A stretch of DNA of 35,913 nucleotides, taken from positions 1-35,913 of the IMG/VR virus record IMGVR_UViG_3300032896_000435. The stretch is one strand, 5' to 3'. Under the pieces are notes generated by a model, which worked only from the letters and a program-made list of their open reading frames with translations, was not told the origin of the DNA and did not search any database. Below, piece by piece: positions 1 to 35,913 of the stretch. Source of the DNA: a virus. A program made the translations under genes and the position numbers. How positions within the stretch are numbered: the stretch's first letter is position 1; each line of letters opens with the position of its first letter.

Positions 1-258
1 CTAAGTGTTCGGCAACATCCGCAAAGCTCTGATTCGCGGCGTGAATGCTAGGTAGCCCTTCGCTGTGAACTGGTAGCAGTCTGTTGCAAGGCGCACTAGC
101 CACTGTTCAGCAACGGCGTATGCAAGCCAGCCACGTTCGACTTCATAAGTGTCCAAGCACAACTCGGGCTTGATCTGGACATACCTGTTGGAGATTCCTG
201 CCTCAAATTGGTCAGCCAGCGGAAGCAGCAGTGCGTCAACGACTTCGTTCTCGCTCAT
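1..258 (-). CDS. Small protein of unknown function at the distal end of the tail operon
   Basis: An 85-residue soluble protein that I do not recognise. It starts MSENEVVDAL and has no signal peptide or membrane segment. The centre is rich in aromatic and acidic residues, and the C-terminal part looks like a small winged-helix-type fold, which is weak inference. The frame is open for 27 more codons upstream, but the ATG at 258 has a clear AGGAG about 8 bases before it, so I place the start there. The TAG stop is the first codon of the window, so the gene is complete. It is the last visible gene downstream of the tail-tip gene. In many siphophages this position holds small tail-associated, lysis or superinfection genes, but nothing here shows which. 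Confidence 0.75.
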   Translation of the reverse strand: MSENEVVDALLLPLADQFEAGISNRYVQIKPELCLDTYEVERGWLAYAVAEQWLVRLATDCYQFTAKGYLAFTPRIRALRMLPNT

Positions 259-356
259 GTGCAAAGCTCCTTTCTTTTTGGTTGGTTGATTTTGAAATAC
301 AGGGGTGAGACAGCAGCAACGATGCGGCGAGTTTATCACAACCCGTTGGACAGCCG

Positions 357-659
357 CTATCTCAGCTTCATCATCGGCGAAATTCTCGCCGCCAGTTTCG
401 CAACGTCGTAGGTGCGGTGGTCTTTCGTCACGCCGATGTGCGCCAGTTTTGCGGCGACGGCTTCGCCCACACTCTCACCGCTCATCGGATGCGGGAGCGT
501 CGTGATCTGCGGGTGAGCCTCGAACTCTGCTTGAGCACCCTCGTGGACGAACTGCACCTTGACAAGCACGCTGCCATCAGGGAGGTCGATGTAGTGGGCG
601 GCTGCGATGCGCCGCTTGGCGAATGATGTGAAAGCATCTTTAGGAACGATGTAGTACAT
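357..659 (-). CDS. Small protein of unknown function following the tail-tip gene
   Basis: A 100-residue protein beginning MYYIVPKDAF. It starts 9 bases after the stop of the J-like tail-tip gene and has a good ribosome site (AAGGAG, 6 bases before ATG), so it is almost certainly co-translated with the tail operon. It has no membrane segment, signal peptide or cysteines. The middle contains a beta-rich stretch followed by a helical C-terminus. Proteins of this size directly after the J gene are often chaperones for or accessories of the tail tip, but I see no motif that supports a specific role. About 100 bases lie between this gene and the next, and apart from that gene's ribosome site I see nothing there. 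Confidence 0.8.
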   Translation of the reverse strand: MYYIVPKDAFTSFAKRRIAAAHYIDLPDGSVLVKVQFVHEGAQAEFEAHPQITTLPHPMSGESVGEAVAAKLAHIGVTKDHRTYDVAKLAARISPMMKLR

Positions 660-668
660 GCGGTCTCC

Positions 669-3600
669 TTAATTGATCGCGAACCCGGCAGGCAGGCCCG
701 GAATCGTGAAGCCGCCCACGATGCCGCCACCGGAACCAGATGCCGTCGTAGCAGCCGTGAAGCCCGTCGCGCCTGCGCTCAGCGGGTAGTTCGTCTGCTC
801 GTATTGAGCGAGAGCCACGGCGCTTGGCGGGTTGATCCACGCGATTGCCGGGCTGCCGATAGCGGCTCCGATTGCGTATCCCGTGTTGAGCGTGTAGCCG
901 CCCGTGTAAGTTCCCGTGTTCGACCCCACCGAGTCGGCGGCTGTCGTGCCGCTCGCCTCGTTGAGCTTCCAGTAATACAGCGGCGAGTCGCCCTCGACGA
1001 CCGTCGCGTAAGCGGTCGGTCCTGATTCCAACATCGTCGAGTAGTGGTTGCTGACCTGCGTTTGCGAGAGCGCCGTACTGTAATACGCGACGTGCGCCAT
1101 GATGGCGTTGGAGAAAGTGTCGCTGCTCCCATAGCCGCGTCCGATTCGCATGTAGCCGCTCGCCGCCGTGCAGGCGTTGTACGAGGCGTGGTACTGCACG
1201 CCGTCAACGTACATGTTCCCGATGACGCCAGTGGCGTTCCACGAGAACACCACGTGGTGCCAAACGTTGATAGAAGAAGCGGGAATGCTTGTCGTGCTGT
1301 AGCCCGTCAAGCAGCTTCCCGTCCATCCCGTGAATCCGTATTCCGAGTAGTAATCCCACACCGTCGGGCCGTACGTCGAACTGGTCGTTCCGGTTTTGTT
1401 CGCGTTCAACTGCATCATGGCTGCGGTGGAAGTCTCGGTGTATACCCAGCATTCGAGCGAGAAGCTGTGCGTCGAGCCGTAGGCGATGTCCGTGGTCGTC
1501 GTGACTTCCCCGGTGCTGCCATTGAGCAGGACGCCGTTCAGGGTTTGTAGGCTCGCCACGTCCGCCGCGTTGATGAACTGCAATGCCGAGGCGGTCGTGT
1601 TCCAGAACGGAAAGAAAGCGTAGCTCGTGTTTGCAGCAAGCCCCGTGATCGTCTGCGACCCGGTGCCGACGCTGATTGATGTCCCGTTAACGAGACTGAT
1701 CGTCTGCCCTGTCCAGCTTATCGTGATGCTGCTCGACGTGGACGAGTAGCTGAACGGGTTGCAGACGATGGGGCTGATGCTCCCTGTCGGCGGGATGCTG
1801 GAGAGCGACTGCGACCCGATGATCGTCCAATAGCTGGGCGACGTGTCCGGCTCCTCGTTCGTGTTCGCCGCGATGCACGAGTAGATGTTGCCGCCGTACA
1901 CGACTTGGTTGCTGATGACGTATGCCGTGGAACTCGACCACGCGCCGAGCAGGATCGCCGCCGTGCCGATGAGCGTCCAGTAGCTCGATGTGGTGCTCGG
2001 GGTTTGTCCCGTTCCCGCGCTGATGCAAATCCACGTGCTGCCGTTGTAGCTGACTTCGTTGCCGACTTGGTACGCGGTGCCGGAGTTGTACGCGCCGAGG
2101 AACTGGTAGCTGGTTCCGATCTGCTGCCACCAAGACGACATGGACGGGATGTTGTTCGTGTTCGCCGTCGTGCAGATGTAATAGTTCCCGTCATAGGTGA
2201 CTTGGTTTCCGACCGCATACGCCGTGCCGCTATTCCACGCGCCCGTGAAGACGCTGTTGCTCGGCGACGAGATGAGCGCCCAGTAGGTCGAGTTCGGCGG
2301 CTCCTCGTCGGTGTTCGCGAGGACGCACTGGTAGATGTAGCCGCTCACGTCCACGATATTTCCCTCGACGTATGGGAAGCTGCTCGACCACGCGCCCTCG
2401 TAGATCGCCGTGTTGTACTGCGGCGCGAGGATTCCCGTGGAGGCGTCGATGCTGCCGGGGTTCTCGCCGGGGATCGTGAATGTGATCGCCTCGATGCTGT
2501 CCAAGCCCAGCGGAGAATATCCGAATACGTTGGCCGCTTGGAACTTGAAGTAGAGAGTCTTCCCGCGCCACGTCGGCGGATAGGTGTAGTAGAAGATGCT
2601 GGAGTCCAAGAGCAGGAACAGGCTGCCCTCGGCGTGCGACGATTGCGTCGTGCCGTACTGTCCGCGACGGATGTACGTGCCCATCGTTACCTGTTGTTGG
2701 TTGGTGTAAGTCAGCGCGGAGTAGGAAATCAGTTCGCCGTCCACGAAGCACAGCGACGCGTCGTTGTCGGCGTTTGATGTGGTCGCGGCAACCATGGTTC
2801 CGCAGTTCGTCGCCAAGTCCACGACGAGGCTGTCGGTCGTGTCGGGATCGGACACAGGCGATGTCACGTGGAACGCGGACGCGAGCGTGCCGAGCTTCGC
2901 CGGGAACTTAATGGTGCCGACTGGTATGTAGTCCGTGCCGTCCTCCGACACGAAGACGTTCGTGCTCCCGTAGTTCGTGGACGTGCCCATCGCGCCGATG
3001 CCGATGGTGTCTCCCGTCACGTTTCCCTGCGCGAGAGCGAAGAGCGTCGGGCACTCGAACATCACGACCTCGGGGTTGCCGGGGTTGGCGAATGCGTTGG
3101 TGATCGGCGAACTGACGTTCAATTGTTTGTTGTAGATTGTCGGCTGATGGCTGCCGAAGATGTAGTCCTCGCAGGTTACCTTCAACCCTTGCGCGGGATC
3201 GTTCTCGATCTTTGTGATTCTCATCGGACGGTTCACGCATCCGAGGTTGATGTTGTTCGCGCCGTTCGCCCACAGGGACGACGTGGTGATGGTCACGATG
3301 TCCATGGGTTCGAGATGCGACCACGTGAAGTCGAGACCGAACTCCGCCGTGACGCGCTCGTAGCCGTTGTGCTTGATGCGCATGTTCCCGGCGAACGTCG
3401 CCGCCTGCGGAGTGTGGACGAAGCTGCAATCCTGCGGGTCTTCGCGTCGCTCGATCCCCCAAGCGTTTATCAGCCCTTGGTCGGACTCCTGAATGGTCTC
3501 GGTCGAGTACTGGTTTAGGCGGCTGTCGAAATTTATCTGCGTGACGTTCCAAGCATCCGCCGCAGAAGTGCGCCCGAACTTCACGGGGTCTTTTCCCTTG

Positions 3601-5078
3601 ACGGGCTTGAAGCACGTGTCGTCCAAAGCGGCTGCGTACACGCTCGGAGCAGTCCACGTGTAACCGTTCGAGTTGGCTGATGTGTCTCCGTAAGGAACCA
3701 GTTTCAGCAATCCTTCCGAGACGTAGGTGGCGCACATTCCCGCTTCGAGCCACTTGCCGCAGATGCTCGCGGCGGTATCCTGCCCGTCGATGACCGGGCT
3801 GATGAAAAAGTTTTGCGCCGCGAACCAGTTGAAGGCTGTTGCCCCGACCGCGTTCTGTCCCGGCACGGACGACGGGCCTCCCCATGTTCCGTCCGTCCCG
3901 TTGTCTATCGCGGCCGTGGGAAACGGAACGGCTCCCACGCCCAGCCCTGCTTGCGTGTCGGTCAGAACGCGCCCGATACAGATCACGGGGTTGCAGTCTT
4001 GGATTCCGCCGCCCATAGCGTCGGAGGTGATGATCTCGAAGCGGTTCTGCTGGACTTCGTTCGAGTAGCCCAAATCCATCGGCTGATACAAGACGCCGAA
4101 AATTCCGCTGTAGCTCCACGCCGCGTCGGGATAGGAATCCGTGAGGTAGGAGAATGGCGACTGCCCGATGGCTCCGGTGTTGTTTGTGTAGTTGAGCGAC
4201 GTAGGCTCGCCGGGGGCGACGGCGTTCGGTTCGTACTCACTCCATGTCATCGTGACAAGTGAGTTCGTGTCGCCCGAATAAAACTTGTACACCATCGGGT
4301 TCGTGCCCGTGGTCGAGTAGGTTCCCGACGCGCTTGGAGTCCCGATGACCTTCGTGAACGCGGTGCCCTCGTTGTCTCCGCTCGCCCACACGACGCCCTC
4401 GTCGGCGGAGACATACGCACCGCTGCCTTCGTCTCCGACGCTTACCGTGTACGGCGAGCCGGGAATAACAACGCGCTGCTGCTGGTTGACGGTCTGCACG
4501 CTGTAGCTGTAGCTGACCTGCACCGTGACGCCGTTGTTGAGGCTGCTGAATGTGTACTGCCCGGTCTCAGGGTTGACGGAATACTGCCCCGCGCCCGGCG
4601 AGGACGCCACCTGCTGGAAAATCGCGTTCGTGATCTGGTCGATGACCGTTGCATAAGGAGCGCCGAGGTCGTCGTAGGATTCGCTGACGCTGACTGCCGT
4701 GCTGACGCCGAGGTCGTTGTAGAAGTAGTCCGCGTTCTCCACGGTGTACGTGTAGGGTGATCCGATGGTGTAGGACTCCGCCGCCTTGGGCGATCCGAGC
4801 CAAGACTGTCCCGTCCACACATCGCCGATGCCGAGGACAGTTCCGCCGAGGCAGAGAGCCGCCTCAACGTCGGCGGCGTAGATATACTGACCGCCTTTGC
4901 CGCCACCCTTGCCGCCTTTGCTCGGAGCTTTCTTCGACGTGAACCCATCGACCCATAGGATTTGCGATTGCACCTGAGCGGTGCCCATCACCCAGATATA
5001 GGGCTTCCCATACGCGCTGTCGTTGACCCGCGCGTTGAAATAACGTTCCGGTGCTGGCTCCGATCCGAAAATTCCCAC
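669..5078 (-). CDS. Tail-tip / central fibre host-specificity protein (lambda gpJ-like) with sugar-binding modules
   Basis: A 1469-residue protein at the end of the tail module, directly after the NlpC/P60 gene, which is the usual position of lambda gpJ. The N-terminal part (about residues 1-650) has the look of the phage tail-hub family, with a short Lys/Gly-rich loop near residue 52-65. Residues about 890-1095 hold four roughly 50-residue modules with a GAW..TAY.VGN.V.Y.G..Y.C pattern, typical of CBM5/12-type carbohydrate-binding repeats. Residues about 1175-1340 form a LamG/concanavalin-like domain (pattern FSLECWVYT...WHHVVFSW). A Gly/Ser-rich tail ends the protein. The start is GTG, immediately after the TAA of the peptidase gene, with GGGGAG upstream. 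I infer that it recognises a host surface glycan; the N-terminal hub assignment rests mostly on position and size. Confidence 0.9.
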   Translation of the reverse strand: MGIFGSEPAPERYFNARVNDSAYGKPYIWVMGTAQVQSQILWVDGFTSKKAPSKGGKGGGKGGQYIYAADVEAALCLGGTVLGIGDVWTGQSWLGSPKAAESYTIGSPYTYTVENADYFYNDLGVSTAVSVSESYDDLGAPYATVIDQITNAIFQQVASSPGAGQYSVNPETGQYTFSSLNNGVTVQVSYSYSVQTVNQQQRVVIPGSPYTVSVGDEGSGAYVSADEGVVWASGDNEGTAFTKVIGTPSASGTYSTTGTNPMVYKFYSGDTNSLVTMTWSEYEPNAVAPGEPTSLNYTNNTGAIGQSPFSYLTDSYPDAAWSYSGIFGVLYQPMDLGYSNEVQQNRFEIITSDAMGGGIQDCNPVICIGRVLTDTQAGLGVGAVPFPTAAIDNGTDGTWGGPSSVPGQNAVGATAFNWFAAQNFFISPVIDGQDTAASICGKWLEAGMCATYVSEGLLKLVPYGDTSANSNGYTWTAPSVYAAALDDTCFKPVKGKDPVKFGRTSAADAWNVTQINFDSRLNQYSTETIQESDQGLINAWGIERREDPQDCSFVHTPQAATFAGNMRIKHNGYERVTAEFGLDFTWSHLEPMDIVTITTSSLWANGANNINLGCVNRPMRITKIENDPAQGLKVTCEDYIFGSHQPTIYNKQLNVSSPITNAFANPGNPEVVMFECPTLFALAQGNVTGDTIGIGAMGTSTNYGSTNVFVSEDGTDYIPVGTIKFPAKLGTLASAFHVTSPVSDPDTTDSLVVDLATNCGTMVAATTSNADNDASLCFVDGELISYSALTYTNQQQVTMGTYIRRGQYGTTQSSHAEGSLFLLLDSSIFYYTYPPTWRGKTLYFKFQAANVFGYSPLGLDSIEAITFTIPGENPGSIDASTGILAPQYNTAIYEGAWSSSFPYVEGNIVDVSGYIYQCVLANTDEEPPNSTYWALISSPSNSVFTGAWNSGTAYAVGNQVTYDGNYYICTTANTNNIPSMSSWWQQIGTSYQFLGAYNSGTAYQVGNEVSYNGSTWICISAGTGQTPSTTSSYWTLIGTAAILLGAWSSSTAYVISNQVVYGGNIYSCIAANTNEEPDTSPSYWTIIGSQSLSSIPPTGSISPIVCNPFSYSSTSSSITISWTGQTISLVNGTSISVGTGSQTITGLAANTSYAFFPFWNTTASALQFINAADVASLQTLNGVLLNGSTGEVTTTTDIAYGSTHSFSLECWVYTETSTAAMMQLNANKTGTTSSTYGPTVWDYYSEYGFTGWTGSCLTGYSTTSIPASSINVWHHVVFSWNATGVIGNMYVDGVQYHASYNACTAASGYMRIGRGYGSSDTFSNAIMAHVAYYSTALSQTQVSNHYSTMLESGPTAYATVVEGDSPLYYWKLNEASGTTAADSVGSNTGTYTGGYTLNTGYAIGAAIGSPAIAWINPPSAVALAQYEQTNYPLSAGATGFTAATTASGSGGGIVGGFTIPGLPAGFAIN
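1795..2400 (-). repeat. Four tandem carbohydrate-binding modules coded within the tail-tip gene
   Basis: Four in-frame copies, each about 147-153 bases (49-51 residues), follow one another. Their conserved Gly-Ala-Trp/Tyr starts lie near 2389, 2236, 2089 and 1939. Each has the order G-A-W/Y, T/P-A/Y-Y, VGN/ISN, V.Y.G, Y/W-x-C, then a Tyr/Trp near the end. Such arrays can change copy number by recombination and so alter receptor avidity. Confidence 0.8.
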
Positions 5079-5546
5079 TTACTTTTTCTCCCCGCAGAAC
5101 TCGTCCTTCAACGTCAGGAAAACCCTCTCGTACTTTCCGAACTCCCAATTTTTTCCGTGACCTGCGTGAACGCCGTCGCGCTCCAGCGCGTGGACGATGT
5201 GCTCCGGCCACTTCACGATGATTGCCGCGTGGCTGTATCCGCGCCCGATCTTGTAGACCACGATGTCTCCGGGCTGGACTTCACTCTCTGGAATTTCCCT
5301 CGCGAACCTGCGGATCGTGTTGATGTACCTGTCGTCGCGCTTGTGCATCGCGACGTTCATCTGGTAGTTCCGTGGAACGGCGGTGTCGGCCGCTATGAAT
5401 CCCGCATCGCGGTACACCCCGAACAAAAGCATGGCGCAGTCGCAGCCCACGTTCTTGATCGCCGTGTTGCCGCGATAGGGCGTGTCCTTGCACCAGTCCG
5501 CAGCCTCGGCGACGATCTTCTTCCGCTGTTCGGGTGTGAGTCCCAT
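5079..5546 (-). CDS. NlpC/P60-family cell-wall peptidase of the tail tip (lambda gpK-like)
   Basis: A 155-residue cysteine peptidase. The catalytic Cys is C37 in the DCAMLL motif, the His is H106 in GYSHAAII, and H119 is the likely third polar residue, which matches the NlpC/P60 order. In siphophages this protein sits at the tail tip and opens the peptidoglycan during DNA entry. It lies between the BR0599-like gene and the J-like gene, as expected. It has no signal peptide, which agrees with a virion-borne enzyme rather than an exported lysin. The stop codon abuts the GTG of the next gene, so the two are translationally coupled. It is short for the family because the second (JAB/MPN) domain found in lambda gpK is missing, as in many alpha-proteobacterial phages and gene transfer agents. 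Confidence 0.92.
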   Translation of the reverse strand: MGLTPEQRKKIVAEAADWCKDTPYRGNTAIKNVGCDCAMLLFGVYRDAGFIAADTAVPRNYQMNVAMHKRDDRYINTIRRFAREIPESEVQPGDIVVYKIGRGYSHAAIIVKWPEHIVHALERDGVHAGHGKNWEFGKYERVFLTLKDEFCGEKK

Positions 5547-5555
5547 AGTTTCCTT

Positions 5556-6518
5556 TTACAGAGCCGTGAGCGGCTGAGGCACGCTCGGCGCTCCGCTGAA
5601 ATGCACGAGGTTGTTGACTGCATCGCCGTTCGCTTTGATCTGCGCCCCGCACATCGAGGACGACTTGTCGCAGCCCTTGATGACAGAAAAAGTGTCGGTG
5701 TCCGTGATCGGGACGAGCCACGGAATCGTCATTTGCAAGTTGCCGCTCGAATCGTGGAGCTTCACCGTCTGCTTCAATCCTTGGTTTCCGCCGCTCGTGC
5801 AGGTGACAACCCCTTGCGAAAAGTATCCTGCTGCCTGCGTGAACGCCGTCTGCGGCGTCAGCGTGGTCGTCGTGCTGCTGTTCGCCGCCGTGAACGTCAC
5901 CGTGAAGTCGCTCGCCGATAGCGTGCAGTTGGAGTCGCAGAACGACCACTGGCAGCCTGCTTGCACGATCCGAGCGGGGATTTTCTGGTCGCACAGGTAC
6001 AGGAAATCCTGCACCTCGAAGACGACGTGGTTGCGGTCAATCTCCTTGTTGGAGTCGATGAAGCCGTTGGAGAACTGCGTCTCTATCCCCGCGCTCGTGT
6101 CGCCGTAGGTGTTGAAGTAGGCGGTATAGACGGCGACCTGCGCCCTGTCGAACATCCCGTTGAAAGCGCCGCCGAGCATCCCGAGAGCCAAGCCGGGAAA
6201 CGCCGTGAGAGGATCGCTGATCTCGCATGTCAGTTCCATCGAGTTGCTCTTCAGGTCGAAGCCCGCTTCGGATGTGATGACTCCACGCTTCCACCTTCCG
6301 TACTTCGTGGCGTAGAAAGTGGTCGTGCTTCCCGTCCAACCGGGCGTTCCCGACTCGGGGCTTGCTACATATTCCGTGAGCGTGATGTCCCCCCAACCGC
6401 TCGTGGTGTAGAACGCCTGCCCGTTCCGCAGGTTGGTTACGGCGAACAGGTCGGCGACTTGGCAGTTCTTGTTCGCCAGCTTGAAGTCGATCAGCGATTG
6501 CGGCATCAGGCGCTTCAT
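5556..6518 (-). CDS. Tail assembly protein, DUF2163 / phage BR0599 family (lambda gpL-like)
   Basis: A 320-residue protein of the DUF2163 + BR0599 family, a baseplate-hub component found between the DUF2460 protein and the NlpC peptidase in lambda-like and gene-transfer-agent tails. Family signs are four cysteine clusters (around the WSFCDSNC stretch and the GCDK...MCG stretch), the F..GVVTCTSGGN.G motif, and the near-terminal FSGAPSVP. These cysteines probably hold an iron-sulfur cluster or disulfides as described for gpL; that is inference. The reading frame is open for 12 more codons, but I choose the ATG at 6518 because it lies one base after the previous stop and carries GGAG about 10 bases upstream. 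Confidence 0.9.
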   Translation of the reverse strand: MKRLMPQSLIDFKLANKNCQVADLFAVTNLRNGQAFYTTSGWGDITLTEYVASPESGTPGWTGSTTTFYATKYGRWKRGVITSEAGFDLKSNSMELTCEISDPLTAFPGLALGMLGGAFNGMFDRAQVAVYTAYFNTYGDTSAGIETQFSNGFIDSNKEIDRNHVVFEVQDFLYLCDQKIPARIVQAGCQWSFCDSNCTLSASDFTVTFTAANSSTTTTLTPQTAFTQAAGYFSQGVVTCTSGGNQGLKQTVKLHDSSGNLQMTIPWLVPITDTDTFSVIKGCDKSSSMCGAQIKANGDAVNNLVHFSGAPSVPQPLTAL

Positions 6519-6519
6519 C

Positions 6520-7203
6520 TTAGATAAACTCCGAGCCGAATTTGATCGAGTCACACGTCCACACGGGCACGCCGTTCTGCGAGCCGATCATCGACAATCC
6601 CTCGAAGCTGTCAGCCCCGAAGCGGCAGAGGAAATAGAAGTTTCCGCTCCACGTCAGCGTCGCGCCCTCGGGCGGGCCTCCGGCCGGGGAGCCGTAGGCG
6701 AAAGTCACGACGCCGTTCGAGATCGTATAGTCGCCGCTGCTGAGCAGATCGCCGTTGACGTAGATATTCGGCGATCCGTTCAAATTCTGAATAACGTCCC
6801 ACGACAGGCCGCCGAGCGTGCGCACAAGCTGGAACTGCGTGCTTGTACCGTTGACCGTGGTGGTCATGTAGTTCGCCGACGTGGATACGGCGTCCAGCAT
6901 CCCGCTCACGGCGGTCGTGACTTGGTAGTCCGTGGCGTCGTTCCACCACCACAGACCGCCCTGACCTTGCGCCGCGCCGAACGTCCCGAGGAACTGGCTG
7001 ACGATGGAGCTTGTCGAGAGCAGCGAGGACGAAGAGGTTGGCGGAAGCGAAACGTTGAAATCCCAAGCGGGGAAAGGCATCATCGACACCGCCGCCACGC
7101 CGCGACGCGCCACGTTCGGCTGCACGGACGAGTTGAAGACGGGCGTCTTCTTGTAGGAGTCTATGTCCCACTGGACGGACGAATTGAGAACGGGATAGCT
7201 CAT
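6520..7203 (-). CDS. Tail tip / distal tail protein, DUF2460 family (lambda gpM-like position)
   Basis: A 227-residue structural protein. Its C-terminal half matches the DUF2460 pattern: a V.G..L..GDY.I..GVV.F GSPP.G..L.W sequence followed by FYFLCRFGADSFEG. The N-terminus, MSYPVLNSSVQWDI, is also typical. DUF2460 proteins form the distal tail ring between the tape measure and the hub. The ATG overlaps the TGA of the tape-measure gene (ATGA), which indicates coupled translation. No cleavage sites, membrane segments or unusual codon use are visible. Confidence 0.88.
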   Translation of the reverse strand: MSYPVLNSSVQWDIDSYKKTPVFNSSVQPNVARRGVAAVSMMPFPAWDFNVSLPPTSSSSLLSTSSIVSQFLGTFGAAQGQGGLWWWNDATDYQVTTAVSGMLDAVSTSANYMTTTVNGTSTQFQLVRTLGGLSWDVIQNLNGSPNIYVNGDLLSSGDYTISNGVVTFAYGSPAGGPPEGATLTWSGNFYFLCRFGADSFEGLSMIGSQNGVPVWTCDSIKFGSEFI

Positions 7204-9614
7204 CTCTTACCTGCCCTGCGCATCTCTTTCTTAGCCTGCTTGATGAACTCGCCCTTCTGCGCGAGGAACGCGTCCTTCACGCTGTCGCCGTCCCACGCCT
7301 GAATGTGGTTGGTCGGCGAGTAGTGCATGTGGTAGTGGTTGCCGCCCTCGGTCGCCGCAGCGAGCTTCTGCATCACGGGAACGGGGAACACGCCCTCGCC
7401 GGGCGTCAGGTATGCGGGAACGGAATCCCCGTATCCGGCTCCGGGGACGATACCGCCGCCCGCGAATGCGAGAGCGGCGGCGAAAACGATGGGAGCCACG
7501 ATCAAATCGAGCGGGAACGGAACGGTGGTCATAGCTTTCGCGGCAGCGGTTTTCGCCGCGCTCAGCCTGTTCACACTGTCCGCCGCTTGGCTCGATGCCG
7601 ACGCCGCAGCGTTGCCCGCCACGGTCGTCGCGGTCATACTGGCGGTGAACACCTTGTGGACGGTGAGCTTCGTTACTTCCGTGTGAATCCAGTTCTCCAG
7701 CATCTTCAGTCCTTGCTGAACCATGCTGCCGACGAACGCCTCGCCGAGCGATTCGAGCATCTTGTACGCGCTGCCGCCGTGCAAAACCCACTGCGTGAAG
7801 CTGTTGTTGAAGGCGTCCTCCGCCTGCTTCCCGGCGTTCTTCACGCTGTTCTGCCACGTCAGCGCGTCCGCATCCAACTGCTTCGACGTTTTCCCGCTCT
7901 GATCCTGCAACTCCTTGAGGTTGTCCTTCGCGGCTATAAGCAGCTTGTTGAGTTCCCTGTACTGATCGGTGCCCGCGAGCCTCGGGTCGCTCATCGCCTT
8001 TTGGATGGCGGCGATCTCGTTCTTGAGCGCCTGCTCGCTCGCGAGCAGCGCGGCGAGGTCTGCCTTCTGCTCCTGACGCTTCGCGGCTTCGGGATCGAAC
8101 GCGCCTATGGTGTTCGTGCTCGCAGCCGACTGGGCGTCCTTAAGCGTCTGCTGGCGCTGCTTGTCGGCTTCCTCGTAGGCGTCCGCCGCCTGCTGCGCCA
8201 CGTCCTTCGCGGTCTGGAGATAGCCCTTGATGAAATCCTCGTCCACTGCCTTCCGCGCGTCCATCGCGGACTTCTCGGCGTCGGCGGTGAGCTTGATGTA
8301 GTCGTTCGCGCCCTTTAGCTCGATCCCGAGAAGCGTCGCCTGATAGGTGAGGTCGGCGTCCTTCTTGGCGTCCAGCATCGCTTGGTAAGCGCCCGTCTTC
8401 CCCTTGTTGGCGTTGTAGTCGTCTTGGGCTTTCTTGATGGCAGCGTCGCGGTCGGCCGCAGCCTGCGCCGCGTCGGCGTCCGTCTCGAACGCGGGAGCGG
8501 GCGGAACGGCGGAAAGCTCGTTTTGCAGTTTGGTGATCTTCGCTATGAGGTCGGCTTGCTTGGCGAGTTCGTCGTTGTGCTTTTCAGCCGCGCCCGCCCC
8601 GGCGTCGGCTTCCTGTTGCCTGATGTTGCGAGCCTTTGCGTCAATGACAGCCTGCTTGCCCGCGATGAGTTCCTTCTCTTTGCTGAGTTCGGTGAGCGCC
8701 TGCCCGGTGTGCTGCGAATCTACGTACCGTCCTGCCGCGATCTCGGCGTTGTAGGCGTTGTTCGCTTTCCCGATCTCGAACGTGACGGCTGCCATTGCAG
8801 CCTTCAAGTCATTGTTCTTTTCGATCTTCTCGTTGATGATCTTGATGGCCTTCTCGGCGTCGTTAGCCGAGTAGGCGGTGACGGACGTGGAATTGACTTC
8901 GTCCTTCAAAGCCTTCATCTCCGCCGCCGCGCCCTTGAAATTCAACATCATCGCGTCGCCAGTCGCCATCCAGATGTGCCCGACGACATCGCCGTACATG
9001 CCAAGGACGAGAACGTAGTCCTGCGTCTTGGCTTTGATCCAATCCCACGTGCTCGACTGCTCGTCCAACTCTGCCGTGAGGGTCTTCGTGTATCCCGTCA
9101 TGTCGAGGGACTCGTTCCCCAAGTCCTTGAGCTTTTGGGCGTACTCGGCGACAGACCCCTGCGTCATCCCGATGTACGCCTCGTTGAGCGCCATCAACTC
9201 GTCGTGTTGCTTGTTGAACTCGGAATCTACCGCGTGTGTGGCTTCGAGGAGCTTGACGTTGCCGTCAGCCATGCCCATCAGCTTTTTCGCCCCTTCGGCT
9301 GCGATCAGGGCGACGGCGGCTATGCCAGCTATGACAGCCACGAACGGGATGGTGTCCATCACTGCGGCGTTCGACGCGAAGGCCCGCACCAAGTCGGCGA
9401 GAGCCATCGGCAGCCTGCCTCTGACGACGTTATCGACCAAGCCCAACTGCGTGCGCAAGCTGACCGCGCTGCCGCCAAACTTGTCGAGACCGCCCGAAGC
9501 GTTCTCCGCTCCGCCCTTGAGGTCGTTCAGGTCGGACTTCACCTTCCCCATGTCTTGGCGGAACTGCGCCGTCTCGGCTTGCAGCCTGATTATGAGTGCG
9601 CCTACTTCTGACAT
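7200..9614 (-). CDS. Tail tape measure protein
   Basis: An 804-residue protein that sets tail length and forms the channel for DNA ejection. It is long, Ala/Lys/Gln-rich and helical, with coiled-coil regions from about residue 150 to 620. Hydrophobic segments lie at about 88-108 and 698-724, which are typical membrane-inserting parts of tape measures. The C-terminus contains a His-rich HYHMHYSPTNHI stretch. From the usual length-to-residue relation I infer a tail of roughly lambda length or somewhat shorter. The start overlaps the end of the upstream chaperone frame by 13 bases, a standard arrangement after the G-T pair. Confidence 0.95.
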   Translation of the reverse strand: MSEVGALIIRLQAETAQFRQDMGKVKSDLNDLKGGAENASGGLDKFGGSAVSLRTQLGLVDNVVRGRLPMALADLVRAFASNAAVMDTIPFVAVIAGIAAVALIAAEGAKKLMGMADGNVKLLEATHAVDSEFNKQHDELMALNEAYIGMTQGSVAEYAQKLKDLGNESLDMTGYTKTLTAELDEQSSTWDWIKAKTQDYVLVLGMYGDVVGHIWMATGDAMMLNFKGAAAEMKALKDEVNSTSVTAYSANDAEKAIKIINEKIEKNNDLKAAMAAVTFEIGKANNAYNAEIAAGRYVDSQHTGQALTELSKEKELIAGKQAVIDAKARNIRQQEADAGAGAAEKHNDELAKQADLIAKITKLQNELSAVPPAPAFETDADAAQAAADRDAAIKKAQDDYNANKGKTGAYQAMLDAKKDADLTYQATLLGIELKGANDYIKLTADAEKSAMDARKAVDEDFIKGYLQTAKDVAQQAADAYEEADKQRQQTLKDAQSAASTNTIGAFDPEAAKRQEQKADLAALLASEQALKNEIAAIQKAMSDPRLAGTDQYRELNKLLIAAKDNLKELQDQSGKTSKQLDADALTWQNSVKNAGKQAEDAFNNSFTQWVLHGGSAYKMLESLGEAFVGSMVQQGLKMLENWIHTEVTKLTVHKVFTASMTATTVAGNAAASASSQAADSVNRLSAAKTAAAKAMTTVPFPLDLIVAPIVFAAALAFAGGGIVPGAGYGDSVPAYLTPGEGVFPVPVMQKLAAATEGGNHYHMHYSPTNHIQAWDGDSVKDAFLAQKGEFIKQAKKEMRRAGKR

Positions 9615-10090
9615 TCGCTTTCCTTCGGCTTCAAGTGCGGCCAGATGGAATCAAAAAACGCTTCCGGCTCGCCGCAGCCCGACGCCCGCAAATCCTCGAT
9701 GACCTTCAATCTCTTCTCGCGCAGCTTTTCGAGCGACGCGCTTATCGGAAGCTGACCGATTGCCTTCTGCACGTAGCGCCTGAACTTGATGTCGTTCTCC
9801 CGCTTCGCCGACTCTTCCTCGTCCATCACGAAATCGAACGCCGTGACTTCCGGTGCGTCATCCGATCTCATGCGACCAGCCATGTTGTAGACCGCCGCCG
9901 CCACCTGCGCGTTGGCGAACCTTTCGTACTTGAGCCGGGTGTTGCGGCGCTTGCACAACGCCTGAAACATCCCCGGCGTGCATTCTCCGAACTCTTCCCA
10001 ACTCAGTCCGAGGTCGTAGCGAGCCATCGCCCACAAGTCCGTCCAATTGTCTGGCGACGACTCTATGTGCCCTGAGTCGCCGTCTCCACG
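9602..10090 (-). CDS. T-like extension of the tail assembly chaperone, made as a G-T frameshift fusion
   Basis: This frame codes the C-terminal 162 residues of a fused chaperone. It has no convincing start of its own: the first start-type codon is a TTG at 10036 with no ribosome site, and the frame is open without a break back to the slippery sequence at 10090-10096. A -1 shift there joins residue 144 of the G-like protein to this frame, giving a fusion of about 306 residues. The sequence is highly charged and helical, as expected for gpT-type domains that load tape measure and tube subunits. Its 3' end overlaps the start of the tape-measure gene, the classical order G, G-T, tape measure. Confidence 0.85.
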   Translation of the reverse strand, partial: RGDGDSGHIESSPDNWTDLWAMARYDLGLSWEEFGECTPGMFQALCKRRNTRLKYERFANAQVAAAVYNMAGRMRSDDAPEVTAFDFVMDEEESAKRENDIKFRRYVQKAIGQLPISASLEKLREKRLKVIEDLRASGCGEPEAFFDSIWPHLKPKESECQK

Positions 10091-10096
10091 TTTGGG
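10053..10096 (-). promoter_or_regulatory. Programmed -1 ribosomal frameshift site with downstream hairpin
   Basis: In the minus-strand message the heptamer C CCA AAC occupies 10096-10090 in the zero frame of the G-like gene, fitting the X XXY YYZ rule. An 8-base spacer (10089-10082) is followed by a stem: GGCGAC (10081-10076) pairs with GTCGCC (10058-10053), and inner GACTC/GAGTC pairing offers an alternative fold. The G-frame stop TAG (10065-10063) lies in the loop. Slipping back one base opens the T frame directly. Confidence 0.88.
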
Positions 10097-10521
10097 GCTT
10101 GTGATGCACCCTGTTCCTGCTGCTTCTCAAACGCTTCCCACGCTCCGGGGTATAGGAGTTTGAAGATTCCCACGCTGAGCAAGGCGTGAGCCTCGGGGTT
10201 GAGCACGTCCTTCACCTCGTCGATGGTGACCTCGGGGTTGTACCGAGCGAGTCCGCCCCATACGAGCGCGGGGAAGTTCTTGCCGCTGACCATCTTTTCC
10301 CAGTTCTTGGGATCGACGACATTGACGCCGATGGCGTCCTCAATGCGCCCGAGCGCGTTATAGTCGTACTCCAGCTTCCACTTGAGGACATCGCCGGGGC
10401 ATTTGCATTCCGGCTTAGGTTCAGGCACCGCTTGGCACTCATCGGTGTGTTCGCGCTTGTCAATGGTCAGCGTGAAATGATCTCGGGTCTTGCTCTTTAC
10501 TACGTTCTCTTTCTTGCTCAT
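10063..10521 (-). CDS. Tail assembly chaperone, G-like
   Basis: A 152-residue protein between the tail tube gene and the tape measure. The N-terminus is charged (MSKKENVVKSKTRDHF) and includes a CKCPG stretch. The central part (about 60-130), with EYDYNALGRIEDAIG and ARYNPEVTIDEVKDVL, is typical of phage tail-tube-linked chaperones. It has a strong ribosome site (AAGGAG, about 9 bases before ATG). Most ribosomes should stop at 10063; a fraction should shift to make the longer G-T protein. The ratio of the two forms is critical for tail assembly in lambda and probably here. Confidence 0.9.
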   Translation of the reverse strand: MSKKENVVKSKTRDHFTLTIDKREHTDECQAVPEPKPECKCPGDVLKWKLEYDYNALGRIEDAIGVNVVDPKNWEKMVSGKNFPALVWGGLARYNPEVTIDEVKDVLNPEAHALLSVGIFKLLYPGAWEAFEKQQEQGASQAPNVETATQGT

Positions 10522-10690
10522 TCTTTGAAATCTCCTTCAAAATTTTGGTGAGCGCCAGCGCGACGATGTCGAGCGCGTCCGCGATCCGGCTCAGCGCCTC
10601 GTCCGGCTGCTCCTTCCGGACCTCGGGCGGGACGGGCGTGCAGTCCCGGCAGTCCTTCGGGAGCTTTCCGTGCTCGCAGGCTATCGGCAT
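10460..10690 (-). CDS. Small putative zinc-binding protein overlapping the chaperone start
   Basis: A 76-residue reading frame between the tail tube and chaperone genes. Its N-terminus has a C-x-H...C-x-x-C pattern (CEHGKLPKDCRDC), which could bind one zinc ion. The rest is a charged helix ending in RERSKEQDPRS. An AGGAG lies 12 bases before the ATG, rather far. It overlaps the G-like gene by 62 bases in another frame, which is unusual but occurs in phages. Without it, about 220 bases between 10522 and 10739 would be empty, and that supports a gene here. The function is unknown. Confidence 0.5.
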   Translation of the reverse strand: MPIACEHGKLPKDCRDCTPVPPEVRKEQPDEALSRIADALDIVALALTKILKEISKNEQERERSKEQDPRSFHADH

Positions 10691-10739
10691 ACAGGCACAC
10701 CACTCCTATCGCAATGCCAAGACGCAGACGCTCGCCCGA

Positions 10740-11159
10740 TTAGGCGAGAGTCCACGGCCCGCTCAGCTTGATCTTCACGTCGAGCGTCGCGGGCTTTTCG
10801 AGCGGGAATGCGCGAGTCATGGACTCGACGATCCCGCTGAAAGATGTCGTGTTGGAACTGCCGTACAGCGCCTTGAAGTTCACTGTCGCGCCGGAAAGCC
10901 TGATGGCTTCGAGCGCGACTTGGCTCGTTTCGCCGGGGTAGAACAGGCACTTCACATCCACAGAACCGGGGTCTTGCGTGGAACCGATGAAAACGTCCAC
11001 GCCGTCAACGGTCGCCATAGTGGTCGTCTTTTCGGTCGCCACTTTGTCGCCGCTGAAGCTGATGCTCTGCACGCCGTTCAGCGTGGTGAAGGTTGCGGGG
11101 CTTGCGACGCTCGCGAACTCAAGGCTGTCGCCGATGCCCGTGATGGGTGTTTGACTCAT
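10740..11159 (-). CDS. Major tail tube protein
   Basis: A 139-residue protein in the tube position, upstream of the chaperones. It is beta-rich, with an N-terminal GIGDSLEFA strand, a K.EKTTTM..VDG loop and a C-terminal LDVKIKLSGPWT. This is the look of gpV-type / phage tail-tube proteins of HK97-like siphophages, which stack as hexamers around the tape measure. There is no C-terminal Ig domain. The ribosome site AGGAG lies about 10 bases before the ATG and overlaps the end of the glycosyltransferase gene. Confidence 0.85.
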   Translation of the reverse strand: MSQTPITGIGDSLEFASVASPATFTTLNGVQSISFSGDKVATEKTTTMATVDGVDVFIGSTQDPGSVDVKCLFYPGETSQVALEAIRLSGATVNFKALYGSSNTTSFSGIVESMTRAFPLEKPATLDVKIKLSGPWTLA

Positions 11160-11163
11160 TTTC

Positions 11164-11940
11164 TTATTGCTCCTGTTCCGCTTCTTGCGGAATGCTGCTT
11201 GCTGCTTCCTTCTCGCCGATGGCGATCAGAAACTCTTCTGGGAGCGCCGTGCGCTCCATCTCGGGCCACTGCTTGTGCGTGCCGAGGTGGTTCGACCGCT
11301 TGTTGCACACATTCCTGTCGTGGATTCTCGCCACGCACAATTTCCCGGCGTCGCAACTGTCGAGCCGCCTCGCGTGCATCGCCTCTTTCGAGAACGGCAA
11401 GTCCTCGATCCCCGCGTCGGGGAACGGATGCTTCTCCCACCAGTCCTTGCGGTAGCACTGGCTCATCCCTATCGCGTAGGGCGGGTGGTTGTAGCCGGGC
11501 GAATACAGGTACTTGAACGCCCTGCCGTTCGCCTCGTCCCAGTACAGGACGTTGTGCCAACCCGTTACATCCGCGCCCGTGTCCGCCAATCTCTTCACCT
11601 GAGCCGAGACTCGATCCGGCGCATACCAGTCGTCCTCGTCCCACGTGACGCAAATCTCTCCGGTAGTGTGCTGCGTTCCCAAATTCCTGAGAGCGCCGAC
11701 AGGCAGCCGCTTCGAGCGGACGTAGACGAACCCGCTGCCGAGGCTGTCGCGCAAGTAGCTCACGTCGAGCGGCTCGTCGTTGTTGTCAACGAGCACAAGC
11801 TCAAGCTCGCCTTGGTAGTCCTGATTCAAAAAGCACTCAACCGCCATGCCGACGAACCTGTCGCCGTACCCGGCGCACAAAATGCAACTGACTTTCGGCA
11901 AAATCGCGAAGCACGCGTCCATGGCTTCCATCGCGTTCAC
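11164..11940 (-). CDS. Family 2-type glycosyltransferase inside the tail module
   Basis: A 258-residue GT-A-fold enzyme. The N-terminal Rossmann-like half has the pattern VSCILCAGYGDRF...LELVLVDNNDEP. The nucleotide-sugar/metal motif DEDD lies at residues 101-104 (VTWDEDDWY). The second half has the acceptor-side GIEDLPF motif. I choose GTG at 11940 because its GTGA overlaps the previous stop and GGAG sits 8 bases upstream; ATG at 11931 is the alternative. Its place between the tail-completion and tail-tube genes is not a conserved feature of siphophages, so it is probably a later-acquired gene. It may glycosylate a virion protein or change the host surface; the acceptor cannot be read from sequence. 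Confidence 0.88.
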   Translation of the reverse strand: MNAMEAMDACFAILPKVSCILCAGYGDRFVGMAVECFLNQDYQGELELVLVDNNDEPLDVSYLRDSLGSGFVYVRSKRLPVGALRNLGTQHTTGEICVTWDEDDWYAPDRVSAQVKRLADTGADVTGWHNVLYWDEANGRAFKYLYSPGYNHPPYAIGMSQCYRKDWWEKHPFPDAGIEDLPFSKEAMHARRLDSCDAGKLCVARIHDRNVCNKRSNHLGTHKQWPEMERTALPEEFLIAIGEKEAASSIPQEAEQEQ

Positions 11941-12386
11941 TTGCGGTTCTCCAAGTCGTGCAGGATTCCGAGAGCCTCGGTCGCGAACGCACTCAGGCAC
12001 TTGTCCTTCGAGGACTCCCACGCCCTAGTCATCCAACGCTGCGGCGGCTGGGCGGCGTGATGGAAATGCCTGCCTCTCTTGTCGGTTCCCTCGCGATCCT
12101 CGGTGCCGAACTCTTGGAAGCTGCCCCAGAAAGCGAGCTTGGTGGGACCGATGCGGATTTCCATCGTCGTTTCGTCATCGCCTTCGAGCCACTTCTTCTG
12201 CCACGTGATGGTCTCTTCGAGGATTCCGGCTTCCACGGGGACGGTCTGCTCCAAGGCTTCGACGACAACCTGAGCCGCCTTGTCTCCGCAGCGTCCGAGG
12301 TATCGCTTGGCCGCGGCGGCAGTTTGGGTGGTAAGGGCGTCAGACAGAGCCGCTAGCCCTTCGATTTCGATGTGTACGTCTTCCAT
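11937..12386 (-). CDS. HK97 gp10-family head-tail / tail completion protein
   Basis: A 149-residue protein matching the HK97 gp10 family: an N-terminal helix starting MEDVHIEIEGLAAL, a central VPVEAGILEETI (the usual 'P-x-x-x-G-x-L..S/T' region), and FWGSFQEFGTEDR, followed by a His-rich segment and RAWESSKD. It links head and tail. The first ATG in this frame is at 12386. No good ribosome site precedes it, and the frame stays open upstream to 12530 without another usual start, so the exact N-terminus is uncertain. The stop overlaps the GTG of the glycosyltransferase gene. Confidence 0.85.
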   Translation of the reverse strand: MEDVHIEIEGLAALSDALTTQTAAAAKRYLGRCGDKAAQVVVEALEQTVPVEAGILEETITWQKKWLEGDDETTMEIRIGPTKLAFWGSFQEFGTEDREGTDKRGRHFHHAAQPPQRWMTRAWESSKDKCLSAFATEALGILHDLENRK

Positions 12387-12529
12387 GGACCGTTTTGGCA
12401 GGGCGAAAAGGTGGGAGACTGCGGGTCGCGCATTCGCGACGATCTTTCCGGTCTTCCTGTCCTTCAGCCTTGCGGGTCTTGCCGTCTTGCTACTGAAAGG
12501 GGGCTGTAGCTGAGAAATTTCCGGCGCTG

Positions 12530-12805
12530 CTATTCCTCTTCGGCGGGAACTTCGTCGAGAAGCTGCTGGTATGTCTTGCCCTGTTTGCTTGCCTCCGCGA
12601 TCAGCAGCGCCGTCTGTAGCTTGTTGCTGTGCTTCACGGACTTCGCGATGTGCGGCAGGCAGTTGGTCATGCCCTTGTGAATTTCGTGGCAGAACCGGAC
12701 GAACACGGCGAGCGTCGCAGGTACGACAATCGAGAGCGCGTACTGGTCGAAGGTGCTGAGACCGTCGAACCAAGTCGCGAATTGCTGTAGGAGTTCGCTG
12801 GGCAT
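12530..12805 (-). CDS. Small single-span membrane protein of unknown function
   Basis: A 91-residue protein with one predicted membrane helix at about residues 22-41 (YALSIVVPATLAVFVRF) and a charged, helical, cytosol-type C-terminus ending in EVPAEEE. The start has AGAGGA 4-5 bases before the ATG. It lies among structural genes, between the decoration-like protein and the gp10-family gene. A small membrane protein here could be a holin-like or superinfection factor, but it has a single span and no lysin gene is next to it, so I leave the role open. About 140 bases between it and the next gene have no clear feature. Confidence 0.72.
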   Translation of the reverse strand: MPSELLQQFATWFDGLSTFDQYALSIVVPATLAVFVRFCHEIHKGMTNCLPHIAKSVKHSNKLQTALLIAEASKQGKTYQQLLDEVPAEEE

Positions 12806-12836
12806 ATTTCCTCTGTAATAGGGACAAAAAGTCGGG

Positions 12837-14630
12837 TTACTCCACGCCCAGCAGCAGGAACGCGCTGCCTGACTGGTAAAAATTCGCCATGATGCCGAGC
12901 GAGTAGGCGTCGCCCGACCAGTTGAACGACAAGGTTTGGCTGCCCGTCGCCGGGGCAAGCAGGTAGTACAGATACATATCGCCGTAGCCGCTGGTGGCGC
13001 TTCCCGCGTACAACCAGCGCGATGTTATGCTCGCGACTGTGTCGTAGTTGAGGATGACAGTGCCGATCACGACGCCCACTGAACGCGTCGTCAAGGTGCT
13101 GGAGTTAGGCCCTGTCGTATAGCCTTGGTAGTTGTGCTCCGCGATGTCGAGAGCGTTGACGCCCTCGAACTCGGACAGCATCATCTGCCCGGCGTTGTTG
13201 AGCGTTCCGCCCGTGAAGTTGAAGCTCACCGTGTTCGCCCCGCTTGAAGACGCGATGGCGTACCACATGCCGCCCGGAATGCCCGTGCTTTCGCTCGTGT
13301 TCGGAACCGTCACCCAATTGTTGCCGAGAGTGTCCGTGACGCTGAACGTGCCGGAGGCTCCGGTGTCCTGTATGGACATCGTCAGCAGGTCACCTGCGTT
13401 CACGTTGAATGAATAGGCGACAGACCAAGGCGACGCCCCGCTGCCCGTGGTAATTTGCGCTCCCTTCGTCTGCACTACCTGCGCCCCACTCCATGTCCCG
13501 GCCGTGAAATTCGTGTACATCGGCTCCGGCTCGCTGGTGTTGTACGCGCCCATGCTGATACCGAGGTTGGTTATCGGCGACGAGTCCGTGTAAGACGCGA
13601 GCAGATTGCCGTTCTGCCACACGGTCACGACACCGAAGAAGTTGGAGAGAATCCACACGTCTCCGGCGCTGATGGTCGTGCAGGTTCCCGTGGTAGCCGT
13701 CGCCGAGGAGTTGCGATAAACGGTGAAGCTCGTGCCTTGCGCGTGGAGCGCATATCCGTCGAACACGCCATAGGATGAGTTGTAGGCGGTGCTGTTCAAG
13801 GAAAGGTCAATGTAGGAGTTTCCGTTCCAGCTTGGAGCCACGGTGACGCTGCACCACTGGTTGCGCGGGTAGGTGCTGCCGACCCACAGAGCGTCGTTGT
13901 GCCCCGTGTTTCCGGTAGACGTGACTCCGCTCGACACGGTGATGCTGCCAACCTTGACGCTCCAGTTTCCCGAAAGCGAGGCTCCGGCGAAGTTGTCGAT
14001 CTGTTGCGTGACTGTCGTCGGCTGCCATGCGGCGTAGAAGACTGCGACTGCGCAGTTCCATATCGAGCTTGTGGTTAGGGTTCCGCTGTAGGTCGCCGTT
14101 CCCTCCATGGCGAGGATCGCGTCCGCGAGCTGTCCGTTTCCGCTCACGGTCGTCTGGGCTGTGAAGCCTCCCTTCGCCGTGACGGTCTGGCTGTTCTGCG
14201 TGTTGTTTGCCACCGCTCCGATAAGCAGCGCATAAGGTTGTGTCGTGGTCACGCTGCCGGAGTTGAACGCAGTTCCGCTCGTCGCCCCGTTGGAGTTCGT
14301 GGGACCGAGTGCGTTCGTCAAGGCGATGCCGCTGTACTCGGCGATTTCCATTTGCGACGCGGAATAGGTGACTGAGACCGTGTTTGCCCCGGCGTTGCAA
14401 TTCATCGCGTACCAGATGATGATGCCGTTGTACGAAGGACTGCCCTGTGGATCGTAGAAGACCGCTTGCTGCCATGTATTGCCGTTCGAGTCGCTGACTA
14501 CGGGCGTTCCTTGGTATCCCGCTCTGGCTGTGCAGACAAGCAAGTTTCCGGCAGTGTTGTTGCTCGTGTAGGCGCAGCTTGTGGACGCGGCATTGGCGAA
14601 TTGAACGCGGGAAATGGGGACATTCGACAT
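12837..14630 (-). CDS. Large beta-rich virion surface / decoration-type protein with duplicated domain
   Basis: A 597-residue, Ser/Thr/Asn/Gly-rich protein. About residues 1-190 and 390-590 are two divergent copies of the same beta-sandwich domain: both have a D..GN.W..V step, an IWYA/MWYA tract, an ANTVS(V/F) strand and a final E(Y/F)(S/E)G(I/V). Between them, about 205-385, lies a concanavalin/LamG-like domain (DALWVGSTYPRNQW, then YALHAQGTSFTVYR). There is no signal peptide or lytic motif. The gene sits between the tail-terminator and tail-completion genes, so a virion fibre or decoration protein is likely, perhaps one that binds glycans. The ribosome site GAGGAG is good and lies right at the end of the previous gene. 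Confidence 0.82.
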   Translation of the reverse strand: MSNVPISRVQFANAASTSCAYTSNNTAGNLLVCTARAGYQGTPVVSDSNGNTWQQAVFYDPQGSPSYNGIIIWYAMNCNAGANTVSVTYSASQMEIAEYSGIALTNALGPTNSNGATSGTAFNSGSVTTTQPYALLIGAVANNTQNSQTVTAKGGFTAQTTVSGNGQLADAILAMEGTATYSGTLTTSSIWNCAVAVFYAAWQPTTVTQQIDNFAGASLSGNWSVKVGSITVSSGVTSTGNTGHNDALWVGSTYPRNQWCSVTVAPSWNGNSYIDLSLNSTAYNSSYGVFDGYALHAQGTSFTVYRNSSATATTGTCTTISAGDVWILSNFFGVVTVWQNGNLLASYTDSSPITNLGISMGAYNTSEPEPMYTNFTAGTWSGAQVVQTKGAQITTGSGASPWSVAYSFNVNAGDLLTMSIQDTGASGTFSVTDTLGNNWVTVPNTSESTGIPGGMWYAIASSSGANTVSFNFTGGTLNNAGQMMLSEFEGVNALDIAEHNYQGYTTGPNSSTLTTRSVGVVIGTVILNYDTVASITSRWLYAGSATSGYGDMYLYYLLAPATGSQTLSFNWSGDAYSLGIMANFYQSGSAFLLLGVE

Positions 14631-14633
14631 CGG

Positions 14634-15509
14634 TTACTCCTCGTAGCCGAATACGAATCCGTTGAGCGTGCAGCTTGTGGTCACATCGAGGTAGAGCACA
14701 TTGTTGGCTGCCGAGGATGTGTGTGAAAACCCTGACGGCGAGTTAGCACCGACCGTGACGCTCGGCGTCCGGGCGAACTCGTAGGTCGATCCAGAAGTGT
14801 CCTCGAAAAGTATCGACGCCAAAGTTCCGCCCGTTCCAAGGGAATAGCCGAGCAGCACGAACTTCTTGCCGCTTGAAGGTGTCCACACAGCCTGTGGAGT
14901 TCCAGAGGTGACGCTTAGCGCCTTAATCGTCTTCATAACCGTCGAAGCTGGCTGCACGGTCACCGTGCTGCTCACTCCGACTGTTGGCGGGTTTGAGACG
15001 ATTGCCGACGCGATTGCCGATGCGCTCGGAGCCGCGACTGCGGTGCCGATTGCGGACGCCGATGGCGGCGTCAGCGTCGTGACGGTCGCCGAGGGCAGCG
15101 ATACGTTCAGGGCACTCGACGTGGAGGTGATGATGTTTCCGTTGCCGTCCTGCAAGTTCACGGGGATCGTGCTGGAGACCGAAACCGAGCCGGACACGGC
15201 GACAGTCGGAGGGTTGCTCACGATGGCTGCCGCGATCTGCGACGCGCTGACTTCCACGGGCACATCGGCGTAAATCTGGAGGCTGTCGCCGTTGCTCAGC
15301 GCCGACGTGCTGTACGTCAGCGTGAGGACGTTGTCGGACATCGAGCCGCCGAGCGTGGTGCTGCCAAGCTGGTAGATGATGACCCCGGCAGTGGCGTCCA
15401 CCACGAGGAGAATCTGTTCGAGCGCCAGCGTCACGTCGGAGAACGTGATAGTTCCCGCCGTCTTGTTGAATGCGTATGTTCCGATGTCGTGCCCGATTAG
15501 TTGCTTCAT
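14634..15509 (-). CDS. Structural, fibre-like protein of unknown function
   Basis: A 291-residue protein beginning MKQLIGHDIGTYAFN. The first 85 residues resemble the head of a phage fibre. Residues 88-190 are a low-complexity Ala/Ser/Thr/Val region with two copies of an AS.IA.AIVSNPPTV.VS motif, likely a triple-helical or beta-helical stalk. The C-terminal 100 residues form a compact beta domain ending with CTLNGFVFGYEE. It lies in a cluster with two other fibre-like genes (15513 and 12837). The stop is 3 bases before the next ATG. I do not recognise the family; virion fibre is inference from composition and context. Confidence 0.78.
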   Translation of the reverse strand: MKQLIGHDIGTYAFNKTAGTITFSDVTLALEQILLVVDATAGVIIYQLGSTTLGGSMSDNVLTLTYSTSALSNGDSLQIYADVPVEVSASQIAAAIVSNPPTVAVSGSVSVSSTIPVNLQDGNGNIITSTSSALNVSLPSATVTTLTPPSASAIGTAVAAPSASAIASAIVSNPPTVGVSSTVTVQPASTVMKTIKALSVTSGTPQAVWTPSSGKKFVLLGYSLGTGGTLASILFEDTSGSTYEFARTPSVTVGANSPSGFSHTSSAANNVLYLDVTTSCTLNGFVFGYEE

Positions 15510-15512
15510 GCC

Positions 15513-15707
15513 TTACCCCAGTGCGATTGCAAAAGCTATCGCGTCCCCTATGCTTGCGTCTCCGTCGCCTCCGACCAGCACCATCTCTTCGCCGTTCCAG
15601 ACAAAGAGTTGACTCGTGTCGGTGCAGAAAAAGGGCTGCCCGACGAACTCTGCCGAGGTTGGCAGGTCGGCGTAAAGTCCCCGCTGAAAAATGATCGTGA
15701 ATGCCAT
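15513..15707 (-). CDS. Small fibre-type protein
   Basis: A 64-residue protein with the pattern G-L-Y-ADLPTSAEFVGQPFFCTDT..LFVWNG, which is common at the start of phage head-fibre and tail-fibre proteins. The real start is the ATG at 15707, which shares one base with the stop of the DUF3168 gene (TAATG) and has GGAGGA upstream. It ends in a Gly/Asp/Ala-rich tail. It probably assembles with the product of the next gene to form a fibre; that is inference. Confidence 0.78.
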   Translation of the reverse strand: MAFTIIFQRGLYADLPTSAEFVGQPFFCTDTSQLFVWNGEEMVLVGGDGDASIGDAIAFAIALG

Positions 15708-16180
15708 TAAAAAGTTCCTCCGTCGATGACCAGCGGTTGCGCGGTCTCGTAGTACCAAACCCGAAATTCGAGCACGACGCGGTATATGAAGCCGAGCGGC
15801 CCGCTGCCTTCTTCGTAAGGCATGTCCCAGTCGTTGCTGGTGAACACGCCGTCAACGGCGGTCGAGTCCGAGTCGGGAAGGTTCCCGCTGTAGGATTCGA
15901 GAAGCTCGCGCACTACGTTGGCGACAGCGCGAGCGGAGTAGTAAGTCGATCCGTAGCAGTCCACTTGGAAGATTCCCTCGCGGAATCCCGCCGAGCCTGC
16001 CATCGTGTAGGTGTCATTCGTGTGGACGCGACCCATTACGATGTAGGGCAAGTCAATCCCGCCGCTGCCCTTCGGCTTCGGCGCGAGAATCCAGTACACG
16101 CCGTTCCCGCTCGCCGTGTTGACGAGCGACTGGAAGTTCGAGTCCGCCTGTATGAGTTGGAACAGCCCTTGCTCTATCAC
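15707..16180 (-). CDS. Tail terminator / completion protein, DUF3168 family
   Basis: A 157-residue protein in the position and with the pattern of DUF3168 (gp17-like) tail terminators: an N-terminal helix MIEQGLFQLIQADS, a LPYIVMGRVHT strand, FQVDCYG, a helix with ARAVANVVRELLES, and the final RVVLEFRVWYYE. These proteins cap the tail tube and join it to the head. The ATG overlaps the previous stop (ATGA), and AGGAG lies about 9 bases upstream. Confidence 0.88.
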   Translation of the reverse strand: MIEQGLFQLIQADSNFQSLVNTASGNGVYWILAPKPKGSGGIDLPYIVMGRVHTNDTYTMAGSAGFREGIFQVDCYGSTYYSARAVANVVRELLESYSGNLPDSDSTAVDGVFTSNDWDMPYEEGSGPLGFIYRVVLEFRVWYYETAQPLVIDGGTF

Positions 16181-16572
16181 TCGCTCGCTCCTGCTGTGGC
16201 GTTATCCTGCCACGCGAAAATGTGAAGCTCGACCTGCTGCCCGTCAGGGTCGTAGAAGCTCTCGACCTGCATGATCTGGCTGTTAAGCTGAATCTGCATC
16301 CCCGTGTCGAGCGTGTAGTTCTGCGGGAAGTGGACGATGATCTTGTAGAGCGACTGCCCGATGCGCTCCTGCGGCTTGTCCACTTCCTTTGCGCCGCGTA
16401 TGCCGCTGCCCGGCGAAATGTTCGCGGGGACATGGCGCACCACCGTGACTGCGGCGTTCGGCGTGCCGTCGCTCGCCTGACCTTGGTTCGGGTCGATGAA
16501 ATCGACGAAAGAGTTGAACGCCGACGACCCGAGGTATCGGTTCCCGGTCGTAAACCTCTTGGGAAGGCTCAT
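16177..16572 (-). CDS. Head-tail joining protein (phage H_T_join / head closure type)
   Basis: A 131-residue protein starting MSLPKRFTTGNRYLG. The C-terminal half (IVHFPQNYTLDTGMQIQL, then VESFYDPDGQQVELHIFAW) has the beta-barrel pattern of SPP1 gp16 / HK97 head-closure proteins. The frame continues far upstream in the shadow of the connector gene, but the ATG at 16572 overlaps that gene's stop (ATGA) and has GGAGG at a good distance, so the long version is not real. It joins connector and tail terminator. Confidence 0.85.
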   Translation of the reverse strand: MSLPKRFTTGNRYLGSSAFNSFVDFIDPNQGQASDGTPNAAVTVVRHVPANISPGSGIRGAKEVDKPQERIGQSLYKIIVHFPQNYTLDTGMQIQLNSQIMQVESFYDPDGQQVELHIFAWQDNATAGASE

Positions 16573-17579
16573 CTCGGAATCCTCCAAGAGCGGTACGCGC
16601 TGAGCATCAGGCAAAGCGTTCCCCATATCTCGCTCGTCGGCTCGACGGCGACGATGTCGCGCACGTTCCACATGTGGTTCGCGAGGTACATGACAGCCAT
16701 CTGCAAGCGCGACGGCGCAATCGTGGCGCTGTTGCCGGCCCAGTACGAAATTTGAATGCAGTCTTGCCTGCGATCCGTCAGCGGCCACCAGTTGCCGACC
16801 GCGAGGCATACCTTGTCGAACTGAACGAAATAGTTGGTCGTGTTCCACGTCTGCAAGATTCCGTTCTGGTCGTAGTAGGTGATGACCAGCGGGTTCGTGA
16901 TGACGGTCGCCGTGCCCGTGTCGGAATTGTTCGAGTAGCTCGACGGCGTGAAGACTTGGCTCACCGTGCCGAACGTGAACGCGGCGGTGAACTGCGTCGC
17001 TGAGGCGGTCAGGATTTGAACCTGCGCCCCGTTCAGGAACGGCGTCGTCGATGGCGTCGCCTGCGGATCGGCGTTGTTGCCTTCCTGCGTGCCCTGCAAA
17101 AGCACCCACGATCCCACCGTGAACGGCGTGGACATCGTTTCCACGGTGCAGGTCAGCACGTTGTTGGCGACGCTGACAGCCGTGATGTTTCCCGAGTTGT
17201 TTCCCGCCGTGGACGGAACCTGCACGGGACGGCGCACAAGCTCGATGCTGTCCTTCGTCGGAAATCCCCACCACCACCAAGGCGTGATCGCGAACGCATA
17301 GGTCAACTCGTACTGCAAAAAGTTTCGAGGGTCTTGCGTGTTCGGGAAAAAGTCGAGCGTCAGCAAAACCTGCTCAGCGAGGCACGCCGTCGCCGCCATC
17401 GTCTCGACTTGGTCGGTCGCGGCGTCGATCATCGTCTCAAGCAGCGAATACTCCGCCGTGGTGACGAGCGGCGACGACACCGAGACATACTGCTGCGGGC
17501 ACTCGAACCGCCCGAAGGCGGCGACCTGCTCAGGCGTCACCACGGGATTAGCCCGTGGCGTGACGATCTTCTGGTACAC
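16569..17579 (-). CDS. Head-tail connector protein (HK97 gp6 / phiE125 gp8 type) with an inserted domain
   Basis: A 336-residue connector. The outer parts fit the phiE125 gp8 family: LLTLDFFP...SIELVRRPVQ at about residues 70-120, then ITYYDQNGILQTW, and PSRLQMAVMYLANHMWNVRD near the end. Family members are usually about 190-200 residues. The extra length is a beta-rich Ig-like insertion at about residues 125-225 (VLTCTVETMSTPFTVGSWV). Four consecutive Trp occur at about residue 100-103. The start is GTG at 17579 with AAGGAG 5-6 bases upstream. It forms the ring between portal and head-closure protein. Confidence 0.85.
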   Translation of the reverse strand: MYQKIVTPRANPVVTPEQVAAFGRFECPQQYVSVSSPLVTTAEYSLLETMIDAATDQVETMAATACLAEQVLLTLDFFPNTQDPRNFLQYELTYAFAITPWWWWGFPTKDSIELVRRPVQVPSTAGNNSGNITAVSVANNVLTCTVETMSTPFTVGSWVLLQGTQEGNNADPQATPSTTPFLNGAQVQILTASATQFTAAFTFGTVSQVFTPSSYSNNSDTGTATVITNPLVITYYDQNGILQTWNTTNYFVQFDKVCLAVGNWWPLTDRRQDCIQISYWAGNSATIAPSRLQMAVMYLANHMWNVRDIVAVEPTSEIWGTLCLMLSAYRSWRIPR

Positions 17580-17588
17580 GCCCGCTCC

Positions 17589-17717
17589 TTACAGCGCCTT
17601 CTTGAACGCTGCGAACGCCGCCTTGATCTTGGCGGCTCCGTCGTAGATTTTCTTCGCGATGAACGCCGCGCCCGTCAAGGCGAGAGCGCCTTCCGCGTAT
17701 GTGAAAACGACTTTCAT
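17589..17717 (-). CDS. Very small hydrophobic/amphipathic protein
   Basis: A 42-residue protein starting MKVVFTYAEGALAL. The first half is hydrophobic (ALALTGAAFIAKK), the second is a Lys/Ala-rich amphipathic helix ending in AFKKAL. It starts 11 bases after the ClpP-like protease gene with an AGGA-type ribosome site and ends 9 bases before the connector. The fit into the gap and the ribosome site support a real gene. Function unknown; it could be an internal head peptide or a membrane-active peptide. Confidence 0.65.
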   Translation of the reverse strand: MKVVFTYAEGALALTGAAFIAKKIYDGAAKIKAAFAAFKKAL

Positions 17718-17728
17718 GGTGTCCTCCC

Positions 17729-18703
17729 TTACTTCCTGCGCAGAATCTCGATCTGGTGCTGGTGCAGTTCGAGCACGGTTGCGCTCAGCCCGGCATTCGC
17801 GCCGGACGTGCAAGTGATGACGCCTTCCGTGAAGTTCTTCGCGTCGTCGCTCACGTCGATGCCGTGCTGCTTCGCGATGCGAACCAGCTTGGCGTGCGCC
17901 TCCGGCTTGTGAGCCTTCGGGATCACCTTGTCCTGATCGAAGCGTGCGAGGGCGTCGCGGAGATGGCTCTTGGTCTTCTCTTCGGTCGAGAAGTGCCACG
18001 GGAGCGACCACGTGCTCGTGTCGTCGGGGTTGCCGACGTAGATGAAATCGCCAGCGGTCAGGTGCTCGCCCGCGACTTCCTTTGTTTTTGCTGCGTTTGA
18101 CATGACTGCTAGCTCCTTTGGCGCGTTCTTGAAACGCGATAAGTCGAAATTGTTGACGACCTTCGAGTCCTTGCTGACCGCCGTCGCGAAGCCCTTCTGC
18201 TTCGCCTCGTTCGCGTCCATCCAAGTCTCGTCGTGCATCATCGAGAGCACGTCGTCCTTCGGCAGCTTCGTCTTGCTGACGTATATGTCCGCGATGCTTC
18301 CCGTCACGCCGTCGAGCGTTTCCGCCAGCTTGCGTAGGTCGGCGGCGTTGCCCATCGCGAGACCGTTGGCGTCGTGGATCATCATCATCGAGCCGCTGTT
18401 CATCGTGACGGAGTCGCCCGCCATGGCGACGATGGACGCGGCGGAAGCCGCGAGACCGTCAACCACGACGTTCACGGGCTTGCCGTGCGTCTTGAGAAGG
18501 TTGTGGATCGCCACGCCCTCGAAAGCGTCGCCGCCCGGCGAGTTCACTCGCACGGTGACGGACTTGTGGTCTCCGTCCAATGCGTTCTTGACCATCTCGG
18601 CGGTGATGCCCTTGCCGAGGAAGTCTTCGCCGATGGCGTCGTAGATCGACAGCGTGAGCGTGTCGTCCTTGCGCGAGGCGTTGAAAATCACGTTACTGTT
18701 CAT
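17729..18703 (-). CDS. ClpP-like head maturation protease (S14/S49 type) with C-terminal extension
   Basis: A 324-residue head protease. The N-terminal 180 residues have the ClpP fold: VNSPGGDAFEG at 54-63, catalytic Ser87 in GLAASAAS, His110 in MMIHDANG, and an Asp about 20-29 residues further (D131 or D139). It cleaves the capsid delta domain and itself in HK97-like phages. The second part (about 210-300) resembles DUF6582. The last 35 residues (from FTEGVITCTSG on) resemble the BR0599 tail protein motif. The gene overlaps the portal gene by 11 bases with AGGAG upstream. Unusually, the capsid gene is not next to it but 3.6 kb upstream. Confidence 0.92.
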   Translation of the reverse strand: MNSNVIFNASRKDDTLTLSIYDAIGEDFLGKGITAEMVKNALDGDHKSVTVRVNSPGGDAFEGVAIHNLLKTHGKPVNVVVDGLAASAASIVAMAGDSVTMNSGSMMMIHDANGLAMGNAADLRKLAETLDGVTGSIADIYVSKTKLPKDDVLSMMHDETWMDANEAKQKGFATAVSKDSKVVNNFDLSRFKNAPKELAVMSNAAKTKEVAGEHLTAGDFIYVGNPDDTSTWSLPWHFSTEEKTKSHLRDALARFDQDKVIPKAHKPEAHAKLVRIAKQHGIDVSDDAKNFTEGVITCTSGANAGLSATVLELHQHQIEILRRK

Positions 18704-20330
18704 TTGCGTCTCCTAGTGCGAGAGCGAGCAGCGAGGCTCGGGCCTCGTCGTCGCTCATGCTGCTGCGCTTCGCGACGTACTCCTCTGCAATTGAAATGGG
18801 TATATCCAAGACTTCCGCCGTGAACTTGGCGTCAGCGCCGGACTTCGCTTCCTTGCGCATCACCCGGTCGGCGAGCGACTTGGCGATTGCTTCGAGCCGC
18901 GCCTTCGCCTTGCTCGGCTTTTTCGGCTCTGCCGGAGGCGGAGTTCCCTGCCCCGTGCCTTCCGCGTCAGGCTCGCCGCCCACATGGATCACTGGCGGAG
19001 ACGGAGCGTTCTTTTTCTTCTGCTCCTGCTCGTCGTCCGTCATCATCGGCTGAAGCTGACCGGGAATGAAAAACCGCTGGTTCTTGATGTCGAAGATGAC
19101 CGGAGTGCCTGTGCCGCCGCACAGGAAATCTCCGCCCTCGACCGCGTCCATGTCCTCCACTGCAAACGCCTGATTCGGAGTCATCTGGAACGAGTTGATC
19201 TTGATCTGGTTCGTCTCTGCGCGGGTCTTCGGGTCGCCGCGCAGGATTATGTCCGCGTTGTGCTTCGCGGAAAGCCGACCGCGATCCTCCGGCGCGATCA
19301 CGTCGCGCGTGATCGTCTGCTCGATGACGGTCGTGTAAGGGAGCAGCGTTGTGTTGAAGTAGTCGTCGAGGAACGCTACGGACGAAGCGTAGGTGCTGTT
19401 CTGCGAACCGAGACCGAGCTTCGTGACGAGCGGAGCGCCGCCGAGCACTCGTGCGACTTCCTCTTCGTTCCACTTGCGGGATTCGAGAAGCTGCGACTCC
19501 TGCGCGTTGAATGTCATCTTCTCCCACTTGCCGCCCATCGGGATGATCGTGAACTTGCCCGCGTTCTGTGAGCCGCTGAAATCTTTCTTGAGGCGGTCAA
19601 CGGTGTTCTGCGCTTCCGTTTCCGTGATGTCTGAGTCAGGCGGAAAACTGATGAAGCCGCCCATGCCGAGACCGTTCGCAAAATTCCTGCCAGCAGTTTC
19701 CTCGGCGGCGATCAGCACAGACAACGCTTCCTTGGCGAGCGCGATGATCGGCGCTCCCTCGAAGCCGTTGCCCTCGATGTTGAGCGCCGTGCAGTGCCAG
19801 AGGTCGGGCGCGTAGAATTTGCGGATGCGAGAGTTGCCGTCCTCGTAGCGGTAGACGAGGGTGGGCACTTTCTTACCTGTCAGCGGGTCGATTGTCGTGA
19901 TCTGGTCTCCGTTGGCGTTCTTGAGCGGGGCGTCGTAGTCCCAATCCACTGTCATAGACCACGCATTGAGCGGGACAAGCTCGATCACGTCGCCCTTCTG
20001 GTCGGTGATCTTCTGGCAATAGCAGTTGCCGTTCATTATGAGTTGCGACGCGAGATACCAGCGCATCTCGTAGCTCGTCTGCCATCGGTTCGGAATGTCC
20101 TTGAGGATCGTGTAGAGAGGCTCGTTGATTGCGGCGGACGTGCGGTTGTAGCCGTTGACTATTTTGGTCTCCCTAAGCACAAGCGGCATCTTGGCGATGT
20201 CGTTAGCCATGACCTTGACGCCGGACAAAAACGCGTTGACGCGTATCGCCGTGGCTCGCGTTACTGGCTTGCCAGCCGCAGCCGGAAAACCTATCAGGGG
20301 CTTGGATGAGATCGGATGATGGCGCTGCAA
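18693..20330 (-). CDS. Portal protein, HK97 family (main reading frame)
   Basis: A 545-residue frame carrying almost all of a phage portal protein. It shows the typical order: TRATAIRVNAFLSGVKV (first helix), NEPLYTILKDIPN, an AS.LIMNGNCYC strand, FYAPDLWHCTALN, EGAPIIALAKEAL, and the C-terminal RGRLSAKHNADIILRGDP. A disordered Pro/Lys-rich stretch follows at about 425-465. The first start-type codon in this frame is a TTG at 20330 with no ribosome site. The expected N-terminus lies in the neighbouring frame up to 20418. Removing one C from the C4 run (20300-20297 on this strand) would join both into a 574-residue portal. So either this copy is damaged, the base is an error, or ribosomes shift. 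Confidence 0.93.
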   Translation of the reverse strand: MQRHHPISSKPLIGFPAAAGKPVTRATAIRVNAFLSGVKVMANDIAKMPLVLRETKIVNGYNRTSAAINEPLYTILKDIPNRWQTSYEMRWYLASQLIMNGNCYCQKITDQKGDVIELVPLNAWSMTVDWDYDAPLKNANGDQITTIDPLTGKKVPTLVYRYEDGNSRIRKFYAPDLWHCTALNIEGNGFEGAPIIALAKEALSVLIAAEETAGRNFANGLGMGGFISFPPDSDITETEAQNTVDRLKKDFSGSQNAGKFTIIPMGGKWEKMTFNAQESQLLESRKWNEEEVARVLGGAPLVTKLGLGSQNSTYASSVAFLDDYFNTTLLPYTTVIEQTITRDVIAPEDRGRLSAKHNADIILRGDPKTRAETNQIKINSFQMTPNQAFAVEDMDAVEGGDFLCGGTGTPVIFDIKNQRFFIPGQLQPMMTDDEQEQKKKNAPSPPVIHVGGEPDAEGTGQGTPPPAEPKKPSKAKARLEAIAKSLADRVMRKEAKSGADAKFTAEVLDIPISIAEEYVAKRSSMSDDEARASLLALALGDANEQ

Positions 20331-20418
20331 GCGTGCTGCTGCCGCTGTTGGTGAACGTGTTGCTGCGTGGGATGTTTAGGGTGGTGAATCCGCCCTTGAA
20401 ACGGTCGAAAATGCTCAT
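20299..20418 (-). pseudogene. 5' end of the portal gene in a shifted frame
   Basis: The 40 codons starting at ATG 20418 read MSIFDRFKGGFTTLN and end in SDLIQA. This is a typical portal N-terminus. The frame then leaves the portal sequence at a run of four G (plus strand 20297-20300). Deleting one base there gives SDLIQALIGFPAAAGK, a natural portal sequence. The ATG has an AGGGG ribosome site close by. Taken together this marks 20418 as the ancestral start. Confidence 0.7.
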
Positions 20419-20429
20419 TTCCCCTGCCT

Positions 20430-20483
20430 GAACCTTCGGGTTCGGTGTAACGTGCGGGTGCGCACGGGCAGCCTTCGGGCTGC
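20430..20483 (-). other. Three consecutive short hairpins between TerL and portal genes
   Basis: Three perfect stem-loops lie in 54 bases: GAACC/GGTTC (20430-20443), CGTGCG/CGCACG (20451-20466) and GCAGCC/GGCTGC (20468-20483). All have four-base loops; the first and last show cTTCGg loops on the plus strand and CGAA on the minus strand. No T-run follows on either strand, so they are not ordinary terminators. They sit in the leader of the portal gene. Confidence 0.75.
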
Positions 20484-20505
20484 TATCTAAAGGGTCTGGT
20501 AGCGG

Positions 20506-22236
20506 CTATTTGCTCTGGACGATGAAGAACGACCGCTTGGGCTTAATCGCGTTGTCCGGGTGGGTCGCTCGGGCGAGCGCCATGATGAGGCTGGAGCAGC
20601 CGTCGATCTTTTCCCGCTTGCGGTCGCGGGCCGGCCGGATAAACCCGGTCGCTCTGTTCGTGTTCCAGCGGAGGTTCGCGACCTGCCAGCGCATGACGGG
20701 ATTCAGGTCGTGCGCGATCTCGCCGCGCAGGACTTTCCGCGTCAACTCTTGGCACGGGGCGTTCATCCTGATGCCCGTCTGCGGGAACGGGACGAACTTG
20801 TTCATGTCGAATCCGCCTTCCTGCATCATGCGGATAAGCTCCGATGACCACGCATCGTCGTAGGCGACCTCCCGCAGATCGAAATTCTTGCTGATCTCGA
20901 CGATCTGGTCGGCGATGAAGCGCACGTCGGTCAAGTTTCCCGGCGTCAGGGCGATGAAGCCCGCCTCTGCCCACATGTCGTAGGGCACGCGGTCTCTTTT
21001 CACCCTGTCGGAGACGTTTTCCTCCGGGCACCAAAAAAACTCAATCACGCGCCATTTTTCTTCGATTTTCGTGGGCGGAAAGAGCAAAACGAGCGCGGAA
21101 GTGTCCAGTTTCGGCGCGAGATCGACTCCGGCGAAACACACTCGACCCTTTAGTTCCTCCAGCGACTCTTTCCTCATGCGCTTCGGGTCTGGATGGTTCG
21201 CCAGCCCCTCGCGGCAGCACGCATCCCACTTCTCGATGTCTATCGCCGGGTCCGCGGACTCGTTCGACCAGATGTTCAGCGCGAACCGCTTGAAGTCGCC
21301 GAGCGCGTCCGGCTTGCCTTGGGCTTCGGCGAAATCCTTCTGGAGGTCGGTCTCGCTGATGATGTGCCCGAGCGACGGGTTGGACTTGACCCAGTTAGCC
21401 GGGTTCTTCCAGTCGTCCTTCGGATCGAGCGAGAAAATCCACGGCGCGAACTCGTCGTCGTCGATGAAGCCGTCGAGAATCTTCGTTCCGTACTCGCGCT
21501 CGCCCCAGCAGAGCGAGGTCCCGTCTGCTGACGCTCCCGCCGTGGTGGTCTCGATCATCAAAGGCTGCTTGCGCGTCCTGCCGCCGTAGCGCAGCACGCT
21601 GTAGATGTTCGAGCCTCGCTTCCAGCGGTGAAGCTCGTCGAGGATCGCGCACGACACGACTGCGCCGTCCTCCGTTGCTCCGTCGCGGCACATCATCGAC
21701 ATGCGGTCGAGGTTGTCCGTGTAGAGCGCGATGATCGGCTCGTTGCCGCTCTGCTTGATGTAGGACTTCAGTTCGGGATTCCGCTGCCGCATCGCGGCGG
21801 CTTCCTTGAAGCAGATGCTCGCCTGCTTGCGCGTCGTCGCGGAAACGAACACGCGGGCGCTCTGCTCGCCGTCAGCGATCAGGTGGTAGAGCGACAGCGC
21901 AGCGGCGAGCGCCGTCTTGCCGTTCTTTTTCGCGATCTCAAGGTACATGCGGCGGAATCGGCGCGTGCCGTCGCTCCGTCTCCAGCCGTAGGTGACGTAG
22001 AGAAGCGCGTGCTGCCACGGCATCAGCTTCATCGGAGTGTCTTGGTTCGGGGGATTGCAGAACGTCTCGCAGAACTCGATGACATCGTCGCCGGACGCCG
22101 GATCGAAATGCAGCCCGCGCTCGCGGCCCCGCTCAAGGTCGCGGCGGTGACGCTGGAACGCCTTCTTGATCCACTGCCCGGCAGGGATCGTGCCGTCGAG
22201 GACGCCTTGTATGTACTGCTCTGCGATCTGGCTCAT
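20506..22236 (-). CDS. Terminase large subunit (TerL)
   Basis: A 576-residue packaging motor of the HK97-like Terminase_1 group. The ATPase part has the Walker A-type loop EIAKKNGKT at about 100-108 and Walker B with catalytic Glu in AILDELHRW at about 195-203. The RNase H-like nuclease part has the metal-binding Asp in FAGVDLAPKLD at about 365-375 and a further Asp cluster in VAYDDAWSSE. It docks at the portal, pumps DNA and cuts concatemers. I choose ATG at 22236; the GTG one codon upstream is the alternative. No clear ribosome site precedes it. The gene follows the capsid gene and its terminator, so it should have its own promoter or depend on read-through. Confidence 0.96.
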   Translation of the reverse strand: MSQIAEQYIQGVLDGTIPAGQWIKKAFQRHRRDLERGRERGLHFDPASGDDVIEFCETFCNPPNQDTPMKLMPWQHALLYVTYGWRRSDGTRRFRRMYLEIAKKNGKTALAAALSLYHLIADGEQSARVFVSATTRKQASICFKEAAAMRQRNPELKSYIKQSGNEPIIALYTDNLDRMSMMCRDGATEDGAVVSCAILDELHRWKRGSNIYSVLRYGGRTRKQPLMIETTTAGASADGTSLCWGEREYGTKILDGFIDDDEFAPWIFSLDPKDDWKNPANWVKSNPSLGHIISETDLQKDFAEAQGKPDALGDFKRFALNIWSNESADPAIDIEKWDACCREGLANHPDPKRMRKESLEELKGRVCFAGVDLAPKLDTSALVLLFPPTKIEEKWRVIEFFWCPEENVSDRVKRDRVPYDMWAEAGFIALTPGNLTDVRFIADQIVEISKNFDLREVAYDDAWSSELIRMMQEGGFDMNKFVPFPQTGIRMNAPCQELTRKVLRGEIAHDLNPVMRWQVANLRWNTNRATGFIRPARDRKREKIDGCSSLIMALARATHPDNAIKPKRSFFIVQSK

Positions 22237-22257
22237 CACTAATGGGCGCTGAAAACG

Positions 22258-22288
22258 AAAAAGCCCCGGAGTGTTGGCTCCGGGGCTT
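22258..22288 (-). terminator. Intrinsic terminator after the major capsid gene
   Basis: A perfect 11-base-pair stem (plus strand 22261-22271 and 22278-22288) with a 6-base loop. On the minus strand it is followed by five T (22262-22258), so it ends transcripts of the capsid gene. It lies between capsid and TerL genes. Confidence 0.9.
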
Positions 22289-22315
22289 CCCGATGTTGTA
22301 GACGGAGTTTGCCGA

Positions 22316-23611
22316 TTAGCCGTCGGTCTGGAGTTCCATCACAGCCTCAGCCAGCACGATGCGCTGGTCTGTTCTGCGGTATCCCAAAATAACGGTTTGT
22401 CCATTCAGTGCCGCGACCTGATCCAGCACCTTGATGCGGATGTTCGAGTCGCCACGGTCGCCGATTGTCGCGAATGCGCGGAAGTCGCCGAACAGCCAAG
22501 CGCCGTCAGTCGAAGGAGACGCAGTGTAGACGGGCATCTCGTAGCTGAAGAACACAGGATGTCCGAGCAAGCGGGCGTTGCCGTTCGCGTCCCACGTGAC
22601 GTAGGTCTGGAACTGGCTGGTCGCCAACTGCGCTTCCTGCAAGCGGACGAACTCTTGGCGGTGAACCAAGAAGCTCGCATTTGGGTAATAGTTGGGGTTC
22701 AGCGATGCAACGGTCTCAAGGATTGGCTTGATGCCGCCGCTTGCGATGCTGCCGACGCCCGCCGTGATGTTCGATCCGGTCGGAGTGGAAGCATTGCCCA
22801 GATAGCCTTGCGGCTGGCTGGAGCCAGTGCCGTTGATGAAGAGGTTTTCCTCTTCGGCGGTCTGGACGCGCTGGAGTTCCTCAGTGACGAAAGCTGCGAG
22901 AGCCTTCGAGTCCTGAAGAAGTTCCCACGACACATAAACGCTGTCGCCTACCATGTAGGCTTGCAGTTCCGTGGTTGCGAACTGCGGGACGTTCGTGGCG
23001 AACGCGTTGGTGCCCGAGTTGTTTGACTCAGCCTTCACCGCAGCAGCGGCGCGAGCCGACTGGTACGGAAGGTTGATGTTCATCTCGGTCGGGATGACAC
23101 GAGACAGCTTGCGAGCACTGCACTCGTACATCGCCAAGTTCGGGATGGACGGGTCGGTCTGGATCGGAACCAGCGCCGAGCCGTCAGCGGTTGTGCCGCC
23201 TTCGCCAAGTGCTGCGTTCTGGATCGCCCAACGCTCGAACCCGGTTTTTCCGCCCTTCAACGAGGACCAGAACTGCGTGGCGTATTCGTCAGAAAGCGGG
23301 ATGGGATCGGATGTTGCGTACATCTGGGAGGTGAACTTCTGAGTTCCGCCCAGTGCGTAAAACTTTGACTTCTTCGCACCGTCGGTGATGACGGGCGATG
23401 CGGAAGGCGTGCCAACTTCGGCGCGACCCTTCTCGATTGCCTTGACGTTCTCGATCTTCAAGTCGATCTCTGCAAGCTCGCCCTTGAAGTTGGCGAATTT
23501 TTCCTTCTGTGAATCCGTCAGGGTCGAACCCGATTCTAGGGCGGCGCTGACTTCGTGCTGGTACGCGTCAAGAATCTCGTTCTTGCGCTTGTTAAGCTGC
23601 TTGGTATCCAT
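22316..23611 (-). CDS. Major capsid protein, HK97 fold
   Basis: A 431-residue capsid protein. The first about 65 residues are a charged coiled coil (delta/scaffold domain), expected to be cut off by the ClpP-like protease, followed by a linker rich in Ala/Pro/Ser. The mature part shows HK97 signs: VPIQTDPSIPNL, MVGDSVYVSWELLQDS (spine helix region), a LFINGTGSSQPQGYL loop, ASFLVHRQEF and the final GDFRAFATIGDRG. The start has AAGGA 10 bases upstream. It lies between TerS and TerL instead of behind the protease, and an intrinsic terminator follows, so it may be a separately transcribed unit. The 150 bases upstream (23612-23764) are GC-rich, with a short hairpin at 23646-23659 but no clear promoter. 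Confidence 0.95.
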   Translation of the reverse strand: MDTKQLNKRKNEILDAYQHEVSAALESGSTLTDSQKEKFANFKGELAEIDLKIENVKAIEKGRAEVGTPSASPVITDGAKKSKFYALGGTQKFTSQMYATSDPIPLSDEYATQFWSSLKGGKTGFERWAIQNAALGEGGTTADGSALVPIQTDPSIPNLAMYECSARKLSRVIPTEMNINLPYQSARAAAAVKAESNNSGTNAFATNVPQFATTELQAYMVGDSVYVSWELLQDSKALAAFVTEELQRVQTAEEENLFINGTGSSQPQGYLGNASTPTGSNITAGVGSIASGGIKPILETVASLNPNYYPNASFLVHRQEFVRLQEAQLATSQFQTYVTWDANGNARLLGHPVFFSYEMPVYTASPSTDGAWLFGDFRAFATIGDRGDSNIRIKVLDQVAALNGQTVILGYRRTDQRIVLAEAVMELQTDG

Positions 23612-23764
23612 TGCGGATATGTCCTTGTCGTTGGTGTTGCCCTAGCCGCCATCGGGCGGGCGATAGGCACACGGCGCAGGCGCGGTCTCGTGGGAGCCGC
23701 ACGGGTGCGCATCTGACAAGGCACTCCGTAGTGGGAAAACTTCGGTCGCTGACGATCCGGCGCG

Positions 23765-24208
23765 TCAGTTCGGCAGGTCAGCGGAGTCTTGCGAAGGCTG
23801 GCGCTTGCGGCGGATGAAACTCGCAAGCGGGGACTCGGGAGCCTTCTCGGCGCTGACTTTGGAGCGGTCTGCGGGCGTCATGCCGAAGCGGCCCCATAGC
23901 GAGATCAGGGTGTTGCGGTCGGAACCCGTCATCGGCACAGGAACGTCGGCGACGACTCGCCCGTAGCGCATCCAGCAGGTGAGCCGGACAAGCATCTCGA
24001 AAGCGTCGCGGTCGCAGGCGAACGCCACGCCCGGCGCGAGCCGCTTCGCAATCTCCTTCCAAACCTTCTTCTCAGCCCTCGACAAGTGCTTCGGCGGACT
24101 ACCAAGCTCGCCGGACGGCTTCGGCTCGTTCGGACGCGCTCGCTGCGGATCGTGGATGAACGAACCTTTGGCGTCGAGGATGGCTGTTGGCTTGCGCGGG
24201 CGTCCCAT
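23765..24208 (-). CDS. Terminase small subunit, P27 family (TerS)
   Basis: A 147-residue protein of the P27/Terminase_4 family. It starts MGRPRKPTAILDAKG, and the family features GSP..LS..EKKVWKEIAK, FACDRDAFEMLVR and the C-terminal SLWGRFGMTPADRSKV follow in order. It recognises the packaging site and hands DNA to TerL. The usual TerS-TerL adjacency is broken here by the capsid gene. No ribosome site is visible before the ATG. Confidence 0.93.
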   Translation of the reverse strand: MGRPRKPTAILDAKGSFIHDPQRARPNEPKPSGELGSPPKHLSRAEKKVWKEIAKRLAPGVAFACDRDAFEMLVRLTCWMRYGRVVADVPVPMTGSDRNTLISLWGRFGMTPADRSKVSAEKAPESPLASFIRRKRQPSQDSADLPN

Positions 24209-24241
24209 GCAAACGAAACGCGAAGTCGAAACTCAGGTTGG

Positions 24242-24263
24242 TTTTTTGCGGTTGTGCAAAAAA
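24242..24263. other. AT-rich hairpin upstream of TerS
   Basis: TTTTTTGC (24242-24249) and GCAAAAAA (24256-24263) form a perfect 8-base stem with a 6-base loop, in an otherwise GC-rich spacer between the HNH and TerS genes (24209-24355). The TTTTTGCGGTTG motif at its left arm recurs near 24362. The order of T before A does not fit a terminator. It might be a packaging (cos/pac) or operator element; that is speculation. Confidence 0.5.
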
Positions 24264-24355
24264 ATGGCCGCCGCCGGGGCAGAGGCGAGTTGATCCCAGA
24301 GAAGTTGCGGGGGCACGGGTTTCGATGCGGTTGGCGACCACCGCCGCCATACGGG

Positions 24356-25120
24356 TCAGGTGTTTTTGCGGTTGCGGATGCGTTCGGCGCAGATGTCTGG
24401 CGGCGTGTCGAGCACTACGATCTCAGCGCCAGCGACGCGGAGCATATCTACGACCGCAGCCTTGGGGTTGCTGACGATGATCCATACGTGGTGCGTGCTG
24501 TATTGCGTGGCTTCGATGAACTGATCGCGCTTGGCGAGCACGCTGCCTATCGCGTCGGGCAGCGTTTCGTAGATCGGCAGACCCGTGACTTCCGACATCA
24601 CAACGTCGTAGTCGAACACATGGTCGTCCTGCGCAGCGTGCTGCTTCACGTACTCGCTTTTGCCCGCGCCGGGCAAGCCGCAAACAACAGTCGTGTTGCC
24701 GCGATTGCCGAGCGAATCGAACCGCGTTCCTTTGCGGTTTGTCCAACCGTATTCGCTTGCTGTCTTTGATGAGTGACACGGATGACACAAGCCTTGCAGA
24801 CGATCAGGATTGTAGAACTCGGCGACGCCGAAGTTATCGACAACCAGCCGCGCCGACAGGATGTGATCGACTTCCGTCGCTCGCTCGTGACCGCACGACC
24901 TGCACAGGATGTCGCGGCGAAGCACGATGCGGCGAGTCGCCTGCCACCTTGGCGTGCGGTACAGCTTGCGAATCGGATCGTTGTTGTCGCGGTATCGGTC
25001 GTATGCGCGGTTGTGCTCGATGCGGCGATTGGTCGTCTGGTGTTCGGCGCAGTATTTCGTGCCGTTGACCGCGCGGCGCAGGCACGGCGGAGGACAAAGG
25101 GGTGTTGGAGAACTTGGCAT
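24356..25120 (-). CDS. HNH endonuclease fused to a P-loop kinase-like domain
   Basis: A 254-residue two-domain protein. The N-terminus has a small Cys/His cluster (C9, C13, C24, H27). The HNH nuclease follows: zinc Cys pair C73/C76, D85-H86, N104, and C112/C115-H116 with K119. From residue 143 a P-loop NTPase begins with Walker A GLPGAGKS (148-155) and an FDYDVVMSE segment that could hold the Asp base of a kinase. HNH proteins beside the terminase genes help cos cleavage and packaging in HK97-like phages. The attached AAA_33-like domain resembles polynucleotide or nucleotide kinases, so the protein might cut and treat DNA ends; that is inference. No ribosome site is visible at the ATG, which lies inside a perfect dyad. 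Confidence 0.88.
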   Translation of the reverse strand: MPSSPTPLCPPPCLRRAVNGTKYCAEHQTTNRRIEHNRAYDRYRDNNDPIRKLYRTPRWQATRRIVLRRDILCRSCGHERATEVDHILSARLVVDNFGVAEFYNPDRLQGLCHPCHSSKTASEYGWTNRKGTRFDSLGNRGNTTVVCGLPGAGKSEYVKQHAAQDDHVFDYDVVMSEVTGLPIYETLPDAIGSVLAKRDQFIEATQYSTHHVWIIVSNPKAAVVDMLRVAGAEIVVLDTPPDICAERIRNRKNT

Positions 25121-25128
25121 GATGCCAA
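25114..25128. promoter_or_regulatory. 15-base perfect dyad over the start codon of the HNH gene
   Basis: TTGGCAT and ATGCCAA flank a single G. The dyad covers the ATG of the HNH-kinase gene, so it could be an operator or a hairpin that hides the start. With a one-base centre a hairpin is unlikely, so a protein-binding site fits better. Confidence 0.35.
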
Positions 25129-25163
25129 AGGAACAAGAAGTTGGGAAAATGAAGACGCGGGAC

Positions 25164-26423
25164 TTACGCGAGCCTGCGGAAAGGTATTTCCTCTCGGATT
25201 AGCTGCTTGCACGTGATGAGTTCGATTTGCATATTCTGTTCTCGTTTTAGGCGGGCGACCTCCGCTTCGGCACCTTTGGTGAAGTCGAAGGCGATAATCA
25301 TTCCGCGCTTGTCTTTCTGGCGTTCAAGCACGCCCACGAAGTTGTCTATCACGGGTCTCCCCACTGATTCCGTTTGCTTCACTTGGATCGGATGATTCTC
25401 CATGAAAGTGAATCCGTCGATGCCCATATCAGAGACTTTTCGCGGACTATGGCGACCCTGTACGGCGTCAACCGCCCACATCTGAAATTCCTGCCAAGTC
25501 AATTGGTGGAGATGCTTTTCATGTTCCACCATTCCGTGGACTTCAATTGTCGGAGCGCCGATCTTGCGAAGCCTGTTCTGCACGACGCGTAGCGCCTGTT
25601 GCGAAATGTCTATGCCGATGCAACGCCGCCCAAGGTGCATAGCTGCTTCGAGCGTCGTTCCGCACCCGCAAAATGCGTCAAGCACCACGTCGCCTTTGTT
25701 GGAGGAGGCTTTGATAATGTTCTCAAGGAGCCGCAGCGGTTTCTGCGTCGGGTACCCTATTCGTTCCTTGGCCGACGGCATGATGGGTTGCATGACCCAC
25801 ACATCATCCGGGTGCTTCCCAAGAGGATTCGCCTCGTACTTGTCATAAACCTTGTCCCCGCGAAACGCTTTTGCTTTGTATTGAAGGCGCTCTAGGCTCT
25901 CCTTTGAATATTCCGTTCTGACGGCGTCCGCGTTGAAAGTCCACGTCTTGCCTTTGGTATAGAAAAAGATGTTGTCATGTCGTCTTCCAAAACGCTGCTT
26001 CGAGACTCCTCCGCCCCTGTAGTACCAAATCACTTCGTTTTGAAGATTTCCGTAGCCGAAAATCTTGTCCAATTCGACCTTCACATAATGACCGATGTGC
26101 CAGTCCAAATGAACGTAGATGCTCCCGGTCTGAGAGAGTTTCTGATGCAGTTTTCGCAGGCGTTCCACAAGATAGTTGAGGTAGGTCTCAATGCCACCCT
26201 TCCAGCGATCCTCAAACGCATACCGTTCCGCGTCATCTTCTCCCCAGAACGTCTCATAGTAGCGTTGGCTGTAGAAAGGCGGGTCGATATAGATCAAATC
26301 TACAGACTCGTCCTCGATGCAGTCCAGCATCGTGAGGCAGTCTCCTCGGTACAAATGGTTCCGGGCGTCGATATTGAAGCTGAGTTGTCGTGCCTTATTA
26401 GATGTGCTTGCGACCGATCCCAT
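25164..26423 (-). CDS. DNA adenine-type methyltransferase with C-terminal Mrr-like nuclease domain
   Basis: A 419-residue fusion. The N-terminal 300 residues are a beta-class N6-adenine or N4-cytosine methyltransferase: catalytic DPPF at residues 47-50 comes before the S-adenosylmethionine motif FCGCGTT at about 249-255. The last about 110 residues look like a PD-(D/E)XK nuclease of the Mrr type: WQEFQMWAVDAVQG, then MGIDGF with its Asp, and QVKQ with its Lys at about 347-350. So one protein may both methylate and cut DNA. The start is uncertain: GTG at 26537 would add 38 atypical residues; I prefer ATG at 26423. It follows the glycosyltransferase run and precedes the HNH gene. Confidence 0.88.
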   Translation of the reverse strand: MGSVASTSNKARQLSFNIDARNHLYRGDCLTMLDCIEDESVDLIYIDPPFYSQRYYETFWGEDDAERYAFEDRWKGGIETYLNYLVERLRKLHQKLSQTGSIYVHLDWHIGHYVKVELDKIFGYGNLQNEVIWYYRGGGVSKQRFGRRHDNIFFYTKGKTWTFNADAVRTEYSKESLERLQYKAKAFRGDKVYDKYEANPLGKHPDDVWVMQPIMPSAKERIGYPTQKPLRLLENIIKASSNKGDVVLDAFCGCGTTLEAAMHLGRRCIGIDISQQALRVVQNRLRKIGAPTIEVHGMVEHEKHLHQLTWQEFQMWAVDAVQGRHSPRKVSDMGIDGFTFMENHPIQVKQTESVGRPVIDNFVGVLERQKDKRGMIIAFDFTKGAEAEVARLKREQNMQIELITCKQLIREEIPFRRLA

Positions 26424-26538
26424 AGTGACGCACCCATCCCCCGGCCAAGATCGTAGAAAAAGCGAAGGCAGATGTATCTGGAACGAAAGGTCAGGTTCGG
26501 TACAGGTATTCCGACGAGGTATTGAGGCTTTCGACACT

Positions 26539-27216
26539 TCAGGATTCCCGACCGTGCCCTTGCGGAAATCGCCGCTTGTGCGCTTCGAGCATCATTTCCT
26601 TCACGTACCTGTGCCCGCTGTCCGACAGATGACAAGAAATCCGGTCGTTTGTCGGCAGCGGAACCGCTTCGCGGAAGTTGTACGTCCTTCCCATCGAGTA
26701 ACGCTTGTCGTCCGTGATCGGAACGGCGTTCGCCTGCATCACTTTCGCGACCCACTGGTCTTCGAGGTTCTCCGTGGACGGGATTTCCACGGCAAGGATC
26801 AGATCAGTCGCTCGCGGCGACAGCCAATAGCCCGGCCCGCCGTGCAGAAAGCTCAAGCCGGGATTCAGCTTGGAGTTCAACGGCCACGATCCCTTGTTGC
26901 CGACGAACTCGCCGCGCTCGAAGTTAGACGCCGCGAGGCGCAACGGATCAACGAACGTATCGGTGAAGCACTGGAAAATCCAGTCGTGGCTCAGGTTCCG
27001 CGCGGCAAGGTGCCCAAGCTGCGTCTTCCACGGCAACGATGCGTAGTCGTCCTTCGCGCTGACAAGAATCTCGTCGGGCAGCGGGTTCTCGTTTCCGTGA
27101 CCGAGGATGAAGAAGATCGGAAACGGGCTGAGCTTTCCCCAAGTGTCGCGGATGATCTGGTTGTGGCCGAGTTCGCGATCCTTCTTGCACGAACTGACGA
27201 CGATGCAGGGGTTCAT
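26539..27216 (-). CDS. Galactosyltransferase-like enzyme (GT31/fringe type), paralogue 2
   Basis: A 225-residue soluble enzyme with features of beta-1,3-galactosyltransferase/fringe families: SSCKKDRELGHNQIIRDTWG near the N-terminus, FTDTFVDPLRL in place of the DDDTYV metal motif (only the last Asp-Thr is kept), HGGPGYWLSPRA and NLEDQWVAK (the 'E-D' motif). It is clearly a paralogue of the product of 27386-28201. The ATG overlaps the stop of the small gene upstream (ATGA). It transfers a sugar to an unknown acceptor; loss of part of the DXD motif makes the metal use uncertain. Confidence 0.8.
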   Translation of the reverse strand: MNPCIVVSSCKKDRELGHNQIIRDTWGKLSPFPIFFILGHGNENPLPDEILVSAKDDYASLPWKTQLGHLAARNLSHDWIFQCFTDTFVDPLRLAASNFERGEFVGNKGSWPLNSKLNPGLSFLHGGPGYWLSPRATDLILAVEIPSTENLEDQWVAKVMQANAVPITDDKRYSMGRTYNFREAVPLPTNDRISCHLSDSGHRYVKEMMLEAHKRRFPQGHGRES

Positions 27217-27389
27217 TCGTCGTCAACCTGCCGATGCTTCAACTCGAAAACCCCGGCTTCCCACATCTCTCGAATTGTGGCAACTGTTTCGGGGGGGGGA
27301 ATCTCGAAGCTAAGCTCGCAACTCATCCCCAACTCGATGGTCATCGTGCCCGACTTGTCTATCAGGTAGTATTCATAGTGTCCGGTCAT
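27213..27389 (-). CDS. 58-residue protein with a nine-base C tract
   Basis: A small protein starting MTGHYEYYLIDKSG, mostly beta-strand with a helical end. It overlaps both neighbouring glycosyltransferase genes by ATGA junctions and has a GGAGG ribosome site, so it is a real member of the operon. A run of nine G on the plus strand (27291-27299) codes three Pro in a row. A change in the length of this run would alter its last 30 residues but would not fuse it to the next gene, because stops follow in both other frames. Function unknown. Confidence 0.75.
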   Translation of the reverse strand: MTGHYEYYLIDKSGTMTIELGMSCELSFEIPPPETVATIREMWEAGVFELKHRQVDDE

Positions 27390-28201
27390 ATCCCCTCCGT
27401 GAAATTCAAACTCTTCTTGATCGCCGGGATGCGCGACATGTACGCCTCGTCCTGCTCCGTCCACTGCCCGGTGAGTTCTTTTCTCTGCTCTTGGCGCAGC
27501 CAGTCGGAGTTCCAGTTGTGGATTCCGAGCACCCGCTGGAAGTACGAGTTGTAATTTGTCCAAAGGTGGTTCGTGATGTTTGAATTGTGAAGCGAAACTC
27601 CGCCGCGCATCGAGCAGTGGTCGTAGCGGCTGTCGTGGTATCCGACGACGCCGTACTTTCGCATCACGCCGCCTACCATGATGTCCTCGGACTTAGCGCC
27701 GCCAGTTCCCGCGTATACCAGCTTGCGCATGAAGTCGGCGCTCATCCAGTAGCCCGATCCGCCGCACGGATAGCCTTCCCACACGTTATGGAAGTAGACA
27801 TTCCCGACGACCTGCTGGGACTGCACAGCGCCGTGCTTGAACTCTTCCACGAGCCGGGGAATCGAAATGTACGTGTCCCTGAACGCCTGAAAGATGAAGT
27901 CGAAGCCGTTATCCAAGGCGAACTGGCAGTTCCAGATGGTTTTGTCCGGCAGGTGGTTCCAGTCGTCAGTGATAGTCGTAAAAACCTCGTGACGATCCGA
28001 TGACACTGGGTTGATAGCCGTGGTTGAGAGGCCGCCGACGTGGATGATGTAGGGGATCGGGTTGTAGTGACCATCGACAAAACTGTTGAGGGTGTAGTCC
28101 CACTTGTCGGCGACATTTCCCCAAGTCTCGGCGATGACCTTGTGATCGCCGTTGCGCATGTCGTCCTGACAGCTTGAAATAGCAATTAAGAATCGGCTCA
28201 T
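27386..28201 (-). CDS. Galactosyltransferase-like enzyme (GT31/fringe type), paralogue 1
   Basis: A 271-residue enzyme starting MSRFLIAISSCQDDM. It shares order and motifs with the product of 26539-27216: SSC..D...GDHKVIAETWG, FIFQAFRDTYIS.PRL (DTY of the DDDTYV motif), CGGSGYWMSADF, and KSEDIMVGGVM. There is no membrane anchor, so it works in the cytoplasm on a nucleotide-sugar donor. The ATG at 28201 overlaps the stop of the 65-residue gene; no strong ribosome site is present, so translation probably depends on coupling. The acceptor may be phage protein, phage DNA or host surface glycan; the sequence does not decide. Confidence 0.82.
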   Translation of the reverse strand: MSRFLIAISSCQDDMRNGDHKVIAETWGNVADKWDYTLNSFVDGHYNPIPYIIHVGGLSTTAINPVSSDRHEVFTTITDDWNHLPDKTIWNCQFALDNGFDFIFQAFRDTYISIPRLVEEFKHGAVQSQQVVGNVYFHNVWEGYPCGGSGYWMSADFMRKLVYAGTGGAKSEDIMVGGVMRKYGVVGYHDSRYDHCSMRGGVSLHNSNITNHLWTNYNSYFQRVLGIHNWNSDWLRQEQRKELTGQWTEQDEAYMSRIPAIKKSLNFTEGI

Positions 28202-28395
28202 GCTGCACCGAGATAGTGGCGTATCCATGCCCAGCGCAGCCAAAACCACCCGTGAACGCGCTCAAGCAACGTCGGCGGAGTGGTTTCGCATTCCAACCGC
28301 TCGCCCATCCTCAGTGCCCGGAAGCAAGCTGCCTCGAAACTGAGATAGACTTTGCGTCCCGCCAAGTCTCGCGTGAAATATCTGTACATACCCAT
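28198..28395 (-). CDS. Small basic, Trp-rich protein between epimerase and glycosyltransferase
   Basis: A 65-residue protein starting MGMYRYFTRDLAGRKV. The C-terminal WFWLRWAWIRHYLG is strongly aromatic and may bind a membrane surface. AAGGAGG lies at a good distance before the ATG at 28395, which overlaps the epimerase stop. GTG at 28398 is the alternative start. Function unknown; it may anchor the glycosyltransferases, which is speculation. Confidence 0.7.
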   Translation of the reverse strand: MGMYRYFTRDLAGRKVYLSFEAACFRALRMGERLECETTPPTLLERVHGWFWLRWAWIRHYLGAA

Positions 28396-29285
28396 CACGC
28401 CGCCTCCTTTTGCTTCGCGGCTGCGACGGCAGGGAAAGCCTCGAAGATGTGGTCTACCAATCTCCGTGTCGCCTTGAAGCCGAGATGATCGAACGCGGGC
28501 TGGATGTCGCTGACGAGAATCTTGGCATCGCCGGGACGGGGATCGGTGTACTTCACGTCCACGCCGAGCAGCTTGGCGACATCATTCATCGAGGTCTGCA
28601 CGCCCGTGGCGATGTCGAACGTGCATCCGCTGACCTTTGACTCGGCAGCGAGCAGGAACGCTTCCGCTACATCGTCGGCGTGGACGAAGTCGCGAGACTG
28701 GGTGCCGTCTCCGGTGATCGTGAAGTGTCCGTCGCGCTCATAGCTGATGTCGAGGCCCGCGAACGCGCAGGGCTGGTATTCCGTCCGCGACTGACCGCTG
28801 CCGTAGATGTTGCTCGGGCGCAGGCCCATGACGCTCAGACCCTTCTCGGCGAACACCTCGACCGCGACTTCGCACAGGTGCTTCGTTCGCCTGTAGATCG
28901 TGTCCACGTCCGAAAGGCAAATATTGCTGCTGCAAACGGCGACGCGGGGAACCTTGGCGGCGAGGGCGACGGTGAGGACGTTGACCGTGCCGAACACGTT
29001 CACCGCGACGGCTCGCTTGGCGAAGTCGCGGCAGTTGAGGTTCCTGCCGTAGGCGGCGAGATGCAGGATCGCGTCGGGCTTGACATCCTCGACGACCCGA
29101 GCGAGCGCGGCGAAGTCCGTGATGTCCACGTAGTAATGGAGACCGCCGATATAGATGCCGACACTGGCTCCGCACGTAGGCTCGCAGTTGTCGATCACGA
29201 AAACTTCGTGCCCGGCCGCTTTCGCCGCAGCGGCGGCGTGCCGACCGAGAAAACCGAGACCGCCTGTGATGAGATATTTGCTCAC
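28395..29285 (-). CDS. NAD-dependent epimerase/dehydratase (extended SDR)
   Basis: A 296-residue nucleotide-sugar enzyme. The NAD-binding loop GGLGFLG has its glycines at 8, 11 and 14, VID follows at the end of strand 2, and the catalytic set is Ser119/120, Tyr131 and Lys135 (YRRTK). SRDFVHADDVAEA and the C-terminal GDAKILVSDIQPA..LGF are also typical of GalE/UDP-sugar 4-epimerases and related dehydratases. The start is GTG at 29285, overlapping the previous stop (GTGA). It probably makes the donor sugar for the glycosyltransferases downstream. The exact sugar cannot be told. Confidence 0.92.
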   Translation of the reverse strand: MSKYLITGGLGFLGRHAAAAAKAAGHEVFVIDNCEPTCGASVGIYIGGLHYYVDITDFAALARVVEDVKPDAILHLAAYGRNLNCRDFAKRAVAVNVFGTVNVLTVALAAKVPRVAVCSSNICLSDVDTIYRRTKHLCEVAVEVFAEKGLSVMGLRPSNIYGSGQSRTEYQPCAFAGLDISYERDGHFTITGDGTQSRDFVHADDVAEAFLLAAESKVSGCTFDIATGVQTSMNDVAKLLGVDVKYTDPRPGDAKILVSDIQPAFDHLGFKATRRLVDHIFEAFPAVAAAKQKEAA

Positions 29286-29608
29286 GACTTCACCCCGAAA
29301 CGCTCGTTGAGCTTGTCGGCGATCTTGCAGGCTGCCGCGAAGTCCGACAGGAATGCTCCGGCTCCTTCCGGCTTGTTCCCGGTGACCGAAGACACGATCT
29401 CCAGCACTTCTTCCCACGTGATCGGCGGGATAGCAGGAAATAAATCAAAATCCGTATGCCAAGGCGGCAACACTTTTTCCTCGGTTACGACCGCATACTC
29501 CCTGCCCGCGTGCTCGGCGCTGACCTTGATGATGCCCTCAGCGTTGGGGTACGCCCTCACACTCGTCCCATCAGGATTTTTGATTTCGATGTAACTCACC
29601 TTACTCAT
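29282..29608 (-). CDS. Protein of unknown function upstream of the epimerase
   Basis: A 108-residue protein starting MSKVSYIEIKNPDG. The N-terminal 45 residues look beta-rich; the C-terminal part, from TWEEVLEIVSS to KIADKLNERFG, is helical. It has a good ribosome site (AAGGAG), which lies inside the previous small gene, and overlaps both neighbours by four bases. No known motif. Confidence 0.8.
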   Translation of the reverse strand: MSKVSYIEIKNPDGTSVRAYPNAEGIIKVSAEHAGREYAVVTEEKVLPPWHTDFDLFPAIPPITWEEVLEIVSSVTGNKPEGAGAFLSDFAAACKIADKLNERFGVKS

Positions 29609-29727
29609 TGCTGTTTCTCCTTTTTCGATTTCGGACGACCGCGCTTCTTAGAGCCGGGCTTCGGCGGCTTTCCGCCATTGCAGGCTGGGCAAGTCAAGAC
29701 GACATGCGGATGCTTGGGGCAGTTCAT
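29605..29727 (-). CDS. 40-residue zinc-knuckle / AT-hook-like protein
   Basis: A tiny protein starting MNCPKHPHVVLTCPAC: two Cys/His pairs (C-x-x-H and C-x-x-C) could hold one zinc. It ends in a basic stretch with an AT-hook-type core (KKRGRPKSKK). It overlaps the genes on both sides (ATGA at each end), which strongly supports it. It may bind DNA and regulate the operon; that is inference from the motif. Confidence 0.65.
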   Translation of the reverse strand: MNCPKHPHVVLTCPACNGGKPPKPGSKKRGRPKSKKEKQQ

Positions 29728-29882
29728 ACGCCCCAATCCCGCTTGAGCTTCGCATGGCAACGCTCACAGAACTCGTAGTCGTTGACGCCAGCGCCCTGCT
29801 CCGCGTAGAAGTGGCAGCGGTCGCACAGGTTTTCCCTGAGCCATCGTTCCCACGCCTGCTGTCTCTTTTGTTTCGTGTCCAC
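29724..29882 (-). CDS. 52-residue zinc-ribbon-type protein
   Basis: A small protein with the pattern LCDRCHFYAEQGAG....FCERCHAKL, i.e. two C-x-x-C-H knuckles spaced like a zinc ribbon, after a helix (KQKRQQAWERWLRE). The only likely start is GTG at 29882, which lacks a good ribosome site. Its stop overlaps the next ATG. It is the first gene of the overlapping run that ends in the second glycosyltransferase. Confidence 0.65.
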   Translation of the reverse strand: MDTKQKRQQAWERWLRENLCDRCHFYAEQGAGVNDYEFCERCHAKLKRDWGV

Positions 29883-29975
29883 ACTGAGGGGTGAAAAGCT
29901 GCTTTTTTCACTAACTAGCGATCCGGGGAAATTTCGATGTTTGCGCCCCGCGCTCTATGAGTGCAGAGGGCACCA
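29883..29975. promoter_or_regulatory. Spacer between divergent small genes
   Basis: This stretch separates the minus-strand operon from the plus-strand block and must hold start signals for at least one of them. A hairpin with arms GTGAAAA (29891-29897) and TTTTCAC (29905-29911) is visible. I see no convincing -35/-10 pair. Confidence 0.4.
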
Positions 29976-30191
29976 ATGACATCGGAAACCTTAGAAGCGG
30001 TAAAAACCGTAACGTGGATTGTCGGCAAGCTGCTTGCCTGCATCGAGGCGATCATCAGGATCGCGAAGCCGATTCGCCGCCTATGGGACGCGCTGCGGGG
30101 CAAGAAGCGCAGGTCGGAGGGCAGGCATCCCCGCAAGACTCGACGCCGCAAAGCTCGCAGCCGCCATCGCAACCGGAGTGGGTCGCCTTGA
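29976..30191 (+). CDS. Small basic protein, doubtful
   Basis: A 71-residue frame starting MTSETLEAVKTVTWIVG. The first 40 residues give a plausible amphipathic or membrane helix (TWIVGKLLACIEAIIRI). The last 30 are an Arg-rich tail that may be out of frame. A weak AGAGGG precedes the ATG. The neighbouring frame also looks protein-like after about 30110 (Ser/Pro/Gln-rich), so the true end is unclear. No known family. Confidence 0.35.
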   Translation: MTSETLEAVKTVTWIVGKLLACIEAIIRIAKPIRRLWDALRGKKRRSEGRHPRKTRRRKARSRHRNRSGSP

Positions 30192-30339
30192 ACTTGCGAT
30201 GCGCCGCATCGAGCGGGTATAGAGTTGTGGGACGAAATGCGGGGCACGGGCGGTATGTCTACGCTCGACACGTCGAAAGGAGAACTGAGAATGAAACGCT
30301 ATTTGACGAGCGGCGCGGAACAGCGGGTTTTCCGCTGTC

Positions 30340-30600
30340 GTGGTCGCTCGCCTCTTCGTTCCAGAGCACGACGGCTGTATTTCTAGGGACGCTTGCATTG
30401 ACTGCGAGGATTACTTTTCCCCGATATACCTCAGCGGAGACGGGAACGGACCGGGAGCATACGATCCGCTTCCCCCGGAAAATTTGCCGGAGGCTTATCG
30501 CCTTGCGCATTGGGTAAAAGAACGCTTTTCCATTTTGGACTATCCGCCGGGCTTAGGCGTGTTCGTCTATGACAGGCGTGGCGGAGACTGGTGTCTATGA
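30340..30600 (+). CDS. Unknown protein, possibly frame-damaged at its 5' end
   Basis: An 86-residue frame with natural-looking sequence (DACIDCEDYFSPIYL, then LPPENLPEAYRLAHW). Its only start is a GTG at 30340 without ribosome site. Just upstream, ATG 30291 has a strong site (AAAGGAG) and opens a frame MKRYLTSGAEQRVF that ends in nonsense after about 30 codons. Skipping one base in the TTTTCC run near 30328-30333 would join both into a protein of about 102 residues. So the intact gene was probably 30291-30600. Confidence 0.55.
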   Translation: MVARLFVPEHDGCISRDACIDCEDYFSPIYLSGDGNGPGAYDPLPPENLPEAYRLAHWVKERFSILDYPPGLGVFVYDRRGGDWCL

Positions 30601-30680
30601 GCGGCGAAGGTTGACATTCAGTTCGAGGAACCCGTTCAACGCTTCCCGCGTTCTTAGGGCTATCCCGTGTCGGCGCAAAC

Positions 30681-30709
30681 TTGCCGAAAAAGGTACACGG
30701 TTCTACAAT
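30681..30709 (+). promoter_or_regulatory. Sigma-70-type promoter for the 30716 gene
   Basis: TTGCCG (30681-30686) and TACAAT (30704-30709) are spaced by exactly 17 bases. The next ATG lies 7 bases after the -10 box, where transcription should start. The message would be leaderless, and no ribosome site is present. Confidence 0.55.
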
Positions 30710-30715
30710 CGCCGC

Positions 30716-30916
30716 ATGAAAAAAGAACCGAAATCCACTCGCAGCGTGGCGCGAGACGCATTGCCTCCCGAACTTACGGCCGCCCTTGTAGCTGGTGCAG
30801 GAACCGCCGCATCCATAGCTGTGAAAGAAACGTATAAAGTCGTTAAGAAGACGATAACCAACAAGAAGAAAGCTAAATCCGAGAATCCCAAAATCATCCT
30901 GACCGATGATGATTAA
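30716..30916 (+). CDS. Small Lys-rich protein with an Ala-rich helix
   Basis: A 66-residue protein starting MKKEPKSTRSVARD. It has a hydrophobic stretch LTAALVAGAGTAASIAV (about residues 23-39), then a Lys-rich region and an acidic end ILTDDD. The frame is open upstream, but the promoter and the change in composition point to ATG 30716. The local sequence is richer in A+T than its surroundings, as in recently acquired genes. Function unknown; a toxin-, antitoxin- or membrane-type role is conceivable but not shown. Confidence 0.6.
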   Translation: MKKEPKSTRSVARDALPPELTAALVAGAGTAASIAVKETYKVVKKTITNKKKAKSENPKIILTDDD

Positions 30917-30952
30917 GGGCGCTTGCTTAGGATTCCTGTAGCGGTCTCGTCA

Positions 30953-31000
30953 GCATCCGCTCTACGGATGTACGCCGTCTGCTTAAGTCAGTCGGCGTTT
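30953..31000. terminator. Two hairpins at a convergent gene junction
   Basis: A first hairpin has arms CATCCG/CGGATG with a 5-base loop (about 30954-30970). A second has arms ACGCCGTCTG (30972-30981) and CAGTCGGCGT (30989-30998) with one mismatch, followed by TT on the plus strand. They lie between the ends of the plus-strand 30716 gene and the minus-strand 31007 gene. The T-run is short, so termination strength is uncertain. Confidence 0.45.
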
Positions 31001-31006
31001 CGACCT

Positions 31007-31540
31007 TTACGCTGCTGCCGCTGCTGCGGCTTTCGCCTTGGGCTTGAGCCTGAGTTCGACGCTCTCGCCCTTGGCGACGACGGGTCTGACCCTGAACGAA
31101 AGCAGCCACACGCCCTGCTTCTCGTCCACGGGGATGAGGTTGACGCCGTGCTTCCTGACGTTCAGAACCTCATACTCCCTCTGCACGAGGTTGCTGTGCA
31201 GCCCTTGGGCGCTGAAAATCATGCCCTCGCGGATGACGACGGCTTTCGTCTTCATCCGCTGAACTGACTTCAGTCCCGCCTTGTCCCGCATCACGGAGTA
31301 GAACCACCGCTCCGGGTGCTTCGACTCCGGGTTCGCCCACTTCGACCACGACAGCTTGTCGGCGCACCCGTTGACGGTTTTGCCTTCGGCGAGCGCCTGC
31401 CAGACGGGTTCGAGAACTGATCGAAGCTCCTCCGTCTGAGCACGTCTCCGTTCGTTGTAGTGCTTGCTTGACTGCGTGATGGTGCTGTACAGCTTTTTCG
31501 CGGCTTCGCCCTGTTCGTCGAGCCGCTTGTTGGTAGCCAT
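31007..31540 (-). CDS. Protein of unknown function with poly-alanine end
   Basis: A 177-residue protein starting MATNKRLDEQGEAAKK. The first 60 residues are a charged helix or coiled coil; the middle (about 60-130) has mixed structure with VMRDKAGLKSVQRMKTK and EYEVLNVRKHG; the end is a run of seven Ala after a Lys-rich stretch. GGGAG precedes the ATG at 31540. It follows the zinc-protein pair in the early region. No motif known to me; DNA-associated function would fit the position. Confidence 0.8.
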   Translation of the reverse strand: MATNKRLDEQGEAAKKLYSTITQSSKHYNERRRAQTEELRSVLEPVWQALAEGKTVNGCADKLSWSKWANPESKHPERWFYSVMRDKAGLKSVQRMKTKAVVIREGMIFSAQGLHSNLVQREYEVLNVRKHGVNLIPVDEKQGVWLLSFRVRPVVAKGESVELRLKPKAKAAAAAAA

Positions 31541-31703
31541 TGGCTTCTCCCTTTCGGGCGGCGGCTACCTAGCAACAATTTCGTCGCCAGAGCCTATTCC
31601 GCCAATCATAGGATACACCGGAGCTTCGGAAAAGGTCCAAGTGACTTTAAGCGGCCCGGTTTGATCGGGTTGCGGGGAGGATTCAGACGGCGGTGAAAGC
31701 GGA
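31541..31703 (-). other. Spacer with an open, protein-like frame but no start
   Basis: Behind the stop at 31704 the frame that is one base further along the message stays open for about 55 codons and looks natural (TGPLKVTWTFSEAP, then MIGGIGSGDEIVAR). It has no usable start codon. Removing one base in the four-C run at 31733-31736 (plus strand) would fuse it to the end of the upstream gene. No terminator or promoter seen. Confidence 0.35.
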
Positions 31704-31931
31704 CTAATCGGTCGAGCGTCGGCGCGGAGTTTCCCCGGCGTCGCAGGACGGGCAATGCAACGCGCCCAAGTAGAACGGATCGTCCGGCGTCTCGGCGTAG
31801 ACCAGCTTGGCGTCCGGGTGCAGACCGCAGTAGACGCGGCAATCCCCGCGCTCGCCGTTCGAGAATGCCTCCCTGACGCAAAGGTGCGGGGCCGGCTTCC
31901 ACTCGCCTGCTGGGATCGTCTTGGGGGTCAT
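31704..31931 (-). CDS. Small protein with a C-terminal Cys pair
   Basis: A 75-residue protein starting MTPKTIPAGEWKPAP. Cysteines at LCVRE, DCRVYCG and HCPSC suggest metal binding. The ATG at 31931 shares one base with the stop of the previous gene (TGATG), and AAGGTG is near. The last nine codons (from ETPRR) are Arg-rich, and the continuation in another frame is more protein-like, so the C-terminus may be altered by a one-base shift. Confidence 0.65.
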   Translation of the reverse strand: MTPKTIPAGEWKPAPHLCVREAFSNGERGDCRVYCGLHPDAKLVYAETPDDPFYLGALHCPSCDAGETPRRRSTD

Positions 31932-32110
31932 CAGTCGTACCACCTTCGGGTGCATTCCTTGTAGAAGGCGCAGTCCTCTTTGTCGGCGTGATAGTAGCCG
32001 TCGTTATGTATCGACCTGAGTATCCTGTCGCCGATGTCAATCGACCGCAGGCACATCAAGCATGTGCTTTCGTACCGCGCCCGGAACGGGCGTTTAACCT
32101 TGTCGCTCAT
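31931..32110 (-). CDS. 59-residue zinc-finger-type protein
   Basis: A small protein starting MSDKVKRPFRARYES. It has CLMC, then HNDGYYH and DCAFYKEC, an arrangement like a single zinc ribbon or PARP-type finger. AGGAG lies about 5 bases before ATG 32110; the frame is open slightly upstream but that part is not needed. It is coupled to the next gene. Confidence 0.72.
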   Translation of the reverse strand: MSDKVKRPFRARYESTCLMCLRSIDIGDRILRSIHNDGYYHADKEDCAFYKECTRRWYD

Positions 32111-32453
32111 TTTCTCTCCTGTTGATCCCCGCCGCGCCAAAACCCGGCGCGGCGTCGGCTTCGCCGAACATCCCTGTTACCGAACCGCCTCTCTAGGCTG
32201 TGCGTAATGAAGAAAGAGTTCGGGAAACCGAACCAAAAACCGTCCACGCTCTTCACTTCTTCTTTCATTTCACACATCCGTAGAGCTAAAGAAATCTTGT
32301 TAAGATGCCAAAGGACTTACGCGACGCTCTTCATGAAAAAGTTCGTGCAATTCCGCTTGGAATTATTTTTTACGCCGCGACCAATAATTCCCCCCACGCT
32401 CTTCATGAAGAGCGTCAAGGGGATTGGAAAATTAGGGGATTGTTTTTTGCCCG
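32111..32453. promoter_or_regulatory. AT-rich regulatory region with repeats and a 20-base palindrome
   Basis: This 343-base spacer is poorer in G+C than the rest. ACGCTCTTCATGAAGAGCGT (32396-32415) is a perfect palindrome. Its left half recurs at 32324-32337 (14 identical bases) and as 10 bases at 32246-32255. A second inverted repeat, AATTCC/GGAATT, lies at 32349-32364, followed by six T (32366-32371). Near the left end a GC-rich stretch has inverted arms around 32135-32155. The region sits behind the ATPase gene and could be an operator or replication origin. Plus-strand frames run through it but look like non-genes. Confidence 0.55.
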
Positions 32454-33776
32454 TCATAGCTCCCCGTCAGGCATGGTTTTTTCGCTCATGGAAGAGAACT
32501 GTTTCGCCCTCGCCGCGAGCACCGGATTGCTCGGCGAATCGTCCCATTGGTACATCGCCGCGCCGCCGCGCCCGGACTTGGGACCGGGCTTCTTCCTGAC
32601 GATCCCCTTCGCGACCGCGTCTTGGATATGCCGCCATGCCGTGAGTTCTCCTATCTGAAATGCCCTCGCCATGTCGAGCACCGTCCACCAGTCGGCTTGA
32701 CCCTCAAACCATACGATCTCGCCCACGGCTGCGCTGACTTCCAAATCGACATCGGCGACCTCGGCGAGCTTGCCGTCCTTGAACCCCAGCGTGAATTTCT
32801 CGGCCGGGGCGTTGCGAAGCAACGCGAACAGAAGACGCAAGCCTTTGATGTCGTCGCCCTCGGGGAACTGGAGCACCACCACGGTCTCGCTCAGCCTCGC
32901 CCACGCCTGAGACCCCAGCAGGTTGTCGCGCTTTGCGCTGTATCCCTGCTTTATCTTGAGCTTTGGCGAGCCGAGCGTCCCTATGACAGCGATGTTGAAA
33001 TGCTTGGCCACGCGGTCGAGCGCCACCATGAACTCGGTGATGCACTTGATTTCCCCCACCTCGCTCACCAGCATGTCCACGCCCTCGACCACGATCACCT
33101 CGGGCATAGCGCCCTGAGACTGGAGCTTTTCAAGCCACCGGATGATCTGCTGCACCGCGCCGATGTCCCACGCCAGCTTCATGCGCCCGAACGGAATGGC
33201 CTTGAGCGGCAGCCCCATGCGCTGCATTGTGGTTTCGTGCGCAGCCTCGCCCCGGTCAACCGCCGCCACGGCGAACTTCCGCCTGAACGTTGTGTGCCCA
33301 AGGAACATCTCGCCTTCCTTCTGGGCGAGAAGCATTTGATATAGGAACGTGGTCTTGCTCGCGCCTGATGGCGCTCCGACCAGCGACACTTCGCCAAGCG
33401 GGAACCATCCGTCTATCTCGCCTTGGAGCGGTCCCATGACATACGGTCGCGGCTTTGTTCTCGGCACCGCAGGAGTTTTGAATATCAACCCAAGGTCATC
33501 CTTGAGCTTTTCCTTCTCGGCTTCGGCCGCGATGTAAAGCGCGGAGTCCGTGTGGTCGCCGCAACGGTTCTCGCCGATCACAGCCTTGAACGTGCCCGCG
33601 CCGCACGGCTTTCCGTCCGGCATGACGAAGTCGCACGGCGCGACTTTGCCGGGCTTGTACTTCGATGCGTCCAGTCCTTTCTTTCGCGGGGATGGTGAGG
33701 GCTGCTTGAGCGCGGCATCTACCCGCTCAAAGTCAAGCTCGTCGTCTAACAGTCGTTCTAATTCTGAATTGCTCAT
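32454..33776 (-). CDS. AAA_25 / RepA-like replication ATPase with zinc-binding N-terminus
   Basis: A 440-residue RecA/KaiC-type ATPase. Residues 45-76 contain C48, C58, C72 and H75, likely a zinc site. The ATP site Walker A is GAPSGASKT at 134-142, Walker B is EVIVVEGVDML at about 226-236, and LGSQAWARLSE resembles the sensor region. The last 70 residues contain a helix-turn-helix (MARAFQIGELTAWRHIQDA). Such proteins act as replicative helicase or helicase loader in phages and plasmids. No primase or initiator is seen in the window. The 122-base leader carries nested inverted repeats. The ribosome site is weak (AGAGA). Confidence 0.85.
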   Translation of the reverse strand: MSNSELERLLDDELDFERVDAALKQPSPSPRKKGLDASKYKPGKVAPCDFVMPDGKPCGAGTFKAVIGENRCGDHTDSALYIAAEAEKEKLKDDLGLIFKTPAVPRTKPRPYVMGPLQGEIDGWFPLGEVSLVGAPSGASKTTFLYQMLLAQKEGEMFLGHTTFRRKFAVAAVDRGEAAHETTMQRMGLPLKAIPFGRMKLAWDIGAVQQIIRWLEKLQSQGAMPEVIVVEGVDMLVSEVGEIKCITEFMVALDRVAKHFNIAVIGTLGSPKLKIKQGYSAKRDNLLGSQAWARLSETVVVLQFPEGDDIKGLRLLFALLRNAPAEKFTLGFKDGKLAEVADVDLEVSAAVGEIVWFEGQADWWTVLDMARAFQIGELTAWRHIQDAVAKGIVRKKPGPKSGRGGAAMYQWDDSPSNPVLAARAKQFSSMSEKTMPDGEL

Positions 33777-33818
33777 ATTCGTCTCTTTTTGCTCGTCCTA
33801 GTGCGGAGGGTTAGCCGC

Positions 33819-33900
33819 AGGGTTGAGAGAAGTTTGGGCTAGGCGGACGAACGAAACCTAGCCCTCTCTCTTGAATCTCGGTTTCCCGATCTTCAACCCT
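33819..33900 (-). other. Nested inverted repeats in the leader of the ATPase gene
   Basis: Outer arms AGGGTTGA (33819-33826) and TCAACCCT (33893-33900), inner arms GGGCTAGG (33836-33843) and CCTAGCCC (33857-33864), with GAGAGA/TCTCTC between them on the two sides. All arms are perfect. Together they can fold an 82-base structure with a side hairpin. The stop of the HTH gene overlaps the outer arm. Confidence 0.7.
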
Positions 33901-34129
33901 ACCTAGCATCAGGTAGTTCTTTTTCTTCGATCCTGCCGCAGGGTTTTCGCTCCCATGCCCGCTTCGGCATCTGCAACTCGTCCCTCCAGCGGTACGCCGT
34001 CCCACGGTTCAGCCGCATCATCCTGCGGGCCTCGTCCACGCTCAGCCCGCCCCGGAGCAGGCACGCGAACCTGTGCTTCCTCTCGATCTGCCGTTTCTGC
34101 GCCTCCCTCGTCGGTCTTCCCTTTTTCAT
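33899..34129 (-). CDS. Small helix-turn-helix DNA-binding protein
   Basis: A 76-residue protein starting MKKGRPTREAQKRQIE. A helix-turn-helix of the resolvase/transposase-helper type follows: ACLLRGGLSVDEARRMMRLNRGTAYRWRDEL, with an AT-hook-like start. It lies first on the minus strand, opposite a plus-strand gene, and before the ATPase, so it may regulate the early genes. GGGAG precedes the ATG. It is too small and too unlike CI/Cro to call a repressor. Confidence 0.78.
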   Translation of the reverse strand: MKKGRPTREAQKRQIERKHRFACLLRGGLSVDEARRMMRLNRGTAYRWRDELQMPKRAWERKPCGRIEEKELPDAR

Positions 34130-34222
34130 GCCTCGCTCCCTACATATAAGGTTGAAAGTCTCTTTCCTGATACTGCCGGGTCGCCAATTAGTCCCTTTTC
34201 TCCGCTACCGAGCCCTTATGTA
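34130..34222. promoter_or_regulatory. Divergent promoter/operator region
   Basis: Here transcription must start to the left (HTH gene) and to the right (34344 gene). CCTTATATGTAG on the minus strand (about 34140-34151) and CCTTATGTAG on the plus strand (about 34214-34223) form inverted near-copies that may be the two -10 regions or operator halves. No clean -35 boxes seen. Confidence 0.4.
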
Positions 34223-34324
34223 GAGCCTGACCGCAGGCGGCTTGGCGGGACGGGGAGACATCCTCGAAAACCTTCTAGCCGTCCGGTGGCTCCCGTCCAA
34301 GAACCGGGACCTGCGGTCAGGCTC
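34223..34324 (+). ncRNA. Long hairpin in the leader of the 34344 gene
   Basis: GAGCCTGACCGCAGG (34223-34237) and CCTGCGGTCAGGCTC (34310-34324) pair perfectly over 15 bases. Inside, CTTGG/CCAAG and ACGGG/CCCGT extend the stem with bulges, and AGCCG/TGGCT forms a side hairpin. So about 102 bases fold into a branched structure. It ends 20 bases before a gene with a strong ribosome site, so it may be a leader RNA; a terminator is unlikely as no T-run follows. Confidence 0.55.
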
Positions 34325-34343
34325 AAAACTAGAGGAGGTTCCG

Positions 34344-34574
34344 ATGGAACGACCGAAATGCGAGATACCGGACTGCGAGCGCCCGGCGACAGAGATGGTG
34401 GGCTTGCTTCACGACTTCAGGTACAGGTTGACTTGCCGGAACCACAAGAGCCACTGGTACGACAAGGGAGGCTTCGGCTGCTGGTTCGCGAAGCTCGAAG
34501 GCTATATAGAGGACAAGTCGATTGAAGAACACTTCCGCGACAACCAAGCCCGAGCGGCGACACGCGGCGAATGA
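34344..34574 (+). CDS. Small Cys/His-rich protein
   Basis: A 76-residue protein starting MERPKCEIPDCERP. C-x-x-x-x-C near the start and C-x-x-H (LTCRNHKSH) form a likely zinc site; the C-terminal half is helical. The start has an AGAGGAGG sequence 5-7 bases upstream, the best ribosome site of the window, so ATG 34344 is chosen over the longer frame from 34242. It is preceded by the long hairpin. Function unknown. Confidence 0.75.
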   Translation: MERPKCEIPDCERPATEMVGLLHDFRYRLTCRNHKSHWYDKGGFGCWFAKLEGYIEDKSIEEHFRDNQARAATRGE

Positions 34575-34706
34575 GCAGGTTCGCATAAGGCGGGGAAACC
34601 CAACCGGACAATTTGCGAGGGGCGGCTGTATACTACAGGCGCAAGACCAGCGTCAGGCGACAAAATTCGGACAAGGGGAACGGATGAAAAAGATGACCGC
34701 CAAGGA

Positions 34707-34712
34707 TATAAT
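34707..34712 (+). promoter_or_regulatory. -10 box of the tRNA gene
   Basis: TATAAT is a perfect -10 box, 8 bases before the first base of the tRNA. No good -35 box is found at 16-18 bases. A second possible -10 (TATACT) lies at about 34630. Confidence 0.45.
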
Positions 34713-34720
34713 GTCCGAGA

Positions 34721-34798
34721 GACCCCGTAGCTCAGTCGGATCAGAGCGCCGTCCTTCTAAGTCGGAGGTCGTGGGTTCGAGTCCCACCGGGGTCGCCA
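34721..34798 (+). tRNA. tRNA-Arg (anticodon UCU), CCA encoded
   Basis: Full cloverleaf: acceptor GACCCCG/CGGGGTC with discriminator G and CCA, D-stem GCTC/GAGC, anticodon loop CTTCTAA giving UCU for AGA codons, and T-stem GTGGG/CCCAC with TTCGAGT loop. The anticodon stem CCGTC/GTCGG has one T-T mismatch in its fourth pair. AGA is rare in GC-rich genomes; this tRNA is both a common phage cargo and a common integration site. It lies 59 bases before the integrase start. Confidence 0.96.
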
Positions 34799-34822
34799 CA
34801 CCGCCTCATTACCGACGGCCTA

Positions 34823-34851
34823 TTGGTTTGGTTGACAGTCTTCCGTATTCT
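34823..34851 (+). promoter_or_regulatory. Possible integrase promoter
   Basis: TTGGTT (34823-34828) and TATTCT (34846-34851) are 17 bases apart, and the ATG lies 7 bases after the -10 box. The spacing to the ATG is the same as for the 30716 gene. No ribosome site precedes the ATG, so the message would be leaderless. Confidence 0.4.
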
Positions 34852-34857
34852 CCCTCC

Positions 34858-35913
34858 ATGGCGGCTCCCAAGCGAAAGCGAGGAAAAATGCTTGAGGAGT
34901 CAGTGTCTTTCAAGGAGCAGTCGGAGAAGTGGATCAAGTGGGCTACGACGCGCAGCAGGAAGCCGATTTTGCTAACGTCGATTCCCACAATTCGGTGCGC
35001 TCTCGACAAATACATCCTGCCGGAGATCGGCGAACTGCCGCTGTCGAAAATCCACAACGGCACGTGCAGACCGATTGTCGAGAGGATGAAGGAAGCAGGG
35101 CTGTCGTCGAGTTCGATGAACGGCTACATGAACATCGTCAAGGCTGTGATGAAAAGCGTCATCGACCCGGAGACAGGCGAGCCGAAGTATAACCGCAAAT
35201 GGAACTCGACGTTCCTCGATTTGCCCGTCGTCGAGTACACGAAGCAGCCATGCCTGACGGCGGATCAGGTGGAGTCCATGTTGGAGGATGCGAAGTACGA
35301 GTGGGAACGCGTGCTCTATATTCTGCTCGCGTCGAGCGGTCTCAGAATTTCCGAGGCGCTCGGCTTGGAGTGGAAGCACGTGGTCAACAACGGTCGCACG
35401 CTGGTCGTCGAGCAGAAGGTGAACCGCTTCGGCAAGATCGAGCGCAAGCTCAAGACGAAAAGCGGCAAGCGCGAAGTCGATCTTCACCCGGTCGTTGCGA
35501 AGGAGCTTCTCGCGTTCCGGCACGAGCAGAACGGTCTGCTGTTCTCGACGCGCGAAGGCACTCCGCATCTCGGCAACAACCTTGAGCGCCGCAGGCTGCG
35601 GGAGCACGCCAAGGGTTCGTGGCACCAGTTCCGCAGATTCAGGAATACGCACCTGCGGAAGAACGGCTGCCTCGAAGACCTTCGACTTTTTTGGCTCGGC
35701 CACAAGCCGACCGAAATGGGCGAAGTCTACTCGAAGCTCAAGGACGACCTGCCGACCCGGCTGGAATGGGCGGAGAAGGTAGGACTTGGGTTCAAGCTGG
35801 TTCAGCGGGACCCGCGCACGATCAGGCGGATCGGCAAGCCGCGCGGTCGGACGTGGAAGCCGGGACAGGTAGTAGAAGCAAAGGCGAAGCGGATCGCCCT
35901 TCGGGAAGACTGA
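34858..35913 (+). CDS. int: Tyrosine-type site-specific integrase
   Basis: A 351-residue phage integrase. The N-terminal SAM-like core-binding domain (about 15-110) is followed by the catalytic domain: Arg163 in SGLRISEAL, Lys in the TKSGKRE beta-hairpin (about 202-206), His256-x-x-Arg259 (HQFR), His282 in WLGHKP and nucleophile Tyr291 in EVYSKL. All six catalytic positions are present. A basic tail of 55 residues with KPRGRTWKPG follows. It integrates and, with a helper, excises the phage. The frame is open upstream through the whole tRNA; I choose ATG 34858 after the tRNA, but ATG 34684 with AAGGGG upstream would give an in-frame longer product. The stop is the last codon of the window. Confidence 0.95.
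   Translation: MAAPKRKRGKMLEESVSFKEQSEKWIKWATTRSRKPILLTSIPTIRCALDKYILPEIGELPLSKIHNGTCRPIVERMKEAGLSSSSMNGYMNIVKAVMKSVIDPETGEPKYNRKWNSTFLDLPVVEYTKQPCLTADQVESMLEDAKYEWERVLYILLASSGLRISEALGLEWKHVVNNGRTLVVEQKVNRFGKIERKLKTKSGKREVDLHPVVAKELLAFRHEQNGLLFSTREGTPHLGNNLERRRLREHAKGSWHQFRRFRNTHLRKNGCLEDLRLFWLGHKPTEMGEVYSKLKDDLPTRLEWAEKVGLGFKLVQRDPRTIRRIGKPRGRTWKPGQVVEAKAKRIALRED

Follow-up and report, generated by a model that had tools for sequence, protein, structure and literature searches.

In a virus contig (IMG/VR record IMGVR_UViG_3300032896_000435; the window below is the whole stretch analysed, 35,913 nucleotides), a block of overlapping genes has as its core a nucleotide-sugar epimerase and two glycosyltransferases of GT31-like type. 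On balance, we think that this core is a cassette that glycosylates a virion protein and is expressed together with the head genes. The epimerase and one or two GT31 domains occur together in six phages, the window included, and GT genes cluster with virion or packaging genes in the window and in five relatives (L001, L006, L007, L008, and L009; relatives are cited by L numbers). All relatives are uncultured contigs, several of them probably incomplete.

Organization of the gene block

The eight minus-strand ORFs between 29882 and 26539 (Table 1) are joined by seven junctions, all of which are exact 4-bp stop/start overlaps (ATGA or GTGA); the gene order, coordinates, and short overlaps described in an earlier note on this DNA are correct. 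No 4-bp overlap occurs at the downstream junctions, which involve the methyltransferase, HNH-kinase, TerS, capsid, TerL, portal, and protease genes and the next ORF. The eight-ORF run therefore stands apart as a translational unit of its own. A scan for promoters and terminators gave signals at chance level. The names GT1 and GT2 are used here for the two ORFs so labeled in Table 1; "GT2-family transferase" denotes a separate enzyme class found in relatives.

Table 1. Positions of the features discussed, and gene order at the corresponding loci of relatives.
Feature	Position	Strand	Remarks
Two-CxxC ORF, possible zinc ribbon	29724..29882	-	52 aa; first of the overlapped run; cassette membership unsupported
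ORF with CPxH/CPxC and RGRP AT-hook-like tail	29605..29727	-	40 aa; weak coding signal
ORF with no relative found	29282..29608	-	108 aa; coding score +0.34
Nucleotide-sugar 4-epimerase-like SDR	28395..29285	-	296 aa; GTG start
Trp-rich ORF, epimerase-GT1 interval	28198..28398	-	65/66 aa; poor coding signal (-0.12)
GT31-like glycosyltransferase 1 (GT1)	27386..28201	-	271 aa; DxD is F-R-D; SED catalytic-type motif retained
ORF in GT1-GT2 interval	27213..27389	-	58 aa; coding score +0.27
GT31-like glycosyltransferase 2 (GT2)	26539..27216	-	225 aa; DxD is F-T-D; LED motif retained
DNA N6/N4 methyltransferase + Mrr-type nuclease fusion	25164..26423 (ORF extends to 26537)	-	Pfam N6_N4_Mtase 7e-51, Mrr_cat 9e-8
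HNH nuclease + P-loop kinase-like domain (AAA_33)	24356..25120	-	begins head/packaging module, just before small terminase
C4 zinc ribbon, L009	9420-9506 (approximate)		
C4 zinc ribbon, L008	5350-5430 (approximate)		
C4 zinc ribbon, L037	8830-8920 (approximate)		
Gene order, L001			capsid, GT2-family transferase, epimerase, GT1, GT2, second GT2-family transferase, head genes
Gene order, L007			GT2-family transferase, epimerase, GT2-ortholog
Gene order, L008			epimerase, GT31 double domain, TerL
Gene order, L009			epimerase, Methyltransf_24, DNA methyltransferase, GT31 double domain, TerL
Gene order, L037			epimerase, small ORF, Methyltransf_24-like ORF (by eye), GT31 double domain

The epimerase and the GT31-like enzymes

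The identities proposed earlier for the epimerase and the two GT31-like enzymes hold in Pfam/PHROG, profile, and fold searches. The epimerase matches Pfam Epimerase (2.3e-36; 125.8 bits against a cut-off of 20.9), PHROG 540 (nucleotide-sugar epimerase; 1.2e-39), and the UDP-glucose 4-epimerase structure 4zrm in the PDB (1.9e-19; 5.6e-28 with a profile). Among solved chains, UDP-glucose 4-epimerases and MoeE5 come closest to it, matches that do not fix the sugar. The Rossmann/NAD motif (GxxGxxG) is intact as GGLGFLGR, and so is the YxxxK dyad (Y131-R-R-T-K135), the Tyr and Lys of which are invariant among orthologs. Five other phages have orthologs of 48-67% identity.

GT1 and GT2 are paralogs, 26-30% identical to each other, and share with GT31 (Galactosyl_T/Fringe; B3GalT5/6, B3GNT2, C1GalT1, Manic fringe) a GT-A fold of GT31 (beta-1,3-hexosyltransferase) type and the motifs IRxTWG, [F/D]xDT[YF], GGxGYWLS, and ED. 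The GGxGYxLS loop reads GGSGYWMS in GT1 and GGPGYWLS in GT2, and the ED motif reads SED and LED, respectively. Against Pfam Galactosyl_T the two proteins score 18.0 and 13.1 bits, both under the 23-bit cut-off; the same model is matched by 10 of 17 family members at E<=0.01 (best 7e-8). A four-sequence profile found B3GalT5 (7e-5) and C1GalT1 (3e-4), with the right motifs covered. AlphaFold models built from a 17-sequence alignment have a pLDDT of 93.0 and a pTM of 0.91 for GT2, and 84.8 and 0.85 for GT1. When the PDB was searched by fold with each model, the top 37 matches were all GT31 enzymes (E 6e-11 for GT2), those of GT2 being led by B3GalT6, B3GNT2, chondroitin synthase, C1GalT1, and Manic fringe.

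Both enzymes depart from the known GT31 proteins in several respects. They are only about 13-18% identical to the solved members, fall below the Pfam gathering score, and are small (225-271 aa) and soluble, with no strongly hydrophobic or membrane-spanning segment in either. Their DxD motif reads F-R-D-T in GT1 and F-T-D-T in GT2, so that only the third Asp of the DDD motif is retained and the first is replaced by Phe, which is why we term them GT31-like and not GT31 members. Other phage members keep the DxD (CDVDT, CDADT). The Phe is common to the orthologs and is thus a lineage trait, not the decay of one copy; catalysis is nevertheless not assured, since both GTs have lost the first Asp. 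In tblastn searches of 50,697 phage records, neither GT1 and GT2 nor the GT of L009 found a match, and the open-access literature searched contained no description of phage GT31 enzymes.

Conservation of the core in other phages

GT1 has one ortholog, in L001 (65% identity), and GT2 has three, in L001, L006, and L007 (57-65%), with more distant relatives in L008-L012. The five other phages in which the epimerase accompanies GT31 domains are L001, L007, L008, L009, and L037, and their epimerase-GT and GT-GT pairs overlap by 4 to 22 bp in L001, L007, and L008. Further sugar genes are usual alongside: L001 and L007 have GT2-family transferases, L009 has a Methyltransf_24 enzyme, and L037 has a similar one, recognized by eye. 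An epimerase-led scan of IMG/VR gave, among the matches listed, three close orthologs, each of them near a GT31 gene, and other loci of at most 31% identity, none of which had a GT31-like neighbor. The same SDR family is encoded by cyanophages (PHROG 540; P-SSM2, S-SKS1), in some cases beside an annotated glycosyltransferase, but these epimerases are only 27-30% identical to that of the window.

The cassette lies upstream of HNH-TerS-MCP in the window and in L006, just after MCP in L001 and L007, and upstream of TerL in L008 and L009. The relative with the closest synteny is L006 (TerL 59%, capsid about 52% identity). L013 and L015 have capsids 55-57% and TerL 62% identical to those of the window but no GT31 in their records; head genes are thus shared without the cassette, which identifies it as an accessory insert.

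Not all GT31 copies are intact. In L037 (6823-8923) an HNH endonuclease gene (8174-8587) splits the second GT31 domain, and at the place corresponding to this split the second GT domain of L008 is interrupted by an in-frame TGA. Rfam gave no intron match at the interrupted domain of L037 or L008.

Extent of the cassette

The run had been interpreted as a sugar-transfer cassette, and as a single system that also includes the methyltransferase-nuclease. The first proposal stands for the overlapped core of epimerase and GT31-like enzymes kept in other phages, and does not extend to the tiny ORFs or the methyltransferase-nuclease. The search for the same gene order likewise recovered the epimerase-GT31 core and not the tiny ORFs: tblastn gave no match for any of the five in the fetched relative loci. 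In L001 the epimerase and GT1 overlap directly, without the Trp-rich ORF, and GT1 and GT2 overlap by 4 bp, without the 58-aa ORF.

The tiny ORFs themselves have modest coding signals. Where the 95th percentile of off-frame sequence is +0.28 bits per codon, the possible zinc ribbon scores +0.21, which is moderate, as are the scores of the 58-aa and 108-aa ORFs; signal is weak for the AT-hook ORF (+0.02) and for the Trp-rich ORF. The CxxC and RGRP motifs behind the labels zinc ribbon and AT-hook do exist, and the labels have no other basis. All Pfam matches of the 52-aa ORF are sub-threshold, the best being cytochrome c7 (E=0.002), with a double zinc ribbon at E=0.054. The 40-aa ORF had no match in Pfam, and the 108-aa ORF had none in Pfam, PHROG, or IMG/VR. 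Small zinc or AT-hook ORFs sought at the same place in GT-less relatives gave no convincing counterpart. Three relatives have a C4 zinc ribbon at the C-terminal end of the coding region of the GT31 double domain (Table 1).

The methyltransferase-nuclease had been said to follow the block at once. Its ORF does open at 26537, one base past the GT2 stop. The 38 codons ahead of Met26423, however, score as non-coding: they average -0.56 bits per codon, where the remainder of the ORF has +0.21. The gene thus probably begins at 26423, separated from the GT2 stop by 115 nt. The GC3 of the gene is 0.63, and that of the epimerase and GTs 0.78-0.81. In L006 the methyltransferase is absent and GT2 directly abuts the HNH gene. 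The methyltransferase-nuclease is therefore probably a neighbor outside the cassette. Full-length (95%) homologs of about 30% identity are the methyltransferases of the Streptomyces phages Hippo and Werner (gp48), in whose records tblastn detected no GT31 relative; a DNA-level search of phage records found only a short methyltransferase match, in Streptomyces phages. PADLOC returned methyltransferase models only and no defence system. The next gene, the HNH-kinase fusion, is also present as a fusion in L013, and its L006 homolog consists of the HNH part only.

It is highly improbable that the eight ORFs and the methyltransferase-nuclease all form one dedicated system that requires the tiny zinc proteins as subunits. 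The seven consecutive 4-bp overlaps would fit such a system, and zinc ribbons do occur with GT31s in L008, L037, and L009. Against it are the lack of tiny ORFs in relatives, the direct overlap of epimerase, GT1, and GT2 in L001, and the probable gap and lower GC3 of the methyltransferase. The earlier claim of a single system fails on the same points, since relatives have no counterpart of the tiny ORFs and the L006 site lacks the methyltransferase. Both are probably passengers of a variable site.

Candidate acceptors of the sugar

Three targets had been proposed for the sugar: phage DNA, a virion protein, and a host receptor. A virion protein is the best fit to the position of the genes and DNA the worst. 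Glycosylation of phage DNA against restriction, alongside the methyltransferase, is quite improbable. Phage glycosyltransferases that hypermodify DNA are known, including those linked to TET (Pyle 2024, as cited in PMC12619734), and both the window and L009 have an adjacent DNA methyltransferase. Sugar transfer to DNA would require a hydroxylated base, as supplied by Tet/JBP or a dNMP hydroxymethylase. Unlike the TET-linked system, however, the window has a methyltransferase of the N6/N4 amino type (DPPF), which leaves no hydroxyl for glycosylation. No thymidylate-synthase-type hydroxymethylase was found in the window and four relatives, where the control matched; no Tet/JBP oxygenase was found there either, a weak result since the Tet control matched nowhere. 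The methyltransferase is also absent beside GT2 in L006, and none is next to the cassette in L001 or L007.

Alteration of the host surface (LPS, teichoic acid, or capsule), leading to lysogenic conversion or to a superinfection block in which related phages cannot bind, is unlikely. It would suit a phage that encodes an integrase beside tRNA-Arg, and the GT31 relatives of L010 and L012 lie in large nucleotide-sugar clusters resembling polysaccharide synthesis. Yet neither a GtrA flippase nor a GtrB bactoprenol transferase is among the Pfam/PHROG matches of the block, GT1 and GT2 offer no membrane-spanning candidate, and the block lies about 5 kb from the integrase and against the packaging genes, with related phages showing the same class of position. 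As the integrase marks the phage as temperate, a role of the cassette in the lysogen is possible.

Three features of these loci deserve separate mention. The tRNA-Arg (anticodon TCT; 34721-34798, plus strand) falls within the integrase ORF (34522-35913), in its upstream part, which suggests that the integrase really starts after the tRNA and that the tRNA marks the attachment site. The virus contig L010 (5562-12202) has a possible viral polysaccharide locus, in which at least four GT31-like genes are interspersed with a GT11 fucosyltransferase, two genes of epimerase/dehydratase type, and one resembling an aminotransferase. The 1469-aa tail protein of the window (669-5078, minus strand) has three family 5/12 (chitin-type) carbohydrate-binding modules and a weak fourth copy, at 1827-2393; such modules were found in none of four cassette-bearing relatives tested.

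Decoration of the particle is indicated by the conserved linkage, the extra transferases and methyltransferases, the lack of strongly hydrophobic GT segments, and the home of the cassette among head and packaging genes. Proximity to head genes could instead reflect a tolerant insertion site. Alignment of the capsids revealed no consistent feature of GT-bearing phages that is absent from the GT-less L013 and L015. An extra insertion of about 8 residues in the window capsid was considered as a glycan-acceptor signature and ruled out, as the GT-bearing L006 lacks it.

A model for particle glycosylation

For virion-protein glycosylation we infer the following pathway from the gene content. The epimerase, acting as a UDP-hexose (or UDP-HexNAc) 4-epimerase, would convert a host nucleotide sugar into the donor, and GT1 and GT2 would then add sugars in sequence, probably by beta-1,3-type hexosyl transfers. 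The acceptor would be a virion protein, most likely of the capsid or tail. Translated as a coupled unit immediately before the HNH-TerS-capsid genes, the operon would allow the glycan to be installed during particle assembly. The particle may benefit by being masked, or by altered stability or adsorption.

Experimental proof of phage virion glycosylation comes mainly from mycobacteriophages. Their capsid and tail tube proteins are modified by cassettes in which tandem glycosyltransferases stand behind an O-methyltransferase (Freeman 2023, as cited in PMC11600133 and PMC12619734). These cassettes resemble that of the window in having tandem transferases placed with virion genes, and their O-methyltransferase has a parallel in the Methyltransf_24 enzyme of the L009 version (Freeman 2023, as cited in PMC11600133). 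The window cassette differs in having its own epimerase, and its glycan is predicted. Given the lack of a tblastn match in the phage records, the resemblance is one of function rather than of ancestry, at that sensitivity.

Implications for the GT31 family

The GT31 family is familiar from eukaryotes, where its enzymes belong to the O-glycan and proteoglycan pathways of the Golgi. We put forward, tentatively, that prokaryotic viruses may carry an undescribed GT31-type branch together with a dedicated epimerase, as a portable virion-glycosylating cassette with an atypical metal site (F-x-D for D-x-D). If this is true, such a compact, non-homologous GT31-like cassette would suggest an independent origin of virion glycosylation, based on a fold linked to the surface glycans of eukaryotes; as small soluble proteins, the enzymes should be easy to express. 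The finding also bears on whether GT31 is really eukaryotic, as relatives are present in several uncultured viruses and in L012, an archaeon by its record's own label.
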